Below the pieces are notes generated by a model. The model was not told the origin of the DNA. It searched no databases and saw only the letters and a list, made by a program, of their open reading frames with translations. A DNA stretch of 64,000 bases from Mucilaginibacter rigui. GTDB taxonomy: Bacteria; Bacteroidota; Bacteroidia; Sphingobacteriales; Sphingobacteriaceae. The stretch is from the NCBI RefSeq assembly GCF_014773275.1, contig NZ_JACWMW010000002.1, positions 1 through 64,000 on the forward strand, read 5' to 3'. Positions 1 through 64,000 of the stretch are shown here, in pieces. A program made the translations under genes and the position numbers. How positions within the stretch are numbered: the stretch's first letter is position 1; each line of letters opens with the position of its first letter.

Positions 1-245
1 AAAAATATTCTCTTACATTATCCTGATGCTGTTTGAGCTTCGCTGTTAACATTCAGCTCTCCCGAAGGATCGCTGCTGTTACGCTGCATAATTTATTCTC
101 TATCTCTTTTAAGAACTTTTTTCCTCGCCTCACGGTTCGGTTTATGTTTTCTCGTCATTGCGACGGTCAACTTTCAATCTTTTTAGTTAAGAAATCATTG
201 CGATCTCTTTGTTTTTCAATGCTTTGCTTCGTTGTAGAAGCGGCT

Positions 246-277
246 GCAAAGATGCGATTATTTTTAATTCGTGTCAA
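246..277 (-). promoter_or_regulatory. Leftward promoter P3 of a tandem array, followed by an rRNA-like leader
   Basis: On the minus strand TTGACAC at 277 is followed after 24 bp by TTTGC, with the same geometry as P2. About 130 bases downstream (near 105-125) the minus strand reads AAAGTTCTTAAAAG, which resembles a boxA antitermination element. Repeated strong promoters plus a long non-coding leader are typical of rRNA operons. The 16S gene itself would lie outside the window, so this is inference. Confidence 0.5.
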
Positions 278-359
278 GTGTTATTTTCACTTTTTTTGAA
301 CTATTTTTTCTTCGCTGTTTTTCAATTAACAACCGCAATTCCTTTCGTTGTTGCGGGCT

Positions 360-391
360 GCAAAGGTGCAAATAATGTTTTGATTTGGCAA
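360..391 (-). promoter_or_regulatory. Leftward promoter P2 of a tandem array
   Basis: On the minus strand TTG (391-389) is followed after 24 bp by TTTGC (364-360). This spacing is identical to P3. The start region GCAGCCCGC resembles that of P3 (GCAGCCGCT), so the unit looks duplicated. Confidence 0.6.
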
Positions 392-470
392 GTGAAAAAT
401 TCACTTTTTTTTAATCTTTTTTTATTTGCTAAACCTTCAAAAAACGACGCCCTTTTTATTTGAGCGGCCA

Positions 471-502
471 CAAATGTAAGGAGAAAACACCTACCCTTAC
501 AA
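471..502 (-). promoter_or_regulatory. Leftward promoter P1 of a tandem array
   Basis: Read on the minus strand, a perfect TACATTTG (-7 type TAnnTTTG) lies 25 bp after a TTG. It is the farthest upstream of three similar leftward promoters. No leftward ORF follows in the window, so it must serve a gene beyond the left edge. Confidence 0.6.
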
Positions 503-668
503 GCATTATTTGAAAATAATTAAAACAATTTTGTAACTACCTGTAAATTAACATCAAATTAACCTTGCCTATATATGTGTAAACATCAATTTATACCCCA
601 CCAGCACTAAAAGAGCCAATATTTGCCCGATTTAAGCCCGTGAAATTTTGTGTAAGTTTGAATCAGAT

Positions 669-2045
669 ATGGATAATTTCAACTTTCCGCCGCACTTTTT
701 AGAGGATTTAAATGCCGAACCGGGCTTCGACAGGCAAAATTTTATTGATGCACATACATCCGAACCCGCCCCAACATCTATCCGGATCAACCCTTTTAAG
801 CAATCGGCAGTAAAAACCGACTCGCAAGTACCGTGGTGTACCGAGGGTTTTTATTTAAATGAGCGCCCATCTTTTACGTTCGACCCATTGTTTCACGCAG
901 GGGCGTACTATGTACAGGAGGCCTCGTCTATGTTCATCGGCCATATATTAAATACTATCCGCCCAAATAAGGAAGATGCTATTAAGGTATTAGACCTTTG
1001 CGCGGCGCCCGGCGGTAAAACCACCCTGCTCAATTCGGCATTACAAAGCAGCGACCTGCTGGTGGCGAACGAGATCATCAAAACCCGTGTACCTATATTA
1101 AGTGACAACCTTAACCGCTGGGGCACCTCAAATACCATCGTCACCAATAACGACCCGAAGGATTTTAACGCCATACACAGTTTTTTTGATGTGATACTGG
1201 TTGATGCTCCCTGCTCGGGCTCGGGCATGTTCCGTAAAGACCCTGCCGCCATGAATGAATGGAGCGAAGGCAACGTGAACCTTTGCCACCAGCGGCAGGA
1301 GCGCATCCTGGCCGATATATACCCCGCCTTAAAAGAGGATGGATACCTTATATATAGTACCTGCAGTTATTCGCACCAGGAGAACGAGGATATACTGGAC
1401 TGGCTTTGCACCGAGTTTGATTTAGAAAGCGTACGTATACCTATATATAAGGAGTGGGGAATTGTAGAAACCGAATCGCCCCTAAAAAAAGCGTGGGGCT
1501 ACCGCTTTTACCCGGGCAAGGTTAAAGGCGAAGGTTTGTTTGCAGCATGCCTGCGCAAAAAGGTAAGCAGCGGCGGTTTATCAAACTATAAGAACAACGG
1601 GCAGCAAAAATTACCAGCTAAGGAAATGGACCTGGTAAAGGCATATATTAACAAGCCCGACGATTTTTACTTTTTTAAGGTGAACGACGACTGGCTGGCC
1701 ATAAACCGCGAGCATAAAGAAAGCCTGAACATTTTGCACCGGCACCTATATATAAAGAAGTCGGGCGTGCGGATTGGGAAACTGGCGGGTAATGACCTGA
1801 TACCAGACCATGAACTGGCCTTAAGCCTTGCTATTAATAAGGAGGCTGTACTTTCAACCGAGCTAAACAAAGAGCAGGCCATACAATATCTGCGCCGTGA
1901 CAATATAGCTATCACTGTAACCGGTAAAGGCTGGAGTTTGATGACCTACCAGGGATTGGCCCTGGGCTGGGCGAAGTTGCTACCGAACAGGATCAATAAT
2001 TATTATCCGAAGGAGATAAGGATTATGACGCAGCAGGTGTTGTAG
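669..2045 (+). CDS. RsmB/RsmF-family rRNA cytosine-C5 methyltransferase
   Basis: SAM-dependent enzyme that methylates a cytosine in rRNA (NOL1/NOP2/Sun family), cytoplasmic. The SAM-binding motif VLDLCAAPGGKTT is near residues 108-120. The two catalytic-cysteine motifs DAPCSGSGMFRKD and STCSYSHQENE are both present, followed by a C-terminal RNA-binding region of the RsmF type. The frame is open from a TTG at 648, but ATG at 669 gives the usual N-terminus (MDNFNFPPHF). A TAAGTTTG at 653-660 would place the transcript start almost at this ATG. The length, 459 residues, is normal for RsmF-like proteins. The gene stands alone and converges on lytT. Target base not predictable from sequence; family call is firm. 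Confidence 0.9.
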   Translation: MDNFNFPPHFLEDLNAEPGFDRQNFIDAHTSEPAPTSIRINPFKQSAVKTDSQVPWCTEGFYLNERPSFTFDPLFHAGAYYVQEASSMFIGHILNTIRPNKEDAIKVLDLCAAPGGKTTLLNSALQSSDLLVANEIIKTRVPILSDNLNRWGTSNTIVTNNDPKDFNAIHSFFDVILVDAPCSGSGMFRKDPAAMNEWSEGNVNLCHQRQERILADIYPALKEDGYLIYSTCSYSHQENEDILDWLCTEFDLESVRIPIYKEWGIVETESPLKKAWGYRFYPGKVKGEGLFAACLRKKVSSGGLSNYKNNGQQKLPAKEMDLVKAYINKPDDFYFFKVNDDWLAINREHKESLNILHRHLYIKKSGVRIGKLAGNDLIPDHELALSLAINKEAVLSTELNKEQAIQYLRRDNIAITVTGKGWSLMTYQGLALGWAKLLPNRINNYYPKEIRIMTQQVL

Positions 2046-2052
2046 TACTATT

Positions 2053-2137
2053 TGTCATTGCGAGCGATAGCGTGGCAATCTCATAGGACAAGCGGATATG
2101 CTAAGATTGCCGCGTCACTACGTTCCTCGCAATGACA
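2053..2137. repeat. Inverted repeat of TCATTGCGAG type
   Basis: The left arm TGTCATTGCGAGCGATAGCG and its imperfect reverse complement ending CGTTCCTCGCAATGACA flank a short loop. It sits exactly between two convergent genes, as dispersed REP-like palindromes do in this group. It could act as a bidirectional terminator. Confidence 0.75.
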
Positions 2138-2153
2138 TATACTATAGGATATG

Positions 2154-2879
2154 CTATATATTCTTCCCGTCCACTATCTTAAAGAACTCATCGCGGTAGG
2201 TATCCCCTACCGGGATAATTTTATCGCCGATGAAAATGCGGCTGCGCTCAATACTGTCTATTTTATTAATAGATACGATGTATGATTTATGCACACGGAT
2301 AAAGTGCTTTGGCGGCAGGGCGTCTTCCATCTTCTTCATGCCTTGCAGGGTAATAATGCGCTCGGCCGGGGTAAATATGGATACGTAATCTTTAAGGCCT
2401 TCAATAAAAAGGATATCGTGCAGGTAAACTTTCTGAATTTTATGCTCGGTTTTTACAAATATAAAATCGCTCATAAAATCGTCCTGCGCCACAGGCTCGG
2501 CCGGGGCAGCGGGTTTGGCAGCCGGTTGTATAACACCCTGTGCCTTTTGTACCGATTTAAAAAACCTGTCGAACGCGATGGGTTTAAGCAGGTAATCTAC
2601 CACATCAAGTTCGTAACCCTCTAATGCGTATTGCGGGTAGGCGGTAGTTAATATCACCTTTGCTTTGCCATTGGCTATGCGTAAAAACTGGATCCCGGTA
2701 AGCTCGGGCATTTGTACATCCAGAAACACCAGGTCTATACCGCCATCCTGCACCATAGTAAGCGCTTCAATGGGGTTTGTGGTAGCTTTTACCAATTGCA
2801 GGAATGGTATCTTTGAGATATAGTCTTCCAGTATATTCAGGGCCAAAGGCTCATCATCAACAACAAGGCAACGGATCAT
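2154..2879 (-). CDS. LytTR-family response regulator
   Basis: Cytoplasmic transcription regulator of a two-component pair. The receiver domain (residues 1-120) has the acidic pair DD at 8-9, the phosphoacceptor D54 in FLDVQMPEL and the conserved Lys in LLKPIAF. An Ala/Pro-rich linker (about 125-137) joins it to a C-terminal LytTR DNA-binding domain (about 140-238; FIEGLKDYV, FIRVHKSYIV). At 241 residues the length is standard. It starts 2 bases after the stop of the kinase gene, so both are on one transcript. The target genes are unknown; the ABC exporter 1.4 kb away is a candidate by proximity only. Confidence 0.92.
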   Translation of the reverse strand: MIRCLVVDDEPLALNILEDYISKIPFLQLVKATTNPIEALTMVQDGGIDLVFLDVQMPELTGIQFLRIANGKAKVILTTAYPQYALEGYELDVVDYLLKPIAFDRFFKSVQKAQGVIQPAAKPAAPAEPVAQDDFMSDFIFVKTEHKIQKVYLHDILFIEGLKDYVSIFTPAERIITLQGMKKMEDALPPKHFIRVHKSYIVSINKIDSIERSRIFIGDKIIPVGDTYRDEFFKIVDGKNI

Positions 2880-2881
2880 GG

Positions 2882-3892
2882 CTATAAAACTAAGGATAAT
2901 TGAACAGTGTAAGTATCCGCTTCGTCGCGAATTTCTAAATTATATTTACCGGGGTACAACAGATCCAACCGGCGGCGTACATTACTTAACCCTATCCCGC
3001 CAGACGAATCGCGGTTATGGGCGTGCTTTTTATTCTGGATAAAGAAGTACAGGTGCCCGTCTTCAAGGTTTATTTTTAGCTTTATGGGTGATGCCGCATC
3101 ATTGGCAATACCGTGTTTAAAGGAGTTTTCAATAAACGAGATCAGCAGCAGCGGCACAATATGCTGATTGGTCACTTCGCCTTTTACTTCAAAATCAATA
3201 AAAGCCTTATTGCCAAAACGGATCTTTTGCAGGTCTATATAGTTTTGCAGGTATTGCAGTTCTTTGGTTAATTCTACCTTATTATCATTACACTCGTAAA
3301 GCATATACCGCATAATCTCGGATAGCTTCAGGATAGCCTCGGGCGTGGTATCTGATTTTTGATAGGCCAGCGAATAGATGCTGTTTAAAGAGTTGAACAA
3401 AAAGTGCGGGTTGATCTGCGATTTAAGGAACGACAGCTCGGCGGTTAGCCGCTGGTTCTCCAAATCGCGCTGGATGCGTTCGTTCAGGAACCAGTCTATC
3501 GTAAACTTTAACACCGTGCTCAGGAAAACGAATATGATACTGGTGAATAAGGTGCTAAACGTAAATTGCCAAAAGCCTATGGTTTTACCGGCGCGCTCTA
3601 AAGCAATGGGCTTAAACACAAAAGCCAATCCGTATTTAATAAGTGCAAACCCTATTAATGCAGCTATTATATATATAGTATACCGCTTATACTTTTTTGC
3701 ATCTAAATACTTAGGTATAAGCAGTAAATAGTTGAGGTAAAATAAGCCGATATTAATTATACCAAAATATACAAATACCACCACCAGGGTTTTCATTGGC
3801 ATTTTGGCGCCACTATACCCCAAAAACATAAAAAAGGAGATCATGCAGACCCAGAAAGTAATATGCCAGAATATTTGCCAGCTTCTTTTCAT
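2882..3892 (-). CDS. LytS/YehU-type sensor histidine kinase
   Basis: Inner-membrane kinase partner of the LytTR regulator just downstream. Four hydrophobic segments occupy residues 10-130, with no large periplasmic domain. The His_kinase domain follows, with H163 in SQINPHFLFNSLNSI as phosphorylation site and an ATP-binding domain with N-box SFIENSFKHG and GGIGLSNVRRRL. A coiled linker lies about 135-155. The 336-residue length is usual for Bacteroidetes LytS-like proteins. The signal sensed is probably membrane-associated, but nothing in the sequence identifies it. Confidence 0.92.
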   Translation of the reverse strand: MKRSWQIFWHITFWVCMISFFMFLGYSGAKMPMKTLVVVFVYFGIINIGLFYLNYLLLIPKYLDAKKYKRYTIYIIAALIGFALIKYGLAFVFKPIALERAGKTIGFWQFTFSTLFTSIIFVFLSTVLKFTIDWFLNERIQRDLENQRLTAELSFLKSQINPHFLFNSLNSIYSLAYQKSDTTPEAILKLSEIMRYMLYECNDNKVELTKELQYLQNYIDLQKIRFGNKAFIDFEVKGEVTNQHIVPLLLISFIENSFKHGIANDAASPIKLKINLEDGHLYFFIQNKKHAHNRDSSGGIGLSNVRRRLDLLYPGKYNLEIRDEADTYTVQLSLVL

Positions 3893-4119
3893 CTATATTT
3901 TAAAGTATAATAACAGCATCTAAAGTAATATTTTGCGCCGAATGTAGCTGTGTAATTATATGTAGTTATCCTTTTTTACGATGAACGGGCTTAAAAACCA
4001 GACGAACCGGTTAATCCTTGTTATTAACCGTTCATCTACAAATGCTGCCCGTTGGTCTAATTAGTTTTAGCGGGCTGTTTATTTAGTATTTCTTTGTTCT
4101 ATCAAAACAATCACACACA

Positions 4120-4323
4120 ATGAAAAAGTTAGTTTCAAACTCAAATCCATTTATTTTATTATTGGCTCCTGTATTATTTGCCATAGTTATGGGCGTAAGC
4201 TACCAGTTTGAACAAAAGAAACAATTTGCAAATAACTCGGCAGTGCAGGCTACATCACTATTTATTAAAGGTGTAACTGTTGTAAAATCAGTTTGCACAA
4301 TTGCTACCGAGAACTTATGGTAA
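4120..4323 (+). CDS. Small membrane protein translationally coupled to an ABC ATPase
   Basis: A 67-residue ORF with a positively charged start and one hydrophobic segment (about residues 9-27, PFILLLAPVLFAIVMGVSY), then a polar tail. I recognise no family. Reality is supported by its context: its stop overlaps the ATG of the ABC ATPase in the string ATGGTAA (4317-4323), the arrangement used for translational coupling. The start ATG at 4120 follows an AT-rich leader. It could be an accessory subunit of the exporter or simply a leader ORF that gates translation of the ATPase. Confidence 0.5.
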   Translation: MKKLVSNSNPFILLLAPVLFAIVMGVSYQFEQKKQFANNSAVQATSLFIKGVTVVKSVCTIATENLW

Positions 4324-5213
4324 TCCAAACACAGGGCCTATCATTTAGCTTTGGCAACCAACAAGTTGTTAAATCACTATCCCTGCAAGTACCGGCGGGG
4401 AGCATATACGGTTTTTTAGGGCCAAACGGCGCCGGTAAAACCACCACCATAAAAATGCTGCTTAACCTGTTACAAACAGGCGAAGGCAGCATTCATATTT
4501 TTGGGCAGGAGCTGCAAACAAACCGCATCAGCATATTATCGCAAATTGGCTCGCTGATAGAGCAACCCGCCATATACCACCACCTTACCGGTAAAGAAAA
4601 CCTGATGAACCGCGCCCTGCTTTTGCAGGTTGGCGAGAAACGGGTTGATGAAATGCTGAATCTGGTACAGCTAACCGGCGCGGCCAACAAAAAGGCGGGC
4701 CAATATTCGTTAGGGATGAAACAGCGCCTGGGTATTGCCCTTGCTTTATTGAACGACCCCAAACTTTTAATACTGGATGAACCCACCAACGGGCTCGACC
4801 CGAACGGCATCATCGAGATTCGCGAGTTGTTGATGAAACTTGTGGGCACCGGCAAAACCGTATTTATATCCAGCCACCTTTTGGCCGAGATTGAGAAAAT
4901 GGCTACCCACGTAGGCATTATTAATAATGGTGAACTGATGTTCCAGGGCACCATTCACGATCTGCAGAACATCAGCCAGCCGCTTATTAATATAGAGACC
5001 GATAATACCGTTGATGCTGCCAACCTTTTAAAGCGCCACAATTTTACGGTAACCGATATAAACAACGACCACTTGTATGTGCCTTTTACCTCTAAACAAC
5101 AGGTAGGCGAAATAAACACCCTGCTGGTGCAGAACAATGTTACGGTATATAGCATCAGCAAACAGCATAAGGACCTGGAGAAATTATTCTTAGATATCAC
5201 CAAAAGCAACTAA
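4317..5213 (+). CDS. ABC-2 type exporter ATP-binding protein (BcrA/CcmA-like)
   Basis: ATPase subunit of an ABC-2 exporter, at the cytoplasmic face of the membrane. Walker A GPNGAGKTT is at residues 35-43, the signature is YSLGMKQR, and Walker B with its extension is LLILDEPTNGLDP, followed by the switch His in FISSHLL. The C-terminal about 80 residues form the accessory domain seen in BcrA/NatA-type ATPases. The frame is open upstream to a TTG at 4293, but ATG 4317 is chosen because it overlaps the stop of the preceding small ORF and gives a standard N-terminus. Its permease follows after 6 bases. The substrate is unknown; relatives export peptides, antibiotics or Na+. Confidence 0.92.
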   Translation: MVIQTQGLSFSFGNQQVVKSLSLQVPAGSIYGFLGPNGAGKTTTIKMLLNLLQTGEGSIHIFGQELQTNRISILSQIGSLIEQPAIYHHLTGKENLMNRALLLQVGEKRVDEMLNLVQLTGAANKKAGQYSLGMKQRLGIALALLNDPKLLILDEPTNGLDPNGIIEIRELLMKLVGTGKTVFISSHLLAEIEKMATHVGIINNGELMFQGTIHDLQNISQPLINIETDNTVDAANLLKRHNFTVTDINNDHLYVPFTSKQQVGEINTLLVQNNVTVYSISKQHKDLEKLFLDITKSN

Positions 5214-5219
5214 ACCACT

Positions 5220-6026
5220 ATGAAGGGATTTGTACTATCATTCCGGTCTGAATTTTATAAGAGCCGTAAAACTATGGGCTTTTGGGGCGCTATTTTGTTA
5301 CCCCTGCTTATCAGCTTATTAGCCTTTGCCATATTCTTCACCAAAAGCGAAAAATTTACGGCTATGCAGCCTATGGGGTTGTGGGTGCAATTCTCCATGA
5401 TAGGCCTGGGCATGATGGGTACTTTATTATTACCTATGTACACTATATTTATAGCATACTCGGTAAATAATGTAGAGCATAAGGCCGATACCTGGAAAAC
5501 CATTTTTAGCCTGCCTATATCACGCTGGTCGGTTTACGGGGCCAAGTTTGTTTATGCGGTGTTCCTGGTGTTTTTATGCCTTGCGCTATTTGCATTATTT
5601 ACAATAGGCTTTGGTAACTTATTATCTACGTTAAAGCCCGAACTAAAGTTTAATGAATACCACATGGAAGTACAGCTTATGCAGATCTACTTTAAGCTAT
5701 TCCTGTCTTCATTAGGAATCCTTTCAATACAATTCCTGCTGAGCCTTCTTTGGGCCGATTTTTTGAAGCCAATGGGGCTTGGCTTTGTGGCCACCATTGT
5801 AGGTGTTACCGCAGCATCAAAAAATTGGGAATATAGTTACCTTTTCCCCTACGCGCACCCTATGGTTGCTATAACCACCATGATAAAGCAGGGCGATAAG
5901 GCACGTGGCCCTGTACGCGAACTACAGATAGATATGTTTACCAAGGATGTTTATGTGAGCCTTGCTATTGCCGTTGTAGTATTTATTGCCGGGTATTTTA
6001 TTGTACGAAAGAAGAGCGTTAAATAG
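5220..6026 (+). CDS. ABC-2 type permease
   Basis: Membrane subunit of the exporter, 268 residues with about six transmembrane segments (near 20-40, 58-82, 103-130, 158-178, 185-205, 240-262). It resembles the ABC-2 permeases of bacitracin/lantibiotic-immunity type, with a conserved N-terminal SEFYKSRKTMGFW. It follows the ATPase by 6 bases. The substrate cannot be told from sequence. A palindrome-rich stretch follows the stop. Confidence 0.85.
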   Translation: MKGFVLSFRSEFYKSRKTMGFWGAILLPLLISLLAFAIFFTKSEKFTAMQPMGLWVQFSMIGLGMMGTLLLPMYTIFIAYSVNNVEHKADTWKTIFSLPISRWSVYGAKFVYAVFLVFLCLALFALFTIGFGNLLSTLKPELKFNEYHMEVQLMQIYFKLFLSSLGILSIQFLLSLLWADFLKPMGLGFVATIVGVTAASKNWEYSYLFPYAHPMVAITTMIKQGDKARGPVRELQIDMFTKDVYVSLAIAVVVFIAGYFIVRKKSVK

Positions 6027-6415
6027 TAAGCCGTTTATTAACTCACCCGGCCTTGCTCCGCTCTACCTCCCTCTCTTCGCTGCGCGGAAAGAGGGCTTTG
6101 ATTTCCTCACCCTCTTTGCGAAACTTCGCTCGCGCAAGATTAGCGCAGCGTATCTTGTGTGAAAAAACATAACAAGCTTTCAGCTTGTGTAAGCTGACCG
6201 CATTGTTTCGCCCTTGTTGGTGTTGTCACCAACAAGCCGCCATGCATCCAAACCTTGTAGTATAACCGTCCTAAATGTTGTTGGTGACAACACCAACAAC
6301 GGCGAAAGAACGGCGAAAGAAACATAACAAGCTTTCAGCTTGCGTCAGCTGTAAGCTGACCTCATTGTTAGTCACAAGCTGAAAGCTTGCGCCAGTTAAT
6401 GTTCAGCATATCCTG
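6027..6415. repeat. Cluster of short palindromes (REP/BIME-like), no gene
   Basis: This 389-base gap holds several repeat units. There is a CCCTCT/GAGGG palindrome region at 6045-6125, similar to 56802-56930. A 23-base direct repeat AAACATAACAAGCTTTCAGC... occurs at 6165-6187 and 6320-6342. Two perfect 10-bp hairpins are at 6213-6236 (CTTGTTGGTG, loop TTGT) and 6277-6300 (GTTGTTGGTG, loop ACAA), oriented as inverted copies of each other. AAGCTGAAAGCTT units lie near 6373-6392. No coding potential was seen. Confidence 0.75.
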
Positions 6416-7411
6416 TTAAACCGCCTTGCACATTAACCCTTCAGTACTTTCACTCATTGCTTCCACACGCTTTTTTTCGTTTGCATCCTTCCGGTATTTG
6501 GCAAGGTTTATCAGCAGCACACTCACCAATATAATTACCAGCCCGCCTATCTGCAATAACGAGATATGCTCCTGTGCAAACATCCCCCCTAATAATACCG
6601 CTATAACCGGGTTTACGTACGAGTGCGTGCTTACCTGTGTAGCGGGCCTTACCTGCAGCAGCCATACATAAGCCGTAAATGCTGCTATCGAACCAAAGAA
6701 TATCAAGTATAAAACTGCCATCCATGCTTTGGCAGGCACCTGGGCAATATCAAAATTTGCAAACTCGTTATGCAAGGCACTTGCCGGTAAAAAAGCAATG
6801 CCTGCTATCAGCATTTGCCATGCGGTTGTTACCCTTGCCGGGCTGCTGCTGCCTTTGTATTTAGAATATAAGGAACCCGCCGACCACGCTATCGGCCCAA
6901 GTACTAACAAACCTACACCCCATATCCTGGCATCATCGTGCGTACCACCAAGGGCTTTTACCACCTGTTCGCCAAATAGCAATATCACACCTGCAAAACC
7001 TATTATTAAACCAACAACCGTAGCCGTACTGGTCAGGTTCTCTTTCCAATGCCGCTTGTCGAGCACTACAAACCAAATTGGGTTGGCCGATATCATTATG
7101 GCTACCATAGCGCTGGGCAAAGCCTGCTCTACCCATATCACTATGCCGTTACCTATAGCCAATAACAGCAAGCCGCTCACTGCCGAGTTTAGCACATCGC
7201 GCTTCACCCATATTTTATCGCCTTTAAGTGCGCACCAGCCCAGCATTAGCAGGCCGGCAATTGTATAACGTATAGCCCCCATCAACATAGCCGGGATACC
7301 CTGGATAGCCATTTGTATAAAAAAGTAAGTTGAACCCCATACAATGTAAACGATGGCAAAGGCTATAATAACCAATAGCGGCGATGCCTTTTGTTGTGTA
7401 GTACTTATCAT
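6416..7411 (-). CDS. EamA/DMT-superfamily transporter
   Basis: Inner-membrane drug/metabolite transporter with two EamA repeats and about ten transmembrane helices in 331 residues. The first repeat starts near residue 12 (VIIAFAIVYIVWGSTYFFIQ) and the second near 165. The C-terminal tail (about 300-331) is hydrophilic. It begins 5 bases after the DoxX gene and is transcribed with it, divergent from a MocR regulator. MocR regulators often control a neighbouring transporter of this kind, so a metabolite-efflux role is plausible. The substrate is unknown. Confidence 0.88.
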   Translation of the reverse strand: MISTTQQKASPLLVIIAFAIVYIVWGSTYFFIQMAIQGIPAMLMGAIRYTIAGLLMLGWCALKGDKIWVKRDVLNSAVSGLLLLAIGNGIVIWVEQALPSAMVAIMISANPIWFVVLDKRHWKENLTSTATVVGLIIGFAGVILLFGEQVVKALGGTHDDARIWGVGLLVLGPIAWSAGSLYSKYKGSSSPARVTTAWQMLIAGIAFLPASALHNEFANFDIAQVPAKAWMAVLYLIFFGSIAAFTAYVWLLQVRPATQVSTHSYVNPVIAVLLGGMFAQEHISLLQIGGLVIILVSVLLINLAKYRKDANEKKRVEAMSESTEGLMCKAV

Positions 7412-7416
7412 GGCAA

Positions 7417-7860
7417 TTATTTTTTAGAAATTAACGCATCTATACTCCATTTATATGCAGGTAGTGTAGCCAGCAAAAAGCTTGCGGCACTTACCGTAAA
7501 AACAGAGTATCCTATGGGGGCATCTATCCCCCTTGATATGGTCATGGATATGGCAAATGCCAGCGTAAGCAACCCGCTGCCAATAGCCGCCGGGCGGGTA
7601 AATAACCCGATGATCAGCAACAAGCCAAAAATACCTTCGCCAAGGCTGGCCAATATGGCCAGCGGGGTTACCAGTGCATCGGGCAAAAACGACATGGTAT
7701 CGCGAGAAAGCACCATAAAGTGTGCCCAGTCGCCCCAACTGATATGCGGTTGCCCCGGGGCGCCTAACCAGCCCAGCCTGTCGGCCACTAACCATAAATA
7801 GCTTAAGCCAAGTGCTGCACGTAAGTAAATTGCCGGCAGATGGTAATTGGTTAACTGCAT
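7417..7860 (-). CDS. DoxX-family membrane protein
   Basis: Small integral membrane protein with four hydrophobic segments. The DoxX-type N-terminus is YLRAALGLSYLWLVADRLG, followed by HFMVLSRDTM and the loop GLFTRPAAIGSGLLTLAFA. The frame is open upstream, but the ATG at 7860 starts directly before the family's first helix and gives a 147-residue protein of normal size. It is the first gene of a doxX-eamA unit divergent from the MocR gene. Family members are quinone- or thiosulfate-linked membrane proteins, mostly uncharacterised. Confidence 0.82.
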   Translation of the reverse strand: MQLTNYHLPAIYLRAALGLSYLWLVADRLGWLGAPGQPHISWGDWAHFMVLSRDTMSFLPDALVTPLAILASLGEGIFGLLLIIGLFTRPAAIGSGLLTLAFAISMTISRGIDAPIGYSVFTVSAASFLLATLPAYKWSIDALISKK

Positions 7861-7897
7861 GTTTTTTTTGTTTGTTGATATAAAAATACAACGATAG

Positions 7898-7940
7898 TGG
7901 CCTATCTTTATAGTCCAGAAAAAACAACCCTGATAGGCCA
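7898..7940. promoter_or_regulatory. Probable MocR operator region
   Basis: The gap between divergent doxX and the MocR gene holds TGGCCTA-(6)-TAGTCCA at 7898-7917, an imperfect palindrome. TAGGCCA recurs at 7934-7940, 23 bp after TAGTCCA. GGCCTATC (7899-7906) and GATAGGCC (7932-7939) are also perfect inverted copies. Repeated sites of this look are usual for MocR/PdxR regulators, so self-control and control of doxX-eamA are likely. Confidence 0.5.
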
Positions 7941-7942
7941 GT

Positions 7943-9427
7943 ATGCAATTTGTAGCAGCTTTACTCAACATTGATAAAACCCTGCAGGTACCTGTTTACC
8001 AGCAAATAGCCAACGGCATCATTTGCCATATACGGCAGGGAACATTAAAGCCTGCATCTGCATTGCCCAGCAGCCGTACTTTGGCTGCAGGTTTAAAAGT
8101 TCACCGCAATACCGTGGTTGCCGCTTACGATGAATTGTATGCGCAAAGCTGGGTAGATGTTTATCCGCAAAAGGGCATTTTTGTAGCTGCCAACCTGCCC
8201 GAAGTTGCACCAAGGCCGCTGGCCAAAAACCAGCAGGTTTTAACCTATCCCGAAAAAACACATTTTGATGTACGCGATAAAAGGTTGGGCAGCATTAACC
8301 TGTTCACCCCTGGCACCGGGTATACCATTGCTTTTAACGAGGGTTTCCCTGATACGCGCCTTGCCCCTGTTGAGCTGATGCTGCGCGAGTACCGCCGTTT
8401 TGCCAGCTACCAGTTTACATCGCAATACTTATTATACGGCCCCGAGCAGGGTTCTGAAAACCTGCGGATAGAACTGGCGCGTTTCCTGGGCGAAACACGC
8501 GGCCTGAATGTAAAGCCCGGGCATGTTTTAATTACCAAAGGCGCACAGATGGCCATTTACCTGGCCGCGCAGTTGCTGCTTACCAAAGCTGATACCGTAA
8601 TAGCTGCCGACCCGGGTTACTGCGGAGCCAACGAAGTTTTTACCCAAACCGGCGCTAACCTTGAACTGGTACCGGTTGATGAGTTTGGTATTTGTCTTGA
8701 TGCCGTAGAGGCCGTTTGTAAAAAGAAAAAGGTGAAAATTGTATATGTGATACCACATCACCACCAGCCCACAACGGTTACCTTGTGTTCTGAAAGGCGC
8801 ATGCGTTTGCTTGAACTGGCTGCCAGGTACGGTTTCGCTATTATCGAGGATGATTACGATTATGATTTTCATTACACCAGCAGCCCCATCCTGCCCCTGG
8901 CCAGCGCCGATTATTACGGCAGCGTTATCTATATCGGCTCGTTTTGTAAAACCATTGCGCCGGGTATCCGCATCGGCTTTATGGTGGCACCATCAAACCT
9001 GATACAACAAGCAACCCGCATGCGGCGTATTATTGACCGCCAGGGCGAACACCTGCTGGAGGAAGCCATGGCCAACCTGTTAAAAAATGGCGATATAACC
9101 CGCCACCTTAAAAAAGCCAACAAGCTTTACCACGAGCGCCGCGACCTGCTCTGCAGCCTGTTAACCCAACAACTGGGCGAGCATGTCTCCTTTAAGATGC
9201 CCGATGGTGGTTTTGCTATATGGATGAAATACCTGAATGGTTTAAAACCTAAAGATGTAGCCGAGAAGGCGGCAGCAATGGGTTTGGCTATAAGCTCGGG
9301 TAAGGATTATTATTACGACCGCAGCCACGAACACCATCACATCCGGATAGGCTTTGCTTCCATGAATTTAAAAGAGATGGAACAGGCAACCGAAATACTA
9401 ACAAGGGCGGTGAAAAAGCTCATTTAA
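7943..9427 (+). CDS. MocR/PdxR-family transcription regulator (GntR-aminotransferase fusion)
   Basis: DNA-binding regulator using a PLP-dependent aminotransferase-like domain as sensor. An N-terminal GntR winged helix (residues 10-80; LPSSRTLAAGLKVHRNTV) is joined by a linker to a type-I aminotransferase fold. The PLP lysine is K336 in GSFCKTIAPGIRIG, and the PLP-ring aspartate lies in IIEDDYDYDFHY (about 301-311). At 494 residues it is full length. It is divergent from doxX-eamA with operator-like repeats between. Likely effectors are PLP, an amino acid or their adduct. Confidence 0.92.
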   Translation: MQFVAALLNIDKTLQVPVYQQIANGIICHIRQGTLKPASALPSSRTLAAGLKVHRNTVVAAYDELYAQSWVDVYPQKGIFVAANLPEVAPRPLAKNQQVLTYPEKTHFDVRDKRLGSINLFTPGTGYTIAFNEGFPDTRLAPVELMLREYRRFASYQFTSQYLLYGPEQGSENLRIELARFLGETRGLNVKPGHVLITKGAQMAIYLAAQLLLTKADTVIAADPGYCGANEVFTQTGANLELVPVDEFGICLDAVEAVCKKKKVKIVYVIPHHHQPTTVTLCSERRMRLLELAARYGFAIIEDDYDYDFHYTSSPILPLASADYYGSVIYIGSFCKTIAPGIRIGFMVAPSNLIQQATRMRRIIDRQGEHLLEEAMANLLKNGDITRHLKKANKLYHERRDLLCSLLTQQLGEHVSFKMPDGGFAIWMKYLNGLKPKDVAEKAAAMGLAISSGKDYYYDRSHEHHHIRIGFASMNLKEMEQATEILTRAVKKLI

Positions 9428-9431
9428 GATA

Positions 9432-10226
9432 TTAATCTTTCTTCCCGTTCTCTACCCGCTTCACTTCCTCGCGGCGGTCTTTCTTAAAGTCGAAGTCCTC
9501 AAAATCTTTGGTTTGGGGGATGTCTACCAAAAAGCTATCCAGTTCATCAATTTCGATAGTAACGTCGCCGGTGGTTAATTCGATGATGTGGCCACCGCTT
9601 TTTTTGTCGTCACTCAAAAAATGGAAATGGTAACCGGTGATGTTCGGCCCGTCCATAAAGGCCGGGATACGGTAACCTACCAGGGTGCCTTTTATATTTT
9701 CGAAAGTGAAGAAATGTTGCAGGGGCAGCATGTCGGCCAGGGGTACATATGGTTTTTTAACCGGTGGGAATGCCCGGGTTTTGATGAAATTAAAGCTGCC
9801 GGTTATTTTGATCGCATAGATGCCATTTTTGTTCGCTAATAAGCTATCCAGGGACGAAAAAAGGTCTTTTTTGGACAGTTTTTGGCGAACTAAGGCCGTT
9901 TTTTGGGCCTTAAAAAAGTTGACTACCGTAAATGGCGTTAACTCGGTTGGATTCACCTCAAAGGTCTTCCCGGTTGATTGTGTTTGGTAGATCCTGCCAT
10001 CCAATACCAGTACCTCGCCGTCCAGTTTATCGGGGGCACCCAAACCAAAATCGCCGTGTTTTAAAACTTTACTATAGGGATAAACGGCATCATACAACCC
10101 ACCAATAAACGCACTGGCATGGCCTGCAGTATAAAGCGTATTATTTTTTGTTTGTGCCGACGCGTTGCTTGTAGCAAACAGGCATACAAGTGCCATTAAG
10201 CAGGCGTAGAAATTGCGACAGGTCAT
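9432..10226 (-). CDS. budA: Exported alpha-acetolactate decarboxylase
   Basis: Converts 2-acetolactate to (R)-acetoin and CO2, the second step of the acetoin/butanediol branch. The family motifs LYTAGHASAFIGGLYDA and KHGDFGLGAPDKLDGE are present. Zinc ligands are visible as H200, H202 and H213 in GYHFHFLSDDKKSGGH, with a Glu following in IIELTTGD. Residues 1-24 form a clear Sec signal peptide ending ASAQ, so the enzyme is secreted to the periplasm. It ends 4 bases from the end of the convergent MocR gene. No acetolactate synthase or butanediol dehydrogenase gene is nearby. Confidence 0.92.
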   Translation of the reverse strand: MTCRNFYACLMALVCLFATSNASAQTKNNTLYTAGHASAFIGGLYDAVYPYSKVLKHGDFGLGAPDKLDGEVLVLDGRIYQTQSTGKTFEVNPTELTPFTVVNFFKAQKTALVRQKLSKKDLFSSLDSLLANKNGIYAIKITGSFNFIKTRAFPPVKKPYVPLADMLPLQHFFTFENIKGTLVGYRIPAFMDGPNITGYHFHFLSDDKKSGGHIIELTTGDVTIEIDELDSFLVDIPQTKDFEDFDFKKDRREEVKRVENGKKD

Positions 10227-10290
10227 TTTTAGTTAAGGTATATAAGCGCTAATATACTTAATCCCTGCCTGATAGTGCTTTCTCCTTAGC

Positions 10291-10581
10291 TTAATTGGCA
10301 AAAAAGGTTGTAGTGCAAATAAAATCGGCTATCAGCAGGCCCTTATCGCCATTTACTGTTTCAATAGTGTGGATATACTTATAACTTTTTGTAAGCTGAT
10401 CAAACCCCTGGTCAATAACTTTTATGTTCAGATCGGCCATGGTAAAGTTTTCGCTGTTTTGGATATGCAGAAAGGTTTGATCTTTAGTGGGTAAAAAATC
10501 GTCGGTGTAGCCCTTGTCATGCAGGTCGATAACGCGCGACGTAATAGCATGGTTCAGCTTTTTACATTTAATAGCTTTCAT
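10291..10581 (-). CDS. Hypothetical protein, 96 residues
   Basis: No family recognised. The frame is open to 10617, but the ATG at 10581 (MKAIKCKKLN) gives a more natural start. The protein is soluble, mixed alpha/beta in character, with no signal or membrane segment. A segment NGDKGLLIADFICTTTFF near the end suggests a beta-rich core. It lies 64 bases upstream of the acetolactate decarboxylase on the same strand and may be co-transcribed. Confidence 0.6.
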   Translation of the reverse strand: MKAIKCKKLNHAITSRVIDLHDKGYTDDFLPTKDQTFLHIQNSENFTMADLNIKVIDQGFDQLTKSYKYIHTIETVNGDKGLLIADFICTTTFFAN

Positions 10582-10769
10582 TTTTTGATGCCTTTTGTAA
10601 CATATAAACGCAGGCATTTACCCGATTATTACAACTGATTATCAATAATTTATATACAGTTGTTGATATAAGCTGAATGGCCTTGTAACTATTATAGTAT
10701 GCACAAAAACCTACAGTATAAACCATAGGCTTTTATTAATTAATAGGTTGTTACAGCTATTATTTGCCG

Positions 10770-13133
10770 TTACATTACAAACGAATTATCGCCATTTTTA
10801 AGTACATAGGTTTTTGCCTTCCAAACAAATATGCCCGACGTAGTTTGTGGCAGGTTGATCTTGATTTGCCATTTATTTTTAACAAGCAGATAAGATACAG
10901 TAACCTTACCTGACGGATGCGGGATCTCGCCGCTTACATTGGTCAGCGTGCCTAAATGAGGCTCAATCTTTATTTTGCTGAAACCCGGCGCATAGCTATC
11001 AATACCCAGCACTGTTCTGTAAAATTCAATATTAGGGCTGCTTCCCCAGGCGTGGCAATCAGACCGGGATGTGTTAACGTCCGAATACTCTGCCCAGGTA
11101 GTCAGGCCCATGGCCATATTTTCCCGGTAAATACCCAGCCAGTTTATATAATCGTTACCGAGGCCTGCTTTTACCAATGCCTGGTTCAGGTAATATTTAA
11201 AGTAAACCGAGCATTGCGTTAAGTTTTTATCGGTAAGTATCCCATTGGCTACAGCCGTCATATCTGTTTTACTTACCATACCGGCAAGTATTGCAAGGGC
11301 GTTAACGTGCTGCGAGTACCCATTTTTCTCTTTGGTATCTGCGTATAAATTTTTAGTAGGGTTCCAGTACTTACGCTGTATAGTGGCCTTTAACTGTGCC
11401 GCTTTATGTGTATAGATACTGGCATAATCCTGTAAACCAATTTTGGCTTCCATTTCTGCAGCCCATTGGTACGCCAACAGCAATTGCAGGTCGTAAATAG
11501 CGGCACTACCGTCTTTATCTTTCACCTCGCCCCATAAATTGCCGGCCCAATCAACAAACGCCCAGTACGGGGTATCTTTTAATGATCCGTCGGCCTGCTG
11601 GTATTTGCTAAAAAAATCCAGCACGCCCCTTTCGCCCAGCAGCTTATTTTTTATAAACTCATCACCACCACGATACATCCAGTAATCGTGTAACATCCCT
11701 ATGTACCATAACGAGAATGGTGATATAACCTGCGTACCACGTGATGGGTAACAACTTGCGGTTATGCCTTCGGGTAGGCGCGAGTGGTCCATTTGTGTAA
11801 GCGCATTGCGCGCAAGCCGGTCATCCGTTGTATTGTAATAAGATACCATGGCCTGTATGCGGGTATCGCCAATATATTGCAGCTGCTCATAGTATGGGCA
11901 ATCCATATAAGTTTCCCATGCGTTAAGCCTTGCTGTGCGCCAGCCAATATCCAGCATTTGCTTTATTTCGGCATTATCCGTATTAAATGCCGCTGCCTGT
12001 TTAAAAGGATACCCTGTAAAAGTGCCATAAATGTCATCAATCACCAACGGGTCCGCTTTTGTTTTTACAAACAACCTGATGTAACGATAAGTACGAAAAT
12101 TTAATGTTGTGAACGATTGCCCCTTACTGCCATCGCAGATCAAGCTATCTATCCTCCCTACAAACTCTTTACCCTCTACATCATTACGGTTGCCTTTAAT
12201 AACCCCTTTACTGCCCTTTTGATAAAGCGACTCGGCGTAGCCAAGCGAGATCCCCGCATCTTTACCGCCGCTAAAATTTAATGTTACGTAGGCGTTTGTT
12301 TCAACGGTTTGATCGAGCAATAAAGAAACTGTGGCATTTGCCGGGATGGTTACCGAAGTCTTTTCCTTAGGGAACGTTGGCGGCATGCTTATACCTACAG
12401 CGCTACGTAGCTTAGGGATACGCTGATAGATCATTTCTCTTGCAGGCAGTGATGAGGGCACCAAAGCCCATTCTATACCCCAGGCCGTACCCTTAAGTTT
12501 ACCCTCCGACAGGTTAACTGTGCCCGACCAGGCGCTGTCATTAAAGGCCGCCGTAGTCCAATTGCTTTTAACCGCGTGGTTCATATCCACCAATTCGCCT
12601 TTACTGGCAGCAAAAAAATAACCGGGGATAGGCTGATGCCCCGCATCACGGAAGCATTTCCAGGTAGTATTAGTATTTAAGATCTCTTCTTTTTTAGAAC
12701 TACCCTGCAAAATAAAACCGGTACGCACAGTGATCTGAGCTGCCGGGCTATATTGAGCTTCGTTCCAAACAAGTGCGGCAATTACATTTTTTCCTGCCAT
12801 TAAATATGGTGCAAGATCAACCGTTTCATAATTCCAGTAGTACGTATCTCCGCGCGCAGGCCCAAGCGAAACCAAAGTGCCGTTTACATATAATTTATAG
12901 CGGTTATCGGCCGATACATGCACTTTGAATGTGGATGGTTTAGTAGCAAGATCAATACTTTTACGGTAATAATAAACCCCGTAATCTTTACCAAAATCGT
13001 ACGGTGCTCCTATCCAATAAGAGTTCCATGGCCGGTTACTGCTTGTATCTGCTCCACTGCCTGATTGGGCAACGCCTGTTTTGAATAAAAAAACACTAAG
13101 AACAAATATTATTAAAGTAAAAATGTATTTCAT
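10770..13133 (-). CDS. Exported alpha-L-rhamnosidase, GH78
   Basis: Cleaves terminal alpha-L-rhamnose from glycosides or polysaccharides. A signal peptide (residues 1-22, ending GVAQ) exports it. An N-terminal carbohydrate-binding-like beta domain (about 35-230; WIGAPYD, DNRYKLYVNG) precedes a second beta region (230-380) and the (alpha/alpha)6 catalytic domain (about 385-690). The GH78 acid-residue region DCPYYEQLQYIGDTR is at 411-425, and the C-terminal beta domain follows (APGFSKIKIEPHLG, then GKVTVSYL). In many GH78 enzymes the motif reads DCPxREE; here Tyr-Glu-Gln stands there. It is not adjacent to a SusCD pair and appears monocistronic. Confidence 0.88.
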   Translation of the reverse strand: MKYIFTLIIFVLSVFLFKTGVAQSGSGADTSSNRPWNSYWIGAPYDFGKDYGVYYYRKSIDLATKPSTFKVHVSADNRYKLYVNGTLVSLGPARGDTYYWNYETVDLAPYLMAGKNVIAALVWNEAQYSPAAQITVRTGFILQGSSKKEEILNTNTTWKCFRDAGHQPIPGYFFAASKGELVDMNHAVKSNWTTAAFNDSAWSGTVNLSEGKLKGTAWGIEWALVPSSLPAREMIYQRIPKLRSAVGISMPPTFPKEKTSVTIPANATVSLLLDQTVETNAYVTLNFSGGKDAGISLGYAESLYQKGSKGVIKGNRNDVEGKEFVGRIDSLICDGSKGQSFTTLNFRTYRYIRLFVKTKADPLVIDDIYGTFTGYPFKQAAAFNTDNAEIKQMLDIGWRTARLNAWETYMDCPYYEQLQYIGDTRIQAMVSYYNTTDDRLARNALTQMDHSRLPEGITASCYPSRGTQVISPFSLWYIGMLHDYWMYRGGDEFIKNKLLGERGVLDFFSKYQQADGSLKDTPYWAFVDWAGNLWGEVKDKDGSAAIYDLQLLLAYQWAAEMEAKIGLQDYASIYTHKAAQLKATIQRKYWNPTKNLYADTKEKNGYSQHVNALAILAGMVSKTDMTAVANGILTDKNLTQCSVYFKYYLNQALVKAGLGNDYINWLGIYRENMAMGLTTWAEYSDVNTSRSDCHAWGSSPNIEFYRTVLGIDSYAPGFSKIKIEPHLGTLTNVSGEIPHPSGKVTVSYLLVKNKWQIKINLPQTTSGIFVWKAKTYVLKNGDNSFVM

Positions 13134-13336
13134 TTAAAGGTATTGTCGGTTTATGGCAAATGCCCTAAAGGCTATCATTGTATTGATTATACCTAAAGTT
13201 AATTGGTTGGTGCTAATTTAGCTAAATTGTTTTAGCCAACTATGCCTCACTATACCTTTTTATTTTTTTCAAATAAACTTGCCGTTAATTGCTTACTTAG
13301 GATTGTTGCTGTTATGTAAAGATAAATACTTATTCA

Positions 13337-13360
13337 ATAAATGACCGTTCGGTCATTTAT
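13337..13360. promoter_or_regulatory. Perfect TetR-type operator
   Basis: ATAAATGACCG-TT-CGGTCATTTAT: two perfect 11-bp arms around a 2-bp spacer. It overlaps the -7 element TATATTTG at 13358-13365 and lies 20 bases upstream of the TetR start. Binding would block its own promoter, and hence the downstream efflux gene. Confidence 0.82.
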
Positions 13361-13365
13361 ATTTG
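13358..13365 (+). promoter_or_regulatory. -7 element of the tetR-MFS unit
   Basis: TATATTTG matches TAnnTTTG exactly. It overlaps the right end of the 11-bp-arm palindrome. No good TTG is seen 24 bp upstream. Confidence 0.55.
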
Positions 13366-13380
13366 CGCATTATTTCTATT

Positions 13381-13974
13381 ATGTCAAAAGGAGAAAGCAC
13401 TAAACAAATGATCATTGAACGGGCCACTCCCATCTTTAATAAGAAGGGAATCTTCGGCACATCAATGAGCGATATTATGGAAGCTGCGAAGCTATCTAAA
13501 GGTAGCCTGTATGTACACTTCGAGGACAAAGACTCGCTGGCATTTGCTGTGCTTGAATATAGCCTAGACCTGCAAAACAAAAAGCTTAGTTCCTCAATGG
13601 ATCATATTAACGATCCTTACCAAAAGCTATTGGCCTACCTGGATATTTACCGCGACCCCATGAACCCTACTGTACCCGGCGGCTGTCCTATGATGAATTT
13701 TGGTATGGAAGCCGATGATAACTTCCCATTAGTGAAAGAGCGGGTAAACAGGGCTATAGAAATGCGGCAAAAATTCCTGCAAGAAATCATTAAAGACGGG
13801 ATATACAAGGGCATTTTTAAATCCGACTGGAACTACCGGGAGTTTGCGACAGTAATGTTTGCACTTGTACAAGGCGGTATTATGGTTTGCCGCATTGCCG
13901 GGAGCAGTGCAAAAATGGCAGCCATCATAAACCAGCTTAAAAGCCTGATACAGGCACAGCTTATCAAAAAATAA
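13381..13974 (+). CDS. TetR/AcrR-family repressor
   Basis: Ligand-controlled repressor. The N-terminal helix-turn-helix spans about residues 8-55 (ATPIFNKKGIFGTSMSDIMEAA, KLSKGSLYVHFEDKDSLAF). The C-terminal ligand-binding domain has the Cys-containing GGCPMMNFGMEADD seen in the YdeS/TetR_C type. The frame is open from TTG 13363, but ATG 13381 is preferred: it lies downstream of the promoter and gives a 197-residue protein. The MFS gene follows 27 bases later. The perfect palindrome upstream implies autorepression. Confidence 0.92.
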   Translation: MSKGESTKQMIIERATPIFNKKGIFGTSMSDIMEAAKLSKGSLYVHFEDKDSLAFAVLEYSLDLQNKKLSSSMDHINDPYQKLLAYLDIYRDPMNPTVPGGCPMMNFGMEADDNFPLVKERVNRAIEMRQKFLQEIIKDGIYKGIFKSDWNYREFATVMFALVQGGIMVCRIAGSSAKMAAIINQLKSLIQAQLIKK

Positions 13975-14001
13975 AACTCAACAATTACTATATATAACAT
14001 A

Positions 14002-15240
14002 ATGAACGAGCATACCGAAGAACTTATTGAGGAAGCCCCTAAAAAATATACATCCAATACCATTACAGAAAGTAACCGTAAAAGGGCAACTATCCTGGCA
14101 TTCGCGCTTGTTCCGCTTTCGGGCCTGGCTACAGATATCTATCTGCCATCGTTCCCCAATATGGCCTTGTCTTTTAAAGTAGGGGCATCAAGTATACAGT
14201 ACACCATTATTTGTTTTTTACTGAGCTACGGTATTGCCCAACTGTTTGTAGGCTCTATCATCGATAGCTTTGGGCGTTACCGAATCAACCTGGCATCGCT
14301 GCTGGTATTTGCCTTAAGCAGCTTTGTAATTGTTTTTACTACCAATATCCACATTGTTTACCTGATGCGGGTGGTACAGGGTATAACTACGGCCTTTATT
14401 ATTGTTGGCAAGCGGGCCTTTTTTGTTGATGTTTATACCGGCGAAAAACGCAGGCATTACACCAGCATGTTATCTATTGTTTGGGCAACAGCGCCAATCC
14501 TGGCACCATTTTTTGGCGGCTATCTTCAAAAAAGCTTCGGCTGGCAATCTAACTTTGTTGTATTGGGGATATATGGCGTAGTTATGTTTTTGTTAGAGCT
14601 TGTCTACAGCGGCGAATCTATCAATATAAAACATCCGTTTCATCCTAAAGCTATATTTAAAGTATACAGAACGTTGATCTCATCGGCCGATTTTACTTTT
14701 GGGATAGTCGTTTTGGGTGTATGTTTCGGTACCCTGATGATCTTCTCTATGTCTGCACCGTTTATTGTTGAACACCTGTTCCATCTGTCAGCTGTTGCAA
14801 CAGGCTATTGCGCATTGCTATCCGGTACATCCATTTTTATTGGGGGCATTTTAGGTAAAACCTTAAAATTCGGATCGCTGGCAAAAAAACTTATCCTGGC
14901 AAATATTACACAACTGGTTTTAATTGGGCTGATGTATGTTCTTACCCCCGTTTATACCAGCCTGCCATTCCTGATGATGTTTGTAGTACTGATCAATATT
15001 ATTTGCGGGTTTATTTACAACCTGTTCTTTACCTATTGCTTAACCCGGTTCCCGCTAAATGCAGGTGTTGCCAGTGGTTTAACCAGCGGAGGCTCGTACC
15101 TGGTAACATCGCTTGTTACTTCGGTATTATTTGTTTTCATGGTTATTAAAGATCCCTCATCCCTCGCGTTAGGATACCTGGTGTTTGGCTTGCTTATCAC
15201 AGGGTTACTACTATTCCTGCGTAAGAAACTGGCATATTAA
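14002..15240 (+). CDS. Bcr/CflA-type MFS drug-efflux transporter
   Basis: Inner-membrane proton-driven efflux protein with 12 transmembrane helices, 412 residues. The first helix carries the family motif SGLATDIYLPSFPNMA, and motif A-like residues follow helix 2 (GSIIDSFGRYRINL). A polar N-terminal tail of about 30 residues precedes helix 1. It sits behind a TetR repressor gene, so export of a compound sensed by that repressor is the likely role. A strong hairpin terminator follows. Confidence 0.9.
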   Translation: MNEHTEELIEEAPKKYTSNTITESNRKRATILAFALVPLSGLATDIYLPSFPNMALSFKVGASSIQYTIICFLLSYGIAQLFVGSIIDSFGRYRINLASLLVFALSSFVIVFTTNIHIVYLMRVVQGITTAFIIVGKRAFFVDVYTGEKRRHYTSMLSIVWATAPILAPFFGGYLQKSFGWQSNFVVLGIYGVVMFLLELVYSGESINIKHPFHPKAIFKVYRTLISSADFTFGIVVLGVCFGTLMIFSMSAPFIVEHLFHLSAVATGYCALLSGTSIFIGGILGKTLKFGSLAKKLILANITQLVLIGLMYVLTPVYTSLPFLMMFVVLINIICGFIYNLFFTYCLTRFPLNAGVASGLTSGGSYLVTSLVTSVLFVFMVIKDPSSLALGYLVFGLLITGLLLFLRKKLAY

Positions 15241-15252
15241 TATCTACAATAC

Positions 15253-15294
15253 AAACAAAAGGCTTGCGGTATTATTATCGCAAGCCTTTTGTTT
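15253..15294 (+). terminator. Hairpin terminator after the MFS gene
   Basis: AAACAAAAGGCTTGCG and its exact reverse complement flank a 10-base loop. The T-rich end fits intrinsic termination; the A-rich start would also serve the other strand. Confidence 0.85.
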
Positions 15295-15503
15295 ATTAAC
15301 ATGCTGCCTTATTTTCTTTTTTACTATTTGTCGCGTTTGCCCCCTAAGGTTGTCGGGATAAGGCCTTACTTGTTTATCCCCTACCTGTTAATTTTGTTTT
15401 TATAAATTACCTCTGAAGCATGAAAAATATTTAATAAACATATCAACCGTCACCTGCAGCAATTTAACAGGCAAAAAAATCTAATTAAATAAAACATAAA
15501 ACT

Positions 15504-15992
15504 ATGAGCAGCGTAAAATCAAATCAGAATATCATACCATTCCTATGGTTTGATAACAGGGCGGAAGAAGCCATGAACTTTTACACCGGCATTTTCCCAA
15601 ACTCAGAAATAACGTTACTGAAACACTGGGGAGAAGGATCGCCTTTCGGGGCAGATAAGGTTATGGCGGGGCAGATCATCATCAATGGGTTACAGGTAAA
15701 TTTATTTGATGCAGGGCCACAGTTTAAATTCAGCGAAGCTTTTTCTTTTTTTGTTCTCTGCAAAACACAGCAGGAAATTGATACCTATTGGGAGAAACTA
15801 AGCGAGGGTGGCAACGAAAGCCAGTGCGGCTGGCTGAAAGATAAGTTTGGCTTTTCGTGGCAGATAGTCCCTGATATGTTGGAAGACAGGCTTGCCAACG
15901 GCGAACCCGCAAAGGTTGCCCAAATGATGCAGGCATTGTGGCAAATGAAAAAACTGAACATTGCCGAGCTAGATACCGCGTATAATAAATAA
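15504..15992 (+). CDS. PhnB-like VOC-fold protein
   Basis: Member of the 3-demethylubiquinone-methyltransferase/PhnB group of vicinal-oxygen-chelate proteins. It has the opening IIPFLWFDNRAEEAMNFYTG and the ending FGFSWQIVPDML. At 162 residues it is a single VOC domain plus a short helical tail (KVAQMMQALWQMKK). Despite the name, members are often small dimers of unknown activity and are not ubiquinone methyltransferases. It is monocistronic, with a terminator directly after. Confidence 0.85.
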   Translation: MSSVKSNQNIIPFLWFDNRAEEAMNFYTGIFPNSEITLLKHWGEGSPFGADKVMAGQIIINGLQVNLFDAGPQFKFSEAFSFFVLCKTQQEIDTYWEKLSEGGNESQCGWLKDKFGFSWQIVPDMLEDRLANGEPAKVAQMMQALWQMKKLNIAELDTAYNK

Positions 15993-16010
15993 GGAATAAT
16001 TGAATAAAAC

Positions 16011-16043
16011 AAAAAGCCGTTTACAAACAATAAACGGCTTTTT
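16011..16043 (+). terminator. Hairpin terminator after the PhnB-like gene
   Basis: AAAAAGCCGTTT, 9-base loop, AAACGGCTTTTT: perfect stem with T-run, 19 bases after the stop codon. Confidence 0.85.
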
Positions 16044-16180
16044 GCTTTATTATAAAGGAAGCCGCTGCAAGTAAATAAACGGCAGTTTTCAAAGTCACAT
16101 AAAAACTTGGGATATTAGCCAGGCAACATACCGTTAAAACGCTATGCTCACACTACAGATCTGGAAAATTGCGTTTACAG

Positions 16181-16312
16181 CCGATAGAACCAAATTTGCC
16201 ACTACCCAACTGGCCAAAATGGAATAAGGAGATAGCCAGCGTGCTTACTTACGTGCGTAACAATTTTGGTAACACCAGCAGCTTAATAACCGAAGCCGAG
16301 GTAAGGGCCTAA
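16181..16312 (+). pseudogene. Remnant of a class I cytochrome c C-terminus
   Basis: One frame reads as the C-terminal end of a Bacteroidetes cytochrome c: PLPNWPKWNKEIASVLTYVR then NNFGNTSSLITEAEV, ending in TAA. It matches the usual last helix (IASVLTYIRNNFGN) and tail (TPEEV) of such proteins. There is no start codon or CXXCH heme motif upstream in the frame, only unrelated residues. So this is a decayed 3' end, perhaps of a sorbosone-dehydrogenase or PQQ-enzyme-linked cytochrome. Confidence 0.6.
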
Positions 16313-16338
16313 AGGGCAAAACTATCTGCCAAAAAGAA

Positions 16339-17103
16339 TTAGCTACCCATTTTTTTCAACAGCTCTTTTAGCTCATCTATTTTGTCGGTAGATAGGATGT
16401 CGGCATTCAATTCCATCAGTTTTTGCCATCCACCTGTATTATCTGGTGCAGCCCAAAATCGGATTTTTTTACCGGATGCATGTACTGCGTTTATAACCGA
16501 TTTAAGCACCCGCTCATCCACAAGCGGCAATGTACCTTCTCCGCGCCATTTTGAGTAGTTTTCAAAATTAAGGCTTACCTGCGCAACTCGTTTCCATTGC
16601 TCTGCGGTATGCGGAAGTTGCAGGTCGTCATCAAAAGTAATATAGGTTGGATATTTATTGTACAAAGAAGGTGGCGGCCGGTTCCCTGTTATGATAATAC
16701 TAAGCGCCTTATTGTTATTGCCCGATTTTATCAGGCCTTTAAGCGGCTTTAATTCTTTTAACAATTCGGCTAATATAGGGGCATATGCTTCTTTCAGGTC
16801 TATGACCAGGTTAAGCGGCCTTGGCCGGGTTTTAAATTCCTTCAGGATGGGCTGCACGTACATCTTGTCGAGTGAGAGCTGCTGCTTCGCGCCGGTGGTA
16901 TCATGAGCTACAACCAACCTGCCACTACGCAGGTACACATCGGCCTCTATAGCGCCTGCACCTGCATTAAAAGCATGATAAAAAGCTTCGGGCCTTGAGT
17001 AATCGTTATGTGAATGAATATCTGACGCAGCATATTTTTCCTGCGCGGATGCGGAATTAACAAACGCTATAAACAGCGATATGTATAAAAATGGTTTTAA
17101 CAT
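16339..17103 (-). CDS. Exported glycerophosphodiester phosphodiesterase/PLC-like enzyme
   Basis: Predicted TIM-barrel phosphodiesterase. The N-terminal HSHNDYSRPEAFYHAFNAG followed by AIEADVYLRSGRLVVAHD carries the His, Glu-x-Asp and second His typical of GDPD/PI-PLC-like enzymes; WAAPD near the C-terminus is also usual. The signal peptide ends at SASAQE. The ATG at 17103 (MLKPFLYISLF) is preferred over the upstream start at 17118, as it begins the signal peptide properly. It probably hydrolyses glycerophosphodiesters in the periplasm. It is downstream of the SusCD/phosphatase operon on the same strand with a 250-base gap. Confidence 0.8.
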   Translation of the reverse strand: MLKPFLYISLFIAFVNSASAQEKYAASDIHSHNDYSRPEAFYHAFNAGAGAIEADVYLRSGRLVVAHDTTGAKQQLSLDKMYVQPILKEFKTRPRPLNLVIDLKEAYAPILAELLKELKPLKGLIKSGNNNKALSIIITGNRPPPSLYNKYPTYITFDDDLQLPHTAEQWKRVAQVSLNFENYSKWRGEGTLPLVDERVLKSVINAVHASGKKIRFWAAPDNTGGWQKLMELNADILSTDKIDELKELLKKMGS

Positions 17104-17295
17104 AATACAATATACCAAAGTATAACACCTATGTGAAAGTTTGTTGGAATCTTGTTACACAAAAAAGGAGATCACCGAACTTTCAGTTGAGGCATCGATA
17201 TACTACGCACCGAATTACAAACACCTTTGATGCAGATTAATCTATGAGATAAATGAAATTAAGTATAGACTGTTTTTATAATTACTCGGTTAGCA

Positions 17296-17336
17296 GTAAT
17301 AAACGAGGCCCCTAAGTCAGGAGCCTCATTTATTAT
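17296..17336 (-). terminator. Probable terminator of the SusC/SusD operon
   Basis: AATAAACGAGGC and GAGCCTCATTTATT form a stem with an about 10-base loop, 18 bases beyond the stop of the phosphatase gene. The T-run on the minus strand is weak. Confidence 0.5.
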
Positions 17337-17353
17337 AGTATTTTATCAGATAA

Positions 17354-18193
17354 CTAAAAAACAATCTCCGTTAGAACCGGGAAGTGGTCTGAAGGAAACT
17401 TACCACGATAAGTATCGGTTAAAATACCCCAACGTTTTACATTAACCTTACCAGTAGTAAAGACGTGGTCAATAATGCCATCTTTATTAAGTGCTTTACC
17501 AAACGAGTTAAAAGAAGCGTTAAATATATACGGTTTTTCCGCTAATGTGTAAGTATCAACCAAATAATCTGAGGCAGCCAGGCGCTTATACCAGGTGCTG
17601 TTATGGTCTCCGTTAAGGTCGCCGGTAAATAATGCTTTTTCGTTGCCTGCTATTTCTTTTATTTTTTTAAGGATTAGTTTGGCGCTTTCCTCACGGGCAA
17701 TTTTTCCCTGGTGGTCGAAATGGGCGTTAAAGAAGTAAAATTTCTTTTTGCTTTGTTTATCCATCAGGTAAACCCACGAACAAATACGATTACAGCAAGT
17801 TGCATCCCAACCCAAGCCTGGTTTATCAGGCATTTCTGATAACCAGAAATCGCCTTTTTTTAACACTTCAAACCTGTCTTTTTTAAAGAAAATGGCTGAG
17901 TGTTCGCCACCGTCTTTACCATCATCGCGGCCAACTCCATAACGCTGATACTCCGGTAAGGCTTTACTAATGTCCTCCAACTGGTTGCTCAAGCCTTCCT
18001 GCGTTCCAATAATATCAAACTGGTGAAAGCGGATCAAGGCGGCGGCTACAGGTGCGCGGTTAACCCAAAGGTTCCCGGTATCTTTAGGGTTATCAAACCT
18101 TAAATTAAAAGTTCCTACTATTAAATGTTGTGCCTGGCTACACAACCCGGTTACTATAAATAATGCTGTAAAAAGCAGTTGTTTTATTTTCAT
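17354..18193 (-). CDS. Exported endonuclease/exonuclease/phosphatase-family hydrolase
   Basis: Metal-dependent phosphoesterase of the DNase I-like fold. The conserved set is present: VGTFNLRFDN (Asn), IGTQEGL (Glu), TGDLNGDHNS (Asp/Asn), DHVFTTG and SDHFPVL (Asp-His). The signal peptide ends at CSQAQ, so it acts in the periplasm or outside. The start at 18193 (MKIKQLLF) is preferred to 18202. It lies 27 bases behind susD. In Bacteroidetes, such enzymes in SusCD loci often act on phosphodiesters, phospholipid head groups or nucleic acids. The exact substrate is unknown. Confidence 0.85.
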   Translation of the reverse strand: MKIKQLLFTALFIVTGLCSQAQHLIVGTFNLRFDNPKDTGNLWVNRAPVAAALIRFHQFDIIGTQEGLSNQLEDISKALPEYQRYGVGRDDGKDGGEHSAIFFKKDRFEVLKKGDFWLSEMPDKPGLGWDATCCNRICSWVYLMDKQSKKKFYFFNAHFDHQGKIAREESAKLILKKIKEIAGNEKALFTGDLNGDHNSTWYKRLAASDYLVDTYTLAEKPYIFNASFNSFGKALNKDGIIDHVFTTGKVNVKRWGILTDTYRGKFPSDHFPVLTEIVF

Positions 18194-18220
18194 GATGCTC
18201 ATTATTATAAGTGATAATTA

Positions 18221-20008
18221 TTACCAACCTGGGTTTTGGCCAAGTTTTGGGTTTTGCAACCTGTCAGTTTCAGGAATAGGGTATAGGTAATATTTGTCGT
18301 CCCATTTGCGCTGTACGGTGGTTAACCAGGTAAGTTCGTTTGCATTGTTTAACCTTTGCGGGTTAACGGTACCGTTTGATAAATTATCTGCAACACTTAC
18401 GTAGGTAACACCGGCAACCTGGGTAGCAGGCGGGGTAGTGTAAAAGCATACATCCAATACGCCGTCTTCATTTAAATCAATTGGTACGTTCAATGCCGGT
18501 ACGTAAAAACCATTCCAGGTCTGGTCCATTAGTTCGCCGCGTTTCCATCTGATGATATCACTAAACCTAAAGCCTTCAAAAGCCAGCTCTATACCGCGCT
18601 CGCGCCTTATTTCTAATAAAGAAGCATCAGATATAGCCGGGAAATAGTTAGTTTTAAGGTATTGATCTGCAACGACCGGTTTGGTGGCAGTATTACCGGT
18701 AATGCCGGCTCTTCTGCGCAGTGCACCAATGGTTATGTTCCAGTCTGCATCTGTTAACGTGTTTAATTCTGCTTTTGCTTCCGCATAGTTTAACAATACC
18801 TCGGCGTAGCGCATGATAGGGATAGAGTTGGTATTGCGGCTACCGCCATCCATTGATGCATCATCCTGTGTTAGTTTAATTGGTTGATAACCTGTATAGG
18901 TGTAAGAGAACACCGGTGGTGCAGCCTGCTGAGTAGCGCCATTTAAACGTGTATAATTACCCATACGGATAGTTTGTTGCAAACGCTTGTCGCGGCCCTT
19001 TACCTCTTGTGCAAATGGCAAAGTCCTGTAGCCGGCATTGTCTGTAAATGGCGTACCATCAATATTAAGGTAAGTGTTTACAAAGGTGCGTATAAAGCTA
19101 AGCCTATCGCCATAAGTCGCACTTGTCCAATACCAGTTGGCATCATTAAAGATACCTAATGTAGGGTCAACAACAGCGGCCAAAATTACCTCTGTTGCAA
19201 CCGGGGTTTGGCTTGTAAAAAGTTGCCTGTAGGCCTTATCTGTACCGCCGGCAGTATTTAAGCTGAATCCACCATTATTCATTACTTGCTGTGCTGCTTC
19301 GGCTGCCTGGGTAAGTAAAGCCTCTGCAGTTGATTGCAGACTATACTCGGTATGGTACCTTCTAAAAGTGCCTTCGAATAAACAAACCCTTGATTTAAAT
19401 GCATAGGCGGTGTACTTAGTAATAAGGCTACGGGTGTTATCTGTAGTGGTGATATTTTTGCTGGCAAAATCCAAGTCGGCAAGTATAGAATCTACCACCA
19501 ATGTCCTGCTATCCCTCCCTTTGTAAAGATCAGGATCATCAATCTTCATGGTTTTGTTTATCCATGGTACATCACCAAAACGTTTCAGTTTATCAAAGTA
19601 AAACCACGCCCTAAAAAAGCGCGCCAGGCCCATAAAATGCTGGCGTTTTGCCAACTGCACTTTGGGGCTAACGTTGTTTTCTATAAAGTAATTGATATTA
19701 CGCAGGGCTGTCCAGTCCCAGCCGGTACTTTGCCTGGAGCTGTATGCACCGGGCCTTAAAAAATCTGGCACAGATGTTCTGGCCGCATAATCAGACATGG
19801 CATCGGCACGTACTACCGCACCGGCATCTGGCAGGTTATCATAAAAAGAATTGGCATATAACTGCAAACCATCCACACTACCAAATACAGCGGGATTTAG
19901 TGCCGTGTCTTGCGGCACCTGGTCTAATTTTTTACAGCTAACTATAACTAAGCTTAAAAGCAGCAGTATTACAGATTGCCTTATGAAGGTTGATTTTAGG
20001 GAAAACAT
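18221..20008 (-). CDS. SusD/RagB-family outer-membrane lipoprotein
   Basis: Surface substrate-binding lipoprotein that caps a SusC-type channel. The lipoprotein signal ends in VIVSCKK (Cys about residue 25). SusD hallmarks include RFFRAWFYFDKLKRFGDVPW and, near the C-terminus, IRRERGIELAFEGFRFSDIIRWKR. It ends with the usual YLYPIPETDRLQNPKLGQNPGW-type tail. At 595 residues it is normal in length. It starts 35 bases after the susC stop. The ligand is not predictable from sequence alone. Confidence 0.95.
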   Translation of the reverse strand: MFSLKSTFIRQSVILLLLSLVIVSCKKLDQVPQDTALNPAVFGSVDGLQLYANSFYDNLPDAGAVVRADAMSDYAARTSVPDFLRPGAYSSRQSTGWDWTALRNINYFIENNVSPKVQLAKRQHFMGLARFFRAWFYFDKLKRFGDVPWINKTMKIDDPDLYKGRDSRTLVVDSILADLDFASKNITTTDNTRSLITKYTAYAFKSRVCLFEGTFRRYHTEYSLQSTAEALLTQAAEAAQQVMNNGGFSLNTAGGTDKAYRQLFTSQTPVATEVILAAVVDPTLGIFNDANWYWTSATYGDRLSFIRTFVNTYLNIDGTPFTDNAGYRTLPFAQEVKGRDKRLQQTIRMGNYTRLNGATQQAAPPVFSYTYTGYQPIKLTQDDASMDGGSRNTNSIPIMRYAEVLLNYAEAKAELNTLTDADWNITIGALRRRAGITGNTATKPVVADQYLKTNYFPAISDASLLEIRRERGIELAFEGFRFSDIIRWKRGELMDQTWNGFYVPALNVPIDLNEDGVLDVCFYTTPPATQVAGVTYVSVADNLSNGTVNPQRLNNANELTWLTTVQRKWDDKYYLYPIPETDRLQNPKLGQNPGW

Positions 20009-20043
20009 ATTTAAGCTATTTAAATTGTTTGTGCTAATAATGA

Positions 20044-23000
20044 TTAAAATGTGGCTGTTAAACCAATTGTTACGCTCTTAAGGATAGGGTAATTGTTTCC
20101 GTTACCGCTGCTTCCATCGGTTAAGATCCTGTCAGATCCGTTGATACTTTCAGGGTCAATATCTTTGGTGATCTTGTAAAGTGGCGACCAGGTTAACAGG
20201 TTTTCGCCGGATACAAATACACGCAGGTTGGTCAACTTGATTTTCTGTATCAGGTGCAAAGGCAGGTTATAGGCTACCTGTACGTTTTTCATACGCAGGT
20301 AAGCAGCGTTCTGCAAGTACTTGGTTTGCGCCTGTGTTAACTCGCCCTGGCCATTTTGTGCAACATAACCACGATATCTTGGGAAATAAGCATCGGGGTT
20401 GCTTTCTGACCAGATCTTGTCCAGCTGTGATACCGGTATTTTATTGTAGGGCCTGTTATATTGTCCCCAGAAAACACTTGCTTCCGAACCCGGGTACCAA
20501 TCTCGTTTGGCCACCCCCTGGAAGAATGCTGAAAATGAGAAGTTATTCCAGTCGGCATCTACACCTATACCATAAGTGTATCTTGGGGAGGAGTTACCGA
20601 TGATCTTCCTGTCGCCCGGTTTATCCACGGTTTTATCGCCATCATTTATAACACCATCACCGTTCAGGTCAGCAAATTTAATATCGCCCGGTAAAAGCTG
20701 GCCGGTGTTAGATGCTTTGATAAGTGTTTGTTTAGGTGAGTTGGCAATATCCTGCGCAGATGTAAAATAACCTGCAGTTTGGTATCCCCAAATTTCGCCT
20801 ACGGTTTGGCCTGCGTAGTAGTCACTTAACCTTTTATCCGGATTGTTGTATTTAGTGATCTTGGCGGTATAGTCGGCAACGGTTGCCCTAATACCGTAAT
20901 TTAATGGTTTACCACCAACATTAAATCGGTCTCTCCAGGCTACCGATACCTCCCACCCTGTAGTTTTTAAGTCGGCATAGTTACCTTTAGGTACATCTGT
21001 ACCAAATACAGCGGGTAGGGTCATACCCACAGTAAACATGTCTTTTGTTCTGCGGACGTACGCATCACCCGTAATGGTTAAACGGTTTGATAACATGCCA
21101 AGGTCTAAACCTAAGTTTTGGGTATTTGATGTTTCCCAGGTTAAACCGTCGGGCAAAACGCCGGGCTGGCTTGTTTTCTGTGGTAAAACACCATTTAAGA
21201 TCCTGCCCGATTTAGAAATATTGAATTTTTCCTGGAAGGCGTAAGAAGCAATACTACCGTTACCCAATGAACCATAAGACCCTCTGATCTTCAGGTCGGA
21301 GATAAGATCTTTTGAAACTTTCCAGAAAGGCTCGTTTGTAATCTTCCAACCGGCAGATACTGATGGGAAAAAGGCATACCGCTGATTTGAAGGAAATTTT
21401 GATGAACCATCGTAACGGCCGTTTGCCTCTACCAGGTACCGGTCTTTATAAGAATAGTTTAAGCGATAAAAGCCGCCCAATATATCCCATCTGTCCCATC
21501 CGCCTTTTGTGGTGATACCCTGGCCCAAAGCAAGATTAATATCAGTAGCATCTTCAGAAATTAAGCCGTTACGTAAAACGCTTACACTGTTTAATGTTGA
21601 TTGCTCAAAATTAAAGCCACCCAATGCCTTAAAATAATGGCCGCCTTTTAACTTAGGCTCGTATTCGCCATAAATATTGGTAGCCATATACTGTGTGCTC
21701 TGGTTTACATTCTGATAATCGTTATAATTTGTACCTACGTACTCAATTACGCCCGGTTTGCGGCTGTATGGTACAGGCACACGTTTTTGTTTTTGATTGT
21801 TATCGGTATTCTGGAAAGTGAAATCACCTTTTACACGAAATACATTGTCAAAAAACTGGGCTACAAAGCCGGTGGTATTTCTAAACACGCGGTTATTAAA
21901 ATCAATACCATTTTTGCCGTAATAATAATCGCCGACAGAATAAGCGGCAGAGTAGGTTAGGGTACCATCGGGGTTAAACATAGGCACCATAGTATGGCCC
22001 TCATCTGCAATGTTACGCCAGATGCTGCCGCCTTCGCCCACATTTAAGGGGTTATGGTATTTCATGTTAGAGTAATCGGCATTGTTATATAAGCTTAACC
22101 AAGGGTAAACCTGTAGCGAACCTTTTGCCCGTAAATTATAGATATTATAATCATCGGAGTTATAACGGAACAAACCATCTTGCGAGTAGTAACGGCCGGT
22201 GATCAGGAAATCGGCTTTACCGCTGTTGCCGGACACTGCAAGGTTATGTTCGCGGGCGCTGTTATGATCTTTGTATAACTGGCCGTACCAATCTGTATTG
22301 CCATAGTACTCATATTCGCCGGCCGAGTTTACAATAGTTTGTGGCAAAGATGGGTCGTTAGCATGCCTTTCTAACTCTTGTAAATAAGCTTGCGAGAATT
22401 TTACTGTTTTGTTGATATTTTGCGGAGTTTGCGAATAATCGTTCCACGCGCTCCATCCTTCGTTAAACATTTTGGCAAAGGTGTAGCCATTGGTCACAAA
22501 GTTTGGTACAGTGGTAGGGCTTTTTATCGACTGGTTAAACGAGTATGTAATACTTGTTTTCTCTTTCGATGGATTTTTGGTAGTGATCAATATAACACCA
22601 AATGCACCCCTTGCACCATAAATAGAAGCAGAAGCAGCATCTTTAAGTACCGAAACACTGGCCACGTCATTAGGGTTAACGCGGCTTGGATCGCCCTCTA
22701 CACCATCCACCAGTACCAGTGCGTTACCACCCTGGCCAATAGAAGTAGTACCCCTGATGTTAAACGATGGTGATTGCAACGGTTTACCATCTAAAGGAGT
22801 AAGGTTTAAGTTAGGTATTACACCCTGCAAGCCTTGTGTAAGGTTGGGCAACGAGCGGTTCTCTAAAACTTTAGACGTAACCTGGTCTACCGCACCTGTA
22901 AGATTTTGTTTCTTTTGTGTGCCATAACCAACCACCAACACCTCGTTTAACGTGCCCGACTGGGCAACCAGCGTTATATTATTAACCTTAGTTTCTTCGC

Positions 23001-23583
23001 CAGACTTTATTTTAACCCCCGGTATGCGTTTAGATTCAAAGGAGATAAAGCTTACCAACATGGTATAGGTACCTTCGTCTGCAGTGATGCTGAACGCACC
23101 ATTGATATCGGCTTGTGCACCTTTACCGGCCTCAACCAGCATAATGGTAGCGCCGGTAAGCGGTTCGCCTTTTTCGTCAACAATTTTTCCTGATATTTTA
23201 CCGGGGGCTGCCTTTGGAGGCTGCTCTTTTTTATAAAGGGTAACAGTACCTTCTACTTCTTCTTTAAACCCGATTTGGGTATTGGCAAAAAGTTTTTTAA
23301 GTACAGTGGCTAAACGCTCGTCATTAAACGTGCCCCCTTTAATCTTAACCTCGGTAAGGTTTACCAGTTCAGGGTCGTAGGCAAAATCGATATGGCCTGC
23401 CTGCTCAATTTTTTTGACAGAACTGGAAAGGGTTTCGTTCCTGAAAGAAACGCTTACGCGTTTTTCAAAGATCTGGCCTGTGGTTGGGGCGGCTATGAGT
23501 ACACCTGCGCCCGCAATAACTATGGTGTAAATAAGAAACGTGATACGCATGGCTTTAGTTAAGCAACGTAAATTTTTTTTCAT
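20044..23583 (-). CDS. SusC/RagA-family TonB-dependent transporter with STN domain
   Basis: Outer-membrane energy-dependent importer, 1179 residues. The signal region is at residues 1-37. A secretin/TonB N-terminal (STN) domain (about 38-115; VSVSFRNETLSSSVKKIEQAG) is typical of receptors that signal to an anti-sigma factor. Next come a carboxypeptidase-regulatory-like beta domain (about 128-210; GKIVDEKGEPLTGATI), the TonB box and plug (about 215-330; VVGYGTQKKQNLTGAVD, VDGVEGDPSRVNPNDVASV) and a 22-strand barrel ending ATF. The STN domain fits the adjacent FecR/ECF pair, giving ligand-induced expression. A stem-loop lies between this gene and fecR. Confidence 0.95.
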   Translation of the reverse strand: MKKNLRCLTKAMRITFLIYTIVIAGAGVLIAAPTTGQIFEKRVSVSFRNETLSSSVKKIEQAGHIDFAYDPELVNLTEVKIKGGTFNDERLATVLKKLFANTQIGFKEEVEGTVTLYKKEQPPKAAPGKISGKIVDEKGEPLTGATIMLVEAGKGAQADINGAFSITADEGTYTMLVSFISFESKRIPGVKIKSGEETKVNNITLVAQSGTLNEVLVVGYGTQKKQNLTGAVDQVTSKVLENRSLPNLTQGLQGVIPNLNLTPLDGKPLQSPSFNIRGTTSIGQGGNALVLVDGVEGDPSRVNPNDVASVSVLKDAASASIYGARGAFGVILITTKNPSKEKTSITYSFNQSIKSPTTVPNFVTNGYTFAKMFNEGWSAWNDYSQTPQNINKTVKFSQAYLQELERHANDPSLPQTIVNSAGEYEYYGNTDWYGQLYKDHNSAREHNLAVSGNSGKADFLITGRYYSQDGLFRYNSDDYNIYNLRAKGSLQVYPWLSLYNNADYSNMKYHNPLNVGEGGSIWRNIADEGHTMVPMFNPDGTLTYSAAYSVGDYYYGKNGIDFNNRVFRNTTGFVAQFFDNVFRVKGDFTFQNTDNNQKQKRVPVPYSRKPGVIEYVGTNYNDYQNVNQSTQYMATNIYGEYEPKLKGGHYFKALGGFNFEQSTLNSVSVLRNGLISEDATDINLALGQGITTKGGWDRWDILGGFYRLNYSYKDRYLVEANGRYDGSSKFPSNQRYAFFPSVSAGWKITNEPFWKVSKDLISDLKIRGSYGSLGNGSIASYAFQEKFNISKSGRILNGVLPQKTSQPGVLPDGLTWETSNTQNLGLDLGMLSNRLTITGDAYVRRTKDMFTVGMTLPAVFGTDVPKGNYADLKTTGWEVSVAWRDRFNVGGKPLNYGIRATVADYTAKITKYNNPDKRLSDYYAGQTVGEIWGYQTAGYFTSAQDIANSPKQTLIKASNTGQLLPGDIKFADLNGDGVINDGDKTVDKPGDRKIIGNSSPRYTYGIGVDADWNNFSFSAFFQGVAKRDWYPGSEASVFWGQYNRPYNKIPVSQLDKIWSESNPDAYFPRYRGYVAQNGQGELTQAQTKYLQNAAYLRMKNVQVAYNLPLHLIQKIKLTNLRVFVSGENLLTWSPLYKITKDIDPESINGSDRILTDGSSGNGNNYPILKSVTIGLTATF

Positions 23584-23665
23584 ACTTTTGAATTCTTAGT
23601 GAATTTTAACAGAGAAACTAAGGGTGTAAGCTAATAAGGCTCAATTTATTAGCTTTGCAAACTAT

Positions 23666-23697
23666 GGCCGGATCTGCTACAGACCGGCTTTTTTTTA
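23666..23697. other. Stem-loop between fecR and susC
   Basis: GCCGG...CCGGC stem followed on the plus strand by a T-run. On the transcribed minus strand the T-run precedes the hairpin as A residues, so it is not a canonical terminator there. It may attenuate or protect the susC mRNA. Confidence 0.4.
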
Positions 23698-24651
23698 TCA
23701 ATAAATAATTACTTCATTATTTTTCCTCCTGAAACTGTTTTGATGAATAGAACATACAATTTTCAGCGTTTCGTCAACAGTGCGCAGCGGGCTGATAATT
23801 ATATTGTATTGATAGGTGTATGTTAATTTGTTTTTGCTAATAAGCTTTATGCCGTAAACGTTATGAATGGCCAGGGCCAATTCGTTAAATGATGCATGGT
23901 TTAGCACGGTTTTGCCCTCCGCCCATTTTCTGCTGTTCTCGGCATTGTAGGTGCTTACATAGCCGGTGTGCTCTCTGGTAGAATAGGTCATTTTTTGGTT
24001 AGGTAACAGTACAGCCAGCTTTTTTTGCTTATCGTTTACCTGCACACGGCCGGTTCTAACAGTTACTGTGGCACTATTTAATTGCCTATATGCTTTAACA
24101 TTAAATGATGTACCCAAAACGCGGGTAGTAATACTTTTGGTAATTACCAAGAAAGGGCGGGCGGGGTTCTTCCTTACTTCAAAAAAGGCCTCGCCTTCAT
24201 CTAAATAAATATTACGGTTGGTATGGCTCTCAAAAGTTTTGCTTACGCGGATACTTGTTTGGGCATTCAGCCAAATTTTTGACCCATCCGGCAGATCCAG
24301 CTTTTTAAGCTGTCCGGTACCTGTGCTAATAGTTGTAAATGTTTCGTTAGCCTGGCGCTCAGGGGCTTTTTTGCGACTAAACAAAGCAGCGCTAACCAAT
24401 AATATGGCAGCAGCCGCGGCAGCATATCTTCTATTAATGCTTATACGGCGTATTTTGGCTGGTGCAGGGTGTAAATGCTTTTGCACATAGCCATATATCT
24501 CTTCACTTAGCTGTGTTTCTTTCTCAGCAGATAATGAATGGTTACTGCTCTCGTAAGATTGGTACCAGTTGTCAACCAGTTTGCGTTCTTGCTCGGTTAC
24601 ATTATTTTTAAGGTAGCGGTCAATTAAATCTTTTAGTTCAGATGGGGTCAT
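23698..24651 (-). CDS. FecR-family anti-sigma factor
   Basis: Inner-membrane regulator that holds the ECF sigma factor until the SusC receptor signals. The N-terminal cytoplasmic part spans about residues 1-80. One transmembrane segment lies about 74-92 (YAAAAAAILLVSAALF), and the periplasmic FecR domain is about 120-215 (LPDGSKIWLNAQTSIRV, GEAFFEVRKNPARPFLV, VLGTSFNVKAY). The DUF4974-like C-terminus (about 240-317) contacts the receptor STN domain. The 73-base gap to the sigma gene suggests one operon. Confidence 0.93.
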   Translation of the reverse strand: MTPSELKDLIDRYLKNNVTEQERKLVDNWYQSYESSNHSLSAEKETQLSEEIYGYVQKHLHPAPAKIRRISINRRYAAAAAAILLVSAALFSRKKAPERQANETFTTISTGTGQLKKLDLPDGSKIWLNAQTSIRVSKTFESHTNRNIYLDEGEAFFEVRKNPARPFLVITKSITTRVLGTSFNVKAYRQLNSATVTVRTGRVQVNDKQKKLAVLLPNQKMTYSTREHTGYVSTYNAENSRKWAEGKTVLNHASFNELALAIHNVYGIKLISKNKLTYTYQYNIIISPLRTVDETLKIVCSIHQNSFRRKNNEVIIY

Positions 24652-24724
24652 TCAGTTTTGTGCTGTTTTACTGATATGTTGCACAAAACGCCCTTTACTA
24701 CTTCTATTTTAAATCAACTTTATG

Positions 24725-25333
24725 TTAACTTTTTGTAAATAGCGCCATAATCACAATAAAACAGTTTATGTAACGGTCGGGGTATTCAACCTTAAGGCGA
24801 CGCTTTAATCGTTTTAAAGCTTCGGTAATATTGTTAGATACGGTTTGCTCGGCAAGATTCAGGTTTTCGGCAATTTCTTTAACCGAATAGCTGTCGCTTC
24901 TTAGTAAAAATGACCGCTTCATATTAACAGGCATAACTTCCACCTCTGCGCTGACAATTTCTTCAAGATCAAGATATCCATATAGGGCATCTGTTGTATA
25001 AAAACGGTCGGTCATGCGTTCCAACGCTTTTTCTATCGCACTCTGTTTAACATCTTCTGACCTAAAATGCTGAAGCACTTTAAGTTTAACAGCACCAAAT
25101 AAATACTGGCTAAGCGTAGTACTAATTTGCAGGCCTATTCGTTTCTGCCAAATCTCGATCAGGAGATTTTGAACTATATCTTTCGCGGCGTCCCCATCGC
25201 CCAACCTGGAGAAAGCAGCGTTAAAAAGCGATTTCCAATAACGCTTATATAACTCATCAAAAGCATTGGTATCGCCTTGTTTAAGCAATTCCAACAACTC
25301 ATCGTCGGTAGGTGGATTGTCAAATTTCAGCAT
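24725..25333 (-). CDS. ECF RNA polymerase sigma factor (Bacteroidetes FecI-like)
   Basis: Alternative sigma factor likely to switch on the SusC/SusD operon. Region 2 lies about residues 25-95 (FDELYKRYWKSLFNAAFSRL, AKDIVQNLLIEIWQKR). Region 4 lies about 130-190 with helix-turn-helix YSVKEIAENLNLAEQTVSNN. At 202 residues it is a standard length. It precedes fecR and the STN-containing SusC gene, the usual order for this signalling cascade. Confidence 0.93.
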   Translation of the reverse strand: MLKFDNPPTDDELLELLKQGDTNAFDELYKRYWKSLFNAAFSRLGDGDAAKDIVQNLLIEIWQKRIGLQISTTLSQYLFGAVKLKVLQHFRSEDVKQSAIEKALERMTDRFYTTDALYGYLDLEEIVSAEVEVMPVNMKRSFLLRSDSYSVKEIAENLNLAEQTVSNNITEALKRLKRRLKVEYPDRYINCFIVIMALFTKS

Positions 25334-25422
25334 GCTCCAAAATTAGTTAACCAACGTAAAGTAATTGTTAAATTTAAGGGTAAAGGAAAAGCGGTTAAAA
25401 ATTATTACCCGCCGTGTTAAGC

Positions 25423-25458
25423 AAAAAAAGCCTAAGGGGAGCCAAACACCTAAGCTTT
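25423..25458 (-). terminator. Terminator of the seven-gene polyamine/membrane operon
   Basis: On the minus strand AAAGCTTAGG pairs with CCTTAGGCTTT (one bulge) and runs into seven T residues, just after the stop at 25466. Confidence 0.8.
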
Positions 25459-25465
25459 GTGGCCG

Positions 25466-26536
25466 TTATTTTTCCTTGTTAACCTTCCAAATAAAACCAT
25501 CCAACACATAGTGGGTGGACTGGGGCAAGGCTAATAACGGAACCAATAGTGATAAAACTTGTTCGTTACTTATTTTTGGCAAACAGGCGAAAAAAGTAAA
25601 GACGCTTCCGTGCTCCTTCCAGACCATTCCATCCCATAAGCCTTCTTCTACATAGGCCAGAAAAGCCAGCAGCAAAACGAAAAACACCACGCCACCAAAT
25701 TTGCTAAAAGTATATTTTAAAATAAGATTGTTTTTATTGCCGCTTTTACCATGCTTCTTTTTCTCGAAGATCCAGATCAAAGCCATATAAGGTATGCCAT
25801 GCGATATCACGTTGAGGGTAGTAAAAGCCATATCTCCATTAAAATATACTATACCAAAATACCATGACAGAAACGTACCCCCGATAAGTAAATTACGGGG
25901 CCAGTTAAACGCTCCTGTATTTGCCAGATACGTAACTTCTTTAACAACATAAGTTGCAATTACAAGCAGGTATAACCCAAGCCCAATACCCAATAGTACC
26001 GGCGAGTGAAAAGATATGATATCGTTCTCTACAAACCAGCTAAAATTTCTGTCACCTTCGAAATGCCAGTAAAACAGCGGGTAAATCGTAGCGGTATAAA
26101 TAGCCAGTTTATCTATCAGTCTGAACCAGCAATTGCTGCCCTCTTGCCGGGAGTATAGCCGCATAAATCCATACTGCTGCCTTACAAAATGAAAAACTGC
26201 CAGGTAAGCTAATACTCGCCAAAAAAGCATTCCGTTATAATTGTGCAGCAATACACCAACGATATAACAAGCAATAGGCACAATGATCAAAAAAGCCTCT
26301 TTTTTATACGATTTTGAATTGAAATAGGTACGGTATAGCGTACTGTAAACATGCGCAACATCAATAAAAACGACCAGAAACAACCAGTAATAAACGGGTA
26401 TGGCAGATGATGCCTGGAATTGCGCCGGGAAACAAATAACCAGCAGCAAAGCAATAAACGGCGGCGACAAAATAAACACCCCGTCAATAATCGGCGAGTG
26501 CAGCCATGGTTGCTTATGTTTGGGGCTGTTTTCCAT
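25466..26536 (-). CDS. Multi-pass membrane protein with conserved-looking histidines
   Basis: No family recognised with confidence. It has 356 residues with about nine or ten hydrophobic segments. Histidines and aspartates sit at membrane edges in motifs that look functional: FIDVAHVYSTLYRTYF, AVFHFVRQQYGFMRLY, NVISHGIPYMALIW and QSTHYVLDGFIWK. This pattern resembles membrane di-iron or lipid-modifying enzymes (for example Brp/Blh-like dioxygenases), but that is only a resemblance. It is the last gene of the operon and overlaps the FAD-oxidoreductase gene by 23 bases, so it almost certainly works with that system. Confidence 0.75.
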   Translation of the reverse strand: MENSPKHKQPWLHSPIIDGVFILSPPFIALLLVICFPAQFQASSAIPVYYWLFLVVFIDVAHVYSTLYRTYFNSKSYKKEAFLIIVPIACYIVGVLLHNYNGMLFWRVLAYLAVFHFVRQQYGFMRLYSRQEGSNCWFRLIDKLAIYTATIYPLFYWHFEGDRNFSWFVENDIISFHSPVLLGIGLGLYLLVIATYVVKEVTYLANTGAFNWPRNLLIGGTFLSWYFGIVYFNGDMAFTTLNVISHGIPYMALIWIFEKKKHGKSGNKNNLILKYTFSKFGGVVFFVLLLAFLAYVEEGLWDGMVWKEHGSVFTFFACLPKISNEQVLSLLVPLLALPQSTHYVLDGFIWKVNKEK

Positions 26537-28199
26537 ATATAGTTAAAACCTGGTTAGCCGCACGTATGCCCTGATGAAAAGCTTCCTCAAAAATAGATAT
26601 GCCGCTCAGATCGGTATGGGCAAAAAACATGTTATTATTTACAGGCTTTTGTGCGGCCTTTCTGTTTGCCCCCCAAATATAGTTTACAGCCGGGTATATC
26701 ATTCCATGGCCCCAAACCCAACATTCTACGTCCTCAATAGCATCTGTAATGCCCGGGTGCATATATTCCAGTTCGGGCATCATGATGCCCATCCACTGTT
26801 CGTATGTGCGCGTGTAAGCGGCGAGGCGTGCTACACGCGGTTCATGATCGCACAGCGGGAGGTACCATGTTAAAACCCTTTTTTCGTCGGTTATTTTAAC
26901 CGTTTGCTGCCCGGCATTTACATATCCCACCGATGGTGTATCGTAAGCCACGTTATCCCAACATAAGCCTGCACCTTTTGCCTGTGGCAAACGGTTAACC
27001 GTAATATTGGCGATAAACCACGGCGAATAATTTAATTTAGAATAATCAACACCGCGCTGTATATCTTTGAATAACCGTTGATTTACAAATTGCGGCGTCG
27101 CCACAATCACATTATCAGCAATGATGTTGCTTGTTATGCCTTTAGCTATATCATAAATTGCCGCTACTACCTGCCCTTTTTGATTATAGTTGATGCTATA
27201 ACACATATTGCCTTTACGTACGTGTTCGCCCAGTTCGGCAGCTAACTTTTGGGTTAACCAACCATTCCCCTCCGGCCAGGTTAATACGGCATTGCTTTCG
27301 GCATTGGCTGCTTTGCCTCTTCGCGATGCAAAATAATGGATGCCTGCCCAAGCGGATACTTTATCTATCTTTTGCCCGTAATCATCCTTGCAACAATAAT
27401 TTAAATACCAAAGCAAATAAACCGATGTAAGCTTTTGCTGATGCAGGTATTCTTTAAAAGTGATCAGGTCTAATGCGCGATATTTGTCATCAGTACTGCT
27501 ATTATCTATCGGGATATCGAAGGCAAATTTATTGTCGACGCCCTTTACCTTCTTGAGCTCGTCTATCAACGCAAAGAACTTTTTAACCTGCGCTTTATCA
27601 TCCGCGCTCAATCCAAAATCGGGTACTATACCTTCCTGCCATTGCCCATTAATGAGCAAACGCTCTTCAGGGTCGAAGCAAAGGTAGTATTCATTGTAAA
27701 CGGGCAGGCTATTTTCATACCCGGTAATTACACCACATTCCTGTAAAAACCCGGTAAGCAGGGTATCTTCATTATTGGCGATGGTGATATAATGCGCACC
27801 CAAAGGGTACGCCGAAACACTATTTTTACCCGAATATGAGTTACCGCCAACATGATCTTCCAACTCTAACAGTTCAAAATCGTGGTGGCCTTGTTTTTTT
27901 AACCAGCGTGCGGCTGATAGGCCAGAAATACCACTTCCAATGATCAGGGTTTTTATGGTGCGCGTAGCATTTGGTGCGGGCAATGGTAATTTATCACGCA
28001 GTATATGCCCCGCTTTTGCGTTTGGCCCTTTGATACTGCCTTTAATATTTTTGTAAGCGGTTTTCGGGTTGAGTTTGCGGATGCAACCGCCTAAAAAAAT
28101 ACCCGTGGTAACCAAGCCCGCTTTAAGCAGGAACGAGCGGCGGCTTAACCCTTTTACAAAGCCCGGGCTTTTATAAAACGGACGACCATTCATCTTCAA
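26514..28199 (-). CDS. Exported FAD-dependent amine-oxidase-like oxidoreductase
   Basis: Flavoprotein of the NAD(P)/FAD-binding Rossmann group. The N-terminus carries both a twin-arginine motif (LSRRSFLLKAG, about 18-28) and a lipobox-like end (IFLGGC, about 34-39), so it is probably Tat-exported and lipid-anchored. The dinucleotide-binding motif IIGSGISGLSAARW is at about 86-99, followed by LELEDHVGGNSYSG. A C-terminal HTDLSGISIFEEAFHQGIRAA contacts FAD, as in amine oxidases and phytoene-desaturase-like enzymes. Overlaps of 29 and 23 bases with its neighbours show tight coupling. Beside a spermidine synthase, a polyamine- or aminopropyl-group oxidase is a reasonable guess; the substrate is unproven. 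ATG at 28193 is an alternative start. Confidence 0.85.
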   Translation of the reverse strand: MKMNGRPFYKSPGFVKGLSRRSFLLKAGLVTTGIFLGGCIRKLNPKTAYKNIKGSIKGPNAKAGHILRDKLPLPAPNATRTIKTLIIGSGISGLSAARWLKKQGHHDFELLELEDHVGGNSYSGKNSVSAYPLGAHYITIANNEDTLLTGFLQECGVITGYENSLPVYNEYYLCFDPEERLLINGQWQEGIVPDFGLSADDKAQVKKFFALIDELKKVKGVDNKFAFDIPIDNSSTDDKYRALDLITFKEYLHQQKLTSVYLLWYLNYCCKDDYGQKIDKVSAWAGIHYFASRRGKAANAESNAVLTWPEGNGWLTQKLAAELGEHVRKGNMCYSINYNQKGQVVAAIYDIAKGITSNIIADNVIVATPQFVNQRLFKDIQRGVDYSKLNYSPWFIANITVNRLPQAKGAGLCWDNVAYDTPSVGYVNAGQQTVKITDEKRVLTWYLPLCDHEPRVARLAAYTRTYEQWMGIMMPELEYMHPGITDAIEDVECWVWGHGMIYPAVNYIWGANRKAAQKPVNNNMFFAHTDLSGISIFEEAFHQGIRAANQVLTIYGKQPQT

Positions 28200-29679
28200 A
28201 GTATTTTACCAGCACCTGGTTGTTCAACTTATTTACCTCTGTTTTTACTTTAGCCATATCCTTGGGGAAGTAAAACATCAGGTTAAGGCTTTCTTTGGTC
28301 ACGAAACGCATAACTGGTAAAAACACTGCCGGTTTTTTATAAACAGGGTTTTCGGTAGCCATAATATACCCCCACTCGCCAAATGACGGTACGTAGTTAT
28401 GATACGGAATGGTGTGCAAACCGACCGAACGTAGTGTGGTATCGACCGTCCAGAAAGATTTTGGCGCCACATAAGGCGACGTTGCCTGTATAACCATAAT
28501 GCCGCCGGGCGCAAGTACGCCTTTAGCCAGTTTATAAAACGAATTGGTGTATAGTTTCCCCACCGAGTAGTTTGATGGATCGGGAAAGTCAATCACCATA
28601 AAATCAAATTTCTTTTTGTCCTGTCGCAGCCAGGTGAAAGCGTCGGCATTGATCACTTTTACCTTTGGGGATAGTAATGAACTTTTGTTAAGGTTCAGCA
28701 ACATTCGGTTTGATTTGAATAACCCCGTCATGCCTTTATCCAGATCTACCAGTGTTACGCTTTGGATATTGGGATACTTTAATATCTCGCGTACGGCCAG
28801 CCCATCGCCTCCGCCCATCACTAACACGTTATGTGCATTCGGCAGTGCCTGCAAACCGGGGTGAACCAATGCCTCGTGGTAGCGGTATTCATCGTCAGAA
28901 CTGAATTGAAGGTTACCATTTAAAAATAAACGTAGCACTTTCCCTTTTTTGGTTAGAATGATGCGCTGGTAAGGTGTGCTTTTTGAATAAATAATGGTAT
29001 CGGCATAGGTAAGGCTTTCAGAGAAATTGGTAATAACGCCGGCGTAAACAAAACCCACCGTAAGGGCAAGGACGCTGATAACGGCACTGGTTTGCAGATA
29101 AACTGCCGCCTTTATCTCCTTCTTAAAACTTACGCATACAATAAGGGCAACCCCAACGTTAAGGATACCCACCAGGTATGAGGTTTTTACCAGCCCAAGG
29201 TAAGGTATCAGCAACAAAGGGAATACAAGCGATGCCAGCAATGCGCCTATATAATCAAACGTAAATACTTTCGATACCAGGTCTTTAAACTCATAACGAT
29301 CTTTTAATATCCGCATAAGAAGGGGTATCTCCAAGCCTACCAAAATACCCGTGATACCAACAAGGCTATACAGGATGATACGGAACGAGGCGACGCTTTC
29401 AAACACCAAAAAAAGGATGGTAGAGCTCGTGCCCCCCACAAGGCCAACCAATATCTCCAACTGGATAAACCACGAGATAATATTTTTCTCGAAGTATTTG
29501 GATACCCACGAACCTATGCCCATCGAGAACAGGTAAACACCTATGATAGTGCTAAACTGGGTTACCGAATCGCCCAGCAGGTAGCTGGCCAATGTACCCG
29601 CTATCAATTCATAGATCAGTCCGCAGGTTGCTACCACAAAAACAGATATCAGCAGCAGGGCATGCAGTTTTTTATTCAT
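28171..29679 (-). CDS. Membrane-bound polyamine aminopropyltransferase (spermidine synthase fold)
   Basis: Fusion of a membrane domain and an aminopropyltransferase. About seven transmembrane helices occupy residues 1-215 (LLISVFVVATCGLIYELIAG at the start, then GVYLFSMGIGSW). The C-terminal SpeE-like domain has the nucleotide-binding motif VLVMGGGDGLAVREIL, VTLVDLDKGMT, the catalytic-region FMVIDFPDPSNYSVGKLYTN and GGIMVIQATSPY. It would transfer aminopropyl from decarboxylated SAM to an amine acceptor, perhaps at the membrane. ATG 29679 is chosen: it begins the first helix and lies 2 bases after the DUF350 gene, although the frame is open to 29739. A SpeD-like gene is upstream in the operon. 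Confidence 0.9.
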   Translation of the reverse strand: MNKKLHALLLISVFVVATCGLIYELIAGTLASYLLGDSVTQFSTIIGVYLFSMGIGSWVSKYFEKNIISWFIQLEILVGLVGGTSSTILFLVFESVASFRIILYSLVGITGILVGLEIPLLMRILKDRYEFKDLVSKVFTFDYIGALLASLVFPLLLIPYLGLVKTSYLVGILNVGVALIVCVSFKKEIKAAVYLQTSAVISVLALTVGFVYAGVITNFSESLTYADTIIYSKSTPYQRIILTKKGKVLRLFLNGNLQFSSDDEYRYHEALVHPGLQALPNAHNVLVMGGGDGLAVREILKYPNIQSVTLVDLDKGMTGLFKSNRMLLNLNKSSLLSPKVKVINADAFTWLRQDKKKFDFMVIDFPDPSNYSVGKLYTNSFYKLAKGVLAPGGIMVIQATSPYVAPKSFWTVDTTLRSVGLHTIPYHNYVPSFGEWGYIMATENPVYKKPAVFLPVMRFVTKESLNLMFYFPKDMAKVKTEVNKLNNQVLVKYFEDEWSSVL

Positions 29680-29681
29680 TC

Positions 29682-29906
29682 CTACCCGTGTATAGCTGAA
29701 CTGATGATTATAGCCACCGCTATCATAAACGAGGCGCAAACGATGGCAAGAGCAATATTATGTTTCTCTACGATCTCTTTCCATAAATTCTCAGGTGTAA
29801 TCTTTTCGATTATCCAGTAAGATACCAGCAGGATAAGGATACCTATTACAGAATACAGCACCGAAGCGGTAATGTATTTTAAATTAATTAGATCATGTAA
29901 GCTCAT
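29682..29906 (-). CDS. DUF350-family small membrane protein
   Basis: A 74-residue protein with two transmembrane segments (about 13-33, VLYSVIGILILLVSYWIIE; about 50-70, NIALAIVCASFMIAVAIIIS). The N(I/A)A-A pattern and length match a single DUF350 repeat, also known from E. coli YjfL. Function is unknown in the family. DUF350 genes commonly sit next to DUF4178, spermidine-synthase and SAM-decarboxylase genes, exactly as here. It starts 10 bases after the 58-residue gene upstream and ends 2 bases before speE. Confidence 0.85.
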   Translation of the reverse strand: MSLHDLINLKYITASVLYSVIGILILLVSYWIIEKITPENLWKEIVEKHNIALAIVCASFMIAVAIIISSAIHG

Positions 29907-29916
29907 AATGATGTGT

Positions 29917-30093
29917 TTATTTATGGTAAAATGCGTGAACGCCCCTTACGCGGCTATTGTTGTTATATTCGGTGTTACGGGTTACGCTGCTGCTTTCCCA
30001 AAACGCGATGCCGTTAAGGGCCGCGTAGGTGTAATACCCTATAATAAGCAGGGCAAACACCAGATAAATACGTGCAGCTTTAATTGTATTCAT
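29917..30093 (-). CDS. 58-residue single-pass membrane protein
   Basis: A short gene hidden in the gap between DUF4178 and DUF350. Its ATG overlaps the DUF4178 stop as TAATG, and its stop is 10 bases before the DUF350 start, so operon geometry supports it strongly. The sequence begins MNTIKAARIYLVFALLIIGY, giving one transmembrane segment (about 9-27). A polar, Asn/Ser/Arg-rich tail with FWESSSVTRNTEYNNNSRVR and HAFYHK follows. No family is recognised. It may correspond to the small accessory protein often found between DUF4178 and DUF350. Confidence 0.75.
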   Translation of the reverse strand: MNTIKAARIYLVFALLIIGYYTYAALNGIAFWESSSVTRNTEYNNNSRVRGVHAFYHK

Positions 30094-31409
30094 TATTTGT
30101 CTGTTTCATAGGGTGAATAATCGCTGTTCATCCAACGTCTTTTTTCGTAATTACGCATCCTCAACCAGGCATACAGTGGGTAAAGACACAGTAGTAGAAT
30201 GGTAACCCAAACATTGCGCCATACCACCGGGTTGGCGTTTATATTAATGTGGATACTTTTATTGCGGGTATCTCCAGATGCCGGGTAAATATTTAAATGG
30301 TATTTGCCGCCGGGAATGCCGGATAACAACACATTGGCTTCCTGCGAACCTTCCGACCAGCTTTCGCCATCTTCGTATCCGTGGTAGTACTCTATGCTTT
30401 CAGTCACCTCCCAGCTTTGGTTATCCTTTTCATTTACCAGCACTACCGTAGTCTCTAACCAATTATTATCAATATCCGATTTGATCGAAAATTCCAGGGC
30501 CGACGATGATTTATCTAAAGTAAATGATGGTGTAACAAAAGGTTTAAACTCGTTAACCTTAGTGGAATCGCTTAGGATAAAAAAATCGTTATCCATAACC
30601 ATATGTTGCGGGTTAAGGTATAATGATATAAACCCTATAACAGCAACCAAAACCACTAATAAAGGGGTTAGCTTGTAAACGGAGAACCACCTTTTGGCAT
30701 GTACCGATGGCTGGTTAGCACCAATGCCTATCTTTTCGGGGAATAGCTTTATATCCGTTTTAAAAGCATCTGCTATTTCCCTGGGTTCTGCATAACGGCC
30801 CAAGTAAAAATCGGCGGTGCTTGTGCCGGGCTTATCCTGCTCTTTGTATATAATGTTTGGCGGGGCGACAAACTCAGATGTTTTGGCCCACTCATATAAT
30901 ATATCCCAGTCAAACTCACCTAAAATAGCGGTGGTTATAGCCGTGTATTTATTAAACAGGTTGTATTCGTTATCTTCGAAATCAATAAATTCCCAGCTGC
31001 GGGCGCTCAGCTTTTCCAGATTTGGATAAAACTCTTTCCCGGCAACAAATGTCCAGTGCCCATCATACTCGGCAAAGTTGGCATAACCTTTTTCATAGTT
31101 GTAAAGGATATACTCCCGCCAGGCGTAACCGGCATCCTTTTCTTTTTTTTCTATATAGCCAATAACTTTAAAATTGTAACCATTAAATAAGCCAACGCTA
31201 CCAAGCTTTAATACCGGTTGCTGTTTTATCGGCGGCGCGTTTTTTTGGATTACCGGGGTATCATTTGCTATAAAGCGAATAAAAGAATTACAGGATGAGC
31301 ACACACAATACTCGCTACCCTCGGGGTCATAAAGTGTAATGATGTTCTTGCACTTTGGGCAGGTTACATCCTCCGAATAAGGGAAGGCCTTTAGATTTAT
31401 TGTTGCCAT
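30093..31409 (-). CDS. DUF4178-domain membrane protein with zinc ribbon
   Basis: A 438-residue protein. An N-terminal zinc ribbon with two CxxC pairs (CPKC about 18-21, CSSC about 37-40) is followed by a DUF4178 domain (about 70-210; GFNGYNFKVIGY-like opening, EYILYNYEKGYANFAEYDGHW, YKEQDKPGTSTADFYLGRYA). Two transmembrane segments (about 248-268 and 405-425) flank a predicted extracytoplasmic beta-rich region. DUF4178 is of unknown function and is known from the same neighbourhoods as DUF350 and spermidine synthase. It starts 1 base after speD. Confidence 0.85.
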   Translation of the reverse strand: MATINLKAFPYSEDVTCPKCKNIITLYDPEGSEYCVCSSCNSFIRFIANDTPVIQKNAPPIKQQPVLKLGSVGLFNGYNFKVIGYIEKKEKDAGYAWREYILYNYEKGYANFAEYDGHWTFVAGKEFYPNLEKLSARSWEFIDFEDNEYNLFNKYTAITTAILGEFDWDILYEWAKTSEFVAPPNIIYKEQDKPGTSTADFYLGRYAEPREIADAFKTDIKLFPEKIGIGANQPSVHAKRWFSVYKLTPLLVVLVAVIGFISLYLNPQHMVMDNDFFILSDSTKVNEFKPFVTPSFTLDKSSSALEFSIKSDIDNNWLETTVVLVNEKDNQSWEVTESIEYYHGYEDGESWSEGSQEANVLLSGIPGGKYHLNIYPASGDTRNKSIHININANPVVWRNVWVTILLLCLYPLYAWLRMRNYEKRRWMNSDYSPYETDK

Positions 31410-31410
31410 A

Positions 31411-31764
31411 TTACCTTACCAGTTCAGTTTTTTTTATTTCTGTGGCTTCAAAAAAACTAAGTATCTCATGATAAATAGCCCTTACCTTTTCAGAGTTATC
31501 TTTCTGGTAATTTGATAAAAAGATATCAAAAGTGGCCAGGTTAAACTCCGGCCAGGTATGTATGGATAAATGAGATTCTGTTAAACAAACAACGCCCGTA
31601 AATCCGGCGCCATCAAAATCGTGATAAACCTCCCCAACTTTTTCAAGCGAATACCGGGAGATAAGATTATCGAAAAATAATTTACAGGGTGCCGATGCAG
31701 AAAAGAAAGCTATATCGGCTGCAGAAAACTCTGCTAAAATATGTAAACCGGGTTGATAAGGCAT
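31411..31764 (-). CDS. SpeD-like pyruvoyl decarboxylase (S-adenosylmethionine decarboxylase family)
   Basis: Self-cleaving pyruvoyl enzyme expected to decarboxylate SAM to the aminopropyl donor. The cleavage motif ESHLSIHTWPE is intact: Glu63/Ser64 form the processing site and His69 is the processing base. Where the classical bacterial enzyme has its catalytic Cys (FTCG after HTWPEYGYAAxD), this protein reads FDIFLSN, so position 84 is Ser. ATG 31764 is chosen because the -7 element at 31783-31790 makes the upstream start (31785) unlikely to be transcribed. It is the first gene of the operon. The Cys-to-Ser change may alter substrate or activity. Confidence 0.85.
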   Translation of the reverse strand: MPYQPGLHILAEFSAADIAFFSASAPCKLFFDNLISRYSLEKVGEVYHDFDGAGFTGVVCLTESHLSIHTWPEFNLATFDIFLSNYQKDNSEKVRAIYHEILSFFEATEIKKTELVR

Positions 31765-31782
31765 TAATAGGGTTCTTCTAAT

Positions 31783-31790
31783 CAAAAATA
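31783..31790 (-). promoter_or_regulatory. -7 element of the speD operon
   Basis: On the minus strand TATTTTTG matches TAnnTTTG and lies about 19 bases before the ATG at 31764. No matching TTG was seen upstream. Confidence 0.45.
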
Positions 31791-32030
31791 TAAATTTATC
31801 GGATAAAGATTGTTAGCTACCCGAATTAAATCTGCTATTCCATTTCACCAAAAATCAAAAGAGTTGCCTGAGAATTATTTTGCTTTAATTTAAGGGAAGT
31901 GAAATTAAACGAATTCCTAAACCAACTATTCCATGAGGGCGTAGTCAATGTCAACAAAGTTTGCACATCGATATTCAACGCTTGATAATATCTAATTTTT
32001 TATTAATTTGTTTACAAAAACAGCAGTCTA

Positions 32031-32660
32031 ATGAGGAAAATAACAGACGGGCCCCACCGGAATAAACAGCGAACAAAAGAAAATTTAATCAAAGCCGTTG
32101 GGCAACTTCTTCAAGATGACGGCTTCTCAGGTATCACAATTTCAAAAGTTGCAGACAAAGCTAAAATGGACCGAAAGCTTATCTACAACTATTTCGGAAA
32201 CCTTGAAGGATTGATAAAAGGGTATTTAGAATCCAGGGATTATTGGAAAATTAACCCGGATGATATCGAAGGTATCATACAAAGCACCCAAAAAGATTCT
32301 GGAAAATCACTCGCTTACCAAGTCTTAGAGCATCAATTCGATAGCTTGCTATCGAATGAAGAGGTGCGGAGAATAATTACATGGGGATTAAGTGAAAAAT
32401 CAACCTTACTTAAAGAGCTTGACCTTAGACGTGAAAATACAGGAGAACAAATTCTTAAGGCAGTATTTGACGAGCATTTCAAGGAGCGTGCAACTCATTT
32501 TCGTGCTGTTTATGGATTATTGATGGGCGGGATTTATTACCTGACTCTTCATGCGAAGATGCAGGAAAATACTTTTTGTGGAATAGATTTTCAACAGCGC
32601 TCCGGACAGGAAGAACTTAAGAAAGCAGTTAAACAGATCATTGACATGCTTTATAAATAA
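32031..32660 (+). CDS. TetR-family transcription regulator
   Basis: A 209-residue protein. The N-terminal helix-turn-helix is about residues 12-60 (TKENLIKAVGQLLQDDGFSG, ISKVADKAKMDRKLIYNYFG). The C-terminal all-helical ligand domain contains the conserved-looking ITWGLSEKSTLLKEL. It is divergent from the speD operon with 245 bases between, but no operator palindrome was found there, so control of that operon is unproven. Its lower GC and codon use resemble the accessory DNA to its right. Confidence 0.88.
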   Translation: MRKITDGPHRNKQRTKENLIKAVGQLLQDDGFSGITISKVADKAKMDRKLIYNYFGNLEGLIKGYLESRDYWKINPDDIEGIIQSTQKDSGKSLAYQVLEHQFDSLLSNEEVRRIITWGLSEKSTLLKELDLRRENTGEQILKAVFDEHFKERATHFRAVYGLLMGGIYYLTLHAKMQENTFCGIDFQQRSGQEELKKAVKQIIDMLYK

Positions 32661-33083
32661 AAAACATTACAAACTTTTTTATAGTGACTGAAATCTCAAC
32701 ATTGATATTGAGCTTTGAATTTCATAAAGATTCTTAATTCCATAAAAGCAGGTTTATATGAATTATATCCCTTTAAAAATTTAAAATTATCACGAGCAAG
32801 GCTGTACCTCCGCATCTTTCTCCGTAAACGCTTTCCTTTCAAAATCTGTAGTCGACAAGACCACTAATAATAGATATTGGAAGCTTATTAACGAAAATGA
32901 AAAGAAAAATCCAGAAGAAGGCATCCCATTTTATAATCTTTTTAAACTCAATAACCATCCTCAATATCTGGAAAGTATGATCAATATCAATGCGGATATG
33001 TTGACGTATATCTCAAGCAATGTGAGCATCCGGTCTCGCTAAGGCAAGCGATTTTTTGCATCGGCATACAAAAACCTTAGATT
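32661..33083. other. Gap with a start-less reading frame
   Basis: AT-rich gap between the TetR gene and a convergent secreted-protein gene. It contains one long open frame without a start codon (32785-33042, listed separately). Nothing else was recognised. Confidence 0.6.
32785..33042 (+). pseudogene. Possible 3' remnant of an unknown gene
   Basis: A frame with protein-like composition runs from after a TAA at 32782 to a TAA at 33040-33042: GCTSASFSVNAFLSKSVVDK, then RYWKLINENEKKNPEEGIPF, then YLESMININADMLTYISSNV. There is no in-frame ATG until near the end, so it looks like the C-terminal part of a gene that lost its 5' end. I do not recognise the family. Confidence 0.35.
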
Positions 33084-33857
33084 TTATGGATATTTTATAG
33101 ACATGCATTTACCATCCCGATACGTCTTAATTATTTGAACAGGCCCATTTTCGGAATAATTCCATTCTCCGTTTCTCTGACCGTTGACATAATGGCCATC
33201 CTCGACCATGTTTTTATTGAGAGAAATATCATAACGTTTCTCAATCCAGTAGCCATTTTTCAGGTGATTTTTGGTTAAGCCTTTTAGCTGGTAATCACCC
33301 CATTTTTTATCAACCGACGATGTGCTTAGGTAATCAAGGAACAAACCTTTTTTAACTTCATAGTTTAAAGTTTTTGTAGATGTGGCCTTCTTTAGATGGA
33401 TAGTAATGCGGCTTTGCTTAATCCGGCTGTAACGTTGGTATTTCTCTTCTGAATCCAAGGCTTCATAACATAATAAACTATTGTATTCTGAAGCAGATGA
33501 CTCATTTACGAGCAGAATAGCCTGGTAATCTCCATCCTCATAATCCACTTTTACATAAAAGGCTTTAAAATTTGTGCCGCCAATAACTAAATCTTTATAA
33601 GTATAAAATTGCATCAGGGTATCGTTAGATGAAACAAACAGATCCCACATAAAAGGTCTTTCTACATCCCTTTCCAATGCGCTATTTAATCTTGTTTTTA
33701 AAAGGCCGATGCTGGCTTGTGCCGTAATTTTTTTTTGAATAGCGCTTTTATCAATGCTGTTTACTAACGTTGAATCTGACCCATCAAATTCCTTACTATT
33801 GCTCACTTTGTTTGTTAGCAGTACGGAAAGAAATATGCAAGTGATAATACGTAACAT
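33084..33857 (-). CDS. Secreted protein with MORN-like C-terminus
   Basis: A 257-residue protein of unknown function. A signal peptide is at about 1-20 (MLRIITCIFLSVLLTNKVSN). The middle is beta-rich (LMQFYTYKDLVIGGTNFKAF, YEDGDYQAILLVNES). The C-terminal about 50 residues contain MORN/YwqK-like repeats (LKNGYWIEKRYD, MVEDGHYVNGQRNGEWNYSE). Such repeats in Bacteroidetes are typical of exported proteins of unknown role. It stands alone in AT-rich accessory DNA. Confidence 0.7.
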   Translation of the reverse strand: MLRIITCIFLSVLLTNKVSNSKEFDGSDSTLVNSIDKSAIQKKITAQASIGLLKTRLNSALERDVERPFMWDLFVSSNDTLMQFYTYKDLVIGGTNFKAFYVKVDYEDGDYQAILLVNESSASEYNSLLCYEALDSEEKYQRYSRIKQSRITIHLKKATSTKTLNYEVKKGLFLDYLSTSSVDKKWGDYQLKGLTKNHLKNGYWIEKRYDISLNKNMVEDGHYVNGQRNGEWNYSENGPVQIIKTYRDGKCMSIKYP

Positions 33858-34247
33858 AGAGATGGCTTTACTCTGGTTTCTTCAAATCAAATATAATATA
33901 AGTCTCTATATTGTGATATGTTTAATTTCTGTATTTTATCATTAGAAATCAGCATTTTAAAGATCTGATTAGCGCTTTCGCAAATGTGTTTTTTGCGCAT
34001 GAATTAATTTCGCTGGTTTTCGAAGCAAAAAAGGTACCCGGGTATGGAGATTTACTGTCAGACTAATAAAAACTTCCAGATAGCAGATATAATGGAGTAA
34101 TAACCTGTAATAGAAGTTGAGCATTACGGGATGTAAAAACAAGCTTCATTGGGGAACTTTTGAACTCTTTGATAACGTTAAAAGTAAGGGGTATGAGATT
34201 TTATTCAAACAATAAGAAATCTTGGGGTTATAAATAGAAAATAATAT
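33858..34247. other. Gene-free gap, 390 bases
   Basis: AT-rich DNA with no open frame, tRNA, terminator or repeat that I could recognise. It presumably holds the promoters of the flanking divergent genes. Confidence 0.5.
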
Positions 34248-34766
34248 ATGTCATATATAAATTTAGTAATGTCTTTAAAAGATTTTTATCAATATGTTGA
34301 AGACATTTTGGAGAAAGATAACGGTACTTTTTATATTGAAGTTAAAAATAAAAGCAAAATTTCACTGGAAAAAATTGTAAAAGGAGAGGCTAAAAAAATA
34401 AAAGGCAACAGAGAAAAAAATCTGAGATTTTACATTTTATCCGAACAATTTGATGATGTTTCTCGGGATGATATTTTTGGTGATGAAAAAGAGCCAATCG
34501 TTATTGACGGTGAAGGAGGAAGAGAAACAGCTGAAAATATTGAGCGTATTTCATTGAGAATCCTTGCCAAAAAACCAACTAAGAACACAACTAAAATTTT
34601 CAACGATATCAAAAATAAGCTAAAAAAAGACGACGAAATCGGAATGGGCGTGAAAGGAGGATCAAAACTTCATGACCATTATTTTTATCAGAAAAATCTT
34701 GTTGGAAAGAAAACATTCAAAACAGATCTTCACAACGATAAGGCACCTCTTGTTGAGGTAAAATAA
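34248..34766 (+). CDS. Hypothetical protein, 172 residues, Lys-rich
   Basis: No family recognised. Soluble, strongly lysine-rich, with marked AT-rich codon use (many AAA and ATA), unlike the core genes to either side. Features seen are an N-terminal LKDFYQYVEDILEKDNGTFY, an acidic stretch DDVSRDDIFGDEKEPIVIDG and a C-terminal GMGVKGGSKLHDHYFYQKNL. A second ATG at 34269 (MSLKDFYQY) is an alternative start. Base composition suggests horizontal acquisition. Confidence 0.6.
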   Translation: MSYINLVMSLKDFYQYVEDILEKDNGTFYIEVKNKSKISLEKIVKGEAKKIKGNREKNLRFYILSEQFDDVSRDDIFGDEKEPIVIDGEGGRETAENIERISLRILAKKPTKNTTKIFNDIKNKLKKDDEIGMGVKGGSKLHDHYFYQKNLVGKKTFKTDLHNDKAPLVEVK

Positions 34767-35276
34767 AAAGTTAATAAGTGCTATAAAAAATTGAGGAGGT
34801 TAAAAAGCTATTATCTTTAATATCATTTAAAAATAATACGGAAGGGTACAATAAAGGCTTCGAAGGCAATAGATACGGTTGTTTCCAATGATCCCATCAA
34901 ATCGCTGCTTACGGTGACATTCAGTTTGGAAAAATTATGCTATACAACTTTATGCCGGGTATTGCAGATGATAGGTAAGTTAGATCGTTTTCCCCATCGC
35001 ATAACAGCAGACTTTGATACCGCTTGCGCCTGATACGATCTGTTACATGTCGGACTGATATGATAGCGCATAGCTACACCAACACATGGAAACATTATTG
35101 CTGCGCAGCTATCAAATAATAAGGTCAAGGAAATCCATTGCCTTTAGATGTTGGGGCCGGAATCAGCACACCTTTGACCTTATAAAGCTCAGAGATAAAA
35201 CGATCTGGTAAAGCAAGCATACAATACCGTTAGAAGAAAGATCTTTTTTCTAATCATTAGACTAAATATGCCCGTT
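34767..35276. other. Gene-free gap, 510 bases
   Basis: Open frames of 60-66 codons exist on both strands, but neither has a convincing start or recognisable protein. No transposase, repeat or RNA was seen. It may be decayed coding DNA. Confidence 0.45.
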
Positions 35277-36686
35277 CTATCTTCTGATGCCACTTCCGAT
35301 CACCTGGCCATATTGTAGCATCTCGAGTTTCATATCTCCATTGGGTAATTCCGTAAACTTCAGTACCCCATCTGCGCCGCCCTGCCTGACCCCCTGAAAC
35401 TCATTGGCGGAAACTGGAAAAAAACGCATATCCCATTTCACTTTGCTGGAATTGTGTACCAGATACCCATCCAGAACGGCGAGCTGTTGCACCTCGTTCT
35501 TGTCCTTTTCGTCCACGTACTCACCTGCAAATTTTTTGATATTGTTGCCCGAAAGCTGGATCATGGGCCGGTATTCTACCGCCAATGGTTTACCGTCCAG
35601 TATCTGGTTGATAGTTTCGAAAGGGTAAGCCCCCAATTTGAAGTTTTGTAAGGTGATGATTGAGCGATCCTTTACAGCATTATGGTAAATGAACGTCGCG
35701 TAACCATCCCAGCTTCCTGTATGACCATAAGAGAACTTTCCGTTACCTTTTGAAACATCCAGTCCAAAACCATAAGGAATATTTTTACCCGTTGTTGTTT
35801 TACTGACAGCGGTCATCAGCTCAAATTCTTCTTTGGTGAAAAGTGTGTTCCGATCAAGCGCGACCAGCCATTTGTTAATGTCAATTGCCGTAGAATTTAC
35901 TTTTGCGTTACCGACGATCCCATCTAGGTAATAGACCATGCTGTCGCCATACCTGGCATTTTCAGAGGTGACCCGGTCAAAAGAATTTTTTGCCCAGACG
36001 TATCCGATGGCATGATTCCTCAACTTGCGGGGTCGTAGCCTCCGGTTGTACACAAATGTCTGCTGCATATGCAGCGGTTTAAATAGCCTTTCCTTGAGAT
36101 ACTCTGCATATGTTTTCTGTGCAACCCGCTCTATAATACTGGCTAACAAAGCATAATTAGTATTGTTGTAGCGATGCCTGCTACCTGGTTTGAATTCCAA
36201 CGTATCACCACGTTGTGCGTAGAACCGGATCAGATCGTCGTTAGTAGCAATCTTATGATGATCCCAGCTTTTGGGCATGTCTACCAAATACTCGGGCAGT
36301 CCGCTGGTATGACGGAGCAGATCGTAAATGGTGACCTCTTGCCAGAAGCTTAACTCAGGAATATACTTCGACAATTTGTCTTCATAATTTAGTAAGCCAT
36401 CGCGATGTAGTAACACGATCGCCGCGGCCGTAAATTGTTTGGAACAGGATGCCAGTTCATAAGAGGTTGTTTTATTATTTACTTGTCTTGAGGCAGTGTC
36501 ACGATAACCGAAGCCTTTATGGTAGATGATTTTTCCTTTTTCTGAGATCAGCACAGTTCCGTTGAATTGGTTCTGCCGGTTCATCATAGAAAAAACGCTG
36601 TCCAGTTTTTTTTGTTGTCTGCTGTCTTGGCTAAACGCCGCATTGTTGAGTAAGAGGATAATAAATAAAGATAAGCTTAACTTCAT
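35277..36686 (-). CDS. Exported serine hydrolase, beta-lactamase class C/PBP4* family
   Basis: Penicillin-binding-protein-like serine hydrolase acting in the periplasm. The signal peptide is at 1-19 (ending AAFSQ). The catalytic SxxK is SCSK in YELASCSKQFTAA (about 80-83). The Tyr-x-Asn-type motif is RYNNTNYALL (about 168-177), and HTGSWDGY (about 316-323) takes the place of the KTG box. A C-terminal beta domain (about 375-469) is usual in Bacteroidetes members. Likely substrates are D-amino-acid peptides or esters; true beta-lactamase activity is not implied. The length, 469 residues, is normal. Confidence 0.88.
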   Translation of the reverse strand: MKLSLSLFIILLLNNAAFSQDSRQQKKLDSVFSMMNRQNQFNGTVLISEKGKIIYHKGFGYRDTASRQVNNKTTSYELASCSKQFTAAAIVLLHRDGLLNYEDKLSKYIPELSFWQEVTIYDLLRHTSGLPEYLVDMPKSWDHHKIATNDDLIRFYAQRGDTLEFKPGSRHRYNNTNYALLASIIERVAQKTYAEYLKERLFKPLHMQQTFVYNRRLRPRKLRNHAIGYVWAKNSFDRVTSENARYGDSMVYYLDGIVGNAKVNSTAIDINKWLVALDRNTLFTKEEFELMTAVSKTTTGKNIPYGFGLDVSKGNGKFSYGHTGSWDGYATFIYHNAVKDRSIITLQNFKLGAYPFETINQILDGKPLAVEYRPMIQLSGNNIKKFAGEYVDEKDKNEVQQLAVLDGYLVHNSSKVKWDMRFFPVSANEFQGVRQGGADGVLKFTELPNGDMKLEMLQYGQVIGSGIRR

Positions 36687-37338
36687 ATGATGTGGTTGTA
36701 TGTTACTTACAAGTCGTTTTTCTATGTAAAATGTTGCACCCCTTTATTTAATAATAAAGTTATCGCGTATAATTATATTATCAGTAAAAAAAGAGAACAA
36801 GGCCATTAAAGTGTTTTTTGGAGATCTTGACCTAAGCAACTTTAAATACGAATTCAAGGTAAGCCGGGATAATCGGCTTATTGATGGTTCAATATCTATC
36901 GTCTCAAAAAAAGATCTGAAGGAACCAATTTTAAAAATACTTAATGACCGGTAGAAAAAATACAACGTGGGTATTGAACGGGTTTATGCAGATACTACAA
37001 TCAATAGATAGGAAACCCCGGATAGAATTCTTCAACTAGCGTGTTCAAATTTTCAGGGTAATTATGTATACAACATTTTTCCATCGTCAATATAAAATTT
37101 AATTGCGGTGCAATCCCTTTAGAGAGTGTATTCGTAGGTGAAGATATATGCTTAAAAAAATATAAAAAATAGTGCCGGTCTCCCGGCTAAAGTCCGGTAA
37201 GAACTGCTTATTTTGAATTTTCCTGCGGATTTCTAAATTAAAATTGGCCTCAAATTCAGCATTAATGCGATCATTTCTTATCCAAAAAACTAGTAAACAA
37301 ATACTTTTGCAATTTACAGCAGATATATAAATTATGCT
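36687..37338. other. Gap with a start-less reading frame
   Basis: This stretch of 652 bases holds one remnant-like frame (36740-36954, listed separately). From 36955 to 37338 it is AT-rich with no recognisable feature. Confidence 0.5.
36740..36954 (+). pseudogene. Possible 3' remnant of an unknown gene
   Basis: The plus-strand frame ending TAG at 36952-36954 encodes protein-like sequence without an ATG: KKENKAIKVFFGDLDLSNFK, YEFKVSRDNRLIDGSISIVS, then KKDLKEPILKILNDR. The opposite-strand frame here (36744-36965) is less protein-like. It reads as the C-terminus of a lost gene. Family unknown. Confidence 0.35.
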
Positions 37339-38469
37339 TTACTTGCTCATTTTTGCATTTAATACTTCAAGAAAATTAGGGTATAGATCATCAATCTTTT
37401 GATTCGAATTTGCAATTTTCGCTTCTTCAAGACTTGATGTAAAGACTTCCATTTTTGGAAAGCCGCGTGCTCCCATGATTTGAATCACACTGCGTTTTAT
37501 TTCCTCGTATATTTTTTTATCATAATTCTCCTGACAATACAATAAGAAAACCCCAAATGTCATGTATTCATTAAATACGTTTACCGGAGTCGGATAGGCG
37601 TAGATCCCGTCTGTTTTTTCATTGACCCAGTCTGCCCTATTTTTAAATAAACTATCAATTTTTATTTTATTTTCCTCAGTTGGCAGACCTACGTAATTGT
37701 GGTCGATTTCAGTAAACATCACCCTGGTATTGAAAAGCTCATTTTCCTGTTTTGACATCTTTTCATTGTGATCCAGCGGTGGAAGAACCATCAGTATTTG
37801 TACAAATCCTTTGTCACGAAAACTGGTGGTATAATTGAGTCCGTTGATGAGAGGAGAACAAAGAATAAGATAACTGTTGATCTTGGTTTTAAAATTTTTT
37901 TCGAGCCATTCCCATTGTCTATTCACATTAGCACCGTTTTCATAATCTGATATGAGGCTGGCGTAATAATTCCTCTGTTCCCTATAAAATTTTTGGAATT
38001 GTGCTTTCTTTGCAAATGCCTCGATCTCTTTTTTGTAGGTAGTTACCGGGTTCGTGCTGATTTTTGCATTGGCCACTCCCATAGCCGTAAAAATATAATT
38101 ATCATTTTTTTTCAAAATGTTACCCGATAGATCATAGCACATGGCATTACCCGTTATAAAAATGTAATTATACGCTGAAACATTTAACAAAGAGTCAAAA
38201 GTTTTGATGATAGGTTCATTTTCATAAGGCTTAAAATGCTTCAGTACATCTTTGTAATACTGCGTGTTTTGATCGAACATATCATCGTTTCCACGGCCAT
38301 ATGGCGTTATCGCAAGCATAATGTGCAAAAGTTCCTTCAATTGGGGGATTTCAACGTGAAGTTTACCATTATTAGCTTTTTGGAAACTTGGGGTAAAATT
38401 GACCTTCTCCTGTGCAGTCGATCCTAGCATGCATGTTGCGAAAAGAATAAAAAGTATAAGTTTTTTCAA
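37339..38469 (-). CDS. Exported protein of unknown function (DUF4932-like)
   Basis: A 376-residue secreted protein with signal peptide 1-19 (ending GSTAQE). It resembles Bacteroidetes DUF4932 proteins by recall only, notably MFTEIDHNYVGLPTEENK followed by an about 100-residue helical C-terminus with MTFGVFLLYCQENYDKKIYE. That Glu-x-Asp-His region could be a metal-binding site. It is the last of three same-strand genes for exported or membrane proteins (39810 to 37339), which may be one unit. Confidence 0.65.
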   Translation of the reverse strand: MKKLILFILFATCMLGSTAQEKVNFTPSFQKANNGKLHVEIPQLKELLHIMLAITPYGRGNDDMFDQNTQYYKDVLKHFKPYENEPIIKTFDSLLNVSAYNYIFITGNAMCYDLSGNILKKNDNYIFTAMGVANAKISTNPVTTYKKEIEAFAKKAQFQKFYREQRNYYASLISDYENGANVNRQWEWLEKNFKTKINSYLILCSPLINGLNYTTSFRDKGFVQILMVLPPLDHNEKMSKQENELFNTRVMFTEIDHNYVGLPTEENKIKIDSLFKNRADWVNEKTDGIYAYPTPVNVFNEYMTFGVFLLYCQENYDKKIYEEIKRSVIQIMGARGFPKMEVFTSSLEEAKIANSNQKIDDLYPNFLEVLNAKMSK

Positions 38470-38585
38470 GGGAATTTTAAATTGTAGTTTTTAAATAGTG
38501 ATTGTCATTAGTTTTAATGGGTAAAGTTATAACAAGTTACAAAATATCACAAGAAAGAGATATATTGCCTGGATGTATTGTCTCG

Positions 38586-39056
38586 TTAGGCAGCGGAACA
38601 GTATGCATGCGTCTGACTCAGCAAAAAAGACTTTCGAAACTTCAAGAACAATAAGATGGTGAAAAGCGGGTATAATGTAATAACGACCAAAGGTTTTGCC
38701 ATGACATCACCATGAAAGCCATCTTTTAAAATATTAACGACTATAAATAATAGAAATAACAATGGGCATCCGGAAAATGTCAACCATGACAAAAGGCGAT
38801 TGTCACGTATTGTCTTTACATTGTTCAAAAAAATCGTAAAAGAACAAACCACCATTACGACGAGATAAATGAATGAAAATCCCAGATTTATAGCAATATC
38901 AAGAATATCTAAAACTGTCGCTGATAGGCCATCTCCCCTTTTGGTAGTCTCGGCAATAAGAATGCGGTAAGCTACGTACACTACTATTATTAGCAATAAA
39001 TTTATTTTCCAATATTTAGATATGATTTCTCTGATATTTGTTGTATAATCAGCCAA
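38586..39056 (-). CDS. Small integral membrane protein, unknown
   Basis: A 156-residue protein with four transmembrane segments (about 15-32, 52-75, 90-112, 120-140) and short loops. No family recognised. It starts 25 bases after the end of the upstream lipoprotein gene and is probably co-transcribed with it. Confidence 0.65.
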   Translation of the reverse strand: MADYTTNIREIISKYWKINLLLIIVVYVAYRILIAETTKRGDGLSATVLDILDIAINLGFSFIYLVVMVVCSFTIFLNNVKTIRDNRLLSWLTFSGCPLLFLLFIVVNILKDGFHGDVMAKPLVVITLYPLFTILLFLKFRKSFLLSQTHAYCSAA

Positions 39057-39081
39057 AATAAAGCGCTTATGGATTTGCTAT

Positions 39082-39810
39082 TCAGTTAAATTGGATTAGT
39101 TTATCTTCAGGCAGGTCATACTCATAGACTTTGTCATATTCGTCATCAATATAAAGCCACTGGACAATATTGCTGCCATTTTCACCTACCGGCGCTATAC
39201 CTATAACCCTATAATCTTGACCACCCCTATTTTTCTTTTCAATTGAATAGGTCAGTTCATCCCGGTTTTTAATGGCGTTTCTTAACAGAGGATTCTTAGT
39301 TTGTGTCAAAAAATATTCAACTATTAAGTAAACTTTATTAAGATAGGATTTTGCTAACTCTTCGTCAGTAGGCCAGGTGTACTTTAATTTTTTACCGTAT
39401 GTTTTTCTAAATATAGATACCGGTCCATCCCCCGTCTTTTTAATGTCTAACAGTATCTGCGCCGGCATTTTTGAATCATTATCGCCGGGAACGGTAACTG
39501 TGCTATCTTTCCACCTAATCTGTATCAGATCCCCCTTATTTACATTTCTGGCCGTATCTGTGTCGTTGATAAAATAAAAGATAGTACTGCCTTTTCTAGC
39601 GTATATTTGAAAATAATCACCATCATCCAAATATTCAACAAACGTCATTTGGTCAACATATTCGCGATCTTTAAAGGGCTTTTTTCTTTCGGCAGGCGAT
39701 TTAATTGCGCTATTTGATTGTATTTTTTTGGGGGGAGCTTTGGAAGTTTTTGATTGGCAGCTTAGCAATGTGCTTGCTGTGATTAATATGATGATACTTA
39801 GTTTATTCAT
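39082..39810 (-). CDS. Lipoprotein of unknown function
   Basis: A 242-residue protein with a lipobox (TLLSCQS, Cys about residue 18), then a Lys/Pro-rich linker and a soluble domain. Recognisable segments are RKPFKDREYVDQMTFVEYLD, GDLIQIRWKDSTVTVPGDND and GENGSNIVQWLYIDDEYDKV. No family identified. First of three neighbouring unknown envelope genes on the minus strand. Confidence 0.65.
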   Translation of the reverse strand: MNKLSIIILITASTLLSCQSKTSKAPPKKIQSNSAIKSPAERKKPFKDREYVDQMTFVEYLDDGDYFQIYARKGSTIFYFINDTDTARNVNKGDLIQIRWKDSTVTVPGDNDSKMPAQILLDIKKTGDGPVSIFRKTYGKKLKYTWPTDEELAKSYLNKVYLIVEYFLTQTKNPLLRNAIKNRDELTYSIEKKNRGGQDYRVIGIAPVGENGSNIVQWLYIDDEYDKVYEYDLPEDKLIQFN

Positions 39811-40098
39811 ATCATTATTTTAAGAGTGAATCTTTAAGCTTACATAAAACTTCATCCATCAAAAGATTTTGTAAAGATAAACATTCTAAATATATCACAT
39901 CCGAGAGACATTATTTATGAAAATCCACGAAGTAAGTACTATTAAAATATCGTCAGGATTAGTTTACGAAGAACGAAAGCTGGGCTGTAAAACCATAATT
40001 GTTAACGGAAGATGTAGCGTAAAGCTATGCTGATGACTTTGATTTGGTCACCTTCAGATTTCAAATAAAAATTATCTATTGCGCGACCCATAAAGCAA
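39811..40098. other. Mostly gene-free gap
   Basis: Contains only a 38-codon frame (39918-40034), too short and unsupported to call a gene. No repeats seen. The rest is the downstream side of the tRNA-Glu terminator. Confidence 0.4.
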
Positions 40099-40130
40099 AA
40101 ACGCCGATTTCTTGTAGGAAATCAGCGTTT
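40099..40130 (-). terminator. Terminator of tRNA-Glu
   Basis: On the minus strand AACGCTGATTTC, loop, GAAATCGGCGTT followed by TTT. It begins about 5 bases after the tRNA 3' end. Confidence 0.8.
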
Positions 40131-40134
40131 TATG

Positions 40135-40206
40135 TAGCCCGTAGGGGAATCGAACCCCTGTTTCTAGAATGAAAATCTAACGTCCTAACCCCTAGACGAA
40201 CGGGCC
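40135..40206 (-). tRNA. tRNA-Glu (anticodon TTC)
   Basis: The minus strand reads GGCCCGTTCGTCTAGGGGTT at the 5' end. The anticodon loop is GATTTTCATTC with anticodon TTC, and the T arm is CAGGGGTTCGATTCCCCT. The acceptor stem GGCCCGT/ACGGGCT has one G-U pair, with discriminator A. CCA is not encoded. It sits alone, at the border between AT-rich accessory DNA on its left and core genes on its right. Confidence 0.95.
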
Positions 40207-40262
40207 ATTTCTTGGTAACAAAATCAGTTATTTTAGATTTCGTTCCCCTTATTTTGGGATTG

Positions 40263-40270
40263 CAAAGATA
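40263..40270 (-). promoter_or_regulatory. -7 element of tRNA-Glu
   Basis: On the minus strand TATCTTTG (in GTATATCTTTGCAATCC), 57 bases before the tRNA 5' end. Exact TAnnTTTG match. Confidence 0.6.
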
Positions 40271-40445
40271 TACGTTTCCAGATAAATTAAAAATAAATTT
40301 TAAGATTTTTTTTCTGTAAGGTTTTTTATCCCCTGCTTACTAACCATTATGCCACATCAATTAAGAATATGGCAAACAAAAAACTTGTTCGGCTATTTAT
40401 AATTCCGATACTTATAAAGTACCTTTATATAAAACACTTAACCTT

Positions 40446-40727
40446 ATGAAAGCTATTTGGAACAACCAGGTTATTGCCGAAAGCAATGATACTGTTGTAG
40501 TAGAGCGAAACCATTATTTCCCGAAAGATAGTGTTAACCCTATTTTTTTACAGGATAGCCCTACCCACACTACCTGCCCGTGGAAAGGCTTAGCATCATA
40601 TTACACACTTGAGGTTGATGGGAAGCAAAACCCGGATGCAGCGTGGTATTATCCGGCGCCCAAACCCGAAGCCGCCCATATTACAAATTACATAGCCTTT
40701 TGGAAAGGTGTGCAAATTACCGAATGA
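40446..40727 (+). CDS. DUF427-family protein
   Basis: A 93-residue soluble protein of the DUF427 family. The pattern KAIWNNQVIAESNDTVVVER, FPKDSV, THTTCPWKGLASYY and AWYYPAPKPEAAHITNYIAF is diagnostic. The compact beta fold has an invariant Cys-Pro-Trp-Lys-Gly loop (about 49-53). Biochemical function is unknown. It opens the DUF427-reductase-ABC-egtBD run; its stop overlaps the next ATG as ATGA. Confidence 0.88.
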   Translation: MKAIWNNQVIAESNDTVVVERNHYFPKDSVNPIFLQDSPTHTTCPWKGLASYYTLEVDGKQNPDAAWYYPAPKPEAAHITNYIAFWKGVQITE

Positions 40728-42115
40728 TGAAAGAATACGATTGTATAGTAATAGGATCCGGCCAGGCAGGCACGCCCTTAGCCAAAAAACTTGCCGGGGC
40801 CGGTAAAAAAACCTTACTGGTAGAGAAGCGCTTTATAGGTGGCACCTGTGTAAACGATGGTTGCACACCTACCAAAACCATGGTGGCCAGCGCGCGCGTG
40901 GCTTACCTGGCAAGCCGTTGTAACGAAATGGGCGTAACCATAAAAGGTTACAAGGTTGATATGCGCCAGATAAAAAAGCATAAGGACGATATCGTGCTTA
41001 AATCTCGTAATGGCGGGCAGGCGGCTGTTGAGAAAACCAAAAATCTCGATCTGCTTTTTGGAGATGCTACTTTCATCGATAAAAAAACCATCAGTGTACA
41101 GCCCGAAAAAGGCAAGACTAAAGAATTTAAGGCCGAACTAATTTTTATCAACACCGGCGCTAAGACTATTATCCCTGATGATATTGAGGGACTGGACGAA
41201 ATAGATTACCTAACCTCTACCACCATCCTCGACCTTGAAAAAGTGCCGGAGCACTTGCTTATTATCGGTGGTAATTATATCGGGCTCGAGTTTGGGCAAA
41301 TGTTCCGCAGGTTTGGCAGCAAGGTAACGATACTCGAAAAATCAGCGCGACTGCTATCCCGCGAGGACGAAGATATCTCTGCCGAGATCACAAAGATCTT
41401 AGAACAGGAGGATATCATCATTCATAGCAATGCCAAAACAACCAAATTCAAACAGAAAGCAAAAGGTAAAATAACTGCTACAGTTAGTGTTAACGGTAAA
41501 GAGCAAAAAATAAAATGCAGCCATGTGCTCATAGCTATTGGTCGCGCGCCGCAAACAGACACGCTGGGGTTAGATAAAACCGGCGTAAAGATGGACGAGA
41601 AAGGTAATATCAAAGTAAACGGCAAGCTGGAAACCAACGTAAAGGGTATTTATGCCCTTGGCGATGTAAAAGGCGGCCCGGCATTTACGCATATCTCTTA
41701 TAACGATTATACCATTGTTTACCGCAACCTGATAGAAAAACAAAACCTGAATATCAATAACAGGCCCATCCCCTACTGTATGTTTACCGATCCCGAACTT
41801 GGCCGTGTGGGTATCACCGAGGCGCAGGCTAAAGAGCAGGGACTAAATTACAAGGTAGCAACACTGCCCATGGAACATGTTGCCCGCGCCATTGAAACCG
41901 GCGATACACGCGGCATGATGAAAGCCGTGGTTGACCCCAAAACCAAAAAGATCTTAGGCGCGGCCATTGTAGGGACCGAAGGCGGCGAGATCATGTCGGT
42001 TTTACAAATGGCTATGGAGGGCGGTATCACTTACGACAGGATCCGTTATTGCGTGTTCGCGCACCCAACCTACTCCGAATCGTTAAACAACCTGTTTATG
42101 GGTTTAGAGGATTAA
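40724..42115 (+). CDS. Class I pyridine-nucleotide disulfide oxidoreductase (MerA/Lpd-like)
   Basis: Homodimeric FAD enzyme that passes electrons from NAD(P)H through a redox-active disulfide. The FAD motif GSGQAG is at 11-16 and the active disulfide C42/C47 in GGTCVNDGCTPTK. NAD(P)-binding IIGGNYIGLEFG is about 182-193, and the second FAD motif is YALGDVKGG. The C-terminal catalytic His-Glu pair is in FAHPTYSESL. The MerA-specific C-terminal Cys pair and N-terminal HMA domain are absent, so mercuric reduction is unlikely. Start ATG 40724 overlaps the DUF427 stop. Given its neighbours, it may reduce a thione/thiol-derived disulfide. Confidence 0.9.
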   Translation: MMKEYDCIVIGSGQAGTPLAKKLAGAGKKTLLVEKRFIGGTCVNDGCTPTKTMVASARVAYLASRCNEMGVTIKGYKVDMRQIKKHKDDIVLKSRNGGQAAVEKTKNLDLLFGDATFIDKKTISVQPEKGKTKEFKAELIFINTGAKTIIPDDIEGLDEIDYLTSTTILDLEKVPEHLLIIGGNYIGLEFGQMFRRFGSKVTILEKSARLLSREDEDISAEITKILEQEDIIIHSNAKTTKFKQKAKGKITATVSVNGKEQKIKCSHVLIAIGRAPQTDTLGLDKTGVKMDEKGNIKVNGKLETNVKGIYALGDVKGGPAFTHISYNDYTIVYRNLIEKQNLNINNRPIPYCMFTDPELGRVGITEAQAKEQGLNYKVATLPMEHVARAIETGDTRGMMKAVVDPKTKKILGAAIVGTEGGEIMSVLQMAMEGGITYDRIRYCVFAHPTYSESLNNLFMGLED

Positions 42116-42122
42116 GCCCGCT

Positions 42123-43088
42123 ATGATAAAAATTGATCGCCTTGTAAAAACCTTCGGCGCCACAAAAGCGGTTGACGGGATCTCCTTTGAGGTGAACGAG
42201 GGCGAAAACATGGTGCTTTTAGGCACCAGCGGCTGTGGTAAAACAACCACCCTGAAAATGCTTAACCGTTTGATAGAACCCGATAGCGGTACAATTTCTA
42301 TCAACGGGGAAAACATTATGGAACAGCCGCCGGAGTTATTGCGCCGTGGTATTGGCTACGTGTTGCAAAATAACGGCTTATTCCCTCACTATACCGTTGC
42401 CGAAAACATTGCCATTGTACCAAACTTGTTAAAATGGGATAAGGCCAAAACCCAAAAACGTATCGAGGAACTATTAGGCAAGCTGCATCTCGATAAAAAA
42501 TACCTAAACGTTTATCCTAACGAGCTAAGCGGCGGTCAGCAGCAACGTATTGGGCTGGCAAGAGCTTTAGTGGCCGACCCGCCGGTGTTGCTGATGGACG
42601 AACCATTCGGCGCGCTGGATAATGTTACACGTTCAAAAATTCACCGGGAGTTTTTAGCGTTGGACGAATTGAAACGTAAAACCATCATTATGGTTACCCA
42701 CGATGTGCAGGAGGCCTTTGAACTGGCCGACCGTATAGCGCTAATGGATAAAGGAAAAATTGTGCAGATAGGGTCGCCATCCGATCTGTTATTTAACCCT
42801 AAAAGCGCTTTTGTGCGCGATTTCCTGAAAGAGCAGCACCTGCAACTGGAGTTTAAAACTATTACCTTAAATGATATCTGGCAACATCTGCCACCCGCTG
42901 CCGGGGATAAAAACACCCATCACCTACCTGCTGAAGCGGGTGTATGGGATGTGTTAGAGAAATTTAAATTCTCCCCGAAAGAACACTTGGATATAATTAA
43001 TAAACAAAACAAAGAGGTTAAATCCATCACGTTTGATGAGTTAATGGCTGCATTTTCAAAGTATAAAAACCACCAGGCACATGAATGA
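42123..43088 (+). CDS. ABC ATPase of an osmoprotectant/ergothioneine-type importer
   Basis: Importer ATPase of the OpuCA/ProV type. Walker A GTSGCGKTT is at about 36-44, followed by Q-loop QNNGLFP, signature LSGGQQQRIGLARAL, Walker B VLLMDEPFGALD and switch His in MVTHDVQEAF. The C-terminal region beyond 240 has no CBS pair; it is a short divergent tail. It overlaps the permease gene by 8 bases. The same ATPase class powers EgtV of the EgtUV ergothioneine importer. Adjacent egtB and egtD make that substrate, or hercynine, more likely here than glycine betaine. Confidence 0.88.
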   Translation: MIKIDRLVKTFGATKAVDGISFEVNEGENMVLLGTSGCGKTTTLKMLNRLIEPDSGTISINGENIMEQPPELLRRGIGYVLQNNGLFPHYTVAENIAIVPNLLKWDKAKTQKRIEELLGKLHLDKKYLNVYPNELSGGQQQRIGLARALVADPPVLLMDEPFGALDNVTRSKIHREFLALDELKRKTIIMVTHDVQEAFELADRIALMDKGKIVQIGSPSDLLFNPKSAFVRDFLKEQHLQLEFKTITLNDIWQHLPPAAGDKNTHHLPAEAGVWDVLEKFKFSPKEHLDIINKQNKEVKSITFDELMAAFSKYKNHQAHE

Positions 43089-44652
43089 GCATCAGCAAAC
43101 CCTGTGGGAATTTATGCAGCAACAAGCCGATAAGCTTGGCGTACAAACCATGCAGCACATCGGGCTTACATTTATATCGTTGTTTATTGCCGTTTTGGTG
43201 GGCTTGCCTTTGGGTATCTACATCACCCGTAAAAAACAACTTTCGGGTATTGTGCTGGGCATCGCGGGCATTCTGCAAACCATCCCAAGTATTGCTCTCC
43301 TTGGTTTTATGATACCTGTTTTGGGCATCGGCGCAAAGCCTGCTATTGTAGCTTTGCTGCTTTATGCTCTGCTACCCATCATCCGCAATACTTACACGGG
43401 TATCACCGGGGTTGATGGGGCTGTTAAAGAAGCCGCTGTGGCCATGGGCATGAACAAGTGGCAGGTATTATTTAAAGTTGAATTGCCCCTGGCTATGCCG
43501 GTAATTTTGGCCGGTATCCGTACGGCAACGGTTATCAACGTGGGGGTAGCAACCCTGGCATCATATATAGCAGCGGGCGGCCTGGGCGAGTTTATCTTCG
43601 GAGGTATCTCCCTCAATAATACCAATATGATACTGGCGGGTGCTATCCCGGCGGCAATACTGGCTATCCTGTTCGATTTCCTGCTATCGCGACTGCAAAA
43701 GCTCAACTTTAAAAAGATAAAAGGCGCGGTTAGGTTTGCACCTGCATTGCTAATATTACTATCAGGTCTGTACTTCATTCCATCGGCCTATGGCAGCAAG
43801 CTTACCGCCGGTTTTACGCCCGAATTTATGGGGCGGCAGGATGGCAACCTCGGCCTCATCAGCAAATACGGTTTAAAGATCCACACCATTGTGATAAATG
43901 ACGCGGTGATGTATAAGGCCGCGCAGGAGAAAGAACTTGACGTGATCAGCGGATATTCTACAGATGGACGTTTGAAAGCTTACAATCTGATAGTGCTGGA
44001 TGATGATAAAAAGATCTTCCCGCCTTATTATGCAGCGCCCATTGTACGCGGGGATGCCCTGCGGAAATTCCCCGAACTGGAAAAAACATTGAACCTGTTA
44101 GCCGGCACAATTACTGACTCGGTAATGACCGAACTAAACTATAAAACCGATTACCTTCACCAAACGCCGGAGCGGGTAGCAAAAGATTTCCTGCTATCCA
44201 AAAAGCTATACAAACCCGAGCGTGGGGGCCATGATGCTGTGGTGCGCATCGGCTCAAAAATATTTGGTGAGCAGTATATTTTAGCCAGCATGTACACCAT
44301 GTTGATAAAAGGCTACACCAACTATGATGTAGCGACCAAAACCGGCTTAGGCGGCACCAAAATAGTTTTTGATGCCATGACTAACGACCAGATAGACGTT
44401 TACCCGGAATACACCGGCACCGGCCTGCTGGCCATATTACAGGCCCCGCCGCAAACGGTAACCCGGCTGCAGGTGAGCAAGGATAGTACCTACAATTACG
44501 TGCAGGCCGAGTTTAAAAAACGGTATAATATTAAATGGTTAAAACCAATTGGCTTTAATAATGCGTATGCATTAATGATGCGCGAGCAGCAGGCAAAAGA
44601 ACTCAACATAAAAACAATTTCGAACCTTAAACGCTATTTAGATAGCAAGTAA
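43081..44652 (+). CDS. ABC permease fused to a lobe-swapped substrate-binding domain
   Basis: One polypeptide holds the channel and its binding protein. The permease (residues 1-205) has about five or six helices and the ATPase-contact EAA loop (EAAVAMGMNKWQVLFKVELP, 118-137). A further helix (about 218-236) leads to an extracytoplasmic OpuCC/ProX-like domain. In ordinary members the lobe with GSKxFxEQ and YPEYTGTG comes first and the lobe with YSTDGR and DDKxxFPPY comes second. Here the second lobe (241-377: GFTPEF, GYSTDGRLKAYNL, LDDDKKIFPPYY, ELNY) precedes the first (386-523: RIGSKIFGEQYIL, LGGTKIVF, DVYPEYTGTG, GFNNAYAL). The domain is thus circularly permuted but complete. Placed just before egtB, it resembles an EgtU-type importer. 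Confidence 0.87.
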   Translation: MNEHQQTLWEFMQQQADKLGVQTMQHIGLTFISLFIAVLVGLPLGIYITRKKQLSGIVLGIAGILQTIPSIALLGFMIPVLGIGAKPAIVALLLYALLPIIRNTYTGITGVDGAVKEAAVAMGMNKWQVLFKVELPLAMPVILAGIRTATVINVGVATLASYIAAGGLGEFIFGGISLNNTNMILAGAIPAAILAILFDFLLSRLQKLNFKKIKGAVRFAPALLILLSGLYFIPSAYGSKLTAGFTPEFMGRQDGNLGLISKYGLKIHTIVINDAVMYKAAQEKELDVISGYSTDGRLKAYNLIVLDDDKKIFPPYYAAPIVRGDALRKFPELEKTLNLLAGTITDSVMTELNYKTDYLHQTPERVAKDFLLSKKLYKPERGGHDAVVRIGSKIFGEQYILASMYTMLIKGYTNYDVATKTGLGGTKIVFDAMTNDQIDVYPEYTGTGLLAILQAPPQTVTRLQVSKDSTYNYVQAEFKKRYNIKWLKPIGFNNAYALMMREQQAKELNIKTISNLKRYLDSK

Positions 44653-44657
44653 TACCA

Positions 44658-45809
44658 ATGGACATAGCCGACTGTTATATAAAAGTACGCCACCGCACCG
44701 AAGCAATTTGCGAACCCCTGCAAATTGAGGATTATGTAGTACAACCTGTGGTTGATGTTAGTCCGCCTAAGTGGCATATAGGGCACACCACCTGGTTTTT
44801 CGAAACTTTTATCCTGAAACCTTACTTCGCCGAATACCAGGAATTCGACCCAAACTATAACTACGTTTTTAACAGCTATTACGAAACCGTTGGCAACCGC
44901 GTTATCCGTACCGACAGGGGTAACCTGAGCCGGCCAACCGTTATCGATATAAAACGTTACCGCAAGTATGTAGATGATGCCATGCTAAACTTTATTACCT
45001 GCGGCGATATCAGCGACGACGTAAAAGAACTATTGATCCTTGGCTTTAACCACGAGGAGCAGCACCAGGAACTTTTACTAACCGATATTAAATACATACT
45101 GGGTAATAACCCATTGTTCCCGGCGTATTCAAAAGATTATGCGGCTCCAAAATCGCACAAAACAGGTGCGCCTTTTATTAAACTGAATGAGGGCATTTAC
45201 GAGATTGGTTTTGAAGGCGAGGGTTTCTCTTTCGACAATGAGTTAAACCGTCATAAGGTTTACCTGAATGCCTTTGAGATAAGCCCCGACCTGGTGACCA
45301 ACGCAGAATATTTAGAGTTTATAAACGCAGGTGGCTACCACGATTTCCGCCACTGGCATGCCGCCGGCTGGGATTGGGTAAACAACAACAAGGCAGAAGC
45401 CCCAATGTACTGGCATAATATAGACGGTGAATGGCATAACTATACCTACCACGGCTTACAGCCTGTACATATGCATGATGCGGTTACCCATATCAGCTAT
45501 TACGAAGCTTATGCTTACGCCTCATGGAAAGGCATGCGCCTGCCAACCGAGTTTGAATGGGAGGCCGCAGCAAAACAATTTAACTGGGGCCTGCGCTGGG
45601 AATGGACAGAAAGCGCCTACCTGCCCTACCCCGGTTTTGCCAAAGCGCCCGGCGCCATTGGTGAATACAACGGCAAATTTATGGTAGGCCAGAAGGTTTT
45701 GCGCGGGGCATCAGAAGTAACATCACCAAACCATAGCCGCATAACTTACCGCAACTTTTTTCAGCCGGAACTACGCTGGCAATTTACTGGCATACGTCTT
45801 GCTAAATAA
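44658..45809 (+). CDS. egtB: EgtB-type sulfoxide synthase (hercynine oxygenase)
   Basis: Non-heme iron enzyme that joins hercynine to a thiol donor (gamma-glutamylcysteine or cysteine) with O2, the C-S bond step of ergothioneine synthesis. The N-terminal DinB-like domain supplies the iron ligands: H43 in HIGHTTWFFE and H132/H136 in NHEEQHQELL. The C-terminal FGE-sulfatase-like domain (about 170-383) has EAYAYASWKGMRLPTEFEWE, WEWTESAYLPYPGF and RNFFQPELRWQFTGIRLAK. At 383 residues it is close to the family norm. It starts 5 bases after the transporter gene; egtD follows 121 bases later. No egtA, egtC or egtE is seen nearby, so the sulfur donor is open. Confidence 0.92.
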   Translation: MDIADCYIKVRHRTEAICEPLQIEDYVVQPVVDVSPPKWHIGHTTWFFETFILKPYFAEYQEFDPNYNYVFNSYYETVGNRVIRTDRGNLSRPTVIDIKRYRKYVDDAMLNFITCGDISDDVKELLILGFNHEEQHQELLLTDIKYILGNNPLFPAYSKDYAAPKSHKTGAPFIKLNEGIYEIGFEGEGFSFDNELNRHKVYLNAFEISPDLVTNAEYLEFINAGGYHDFRHWHAAGWDWVNNNKAEAPMYWHNIDGEWHNYTYHGLQPVHMHDAVTHISYYEAYAYASWKGMRLPTEFEWEAAAKQFNWGLRWEWTESAYLPYPGFAKAPGAIGEYNGKFMVGQKVLRGASEVTSPNHSRITYRNFFQPELRWQFTGIRLAK

Positions 45810-45838
45810 TAAAATCATTAGAATCAAGATATTTAGAG

Positions 45839-45909
45839 TCAGGAATCAAGACAGAAATTGCATATCAATAAAAATAAAGAGTCCTGAATCTTATTTCTTG
45901 ATTTCCTGA
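45839..45909. repeat. Imperfect inverted repeat between egtB and egtD
   Basis: TCAGGAATCAAGA at 45839-45851 and TCTTGATTTCCTGA at 45896-45909 are near-perfect reverse complements. GAGTCCTGAATC at 45879-45890 is a third related unit. It could attenuate read-through from egtB or be a dispersed repeat. Confidence 0.6.
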
Positions 45910-45930
45910 TCCTATAAAAAATATATACCT

Positions 45931-46917
45931 ATGGCTTCTACCACCACAGCAACACAACAAACAAACAGCGTACTTACCGATGAGCAGTTTTATAAGGACG
46001 TTGTAACCGGTTTAACATCCACGCCCAAACACCTGGATTCGAAATACTTTTATGATGCCCAGGGCGACAGGATCTTCCAGGAGCTGATGGGCTGCGAAGA
46101 GTACTATCCCACCAATTGCGAGATGGAGATCTTCACCAGTCAAACCGCCGAAATTTGTAAGGCTATTATTGCCGGTGGCGATGCATTCGACCTGATTGAG
46201 CTGGGTGCCGGCGATGCCACAAAATCGACCCAATTATTAAAGTACCTTATAGATAATAAAGCCGATTTTACCTACCTGCCGATAGATATCTCGGAGAATG
46301 TGATATCGTACTTAAATATTACCCTGCCCGTTACCCTGCCCGGCATCAACATTACCGGCCTTAACGGCGAATATTTTGATATGCTGAAGAAAGCGGCATC
46401 AATCTCCAATAAACGCAAAGTGGTGATGTTCCTGGGATCCAACGTGGGTAATATGCCTGTTGATGTGGCCCGGAGCTTTTGCCACGAATTGCGTAACAAT
46501 CTGTCCGAAGGTGATATGGTACTGATCGGTATCGACCTGAAGAAAAACCCAAAGACCGTTTTAGCCGCCTATAATGATAGCGAAGGCATTACCAAGCGTT
46601 TTAACATTAACCTGCTGGAACGTATAAACCGCGAGCTTGGCGGCGATTTTAATACCCGCCAGTTTGACCACTACGCCTCTTACAACCCCGAAACCGGTGC
46701 CTGTAAAAGCTACCTGATAAGCCTTGCCGACCAGAAAGTAAAAATTGGCGATGTAACTATCAGCTTTTTGAAGGACGAATACATTGATATGGAGATCTCT
46801 CAAAAATACGCTTTAGAGCAAACCCATGAGCTGGCAGCACAGGCCGGTTTTAAGCCGATGTCTGAGTTTTTTGACAGCAAAAAATGGTTTGTTGACGCCA
46901 TTTGGACTGCGGAGTGA
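45931..46917 (+). CDS. egtD: EgtD-type L-histidine N-alpha-methyltransferase
   Basis: SAM-dependent enzyme that trimethylates histidine to hercynine, the first step of ergothioneine synthesis. The DUF2260/Methyltransf_33 features are EEYYPTNCEMEIF (about 56-68), SAM motif LIELGAGDATKSTQLL (about 88-103), FLGSNVGNM and the C-terminal ALEQTHELAAQAGF. At 328 residues it is a standard length. It is the last gene of the egt run; an inverted repeat lies between it and egtB. Identification is firm. Confidence 0.93.
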   Translation: MASTTTATQQTNSVLTDEQFYKDVVTGLTSTPKHLDSKYFYDAQGDRIFQELMGCEEYYPTNCEMEIFTSQTAEICKAIIAGGDAFDLIELGAGDATKSTQLLKYLIDNKADFTYLPIDISENVISYLNITLPVTLPGINITGLNGEYFDMLKKAASISNKRKVVMFLGSNVGNMPVDVARSFCHELRNNLSEGDMVLIGIDLKKNPKTVLAAYNDSEGITKRFNINLLERINRELGGDFNTRQFDHYASYNPETGACKSYLISLADQKVKIGDVTISFLKDEYIDMEISQKYALEQTHELAAQAGFKPMSEFFDSKKWFVDAIWTAE

Positions 46918-47010
46918 ATTGAGGCGTTTACGGTCGTTTAAAGGGCGAAAAAAACCTTTTTAAAGTCGCTTTTATCCGATAGAAATCCGGCAAAAGCGGT
47001 AGTTTGATTT

Positions 47011-47018
47011 TACTTTTG
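47011..47018 (+). promoter_or_regulatory. -7 element upstream of the SPFH gene
   Basis: TACTTTTG matches TAnnTTTG; 45 bases before the ATG. No TTG at the expected place. Confidence 0.4.
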
Positions 47019-47063
47019 CACCTACTGTAATTAAACCTATATTTATTAAAAATATAAAACCTA

Positions 47064-48005
47064 ATGACAGCATCATCAATTGTAGCCTACCTGCTGGTAT
47101 TCTTCATCATCATTGTAGTACTATCATCATTTGTAACCGTTAAACAGGGTACCATTGCCGTAGTAACCGTATTTGGTAAATACCGCCGCATATTAACGCC
47201 GGGGCTAAACTTTAAAATTCCGCTTGTAGAGCAGATCTACTCTAAAATATCTATCCAGAACCGCTCTGTGGAGCTGGAGTTCCAGGCTGTAACGTACGAT
47301 CAGGCCAACGTATACTTCAAGGCCATGCTGCTGTATTCGGTGTTAGACCAATCTGAAGAAAGCATCAAAAATGTAGCCTTCAAGTTTGTAGATGAACGTA
47401 ACCTGATGCAGGCGCTCATACGCACAGTAGAGGGTTCTATCCGCGCATTTGTGGCCACCAAACGCCAAAGCGAAGTATTGATACTTCGCCGCGACATTGT
47501 GGAACACGTAAAAGAGCAACTGGACGCCATACTGGAAGGCTGGGGCTACCACCTGCAGGACCTGCAACTGAACGACATTACCTTTGATGATATCATCATG
47601 AAATCGATGAGCCAGGTGGTGGCATCAAACAACCTTAAGGCTGCTGCTGAGAACGAAGGCCAGGCCTTATTGATCACCAAAACCAAAGCTGCCGAAGCCG
47701 AGGGTAATGCTATCAAGATCTCGGCCGAGGCCGAGCGCCAGGCTGCACAGCTGCGTGGCCAGGGCATCGCGTTGTTCCGCGAGGAGGTGGCCAAGGGTAT
47801 GACGGTTGCCGCCAAAGAGATGCAAAATGCGGATATGGACACCTCTGTTATCCTTTTCACCATGTGGACAGAATCTATCAAACATTTCGCCGAAAACTCG
47901 AAAGGCAATGTTATTTTCCTGGATGGCTCTACCGAGGGCATGCAGCACACCATGAAAGAAATGATGGCTTTAAACCATTTGCATAGCGAGGCAGTCAAAA
48001 AGTAA
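47064..48005 (+). CDS. SPFH/band 7 membrane protein
   Basis: Stomatin/prohibitin-like protein that forms large membrane assemblies. One N-terminal transmembrane segment (about 5-24) is followed by the band-7 domain (about 25-190; QGTIAVVTVFGKYRRILTPG, LNFKIPL). A long coiled coil rich in Ala/Glu comes next (about 190-260; KAAEAEGNAIKISAEAERQA). At 313 residues it lacks the extra domains of flotillins. The role is unknown; family members organise membrane microdomains or proteases, but no NfeD-type or protease partner is adjacent. Confidence 0.9.
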   Translation: MTASSIVAYLLVFFIIIVVLSSFVTVKQGTIAVVTVFGKYRRILTPGLNFKIPLVEQIYSKISIQNRSVELEFQAVTYDQANVYFKAMLLYSVLDQSEESIKNVAFKFVDERNLMQALIRTVEGSIRAFVATKRQSEVLILRRDIVEHVKEQLDAILEGWGYHLQDLQLNDITFDDIIMKSMSQVVASNNLKAAAENEGQALLITKTKAAEAEGNAIKISAEAERQAAQLRGQGIALFREEVAKGMTVAAKEMQNADMDTSVILFTMWTESIKHFAENSKGNVIFLDGSTEGMQHTMKEMMALNHLHSEAVKK

Positions 48006-48029
48006 AGTTTCACTTTACAAACTGGCTAC

Positions 48030-48587
48030 ATGATATTAAAATACTTGCGCGTTATTTGCGCTATTGCATTGCTATGCTCCGTGTTAAGCCCGGTTTCGGC
48101 ACAACCGCACAGGCTGCTAACGGTTAACGATTTCCAGGGCACGCCGCGGGTAAATGGGCGCGGGGTTATTGCATACACCAATTGCACTATCAATTTTACA
48201 TATCAGGCCAGCCGTAACGATGGTAATTATATTTTGCATGCCAATGTGCGCCTGTATATGAACAACTATAAATCATGGATGGATAGATCTCGCATTACCG
48301 GCGCCGATCAGTTAGCCGAAGTTTTAAAACACGAGCAGGGGCACTATACTATTGCCTATTTAGAGCAGCAGGAAGTTTTAAGGGCTATTGAGCGCACCCG
48401 TTTTACCTACAACTACAATGCCGAAGCAATGGCTATATTTAACCGTATTGATGCCAAATACAAACAGCTAAACCAGGATTACGACGAGGATACCGAACAT
48501 ATGACCAACCGGCAGCAACAACACAGCTGGGACATTTATTTTGCTAAACGCCTGCAATTTATACCGCAGGAGAATGCGAGCCTTTAG
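48030..48587 (+). CDS. Exported DUF922-type putative zinc protease
   Basis: A 185-residue secreted protein with signal peptide 1-24 (ending PVSAQ). A core HEQGHYTIAYLEQQ at 101-114 gives HExxH (H101, H105), consistent with a zinc metalloprotease of the DUF922 type. The segment FNRIDAKYKQLNQDYDEDTEHMTNRQQQH continues the family pattern, including the late acidic/His segment. Activity is not demonstrated for most members. It lies 24 bases downstream of the SPFH gene and may be co-transcribed. Confidence 0.8.
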   Translation: MILKYLRVICAIALLCSVLSPVSAQPHRLLTVNDFQGTPRVNGRGVIAYTNCTINFTYQASRNDGNYILHANVRLYMNNYKSWMDRSRITGADQLAEVLKHEQGHYTIAYLEQQEVLRAIERTRFTYNYNAEAMAIFNRIDAKYKQLNQDYDEDTEHMTNRQQQHSWDIYFAKRLQFIPQENASL

Positions 48588-48651
48588 TGAATTAGTGGCT
48601 GAAGCACCATCCGCTAATTTAAAGTATGCCATAGCTAGCCTGTCGAACCAT

Positions 48652-48682
48652 TTGCCAGCTGCCAATTATTCCCGTACTTTTG
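48652..48682 (+). promoter_or_regulatory. Full promoter of lpxH, near-leaderless
   Basis: TTG at 48652-48654 and TACTTTTG at 48675-48682 have the same 24-bp spacing (TTG to TTTG) as the tandem promoters at the left end. The predicted start is only a few bases before the ATG at 48690. Confidence 0.7.
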
Positions 48683-48689
48683 AAACAAT

Positions 48690-49448
48690 ATGCCAACCGG
48701 TAAAAATTTATATTTCGCTTCTGATTTTCATTTGGGTGCCGTTGGGTACGCTTCATCCCGCGAGCGGGAAGACCGCATTATCCGCTGGTTGGATATGATC
48801 AAAGATGATGTTGCCGAACTATTTTTGATGGGCGATGTATTTGATTTTTGGTTTGAATACAAAACGGTGGTACCTAAAGGATACATCCGCTTTTTAGGCA
48901 AGCTGGCCCAGCTAACCGATGCAGGCGTAAAGCTATACCTGTTTAAGGGCAACCACGATATGTGGATGTTTGACTACTTTGTACGGGAGTTGAACGCTAC
49001 CATCGTCACCAACGAACTGGAGATGGAGCGTGGCGGTAAAAAATTTTACCTGCACCATGGCGATGGCCTTGGCCCCGGCGATCAGTTTTATAAATTCCTG
49101 AAAAAGTTTTTCCGCAGTAAAGCCTGCCAATGGTTATTTGCCAGGCTACACCCCAATTTAGGCGTGGGTATTGCCAATGCATGGTCGCGGCAAAGCCGGA
49201 TTGCGGGTATCAAGGATACAGAAAAGATCAAGCACCAGCAGGAGTGGCTGGAAGCCTACTCTTTAGAAGTATTAAAAAGCCGGCACTTTGATTATTTTGT
49301 TTTTGGCCACAGGCACCTGCCTTTAGACATCTCGCTACCCGATAACAGCCGTTATGTAAACCTTGGCGAATGGGTAAATTACAATACCTATGCCGTTTTT
49401 GACGGAGTAAATTTAGAGCTGAAGTGGTTTGAAAAGGAGAAAGAATAA
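48690..49448 (+). CDS. lpxH: UDP-2,3-diacylglucosamine diphosphatase (LpxH type)
   Basis: Calcineurin-like phosphoesterase that hydrolyses UDP-2,3-diacylglucosamine to lipid X in lipid A synthesis, at the inner face of the cytoplasmic membrane. Metal-ligand motifs are SDFHLG (about 12-17), MGDVFDFWFEY (about 48-58), KGNHDMW (about 88-94), HHGDGLGPGDQFY (about 124-136) and FGHRHLPL (about 208-215). At 252 residues it is normal for LpxH. The start is set by a complete promoter ending 7 bases upstream. Confidence 0.92.
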   Translation: MPTGKNLYFASDFHLGAVGYASSREREDRIIRWLDMIKDDVAELFLMGDVFDFWFEYKTVVPKGYIRFLGKLAQLTDAGVKLYLFKGNHDMWMFDYFVRELNATIVTNELEMERGGKKFYLHHGDGLGPGDQFYKFLKKFFRSKACQWLFARLHPNLGVGIANAWSRQSRIAGIKDTEKIKHQQEWLEAYSLEVLKSRHFDYFVFGHRHLPLDISLPDNSRYVNLGEWVNYNTYAVFDGVNLELKWFEKEKE

Positions 49449-49590
49449 CGAACGTTGAATTTTGAAAACACTGGCCTAAGTTTTCAACTTACACCAAAAA
49501 AAGCAACGATAAGCATGACACTGTTAAGCTGAAAGCTTAACTCATTTTTGGTCGAAGCTTTCAGCTTCGACCAGGCTGCGCAATAATAAT
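49449..49590. repeat. Short palindromic repeats downstream of lpxH
   Basis: Two perfect palindromes lie close together: GTTAAGCT-GAA-AGCTTAAC at 49523-49541 and GTCGAAGCT-TTC-AGCTTCGAC at 49551-49571. A half unit CCTAAGTTTTCAACTT is near 49474. They share the AAGCTTTCAGCTT core seen at 6165-6400 and 49905-49960. Confidence 0.7.
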
Positions 49591-49627
49591 AACAAAAATG
49601 GCCGCCTTAAAGGCAGCCATTTTTGTT
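49591..49627 (-). terminator. Bidirectional terminator overlapping the tatA stop
   Basis: AACAAAAATGGCNGCCTT-type perfect stem: AACAAAAATGGC...GCCATTTTTGTT. The right arm overlaps the tatA stop codon at 49626-49628. Confidence 0.85.
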
Positions 49628-49793
49628 ATTGAATTTTGGTTTCTTTAACCTCTACCGGGATAGGCTCCGGCTCTTGCGCGGTTTTAAATTCTTTAATGCC
49701 TCTGCCAAGCCCCTTCATCATTTCGGGTATTTTTTTACCGCCAAACAATACTAAAATGGCAATGATGATCAATATAATTTCTGGTGCTCCCAT
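49626..49793 (-). CDS. tatA: TatA/E-family Sec-independent translocase subunit
   Basis: A 55-residue protein on the minus strand. MGAPEIILIIIAILVLFGGK gives the N-terminal membrane helix with the TatA hinge FGGKKIPEMMKGLGRGIKEF, then an amphipathic helix and a short acidic/Pro-rich tail (EPEPIPVEVKET). It is a pore component of the twin-arginine pathway, which would export the FAD protein at 26514-28199. No tatB or tatC lies beside it. It is flanked by palindromic repeats. Confidence 0.93.
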   Translation of the reverse strand: MGAPEIILIIIAILVLFGGKKIPEMMKGLGRGIKEFKTAQEPEPIPVEVKETKIQ

Positions 49794-50200
49794 AATAATT
49801 TTTTTAAATGATAGATACTGTAATTACGGTTAATATACAACAATGGTTTTATACACCATGTACTAAAGAACGTTTATTTTGTTATTACAGTATTATTTAA
49901 TTGAATACTGGGCTAAGTTTCCAACTTAGCCCAAAAACAAGGCAAGCTTTAAGCTTGCGAAACAATGAAGCAGGGCATTATTTGTAATCATTCGTACAAA
50001 CAAAATCTCTTTACAATAGGCTGAATTTATTATGTGCCGATAAATGCGTATTTTTGCATGTTTTTTGCAGTGCAATAACAAACGCTAAACCCGATTGTAA
50101 CATAAAGCTTTGTGTGATGGATTAGCGGGCAGGCAAAGCTTGCCGTGAAAAGCGGGGCTGCAGTACCCATAAACACTGCAATTGATTTTCAAATAAGAAG
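49794..50200. other. Gap upstream of prfA with palindrome and -7 element
   Basis: Holds the palindrome GGGCTAAGTTTCCAACTTAGCCC at about 49910-49932, an AAGCTTTAAGCTTGC unit just after it, and TATTTTTG at 50049-50056, a likely -7 element giving prfA a leader of roughly 140 bases. No gene seen. Confidence 0.55.
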
Positions 50201-51274
50201 ATGTTAGAGAAATTAGAATTAATATTTCAACGCTGGAAAACCGTAGAAGGCGAATTAAGCAGCCCTGAAGCCATGGCTGATATGAAGCGTTTTGCGCAGT
50301 TGAACAAGGAATATAAAGACCTTGCCAAGATTGTTGACGAGTATAATGTTTACAAGAACATTATGAGCAACATTGAAAGCAATAAAGAAATTTTAGCTAC
50401 CGAGAAGGACGAAGAGTTTCGCGAGATGGCTAAAGCCGAATTAGATGAGTTATTGGTAAAACAGGATGAAATGGAAGAAGCTATCCGTTTGATGCTAATA
50501 CCAAAAGACCCTGAGGATTCTAAAAATGCTATTATTGAGATACGTGGCGGTACGGGAGGTGATGAGGCTGCGCTTTTTGCAGGCGACCTTTACCGTATGT
50601 ACATGCGTTATTGCGAGCGCCGTGGCTGGAAAACCGAACTGGTTGATTATACCGAAGGTACCGCCGGCGGTTATAAAGAGATTGTGTTTAACGTAAACGC
50701 CGAGGATGCTTACGGTAACTTTAAGTATGAAAGCGGCGTGCACCGTGTACAGCGCGTGCCCGATACCGAAACCCAGGGCCGTGTGCACACATCAGCCGCA
50801 TCGGTAGTGGTACTGCCCGAGGTTGATGAGTTTGATATTGACCTGCAGGTAAGTGATATCCGCAAGGATCTGTTCTGTGCATCTGGTCCGGGTGGCCAGT
50901 CGGTGAATACCACCTATTCTGCCGTACGTTTAACGCACATCCCTACAGGTATAGTAGCACAGTGCCAGGATCAAAAATCGCAGTTAAAAAACTATGATAA
51001 AGCTTTAGGCGTGCTACGTTCGCGTGTTTACGAAATGGAGCTGCAAAAGCACCTTGAAGAAACATCTAAAAAGCGTAAAACAATGGTTGCCACCGGCGAC
51101 AGGAGCGCTAAGGTACGTACCTATAACTATCCGCAAGGCCGCTTAACCGAGCACCGCATAGGGTTAACCATCTATAATTTAACCGGTGTTATGAACGGCG
51201 ATTTGCAGGAAATTATGGAAGCCCTGCAATTTGCAGAGAACGCTGAAAGGTTAAAAGAAGGTACCGCAGCCTAA
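50201..51274 (+). CDS. prfA: Peptide chain release factor 1
   Basis: Reads UAA and UAG stop codons and triggers peptide release on the ribosome. The tripeptide anticodon is PDT at 187-189 (RVPDTETQGRVH), and the catalytic GGQ is at 231-233 (SGPGGQSVNTTYSAVRLTH). The N-terminal domain has the GGTGGDEAALFAGDLYRMY stretch. At 357 residues it is full length for RF1. No programmed frameshift of the RF2 type is present. A 24-base hairpin terminator follows the gene. No prmC neighbour is seen. Confidence 0.96.
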   Translation: MLEKLELIFQRWKTVEGELSSPEAMADMKRFAQLNKEYKDLAKIVDEYNVYKNIMSNIESNKEILATEKDEEFREMAKAELDELLVKQDEMEEAIRLMLIPKDPEDSKNAIIEIRGGTGGDEAALFAGDLYRMYMRYCERRGWKTELVDYTEGTAGGYKEIVFNVNAEDAYGNFKYESGVHRVQRVPDTETQGRVHTSAASVVVLPEVDEFDIDLQVSDIRKDLFCASGPGGQSVNTTYSAVRLTHIPTGIVAQCQDQKSQLKNYDKALGVLRSRVYEMELQKHLEETSKKRKTMVATGDRSAKVRTYNYPQGRLTEHRIGLTIYNLTGVMNGDLQEIMEALQFAENAERLKEGTAA

Positions 51275-51298
51275 AAAATTATTATAATTATAAAATTT

Positions 51299-51322
51299 AA
51301 AGCACCTATATGGTGCTTTTTT
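51299..51322 (+). terminator. Terminator of prfA
   Basis: AAAGCACC-tatat-GGTGCTTTTTT, 25 bases after the stop. Confidence 0.88.
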
Positions 51323-51453
51323 CATTTATAGAAACCCGCATTTCATGCCAATTTCATAATGCCCCACTATTTTAGCGTTTGTGGAGTTGCGTTTACATAT
51401 TATGTTACGTAATTGTAAATACAACAACTTAACTGTTTATAACGCTATTACTT

Positions 51454-52407
51454 ATGCTGGCAGTAAAAAATTTAACAGGCGCTTCAACCATTTTTAACCG
51501 CGAGGTTCGTTTAATGGGCAACAGGTTCGAGATCAGTTTAGTAGCTAACGACCATATTTGGGCGCTGGCACGTATTGATAGCGCTATTAGCGAAATAAAC
51601 CGGGTTGAAAAATTGTTAAGCACGTTTAATGAAGACAGCTCTATAAATGCCATTAACCGCAATGCGGGTGTGCAGCCCGTACGCGTAGATGCAGAAACCT
51701 TCAGGATAATTGACAGGGCTATACAAATATCATCTCTTACCGATGGCTCATTTGATATTACCTACAACGCGGTGAATACTGATGCCGACGATATGTACCC
51801 CCCAGTTGCTATTGCCCCTGCTAAAAAGTTAAAAAAGAAAATAATCCTTACCAACTATACCAATGTTGTACTAAACTTTGACGCACAAACCGTTTTTCTT
51901 AAAAACAAAGGTATGCGTATAGGTTTTGGCGCCATAAGCCGCGGTTATGCCGCCGACAGGGCAAAATATATACTACAAATGGAAGGTGTTAGCAGCGGTG
52001 TTATTAACGCCGGTGGCGACCTGCTTACCTGGGGGCTGCAGCCCGACAATACCCCATGGACCATTGCCACTGCCGATCCCTCACAGGCTAACCAGCCTTA
52101 TGCTGCGGTAAATATCAGCAACATGGCGGTTGCTACCTCTTACAATACAGAAAAATATACCAGCATCAATAACATTAAAGCTAAAACCGATATTAACCCC
52201 GAGAACGGTTTTCCGGTTAGTAAAATTGAAAGCGTAAGCGTTATTACACCCGGTGCCGAACTTGCCGATGCCATGGCCACCCCTATTATTGCCATGGGCG
52301 TAAACGCCGGTTTATATTTAATAAATAAGCTTAACCAAATAGCGTGCATTATTGTTGATGACCATGCACGTGTATACACATCAAAAAATATAAGTGTGAT
52401 GATGTAA
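51454..52407 (+). CDS. apbE: FAD:protein FMN transferase (ApbE family)
   Basis: Attaches FMN covalently to Thr/Ser of exported flavoproteins, or acts in FAD handling. Motifs are RLMGNRFEISLVANDH-like start, LSTFNEDSSINAINRNAG, DGSFDITYN, the glycine-rich GFGAISRGYAADRA, GVINAGGDLLTWG and PGAELADAMATPIIAMG. At 317 residues it is normal, but no Sec signal peptide or lipobox is evident, unlike most exported ApbE proteins. No Rnf, Nqr or FMN-binding-domain target gene is visible in the window. Confidence 0.9.
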   Translation: MLAVKNLTGASTIFNREVRLMGNRFEISLVANDHIWALARIDSAISEINRVEKLLSTFNEDSSINAINRNAGVQPVRVDAETFRIIDRAIQISSLTDGSFDITYNAVNTDADDMYPPVAIAPAKKLKKKIILTNYTNVVLNFDAQTVFLKNKGMRIGFGAISRGYAADRAKYILQMEGVSSGVINAGGDLLTWGLQPDNTPWTIATADPSQANQPYAAVNISNMAVATSYNTEKYTSINNIKAKTDINPENGFPVSKIESVSVITPGAELADAMATPIIAMGVNAGLYLINKLNQIACIIVDDHARVYTSKNISVMM

Positions 52408-52539
52408 GCCCAATGCTTACCTTTACCATAAACCTATTATAAAATATTTTAACGCGCTAAATAAACAGGGATAAAGCCCCGTGTATTTAGCGCATTTTTA
52501 CATACAATAATTTAATACACCTATACGCGGTTGCCTGCG

Positions 52540-52547
52540 TATCTTTG
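52540..52547 (+). promoter_or_regulatory. -7 element of the 52.6-55.8 kb unit
   Basis: TATCTTTG, exact TAnnTTTG match, 27 bases before the ATG at 52575. Confidence 0.55.
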
Positions 52548-52574
52548 CAATATTAAAGTGTTTCTCCCCTTCAA

Positions 52575-52913
52575 ATGATAAAGTGGTTTTTGTATATTGT
52601 ACTTTTACTGATATTCGCACCACGCTTGTCATACGCTAAAAGCAGTGCACGCTTTCACAGTAATCTTTTTCATGCTCACAGTACTGTATCATTTATCACA
52701 ATTAATTCGTTACAACATGATACAACTTTAACAAAAGGCAAACAAAAGCAATCAGAAGAAGACAAAAAGAAAATCAAGGAGGTTGCCAAGGCCAAAAAAC
52801 AGCCGAAGCCCGAAAAGATAGAAACTGTTGACCCGGCAAAACCAAAACCTAAACGGCAGCGCAGGCCCGAAGGGTTGGAAAGGCCACCCGAAATACCAAG
52901 GAGAAACGACTAA
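52575..52913 (+). CDS. Small secreted, Lys/Pro-rich protein
   Basis: A 112-residue protein with signal peptide 1-21 (MIKWFLYIVLLLIFAPRLSYA). A short polar segment is followed by a strongly basic, Lys/Pro/Glu-rich tail (about 55-112; EDKKKIKEVAKAKKQPKPEK and KPKRQRRPEGLERPPEIPRR). The tail looks disordered and could bind nucleic acid, polyanions or the cell surface. No family recognised. It opens a run with an outer-membrane protein and a two-component pair. Confidence 0.65.
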   Translation: MIKWFLYIVLLLIFAPRLSYAKSSARFHSNLFHAHSTVSFITINSLQHDTTLTKGKQKQSEEDKKKIKEVAKAKKQPKPEKIETVDPAKPKPKRQRRPEGLERPPEIPRRND

Positions 52914-52929
52914 TATTACAGCTACATTA

Positions 52930-53808
52930 ATGAGATATTTTGGCGCCCTGTTATTTATTATTATTTGCACTGCATTACATGCCGCTGCAGTAAAGCCGTT
53001 TATGGTAAAATACCCCAACGGGTATACAGTTGCAGATACGGATACCATTGTACGTAAAACCTCGGTATCTGCAGGGATAAGCTACGGCAGCGATGCGCTT
53101 TTTTTCGGCCGTACGGGGCCCATCAAATACCCGTTCATGTCTACCGATCTTATTATTAATACAAAGCCCGGTTTTTTTGTATATGGTTCGGCCGTAAAAG
53201 TATTGGGCTACAAACCCCTGGTTGATGAGATAGACCTTGGCGGAGGGTATTATTATCGCCTCTCTAAAAAATTCAACGGTACGGTAAGTTATACACGCTT
53301 TATATTTAACAAAGAAGCCAATATTATCAAATCATCTGCATCTAACGATATTAACTGGAAGAATAGTTTTGATTGGAAATACCTTAAAACAAGCGCTACA
53401 GTTGATTACCTTTTCGGCAAATCGTACGATGTTTTTACGACCATCAGCAACTCCAAATATTTCGAAAGCAGCTTTAATATTTTTAACGATCAGGATTTTA
53501 TTTCTGTTAACCCAAGCGTAAACCTCATTTTTGGCACACAAAACTTTGTGCAGCGTTATGCGGTTGACCATGACACCCGCTTAGAAGTTGACAATATTGC
53601 TGTTATAAATGAAAATGGCCGCCGTGCCCGGGCCAATGCTAAATTTAACATGCTGAATTATAGCTTTAAAATACCCCTGGCTTATAATATGCCGCACTAT
53701 ACGCTGGAGGCTTCCTATAAATATTCTATCCCGGTAAACGTAGAAGGGGCTTTAAAAAATCGCCGCGAATCGTTTTTTAATTTCACCTTTTATTACGTGT
53801 TTTATTAG
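52930..53808 (+). CDS. Outer-membrane beta-barrel-like protein
   Basis: A 292-residue exported protein with signal peptide 1-17 (MRYFGALLFIIICTALHAAA). Alternating aromatic/hydrophobic strands follow (GGGYYYRLSKKFNGTVSYTRF, YSFKIPLAYNMPHYTLEASYKYS). It ends with aromatic residues FNFTFYYVFY, the usual C-terminal signature of a barrel. The frame is open from 52828, but ATG 52930 starts the signal peptide. Its stop TAG is directly followed by ATG of the response regulator (TAGATG), so the three genes are translationally linked. Family unknown. Confidence 0.7.
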   Translation: MRYFGALLFIIICTALHAAAVKPFMVKYPNGYTVADTDTIVRKTSVSAGISYGSDALFFGRTGPIKYPFMSTDLIINTKPGFFVYGSAVKVLGYKPLVDEIDLGGGYYYRLSKKFNGTVSYTRFIFNKEANIIKSSASNDINWKNSFDWKYLKTSATVDYLFGKSYDVFTTISNSKYFESSFNIFNDQDFISVNPSVNLIFGTQNFVQRYAVDHDTRLEVDNIAVINENGRRARANAKFNMLNYSFKIPLAYNMPHYTLEASYKYSIPVNVEGALKNRRESFFNFTFYYVFY

Positions 53809-54492
53809 ATGAATGTATTGATCATTGAGGACGAAAAGGCACTTGCCCACGAACTGGAATTTTTCCTGGTGAAGAATAACTACATATGCGAAATTTGCTA
53901 TGATGGCGCATCAGCATCAGAAAAAATTGCCGTTAACCTGTATGATTTTATCCTGCTTGACCTTGGCCTGCCAGATTACGAAGGGCTTGACCTGTTAAGA
54001 GAGGCAAAAAAGGCAAACCCCGAGGCCGCTTGTATTATCCTTACCGCCCGCGCCGAAGTTACCGACCGCGTAAAGGGCCTTGACCTTGGCGCAGATGATT
54101 ACCTGGCAAAACCATTTTCGCTTTTAGAGCTGCAGAGCCGCATGCAGGCCATCACTCGCAGAAAATTTGGTATCACCCAAACGGTTATAGATCTGGATGG
54201 CTTTTTGGTGAATATTACCGACCGTACCATCCTTTATCATGTTAACCCGGTAAACACCATCACCAAAAAAGAATTTGACCTGATAGCTTATTTACTGCTG
54301 CATAAAAACCGCACCCTAACCCGCGCCCAGTTAAGCGAGCATATTTGGGGCAGCGTTATTAATGATGATTACGACTCGAACTTTATTGATGCACACATCA
54401 AAAATATACGTAAAAAACTAAGTGTATTTGCCCCCGCCGATTGGCTGGAAACCGTACGCGGCCTGGGCTACAGGATTAAAACAAACGTTTAA
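53809..54492 (+). CDS. OmpR/PhoB-family response regulator
   Basis: Two-component transcription regulator, 227 residues. The receiver has DE acidic pair at 7-8, phosphoacceptor Asp in FILLDLGLPDYEG (about 51) and the LAKPFSLLEL Lys. The winged-helix C-terminus (about 130-225) contains NTITKKEFDLIAYLLLHKNR and FIDAHIKNIRKKL. It starts immediately after the outer-membrane protein stop and is followed by its kinase 4 bases later, so all belong to one operon. Confidence 0.93.
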   Translation: MNVLIIEDEKALAHELEFFLVKNNYICEICYDGASASEKIAVNLYDFILLDLGLPDYEGLDLLREAKKANPEAACIILTARAEVTDRVKGLDLGADDYLAKPFSLLELQSRMQAITRRKFGITQTVIDLDGFLVNITDRTILYHVNPVNTITKKEFDLIAYLLLHKNRTLTRAQLSEHIWGSVINDDYDSNFIDAHIKNIRKKLSVFAPADWLETVRGLGYRIKTNV

Positions 54493-54496
54493 GTAT

Positions 54497-55831
54497 TTGA
54501 AACTCCAAACCAAACTTACACTGTTTAATGCCATATCAAAACTGGTTATTGTAACCCTTTTTATCCTGCTGCTGCCCAATATTATCGAAAAAATAAATAA
54601 AAACTATACCGACAACCGCCTGGTAAAGCAAAAGGATAAGTTTTTGCAAAAGGTAAGGGATAACGGCATTAAATACTACATAGAAGACGGAGATACCTAT
54701 GGCAGTTACCTGCCGTTGAAAGAAGAGTTCATCAGCCTTGAGATAGTAAACTATGATTTAGATACGATTAGGGACGAGCGGCGCATTGTGGAGCGCGATA
54801 CCATTGCTTACCGCATATTAAGCCACACTTTTAAAGCCGGTAAAAAAAATTATTTGCTTGAGATAGGCAAGAGTACCGAAACCATAGGCGAAACCACCGG
54901 CCCGCTGCAAAACATAGCTTTCCAGATATTACTGGGGATGATACTGCTCACCATCCTGGCTGATCAGATCTACTCTAACTACATCCTGCGCCCGTTAAGC
55001 ATCATTATCCGCACAAAGCTTATTGGCAACAAGTTCCCCAAGGTTACTGTTTATAAAGAGGTTAAAACCAGCACCTCTGATTTTCAACATCTTGACATGA
55101 GCATCCACAAAATGGTGGAAACTATTGAAACTACCTTCCAGAAAGAAAGGGAGTTTATATCCAATGCATCGCATGAGCTAATGACCCCCATCTCTATCCT
55201 GCAATCAAAAATTGAGAACATGTTTGAGCAGGATGATATTGCCGACGACCTAAAAGTGCGCCTGCTGGAGATGCAAAAAATATTGAACCGCTTAAAAAGT
55301 ATTACCAAAACCTTGCTGCTGATATCGCAGATAGAGAACGACCAGTTTTTGAAGGAAGATATCATATCTGTGAACGATTTGCTGCAGGATGTTTACGAAG
55401 AGATCTCCATCCGCCTGCAGGATAGGAACATTAGCCTGGCCATGCTGGTTATAGATAATGTAGAATTGCTTGGCGTAAACAAGTTCCTGTTGTTTAACCT
55501 GCTGTTCAATTTAATAAACAACGCTATTAAATACAACCGCCCCGATGGCGAAATAACCGTTACGGGGCAATGGGTAAGAAACAATTACACCATTAAAATA
55601 ACAGATACCGGCATTGGTATTGCAGCCGATGAATTGCCGTATATATTTAACCGTTTTAAAAAAATGAAGCAATCACTTTCACAGGATAGCTTCGGTCTGG
55701 GCCTGCCTATTGTAAAATCTATAGCGGGTTTTCACCAAATAGGTATAGATGTCGTTTCTGAGAAAGGGGTGGGCAGTACATTTACCTTAACTTTCCCCAT
55801 AAAACTTACCGGCAATGCGCCCATACTATAA
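54497..55831 (+). CDS. Sensor histidine kinase of the OmpR-type pair
   Basis: Membrane kinase with two transmembrane segments (about 15-35, VTLFILLLPNII; about 145-165, FQILLGMILLTILAD) bounding an about 110-residue periplasmic sensor region. HisKA is FISNASHELMTPISILQSKI, with the phospho-His. The ATP-binding domain has NLINNAIKYN, DTGIGIAADELPYIFNRF and GLGLPIVKSIAGFH. The frame is open from 54422, overlapping the regulator; TTG at 54497, 4 bases past its stop, gives a sensible N-terminus (LKLQTKLTLFN), but the true start is uncertain. It probably senses an envelope signal related to the upstream exported proteins. Confidence 0.88.
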   Translation: MKLQTKLTLFNAISKLVIVTLFILLLPNIIEKINKNYTDNRLVKQKDKFLQKVRDNGIKYYIEDGDTYGSYLPLKEEFISLEIVNYDLDTIRDERRIVERDTIAYRILSHTFKAGKKNYLLEIGKSTETIGETTGPLQNIAFQILLGMILLTILADQIYSNYILRPLSIIIRTKLIGNKFPKVTVYKEVKTSTSDFQHLDMSIHKMVETIETTFQKEREFISNASHELMTPISILQSKIENMFEQDDIADDLKVRLLEMQKILNRLKSITKTLLLISQIENDQFLKEDIISVNDLLQDVYEEISIRLQDRNISLAMLVIDNVELLGVNKFLLFNLLFNLINNAIKYNRPDGEITVTGQWVRNNYTIKITDTGIGIAADELPYIFNRFKKMKQSLSQDSFGLGLPIVKSIAGFHQIGIDVVSEKGVGSTFTLTFPIKLTGNAPIL

Positions 55832-56037
55832 TTATTGTACTAAATAAAAGGCAGCATTGCATAGCTTATTATTTAGCGTATTATTGTTAACACACCGTTA
55901 TTTTCTCAAATCTTAAAAATATGTTGTTATAGTATGGATTTATTTTCAAAATATCCGTAATATTTCAATAATATATAGTTTTGGTCTTTGGCATTCGCTT
56001 TGCAAATAATCAATTAATTACACACACCAATTTAAAA

Positions 56038-56718
56038 ATGAAAACACTAAAAATAAAAATTGCTACGTATAGCATTGCATTAGCCTCATTAGGTATATTA
56101 GGCTCTGGCTGCGATTCATTAACCAAAACCCAAAAAGGCGCGGCCATAGGCGCAGGTGCCGGTGGTACCATAGGTGCATTTATTGGTAAGGCAGCAGGGA
56201 ACACTGCATTAGGAGCAATTATTGGTGGCGCCGTTGGTGGTACAGCCGGTGCATTTATTGGCCGTAACATGGACAGGCAGGCTGCCGAAATTAAACAAAC
56301 CGTACCGGGCGCAACCGTAACCCGCGAAGGTGAGGGCATATTGGTTAAATTTGATTCAGGTATCTTGTTCGATACCAACTCATCAGATTTAAAACCAGCT
56401 GCACGTACAAACCTGGCTAACCTGGCCACATCATTACAAAACAACCCACAAACAAACATCCTAATTGTGGGCCATACAGACAACACCGGTACTGATGAGT
56501 ATAACCAAAACCTTTCTGTACGCAGGGCCGAATCTGTAAAAGCATATATCTCTGCAAATAATGTGGCCAACTCCCGCTTAAGCACAAGTGGTAAAGGCGA
56601 AAGCGAGCCAATTGCAGATAACAATACCGTTGAAGGCCGCAGCCAAAACCGCAGGGTTGAAATTGTGATAGTGGCAAATGAGGCCATGAAAAACCAGGCT
56701 AAACAAGCAACCAACTAA
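56038..56718 (+). CDS. OmpA-family lipoprotein with glycine-zipper domain
   Basis: A 226-residue envelope protein. The lipoprotein signal ends in LGSGCDSL (Cys about 25). A Gly/Ala-rich glycine-zipper region (about 34-78; GAAIGAGAGGTIGAFIGKAA, then GAIIGGAVGGTAGAFIG) is followed by an OmpA peptidoglycan-binding domain (about 100-215). OmpA motifs are FDTNSSDLKPAARTNLANLA, GHTDNTGTDEYNQNLSVRRA and NRRVEIVIVANE. It anchors the outer membrane to peptidoglycan. The start at 56038 follows from the signal peptide; the frame is open to 55981. Confidence 0.92.
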   Translation: MKTLKIKIATYSIALASLGILGSGCDSLTKTQKGAAIGAGAGGTIGAFIGKAAGNTALGAIIGGAVGGTAGAFIGRNMDRQAAEIKQTVPGATVTREGEGILVKFDSGILFDTNSSDLKPAARTNLANLATSLQNNPQTNILIVGHTDNTGTDEYNQNLSVRRAESVKAYISANNVANSRLSTSGKGESEPIADNNTVEGRSQNRRVEIVIVANEAMKNQAKQATN

Positions 56719-56746
56719 TTTTAAGATCAGTTAATAGTTAATCAAG

Positions 56747-56776
56747 AAAGCCCTTGCTGTGCATAGCAAGGGCTTT
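56747..56776 (+). terminator. Terminator after the OmpA-like gene
   Basis: AAAGCCCTTGCT-gtgcat-AGCAAGGGCTTT: a perfect 12-bp stem 29 bases after the stop. Confidence 0.88.
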
Positions 56777-56801
56777 GCTATTTTAATAATATTTCGTTAT
56801 C

Positions 56802-56930
56802 ACTCACCCCGACTATGCTTCGCTGGTCGACCCTCTCTGCTGCGCAAAGAAGGTGAGAAAACACATACAGTTTTAACCCTCTTTCCACTTGCGGAGAGAG
56901 GGTGGTCGAGCGTAGCAACGACTGGGTGAG
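56802..56930. repeat. Inverted repeat of the CTCACCC...GGGTGAG type
   Basis: The left arm (56802-56840) and right arm (about 56893-56930) are imperfect reverse complements sharing CTCACCC, GTCG, GCTTCGCT/GCTACGCT and CGACC. CCCTCT/GAGAGGG units lie inside. It resembles the element at 6045-6125. It sits between convergent genes. Confidence 0.7.
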
Positions 56931-56999
56931 TCAATCGCACAAAGACATTTTTTACCCTATTGAAAGAGGCACAACATAAGGGCAAAGAAGCCTTTACTA

Positions 57000-58769
57000 T
57001 CATTTACTTATTGCTTTTGCAGCTATCATCGGTTGCAGCGACTTAAAGAAGTGGCTCAGATCTGTAGGTAATACCCCCGGCGTTGTACTATTGCTGTGGC
57101 AGGTAAAGCACGATTTGCTGGATGTTTGGAAATAGGTTTCCATGGTGCTATTGGCCAAAACGTTGGTGCCCACTGCTGATCCTGGTGCAGAAAATTCGGC
57201 GCTGTAGCTTTTTCCGTTGGGTGCCGCACCTTTTTCTGTCCAGGTAGCGCCTATCAGCAGGTAATTTGCCCGCACATCACCCGGCGAAAGTAGGGTTGCG
57301 ATTGTTTTGTTGATTGATATCAATTCGCTGTTAGAGGCCGCCGCAAATTTAGACCTCGGATTAGCTATCCCGAAAGCACCCCATGCAAAAACGCGCTGCG
57401 TGTTACTTGCGCTGATAGTTTGGCCGGTTTCGGCAGTGATGTAAGGCACCGTTTTACGTTGCGCATCGCGGTTACCCATGTGCGGAACGTTTACAGTTGT
57501 AGCAGACGCATTACTTGAAAACACCCATCCGGTGCCGGTATCGGCAGGTTGCGTGGCTGTTTTACCATCTTTAGTAATATACTCATAAGCGGCGTTTGGT
57601 GTGATGCCGTTATGCTCATAAGTGGCCCAGATCATCTCCGCGTGGCCGGCAACACTACCTACGATGTGCATACCCACCATCGCCATCATAACAGTTTTTT
57701 GCCCCTTTGGCGTCCATTTGGTATTGCTGGTGGTATCGTAAACCGGGATGGTAGCTTTTACCTGGAAGTATTGAGCAGCATCAGGCAAAGAACCGGCTTC
57801 CACCCATGATGTTTTAATTTCCAGCGCCAGCGCATTAGAATCGGGCAGCGTGTGCCCTGTTTTACGTGCGTAGGCCGTAATACTGTCCCGTTCGGCGGCG
57901 TTTACAGGGAAGTGGTTGCCATTAAGCACGCCATTTTTAACGCCGGTCATATAATAAGCATACACGTCATTTACCGATGACAGGTAGTAAACCAGCGAAC
58001 CTTGTTTAGACATCAGCACGTGGCCGGTAGCCTGGCCCACTTCTGATTGTGTAAGCTTGCCTTTCGAGTCAAGGAACACAAAATGATTGCCCACTTTAAA
58101 ACGTTCCACAAAGTTCTCTTTAACTGCATGGCGGATAAGCGCTTTTGGATGGGCTATCTCATTATTTTTACTGTCTTTAAAATGAAGTGTCCCTTTGGCA
58201 TCCTGTTGAACACTGGCCACTTCCTGCGAGCTATTTTTATCACTCTTTACTAAGGCGGGTGTATTTTCTTCAGGGCCGGCATTTTCTATCTCCAGCAATC
58301 TGCCGGTGCTGTCCTCCATTACAGGTAAACCGTTAGGGCCGGTTTTATTGATGTTGTTAGTCATATTTAAAACCCTTTTTACATCGTGCGGCTCAAGTTT
58401 ACGCTTCCCATCAATACTGGCCGAAACATCATAAAACAATGACGACTCCAGTACAGACCCGCCCTGTTTTACAGGCGAGGTAAGCCAAAGCAACATATGT
58501 TCAGACCAATCATAAAAATCGCAGTTGCCATTTTTTACAGAAAAATCTACGCTGTTTGCCGGCGTAACCAATCCGTTAACAGATACTTTGCCATCGGCAA
58601 ACCAGCCGGCAAATTCCGAATCGGAAATGGTGCAAACGGGGTTTACATCATCGGGCAGCAGGTTTTTGGTTACGGATGATTTTGCAGCTTCTGTTTTTGG
58701 TGCGCTGCAGCGCCATAATACAACAACCAGCAGGCAAAGCAATGCTGTTATCAATACTTGTTTTTTCAT
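57000..58769 (-). CDS. Lipoprotein with a C-terminal c-type heme motif
   Basis: A 589-residue exported protein of unknown function. The lipobox is at about residue 22 (LWRCSAP). The central part is beta-rich (VNGLVTPANSVDFSVKNGNC, YDWSEHMLLWLTSPVKQGGS). A single CxxCH occurs near the C-terminus (SCFTCHSNSTTPGVLPTDLS), suggesting one covalently bound heme. ATG 58769 is chosen as it starts a proper signal sequence; the frame is open to 58811. It could be an electron-transfer or redox-sensing envelope protein. No cytochrome maturation or oxidase gene is adjacent. Confidence 0.75.
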   Translation of the reverse strand: MKKQVLITALLCLLVVVLWRCSAPKTEAAKSSVTKNLLPDDVNPVCTISDSEFAGWFADGKVSVNGLVTPANSVDFSVKNGNCDFYDWSEHMLLWLTSPVKQGGSVLESSLFYDVSASIDGKRKLEPHDVKRVLNMTNNINKTGPNGLPVMEDSTGRLLEIENAGPEENTPALVKSDKNSSQEVASVQQDAKGTLHFKDSKNNEIAHPKALIRHAVKENFVERFKVGNHFVFLDSKGKLTQSEVGQATGHVLMSKQGSLVYYLSSVNDVYAYYMTGVKNGVLNGNHFPVNAAERDSITAYARKTGHTLPDSNALALEIKTSWVEAGSLPDAAQYFQVKATIPVYDTTSNTKWTPKGQKTVMMAMVGMHIVGSVAGHAEMIWATYEHNGITPNAAYEYITKDGKTATQPADTGTGWVFSSNASATTVNVPHMGNRDAQRKTVPYITAETGQTISASNTQRVFAWGAFGIANPRSKFAAASNSELISINKTIATLLSPGDVRANYLLIGATWTEKGAAPNGKSYSAEFSAPGSAVGTNVLANSTMETYFQTSSKSCFTCHSNSTTPGVLPTDLSHFFKSLQPMIAAKAISK

Positions 58770-59109
58770 GTTGAGTGTGATTTGGTTAAAGGTTTTACGG
58801 CTGGCTTTCAAAGTTTATAGCCTGCAATTTCAACAATGCTATAAATTACTGATAACCAGCACGTAAATATAAAAAACACAACTAACAGGAATACCCTCAA
58901 AACGTCTTATTAGCCGGGGGTAAAAACGTCTTTTTCCTGCCACGCATAATGGATCCTGCGATGAGCCCATCCAGCGCTGTCATGGTGAGCTTGTCGAACC
59001 ATTAACAAGGCGTCTAGGTCTTCGACAAGCTCAGACTGACACTTATATAAGTCAATGACTGGGTTGAGTTGACTTGCAAAGCGCCCCTTTAAGCTTCTGT
59101 GCTTTTTTG
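58770..59109. other. Gap before hisS with a dispersed inverted repeat
   Basis: No gene seen. It contains the repeat at 58979-59041 (listed separately) and the promoter region of hisS at its right end. Confidence 0.55.
58979..59041. repeat. Imperfect inverted repeat around GAGCTTGTCGAA
   Basis: TGTCATGGTGAGCTTGTCGA and its imperfect reverse complement TTCGACAAGCTCAGACTGACA are separated by about 18 bases. It is a REP-like dispersed element type. Confidence 0.7.
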
Positions 59110-59117
59110 TACCTTTG
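59110..59117 (+). promoter_or_regulatory. -7 element of hisS, near-leaderless
   Basis: TACCTTTG ends 4 bases before the ATG at 59122. Exact TAnnTTTG match; no TTG 24 bp upstream. Confidence 0.5.
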
Positions 59118-59121
59118 CCGC

Positions 59122-60495
59122 ATGGCATCCATCAAACCATCTGTACCAAAGGGCACCCGCGATTTCTCTCCCGCCGAAATGGCAAAGCGTAACTTTATTT
59201 TTGATACTATTAAAGGCGTATTCAGGAAATACGGTTACCAGCAGATAGAAACCCCATCGATGGAAAACCTGAGCACTCTTACCGGCAAATATGGCGATGA
59301 AGGTGATAAGCTGATATTTAAGATTTTAAACAGTGGCGATTTTTTAGCCAAGGCAGATGAGCAGGCATTAGCCGCGCGCAACTCAAACCAGGCAACTGCA
59401 TCTATCTCCGAAAAAGCCCTCCGTTATGACCTTACCGTGCCTTTCGCACGCTATGTTGTACAACACCAAAACGAGATCACTTTCCCTTTTAAACGCTTCC
59501 AGGTGCAACCGGTATGGCGAGCCGACAGGCCGCAAAAAGGCCGTTACCGCGAGTTTTATCAGTGTGATGCTGACGTAGTTGGCTCGGCATCGTTACTGAA
59601 CGAGGCGGAGTTTATCATGATCTATGATGAAGCTTTAAGCCTGCTTGGATTAAAGGATTTCAGCATTAAAATAAACAATAGAAAAATACTATCGGGAATT
59701 GCGCAAGTGATAGATAAAAACGATAGCATTATTGACATGACTGTGGCTATCGACAAACTGGATAAGATAGGCTTTGACGGCGTAGTAAAAGAACTGCTTG
59801 AGCGTGGCTTTACCCAGGCGGATATCGATCATATCAAACCCATCATTTTGCTGGAAGGCACTAATGATGAAAAGCTGGCCAGCCTTCGCGCAGCTTTAAA
59901 AAATTCAGAGATCGGCTTAAAAGGTTGCGAAGAAATAGAAACCGTATTTAATTACGTGTCCGCCTGTAAACCGTTAACCGCCAAGCTGGAGCTTGACATC
60001 ACCCTGGCACGCGGCTTAAACTACTACACCGGCGCTATCTTCGAAGTAAAAACCAACGAAGTTGCCATGGGCAGCATTGGCGGTGGTGGCCGTTATGACG
60101 ACCTGACCGGCATGTTCGGCCTTAAAGGACTTACCGGTGCGGGTATCTCTTTTGGAGCCGACCGTATCTACGATGTACTGGAAGAGCTGAACCTGTTCCC
60201 GCAATCGGCAGAGCAAAGTACGCAGGTGCTTATTTGCTGCTTTGATGAGCAGGGCGAAAAATATGGCCTGCCCCTGTTGCAAAACCTGCGCGGCCAAAAC
60301 ATTAATGCCGAGCTTTACCCCGCAGGCGCTAAAATTAAAAAGCAAATGGAGTATGCCAATAACAAGCAGATCCCCTACACCGTTTTAATTGGCAGCGACG
60401 AGATGCAAAGCGGCCTGCTTACCTTCAAAAACATGGAAAGCGGCGAACAGGAGAAACTATCGGCAGATGACATTCTGAGCAAGCTTAGCAAATAG
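59122..60495 (+). CDS. hisS: Histidyl-tRNA synthetase
   Basis: Class II synthetase that charges tRNA-His with histidine in the cytoplasm. Class II motif 1 region is PSVPKGTRDFSPAEM. Motif 2 and histidine loops are RYDLTVPFARYVVQ and VWRADRPQKGRYREFYQCDAD. HisA box LARGLNYYTGAIFEVK and motif 3 SIGGGGRYDDL plus GAGISFGADRIYD follow. The C-terminal anticodon-binding domain (about 365-457) is complete. The start ATG 59122 gives the normal N-terminus and 457 residues; the frame is open upstream. Confidence 0.96.
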   Translation: MASIKPSVPKGTRDFSPAEMAKRNFIFDTIKGVFRKYGYQQIETPSMENLSTLTGKYGDEGDKLIFKILNSGDFLAKADEQALAARNSNQATASISEKALRYDLTVPFARYVVQHQNEITFPFKRFQVQPVWRADRPQKGRYREFYQCDADVVGSASLLNEAEFIMIYDEALSLLGLKDFSIKINNRKILSGIAQVIDKNDSIIDMTVAIDKLDKIGFDGVVKELLERGFTQADIDHIKPIILLEGTNDEKLASLRAALKNSEIGLKGCEEIETVFNYVSACKPLTAKLELDITLARGLNYYTGAIFEVKTNEVAMGSIGGGGRYDDLTGMFGLKGLTGAGISFGADRIYDVLEELNLFPQSAEQSTQVLICCFDEQGEKYGLPLLQNLRGQNINAELYPAGAKIKKQMEYANNKQIPYTVLIGSDEMQSGLLTFKNMESGEQEKLSADDILSKLSK

Positions 60496-60528
60496 CATTA
60501 ACTGCAGGAACATACAACTGATGAGATT

Positions 60529-60765
60529 ATGATCTTCCATTTCAGAAACAAGTTCCCGCAGCTCAACTCCTTTTGGGACAAGTACCTGCCGTTCCAAAAA
60601 CGGTTGGAACTCCCGGCAAAAACAATTTTGCTGGAAGAAGGCAAGGTGTCATAAAACTACATCTTCATAGAGAAGACTGCAGCTTATCAGGACATTGCCG
60701 AACAATGGAACATTGGCGTACCTGGCGGACTACGGCCTGGTGGTAACCATTTAAACAGGCAATGA
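60529..60765 (+). pseudogene. Broken Crp/Fnr-family regulator
   Basis: The frame from ATG 60529 reads as the start of a Bacteroidetes Crp/Fnr protein: FWDKYLPFQKRLELPAKTIL followed by LLEEGKVS. It is broken by TAA at 60652-60654. It continues in the same frame as NYIFIEKTAAYQDIAEQWN to TGA at 60763-60765. The cyclic-nucleotide beta barrel is mostly missing and there is no DNA-binding domain, so both a nonsense change and a large deletion have occurred. Confidence 0.75.
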
Positions 60766-60791
60766 CTTTACCCCGGATAGCATACAGTAAT

Positions 60792-62138
60792 TTATCGATA
60801 TTTAATTACGCTGCCATTTATCCTGGTTACCAACCTATAAAGGGGATACGATATCAGGAAAAGGGCCACAACAAATATAAAGCTCCTGGTATCGCTTATG
60901 GCAAAGCCAACAAACAACACCAGGCTAACCGTAAGCGCCAGAATAGTTAAGTAAGGATAGCCCCATGCTTTATACGGGCGATGAAGATCAGGTTCCTTTT
61001 TCCTCAGTATTAATAATGATGCAAAAGAAAAAGCGGTAACAACGGTTAACATTACCGCTGCAAGGGAGAAGATTTGCTCAAAAGTATTGTACTGTATAAA
61101 AACAAGCGTTAATACATAACAAACCAGCAAAGAAACGTATGGGGTCCCCCCCTTGTTTAATAAGGCACCCTGCTTTATAAAAAAGCCTTCGCGGCTTAAG
61201 CCAAAAAGTATCCGTGAGGGTATCAGCATGTACGCATTTAATATGCTGATGACAGAAAAAATTGCTATTATATTGATGATGACAGAACTCCAGCTGCCAA
61301 AGGCAACCGCGGCGGCCGCAGAAGCAGCCAAAGGCGATTTAGCGATTGAACTAAGCGGAAGTACATATAAAATGGCCCCGTTAATTAACAGGTAAAGGGT
61401 AATGATAGTAATAGCACCAATAAAATAAGACCGGGCTATATTTTTGCCGGGGTTCTCATCTTCTTCTGCAAAAAAGGAAACGGCCATCCAGCCATCGTAA
61501 GTACCTAAAATTAGTTGCATGGCTTTAAAAAAGGAAATTATCAGCGCTCCGTTAAATACAATAGTTTGCGGAACCAATAAGCCCGATGATTGCTGGGGGT
61601 TTGCCAAAAAACAACCCGCAACCAAAACTAAAAGTAAAATAACCTTTAAAATACTTGTGATTTTTTGCGTGGCACTGCTTGTTTTTATGCCGGGCAGGTT
61701 AAGCAATGTAAATACGGTTAAGTACCCTATACCAACGGCCTTGTCATACCCCTGTAATTGCGGGAAAAGCAAGGTGGTATATTCGCCTAAAACAATGCAG
61801 AAAAATGCGGGTGCGCTTACATTCAATATAAAATCAAACCAGCCGGCGGCAAATCCAATATATGTACCAAAAGCTTTTTTAATATAATTAAATGCCCCGC
61901 CCGCCTTTGGCATCATAGCGGTTAGTTCGGCATATGAGCTTGCGCATAATATGATATAAAGCCCTGCTAAAAGCCAGCAGCTAAGTATAAGTATTTTATT
62001 GGGCAAAAGCACGGCAATGCTGGCCGGGGCGCGCAAAATACCGGTGCCAATAGTACTACCCACAACTATTGATACCCCGAATACGATACCTAAAACCTTT
62101 TTTAATTTTACTTCACTCTTTTTATCGGTTTTAGCCAT
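60792..62138 (-). CDS. APC-superfamily amino-acid permease
   Basis: Inner-membrane transporter with 12 predicted helices, 448 residues. The first helix carries VFGVSIVVGSTIGTGILRAP, the APC substrate-loop signature. Helix 6 region FFKAMQLILGTYDGWMAVSFF and FAEEDENPGKNIARS follow. It resembles LAT-type exchangers (serine/threonine or broad amino-acid permeases). The substrate is undetermined. It is monocistronic, beside a broken regulator remnant. Confidence 0.88.
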   Translation of the reverse strand: MAKTDKKSEVKLKKVLGIVFGVSIVVGSTIGTGILRAPASIAVLLPNKILILSCWLLAGLYIILCASSYAELTAMMPKAGGAFNYIKKAFGTYIGFAAGWFDFILNVSAPAFFCIVLGEYTTLLFPQLQGYDKAVGIGYLTVFTLLNLPGIKTSSATQKITSILKVILLLVLVAGCFLANPQQSSGLLVPQTIVFNGALIISFFKAMQLILGTYDGWMAVSFFAEEDENPGKNIARSYFIGAITIITLYLLINGAILYVLPLSSIAKSPLAASAAAAVAFGSWSSVIINIIAIFSVISILNAYMLIPSRILFGLSREGFFIKQGALLNKGGTPYVSLLVCYVLTLVFIQYNTFEQIFSLAAVMLTVVTAFSFASLLILRKKEPDLHRPYKAWGYPYLTILALTVSLVLFVGFAISDTRSFIFVVALFLISYPLYRLVTRINGSVIKYR

Positions 62139-62211
62139 TTGATATCAGTAGTTTATTAAACACTTAAAGATCTATTTTCCCTTATAGTATGGGTTAACAA
62201 CCATATAACAC

Positions 62212-64000
62212 TTACGTTAAATACACTTTAAAAGTTGTGCCTTTGCCTAACTGGCTTTCAACCTCAATTTTACCCCCAAGAGCCTCTATCTGGTTTTTGG
62301 TGATAAAAAGGCCTATGCCTTTGGCATCGCGGTTACCGTTAAAAGTTTTATACATGCCAAAAAGGTCGGTGCCATGCTTTTGCAGATCGATGCCGATGCC
62401 GTTATCAGCAACTATAAACCCCTCCCTCTCATCAGCATCTTTAAAATAGCTCAGGGTTATTTTAGGGCGGGCAATTGCAGTGCGATATTTTATAGCGTTG
62501 CTTATTAAATTAAAGATGATACTTTCTAAATAGGCGGGGCTGTGAATGAGGGAACATTCGGCAGGGATGAGGTTTTCAATATCTACATCCCACGCTTTAA
62601 TATCATTTGCCAATAACGCTATAGCGCGGTTAAAATAGTTAAGCAGGTTAACCCTGGCCGTTTGGATATTAAGATTGGTTTGTATAGATACAACTTCGTT
62701 AAGATTGGTGATAGTTTCGTTCAACTGTTCAGAAACTTTTGCCAGATGAGTAGATAGTTCCTGCTTTTCCGTTTCGTTTGTAACCGGGTCAGTTAGTACA
62801 TCCATCAGCATTTTAAAATTGCTGGCGTGGGTGCGCAGGTTGTGCGATACGATGTAGGCAAAATTAAGCAAGCGGTTATTTTGCCCGCTTATTACCTCTA
62901 ATGTTTCGCGCAGGCGCTGTTCCTGCTCTTTTTGCTCCGTAATATCTGTGTGGGTGCCAATGATACGCGCAGGCCGGTTATTTGCATCATATTCAATAAC
63001 CTTGCCCCTGTCAAGCACCCATTTGTAGGTGCCGTCTTTACACATAACCCGGTGCTGGTTCGAGTAAAAATCCGACTCGCCGTTTATATAGGCCCTAACA
63101 TCCGCCACATATTTATCCCGGTCATCAGGGTGCACCCTATTTGTCCATTGCCCAGGGATGTTGCTAAACTCATTTTCCTCAAGGCCTATCATACTCAGGC
63201 ATTGTTTAGAGTGGAAAACAGTATTATTAACCAGGTCAAGGTCCCAAATGCCACCACCCGACCCTTCAGAAGCAAAGATCCACCTTCGCTCGCTTTCTTT
63301 TAATTTTGCTTCGGCCTGTTTACGCCCGGTAATATCTTTTAGCTGCGAAACAAAATACAGGGGAACTTCAGCCTTGTCGCGTACAATACCTACGTTTAAC
63401 AATGACCAAATAACCCCTCCATCCTTTTTTAAATACCTTTTTTCCAGCTGGTACCCGTTTATCTCTTTGTTCAGCGTTTTTTGCAGTAGGGTAAGATCGG
63501 CCTCGAGGTCTTCAGGGTGCGTTATTTGCTGAAAAGTTTTTGTTATCAGTTCATCGGCTGTATAACCCAGCATATCGCACACGCTTTTGTTTACTTTTAA
63601 AAACTTTCCTTCTACCGATACAAGCACCATCCCGATAGGCGAGTACTCAAAAGCGTTCCTGAATGTTTCCTCGCTTATTTCAAGGGTTTGTTCGGTGAGT
63701 TTTTTATCGCTGATATCAATATGGCAGCCTACCATACGCACCGGCTCCTCATTATCCCATTCAATTACACGGCCTGTGCTGTTTATCCAAATTATCGAGC
63801 CGTTTTTATGTGTGTACCTTACATCAATATTAAAAGGCTTTTCACCATGGCTTTCATAATGCTGTTTCAGACATTCGTCCATGCGGGGCCTGTCTTCGGG
63901 TACTATCAGATTTGCCCATGTTTCGGTAGTATTTGGCAGTTCATCTTCTTCGTAGCCAAATATATTTTTAAAGGCGCTGCTATATATCACCCTATCTTCC
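62212..64000 (-). CDS. Multi-PAS sensor histidine kinase, 5' end cut off by the window
   Basis: Partial gene; the frame stays open to base 64000 (…EDRVIYSSAFKNIFGYEEDE). It has at least three PAS domains with PAC motifs (GCHIDISDKKL, FVSQLKDITGRKQAE, GTHTDITEQKEQEQ). A kinase core of the Bacteroidetes type follows, with phospho-His in YIVSHNLRTHASNFKML. The ATP-binding domain is NLISNAIKYR, VADNGIGIDLQKHGTDLFGM and KGIGLFITKNQIEALGG. No transmembrane segment is seen in the visible part. No receiver domain or response regulator is adjacent. Confidence 0.9.
   Translation of the reverse strand, partial: EDRVIYSSAFKNIFGYEEDELPNTTETWANLIVPEDRPRMDECLKQHYESHGEKPFNIDVRYTHKNGSIIWINSTGRVIEWDNEEPVRMVGCHIDISDKKLTEQTLEISEETFRNAFEYSPIGMVLVSVEGKFLKVNKSVCDMLGYTADELITKTFQQITHPEDLEADLTLLQKTLNKEINGYQLEKRYLKKDGGVIWSLLNVGIVRDKAEVPLYFVSQLKDITGRKQAEAKLKESERRWIFASEGSGGGIWDLDLVNNTVFHSKQCLSMIGLEENEFSNIPGQWTNRVHPDDRDKYVADVRAYINGESDFYSNQHRVMCKDGTYKWVLDRGKVIEYDANNRPARIIGTHTDITEQKEQEQRLRETLEVISGQNNRLLNFAYIVSHNLRTHASNFKMLMDVLTDPVTNETEKQELSTHLAKVSEQLNETITNLNEVVSIQTNLNIQTARVNLLNYFNRAIALLANDIKAWDVDIENLIPAECSLIHSPAYLESIIFNLISNAIKYRTAIARPKITLSYFKDADEREGFIVADNGIGIDLQKHGTDLFGMYKTFNGNRDAKGIGLFITKNQIEALGGKIEVESQLGKGTTFKVYLT

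What the first reader, a model, noticed from the sequence alone, without database searches (positions are those of the whole stretch)
25466..31764. Seven-gene operon coupling SpeD and a membrane spermidine synthase to DUF4178, DUF350, an exported FAD enzyme and a His-rich membrane protein
Gaps are 10 bases or less and several genes overlap, with one promoter and one terminator. SpeD would make an aminopropyl donor, a membrane-embedded SpeE-like enzyme would use it, and a Tat-type flavoprotein could oxidise the product outside. Parts of this neighbourhood (DUF4178, DUF350, SpeE, SpeD) recur in bacteria without known function. The last two genes extend it and suggest aminopropylation followed by oxidation of an envelope lipid or a surface-bound amine.
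Basis: partly seen in the sequence, partly recalled or inferred. Interest (0 to 1): 0.85.

Follow-up and report, generated by a model that had tools for sequence, protein, structure and literature searches.

The report
Envelope aminopropylation and oxidation operon
Seven neighbouring bacterial genes stay together across many soil and water bacteria and look like a machine that attaches a polyamine piece to a small membrane-anchored protein whose last amino acid is always lysine and then oxidises it, a kind of protein modification that, as far as I could find, has not been described in bacteria.

Summary
The seven-gene operon is real and tightly conserved. Of 80 HisM relatives found across Bacteroidota, 76 contigs hold SpeD, and all 76 keep the gene order SpeD, DUF4178, small gene, DUF350, SpeE, flavoprotein, HisM (three lack DUF350) while the flanks change. 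In 395 class genomes all 18 flavoprotein genomes and all 20 with intact HisM carry a membrane SpeE, and the trio recurs with swapped order inside PspA-type operons.

New here: (1) The flavoprotein aligns with spermidine dehydrogenase SpdH; both SpdH haem-ligand histidines are invariant. (2) HisM belongs to no Pfam family and its confident model matches no PDB fold. (3) SpeE shows seven transmembrane helices with the positive-inside pattern, placing its aminopropyltransferase domain outside. (4) The small gene encodes a membrane-anchored Gly/Ser/Asn-rich tail ending in invariant His-Lys. Other SpeE/DUF350 operons have exported tails ending in -GK, -HK or -VK. Partners of peptide-spermidine ligases mostly end in -GG, never in Lys.

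Best reading: an envelope aminopropylation-then-oxidation module whose acceptor is the C-terminal lysine of the tail, not a lipid. Acceptor and oxidation product are inferred, untested. Parts of the neighbourhood (SpeE, DUF350, DUF4178, SpeD, polyamine oxidase) are published.

The parts
31411..31764 (-). speD homologue, 117 aa: AdoMet decarboxylase fold; pyruvoyl Ser (ESH) and the catalytic His of IHTWPE present; the usual catalytic Cys (T. maritima C83 equivalent) is Ser
   Evidence: PF02675 E 2.6e-20; residue counts over 77 loci: Ser 77/77, His 77/77, Cys position S 55, C 21, Y 1; only SpeD of the genome
30093..31409 (-). DUF4178 protein, 438 aa: N-terminal CxxC...CxxC zinc ribbon, DUF4178 domain, two TM segments flanking a predicted extracytoplasmic domain
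   Evidence: PF13785 E 5.9e-6; conserved Cys pairs in 77 loci
29917..30093 (-). small tail protein, 58 aa: single TM segment with positive N-terminus (predicted N-in/C-out), Gly/Ser/Asn-rich stretch and invariant C-terminal -YHK; proposed amine acceptor
   Evidence: translation; 83 of 85 auto-detected equivalents end in HK and the other 2 are miscalled ORFs; background HK 3/1507
29682..29906 (-). short DUF350 protein (one two-TM unit, 74 aa)
   Evidence: PF03994 E 8.9e-16; absent in 3 loci (L060, L066, L095) that keep the rest
28171..29679 (-). membrane aminopropyltransferase (SpeE-like): seven TM helices plus a C-terminal spermidine-synthase domain with GGGDG, YHEALVHP and DFPDP motifs; domain predicted outside
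   Evidence: NF002956 667 bits; motif conservation; positive-inside pattern over 38 diverse sequences
26514..28193 (-). exported FAD oxidoreductase, amine-oxidase fold, SpdH-like, RR-x-F-L signal with lipobox (LGGC); predicted haem b ligands H63 and H496
   Evidence: PF01593 E 4.3e-14; profile alignment to SpdH places H54 and H562 on H63 and H496; both invariant in 47 and 25 sequences; model pLDDT 88
25466..26536 (-). HisM: polytopic membrane protein, 356 aa, invariant H62, H116, H246, H342 with D59, Q120 and D346; new family
   Evidence: no Pfam/NCBIfam match; model pLDDT 89, pTM 0.88 with no PDB or viral fold match at E<=0.001; invariant columns over 59 sequences

Best explanation
The operon encodes an envelope module for aminopropylation followed by oxidation. 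SpeD makes decarboxylated AdoMet in the cytoplasm. The seven-TM aminopropyltransferase carries its catalytic domain on the outer side of the inner membrane and probably moves or receives the donor through its membrane part. It transfers an aminopropyl group to the side-chain amine of the invariant C-terminal lysine of the small membrane-anchored tail protein (29917-30093), giving a spermidine-like side chain. The exported SpdH-like flavohaem dehydrogenase then oxidises that secondary amine, leaving an aldehyde or other altered end on the tail. Electrons pass from FAD to haem b and then to HisM or the quinone pool. DUF4178 and DUF350 are membrane scaffold or sensor parts, as in the PspA-linked relatives. 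Shown here: gene content, order, conservation, catalytic motifs, haem-ligand match, tail motif. Inferred: topology of the transferase domain, the lysine as acceptor, the direction of oxidation, the role of HisM.
For: Operon conserved across Bacteroidota with changing flanks: no outside gene family in more than 13 of 80 loci. SpeE/flavoprotein/HisM co-occur: FAD 18/18 and HisM 20/20 intact copies in the 40 of 395 genomes with membrane SpeE, hypergeometric p about 2e-20 and 6e-23, not corrected for phylogeny; the same trio recurs in another order inside or beside PspA-type operons. SpeE and flavoprotein also linked in Novosphingobium, Burkholderia and Gemmatirosa. SpdH haem ligands invariant. 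SpeE topology K+R per segment: N-term 2.1 / 0.2 / 2.4 / 0.3 / 3.0 / 0.6 / 3.2, catalytic domain after TM7 outside. C-terminal Lys invariant on three different scaffolds: small TM protein -HK, lipoprotein -GK, DUF4178 fusion -SHK/-GFGK; retained where DUF350 is lost. When Burkholderia seemed an exception, a directed search for such an ORF found a tail ending -GSHK. Ligase partners end -GG in 8 of 10 and never in Lys. -HK tracks the type-B flavoenzyme (6/7 vs 0/15, p 9e-5). The genome and 57 of 61 congeners have a SpeY-type homospermidine synthase while SpeD/HisM are sporadic, so this is not bulk polyamine synthesis.
Against: No biochemical data. One SpeE/DUF350 locus (L175) has no recognisable tail, and a SpeE subfamily without DUF350 (L160, L174, L178, L180) has none either. 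A conserved C-terminus could equally be a docking or sorting signal. The periplasmic placement needs donor export, for which there is no direct evidence. In most non-flavobacterial members SpeD has Ser at the usual proton-donor Cys, so donor synthesis itself is uncertain. 'Peptide-spermidine ligase' partners do not all end in GG. The lineage tests ignore shared ancestry.
Confidence: 0.4

Rival explanations
1. Free polyamine cycle: SpeE makes spermidine or a related free polyamine released to the periplasm, where the SpdH-like enzyme oxidises it as a redox or stress signal; the tail is a docking or assembly peptide.
For: SpdH acts on free spermidine/spermine (PMC12564564); SpeE keeps the standard spermidine-synthase motifs.
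Against: Does not explain the invariant terminal Lys on three unrelated scaffolds or its change to GG next to ligases; making and degrading the same free polyamine in one operon is futile.
Confidence: 0.25
2. One reading: an envelope lipid (for example phosphatidylethanolamine or an ornithine lipid) is aminopropylated and then oxidised.
For: Membrane-bound transferase and exported oxidase; catalytic domain probably close to the outer leaflet.
Against: No lipid-binding or lipid-synthesis gene is part of the unit; gives no role to the tail.
Confidence: 0.12
3. Tail as receptor or sensor: the -HK/-GK end binds DUF4178, DUF350 or PspA-type partners and reports polyamine or envelope state, with no covalent change.
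For: Ravi et al. propose that the PspA/polyamine operons monitor polyamine concentration (PMC11237479); low-complexity flexible linkers suit docking.
Against: A pure docking motif would not be expected to switch to GG exactly when a peptide-spermidine ligase gene is adjacent.
Confidence: 0.15
4. SpeD of the Ser-bearing clade is no longer an AdoMet decarboxylase (for example a pyruvoyl amino-acid decarboxylase), so SpeE uses another donor or another SpeD.
For: Ser replaces the Cys equivalent to C83 in 55 of 77 loci including the window; SpeD homologues are known to change substrate (PMC10407285).
Against: Flavobacterial, Novosphingobium, Burkholderia and PspA-type members of the same operons keep Cys; the pyruvoyl Ser, catalytic His and the WPE Pro are invariant; it is the genome's only SpeD.
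Confidence: 0.1

Closest known systems
PspA-linked SpeE/DUF350/DUF4178/lipoprotein operons (Ravi et al. 2024, PMC11237479)
   Same: SpeE with 7TM domain, DUF350, DUF4178, a lipoprotein; [quoted passage not shown]
   Different: Window operon has no PspA/CesT; short DUF350; small -YHK tail protein instead of the lipoprotein; HisM and its link are not mentioned in the text; C-terminal Lys is not discussed in the main text
E. coli yjfIJKLMC and ygiBC (peptide-spermidine ligases YjfC/YgiC with DUF1190 partners; Pederick et al. 2023, seen only as a citation)
   Same: DUF350, PspA, exported low-complexity partner with conserved C-terminus next to a polyamine-attaching enzyme
   Different: ATP-grasp ligase instead of aminopropyltransferase; partner ends -GG, not Lys
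Pseudomonas spermidine dehydrogenase SpdH (7D9F-7D9J)
   Same: Flavin amine-oxidase fold, twin-Arg leader, both haem b ligand histidines
   Different: About 14% identity over the fold; different genomic setting; substrate unknown here
Deoxyhypusine/hypusine modification of eIF5A (own knowledge)
   Same: Would also build a polyamine-like side chain on a protein lysine, followed by oxidation
   Different: Different enzymes, donor (spermidine, aminobutyl) and compartment

Membership tests
SpeE/DUF350/DUF4178 polyamine-PSP operon class | 7TM-fused spermidine synthase, DUF350 and DUF4178 genes together | tested here: met
SpeE/DUF350/DUF4178 polyamine-PSP operon class | PspA/CesT dyad or band-7 replacement in the operon | tested here: not met
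   absent in the window operon and not among recurring neighbours of 80 loci; present in relatives such as L151 and L146
SpdH-type flavohaem dehydrogenase | two axial His ligands of haem b | tested here: met
   H54/H562 align to invariant H63/H496; haem binding itself not measured
SpdH-type flavohaem dehydrogenase | oxidises spermidine/spermine | not testable with these tools
   no assay; the fold ranks with monoamine and polyamine oxidases
AdoMet decarboxylase (class 1b SpeD) | pyruvoyl Ser, catalytic His | tested here: met
   77/77
AdoMet decarboxylase (class 1b SpeD) | catalytic Cys (C83 T. maritima) | tested here: not met
   Ser in window and in 55/77; Cys kept in other members of the same operon type
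Spermidine synthase / aminopropyltransferase | GGGDG, YHE and DxxD motifs | tested here: met
   invariant or nearly so in 78 loci
Peptide-spermidine ligase system | GSP_synth (PF03738) gene in the locus | tested here: not met
   no such gene in the window operon; present in L127, L128, L176

The most novel reading that the evidence does not exclude
Membrane SpeE enzymes are protein aminopropyltransferases. Each acts outside the cytoplasmic membrane on the invariant C-terminal lysine of an exported Gly/Ser-rich tail protein, making an aminopropyl-lysine (a bacterial counterpart of hypusine). In the type-B systems a flavohaem enzyme plus a new membrane protein family (HisM) oxidises it further. 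The ligase systems of E. coli (YjfC/YgiC) reach a similar end by joining spermidine to a terminal glycine.
Probability: 0.3. Interest if true: 0.92.

Novelty: new variant of a known kind. Interest (0 to 1): 0.78.

Why it matters
SpeE/DUF350/DUF4178 operons are widespread and have no known acceptor. A conserved C-terminal lysine on an exported partner names a specific candidate that one mass-spectrometry experiment can test. It also links two separate puzzles, membrane spermidine synthases and E. coli peptide-spermidine ligases, through one idea: polyamine-tagged C-terminal tails on envelope proteins. HisM is a confident new membrane fold with an invariant His/Asp set.

Tried and rejected
Defence system: no PADLOC support beyond a generic methyltransferase-like match. 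HisM as a known fold: no Pfam, no PDB sequence match, no PDB or viral fold match. Brp/Blh or desaturase kinship was considered from His motifs only and not supported. HisM in plasmids: none. Carboxyspermidine route in this genome: the nspC hit is below cut-off and sits next to aspartate kinase, likely lysA. Promoter/terminator evidence: none above chance. The idea that the ligase partners always end in GG was tested on new loci and failed in 2 of 5 (Sphingomonas -IHA, Tsukamurella -GS); no adjacent partner was found in a sixth, Photobacterium. Burkholderia was first scored as lacking a tail, then found to have one. Li et al. 2019 (Biochem J) on SpeD gene linkages could not be read.

Full report
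Observation. The seven ORFs are present on the minus strand at the stated place with the stated tight spacing. Family assignments hold. The transcription claims (one promoter, one terminator) could not be supported.

Conservation. A scan of 84,980 species genomes with the last gene product (HisM) found 202 relatives; the best 80 were kept with 10 kb flanks. Together with the window, 74 of 81 loci have SpeD, DUF4178, DUF350, SpeE, flavoprotein and HisM in identical order and strand, 3 lack only DUF350, and 4 are truncated contigs. The small gene between DUF4178 and DUF350 was found in nearly all. No gene outside these seven recurs in more than 13 loci, so the operon has sharp borders. Organisms named in the records include Mucilaginibacter, Pedobacter, Chitinophaga, Dyadobacter, Hymenobacter, Flavobacterium and Chryseobacterium.

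Co-occurrence. In 395 genomes of the class, 40 have a full membrane SpeE, 18 the flavoprotein and 20 an intact HisM. All flavoprotein and HisM genomes are among the SpeE genomes, and 19 of 20 HisM genes are next to SpeE (hypergeometric p, not corrected for phylogeny). All 16 SpeE of at least 50% identity have the flavoprotein beside them, and 14 of those genomes have HisM. A second arrangement exists: in L151, L153 and L154 the order SpeE-HisM-flavoprotein follows a PspA-type operon (PspA seen in L151), and in L152 and L155 the trio lies convergent to such an operon with a second SpeE. Outside Bacteroidota the flavoprotein stays with SpeE in Novosphingobium, Burkholderia and Gemmatirosa, without HisM.

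Not bulk polyamine synthesis. The genome has one SpeD and one SpeE, both here, plus a deoxyhypusine-synthase-like SpeY, the homospermidine synthase type described in PMC10407285. In 61 congeners SpeY is in 57; SpeD is in 11 and intact HisM in 10. Among 49 good-quality genomes the same 7 carry both SpeD and intact HisM. One congener (G444) keeps only a broken HisM remnant.

Flavoprotein. It has a twin-arginine leader (RR/RK in 68 of 78 gene calls; the misses are mostly Dyadobacter KR/RR variants or start miscalls) and a lipobox-like Cys in at least 52. A profile of the family aligns with Pseudomonas SpdH such that SpdH His54 meets window H63 and SpdH His562 meets window H496 (residue numbers counted from the printed alignment). 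The C-terminal segment of that alignment is weak on its own (3 bits), but its register falls exactly on an invariant GH(G/A)M motif. PMC12564564 names His54 and His562 as the haem b ligands. Both are invariant in 47 operon flavoproteins and in 25 including the divergent 28%-identity group. The AlphaFold model (pLDDT 88) ranks with monoamine, putrescine and spermidine oxidising enzymes.

HisM. No known family. The model is confident (pLDDT 89, pTM 0.88), yet no PDB or viral structure matches. Four invariant His lie on four different helices, each with a polar partner one turn away (D59/H62, H116/Q120, H246/Y250, H342/D346), which suggests a metal or haem site. Remote stand-alone relatives (about 20% identity) exist in other Bacteroidota.

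SpeE topology. Over 38 diverse sequences the seven-helix membrane part shows strict alternation of positive charge, which puts the catalytic domain outside. This is a rule-based prediction, not a measurement. Ravi et al. also describe a 7TM domain.

Tail protein. The small protein has a positively charged N-terminus, one TM segment and a variable Gly/Ser/Asn/Thr/Arg-rich stretch that always ends in His-Lys: 83 of 85 ORFs picked only by position and hydrophobicity end in HK, and the two misses are wrong ORFs whose correct frames end NHK and SHK. Background is 3 of 1507 genes for HK and 12.8% for Lys. Where the small gene is missing (L126) the DUF4178 protein itself ends -SGSHK. In PspA-type operons the exported lipoprotein ends -GFGK, -GYGK or -GGK; in L181-L183 it is fused to DUF4178 and still ends -GFGK. 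Ensifer, Tritonibacter and Alteromonas end -SGK, -RVK and -SGK, Novosphingobium -PSHK and Gemmatirosa -RHGK, Burkholderia -GSHK. Next to GSP_synth genes and in E. coli YjfM/YgiB the partner ends -GG. New loci gave -GG in Rhizobium, Methylobacterium and Paraburkholderia but -IHA and -GS in Sphingomonas and Tsukamurella. RefSeq names YjfC and YgiC peptide-spermidine ligases. The -HK form goes with the type-B flavoenzyme, while operons without it end -GK or -VK.

Mechanism. These facts are best joined by taking the tail lysine as the acceptor: its side chain is an aminobutyl amine like putrescine, the usual substrate of SpeE. The flavohaem enzyme, which resembles one that oxidises spermidine, would act on the product. 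I put 0.4 on this full reading. The looser claim that the operon is an envelope polyamine module acting outside the cytoplasm and distinct from bulk polyamine synthesis I hold at about 0.8.

Known versus new. [quoted passage not shown] HisM, the haem-ligand match, the outward topology and the C-terminal Lys code were not found in the main text of the papers searched; supplements and subscription papers were not read, so absence is not proof.

Noticed in passing
31411-31764; loci L045-L124: SpeD has Ser instead of the catalytic Cys (C83 equivalent) in 55 of 77 operons, while Flavobacterium/Chryseobacterium relatives keep Cys but have Lys two residues before the pyruvoyl Ser.
   Followed up: partly
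L134-L142: Remote HisM relatives (about 20% identity, extra histidines, motifs DSPHFFGT, WHVVRQHYG, HDxQYH, HHYFxDQxIW) stand alone near unrelated genes in other Bacteroidota; a larger unnamed membrane family.
   Followed up: partly
L160, L174, L178, L180: A membrane SpeE subfamily without DUF350 or tail sits beside a large exported protein; its function is open.
   Followed up: no
L152, L155, L156: Genomes with two membrane SpeE genes: one in a PspA-type operon, one with HisM and a divergent flavoprotein; in L152 and L155 the two units are convergent.
   Followed up: partly
L161 (9573-9889): A congener keeps only a stop-broken HisM remnant, a recent loss of the operon.
   Followed up: no
20044-25333: Downstream of the operon on the same strand lie an ECF-type sigma factor, a FecR-like anti-sigma protein and a SusC-like receptor, unrelated to the finding.
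   Followed up: no
32031-32660: A divergently transcribed TetR-like regulator lies upstream of speD; no TetR-like family recurs near the operon in other genomes.
   Followed up: partly

Follow-up and report, generated by a model that had tools for sequence, protein, structure and literature searches.

The 523-residue protein encoded at 43081-44652 of the window (the whole 64,000-nucleotide stretch of Mucilaginibacter rigui DNA analysed here) consists of a BPD_transp_1 permease and a C-terminal OpuAC-type substrate-binding domain (SBD), and this SBD is a genuine circular permutant of a tyrosine-cage SBD of the AfProX/OpuCC/EgtU kind (probability about 98%). We designated the permease T and the conventional N- and C-terminal halves of the SBD A and B, respectively; the window protein is T-B-A. 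The Pfam profile PF04069 matched it twice: residues ~238-371 correspond to profile positions 111/112-255 and residues ~388-521 to positions 3-113, which violates the linear order of the profile, with 111-255 ahead of 3-113. Each half scanned alone against PF04069 scored 109.1 and 90.5 bits, both above the curated cut-off of 21.2. In a phmmer alignment, SBD residues 4-142 matched residues 138-276 of the Streptococcus pneumoniae EgtUC (SpEgtUC) chain (9egi), and residues 154-282 matched residues 10-134. The earlier note had proposed a circular permutation without loss of motifs; the motifs that it named are found where it placed them, and the swap is seen in both the PF04069 and the SpEgtUC alignments. 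The limits of the two lobes were transferred from SpEgtUC, in which D1 comprises residues 233-331 and 445-506, D2 comprises 341-432, and the hinges lie between them (PMC9732360). The fusion is arranged as follows.

43081..43701, + strand: permease (TMD, BPD_transp_1), residues 1-207 (PF00528 at residues 41-214, 94.9 bits; model helices up to 207)
43708..43788, + strand: extra hydrophobic helix, residues 210-236 (model helix; hydropathy of residues 215-234, 1.8)
43798..43995, + strand: lobe D2 part 1, residues 240-305, with E248, R252 and Y292 (aligned to SpEgtUC 367-432)
43996..44031, + strand: hinge strand from D2 to D1, residues 306-317, with cage residue Y316 (SpEgtUC 433-444, between the published domains; PMC9732360)
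44032..44193, + strand: lobe D1 part 1, residues 318-371, the conventional C-terminal part (SpEgtUC 445 onward)
44194..44244, + strand: junction loop, residues 372-388, between what were the C- and N-termini (low conservation, variable length)
44245..44538, + strand: lobe D1 part 2, residues 389-486, the conventional N-terminal part, with K393, F395, T426, Y444 and T447 (PF04069 from position 3; SpEgtUC up to 331)
44539..44565, + strand: second hinge strand, from D1 to D2, residues 487-495, with F492 and N494 (SpEgtUC 332-340)
44566..44649, + strand: lobe D2 part 2, residues 496-523, with cage residue Y496 and the new C-terminus (SpEgtUC 341 onward)

The cut lies inside D2, where a strand beginning at 241 has been parted from the helix close to the new C-terminus. 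Because of this position, both hinge strands are retained in the mapping to SpEgtUC and the lobes exchange roles: as aligned, D2 is split and tethered here and D1 is contiguous, whereas in EgtU it is D1 that is split and tethered. The earlier note was thus right that the tethered lobe changes (D2 in place of D1), but residues 241-377 and 386-523, which it took for the two lobes, are the swapped sequence halves. A cut at the hinge that leaves a single hinge strand was also considered and was ruled out by the SpEgtUC domain limits. In a type I ABC importer of the ProU/OpuC/EgtU kind, the fusion would supply both the permease and the SBD and would pair with the ATPase encoded at 42123-43088. Helix 210-236, which starts with the basic stretch FKKIK, probably takes the chain to the periplasm, in the orientation that we infer, and tethers the SBD. 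After this extra membrane helix, the chain would form part of D2, pass the hinge, form all of D1, and pass back to complete D2.

AlphaFold2 with the T-B-A alignment gave a pLDDT of 85.7 and a pTM of 0.72 for the whole protein, and 93.1 and 0.89 for the SBD alone. These scores indicate that the two halves form one compact domain in the model. The two marks of a permutant in a type II substrate-binding protein, a swapped sequence order and one compact fold, were both found. The predicted ligand cleft is kept, and the domain may close on a ligand. A good whole-length Foldseek alignment was obtained only with Bacillus subtilis OpuAC (2b4m; 297 columns, TM 0.69, 16% identity), and the alignment with EgtUC covered one half only (139 columns, 45% identity, TM 0.46); Foldseek keeps chain order, and pseudo-symmetric lobes may inflate such alignments. 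The top Foldseek match, Lactococcus lactis OpuA (7AHC-7AHH, 3L6G), also carries a C-terminal SBD on its permease, but it was rejected as a precedent for the order: the sequence of its SBD, which has a tryptophan cage, runs collinear with that of E. coli ProX, and the structural alignment is loose (rmsd 6-8). Treponema pallidum MglB-2 is another naturally permuted, membrane-tethered binding protein, which still binds its ligand and shifts conformation (PMC4990184); it differs in being a lipoprotein of the type I sugar-binding fold, and its permutation adds a fourth lobe crossing.

The family survey yielded 45 full-length homologues that were collinear with the window protein, at identities down to 60%. 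PF04069 was present in 60 of 396 Bacteroidota genomes, 21 of which had the split B-A order; 20 of these 21 cases are a single uninterrupted frame (521-568 aa), and the remaining one (G013) is broken by a stop. This permuted homologue (L030, G013:C1:109234-110793), with its internal TAA, represents a pseudogene or a sequencing error. The 80 named loci retained from the genome collection were all T-B-A. The T-B-A genera include Mucilaginibacter, Pedobacter, Sphingobacterium, Chitinophaga, Segetibacter, Niastella, Chryseobacterium, Epilithonimonas, Dyadobacter, Spirosoma, Larkinella, Hymenobacter, Pontibacter, and others. That the junction is chimeric or stems from a frameshift or assembly error is virtually inconceivable, since more than 100 separately assembled loci share the same order in a single open frame; an error at 44215-44240, which the earlier note had named as a risk, is thereby refuted. 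The mean column identity of the junction (372-388) was 0.41, compared with about 0.70-0.83 on its flanks, which ranks it with the most variable parts of the SBD, and its length varied across 28 homologues. Such weak conservation is expected of a loop where old termini became joined.

Among 137 parsed loci, 123 were T-B-A, 10 were A-B-T (nine from Bacteroidota and one from Gemmatirosa), and 4 were T-A-B (three from Firmicutes and one from Fusobacteria). The earlier note had not mentioned that Bacteroidota also have relatives of normal order fused in the opposite sense, SBD-permease. These fusions (L047-L055 and L137) belong to other Bacteroidota families and Gemmatirosa, and some of them, such as L050, also lie near egtB/egtD. 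A homologue on a Fusobacteria plasmid, at one point taken as permuted, was parsed as permease-A-B.

In the permease tree, every architecture formed one side of a branch, with support of 88/77 for T-B-A, 97/93 for A-B-T, and 94/90 for T-A-B. The SBD tree, built with the halves in a common order, was less clean owing to long branches, and a long-branch Fusobacteria T-A-B sequence was placed among T-B-A; a single T-B-A clade was not rejected (p-AU 0.214). There is moderate support for such a clade, and the permutation probably arose once. By the simplest route, a C-terminal SBD of a T-A-B fusion would have been duplicated and its outer halves then lost, giving T-B-A. No tandem-SBD intermediate was found in the 396 Bacteroidota genomes, and a search for DNA repeats marking the rearrangement found only those of chance length.

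A structural permutation among glycine-betaine-binding proteins was published in 2008 (PMC2395249), and B. subtilis OpuAC (2B4L/2B4M) is a precedent among OpuA-type domains, as the earlier note had said to exist. OpuAC is permuted in sequence against E. coli ProX: ProX 154-218 corresponds to OpuAC 14-77 and ProX 28-121 to OpuAC 164-255. The SBD model is collinear with OpuAC over its whole length, and the alignment puts the cut at the corresponding place, as would fit a B-A order inherited from or shared with the OpuA-kind OpuAC, that is, one old permutation and no parallel one. Such a shared origin is nevertheless improbable: the SBD resembles EgtUC (B half about 45% identical) much more than it does OpuAC (14-16%), its cage is tyrosine-based whereas OpuAC uses tryptophans (PMC2861598), and the permease tree sets T-B-A beside the EgtU-type T-A-B permeases. 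OpuAC is a separate, lipid-anchored protein with glycine betaine as its cargo. From the high similarity to EgtU, the tyrosine cage, and the low similarity to OpuAC, we consider it likely that the permutation occurred independently of OpuAC's. In the open-licence literature, we found no description of this permutation in EgtU-type or Bacteroidota fusions. What is new is that the B-A order occurs in the tyrosine-cage EgtU/ProX branch, where it seems to have originated independently; the order itself was already known from OpuAC.

The binding pocket was compared at the 14 sites defined for the SpEgtUC-ergothioneine complex, at which the window protein has ERYYKIFGTYTFNY. The EgtU cage residues Y341, Y419, Y443, and N339 are present as Y496, Y292, Y316, and N494, and the contacts K242, T296, R379, and E375 as K393, T447, R252, and E248; the K, T, and R contacts to the carboxylate and the E contact to the imidazole are all kept. 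The EgtU pair F293 and Y337 is absent and is replaced by Y444 and F492 in all 82 tabulated T-B-A SBDs. EgtU-invariant G244 is also absent, with F395 here; 78 of the same 82 have F at this site and the other 4 have Q. The A-B-T relatives show the same pocket pattern. Of the 61 egt-linked T-B-A sequences, 8 have S in the Y292 column. Four Tyr together with F at the G244 and Y337 sites place the pocket in the AfProX type (AfProX as given in PMC9732360). Archaeoglobus fulgidus ProX (1SW1/1SW2) has this tyrosine-cage pocket with matching residues, but it is an unfused binding protein of A-B order.

S. pneumoniae EgtU (EgtUBC; 7TXK/7TXL) resembles the window protein as a permease-SBD fusion with a C-terminal SBD, both halves of which align and share the cage and carboxylate-binding residues. 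It differs in its A-B order, in possessing G244 and F293/Y337, and in that its described locus lacks egt biosynthesis genes. The label 'EgtU-like' in the earlier note therefore holds for the overall sequence and fails for the pocket (G244 to F395, F293/Y337 to Y444/F492), and by the EgtU-specific residues the window SBD would not be classed as an EgtU. The substitution G244F lowers the affinity of SpEgtUC about 100-fold (PMC9732360). Other subclusters also lack the EgtU determinants, and Helicobacter pylori members aid ergothioneine uptake with lower affinity (PMC9732360), so ergothioneine may still be the cargo here.

The genes around the fusion are as follows.

40446..40727, + strand: DUF427 protein (NTP_transf_9), head of the operon (PF04248, 114.7 bits)
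40709..42115, + strand: FAD/NAD(P) disulfide oxidoreductase with a CVNDGC motif (PF07992/PF02852; PRK06370-like, 542.6 bits, below cut-off)
42123..43088, + strand: ABC ATPase (PF00005; best NCBIfam match proV, 306 bits, just under the cut-off of 326.6)
44658..45809, + strand: EgtB, ergothioneine biosynthesis (TIGR03440, 531.6 bits, cut-off 360; below the SenA cut-off, 356.5 of 420)
45931..46917, + strand: EgtD, histidine N-alpha-methyltransferase (PF10017, 324.9 bits; TIGR03438, 287.5 bits, cut-off 290.9)

From the oxidoreductase gene through those for the ATPase, the fusion, and EgtB, neighbours lie at most 7 bases apart or overlap, as the ATPase and fusion genes do by 8 bases, and EgtD starts 121 bases past EgtB. 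The oxidoreductase is a candidate ergothioneine disulfide reductase. Many of the permuted loci in Sphingobacteriaceae and Chitinophagaceae have its gene next to the transporter, and on a Lacticaseibacillus plasmid a distant flavoprotein (27% identity) adjoins an EgtU-type transporter. The DUF427 gene is kept in many Mucilaginibacter loci and, in some Spirosoma loci without egt neighbours, adjoins the ATPase gene.

Within 6 kb of the T-B-A gene, EgtB was found in 61 and EgtD in 59 of 80 loci. In Chryseobacterium loci, the egt genes are upstream and not downstream, and this varied position suggests that the linkage is functional and not accidental. The transporter (T-B-A or A-B-T) was present in 52 of 396 Bacteroidota genomes, 51 of which carry EgtD, compared with 129 of 396 (33%) overall (Fisher p 1.7e-27, a value that ignores relatedness between genomes). 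Of 45 genomes examined, all of them transporter-bearing, 37 have an EgtB scoring above cut-off and 44 carry EgtD. The egtB-egtD operon and the genome-wide co-occurrence with EgtD point to a carboxylated histidine betaine, that is, ergothioneine or its precursor hercynine, as the putative cargo, which we regard as fairly likely. Two observations speak against it. The EgtU determinants for ergothioneine are missing, and those sites carry the residues of AfProX, which binds glycine betaine. Among Cytophagales (Spirosoma, Hymenobacter, Larkinella), no egt genes adjoin the fusion, even though EgtB and EgtD occur elsewhere in those genomes that were sampled.

The AfProX-type pocket would suit the same permuted importer with glycine betaine, choline, or another compatible solute as its cargo, the egt neighbours then reflecting a shared stress-response operon and not shared chemistry. 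The best NCBIfam match of the SBD, OsmF (glycine betaine), like the proV match of the ATPase, agrees with such a cargo, both being below cut-off. A compatible solute is nonetheless rather doubtful, given EgtD in 51 of the 52 genomes and the adjacency of egtB/egtD conserved in most loci. The results can be combined into a tentative picture, which we rate a little short of an even chance: one ancient permutation, independent of that in OpuAC but reaching the same order, would have founded Bacteroidota-wide histidine-betaine importers with D2, ordinarily the free lobe, tethered, and sister lineages would keep the SBD-permease and the unpermuted permease-SBD fusions.

With the SBD in three arrangements (SBD-permease, permease-SBD, and permease-permuted SBD), homologous importers could serve as a natural three-way experiment on tethering geometry in type I importers, and comparing them would show directly whether docking and release depend on which lobe is tethered. 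If the same permutation was indeed reached twice, this would suggest an easy route via the pseudo-symmetric lobes. The conserved linkage to egtB-egtD points to a candidate importer of ergothioneine or hercynine whose pocket differs from that of the Firmicutes EgtU and whose hosts have the biosynthesis genes as well.
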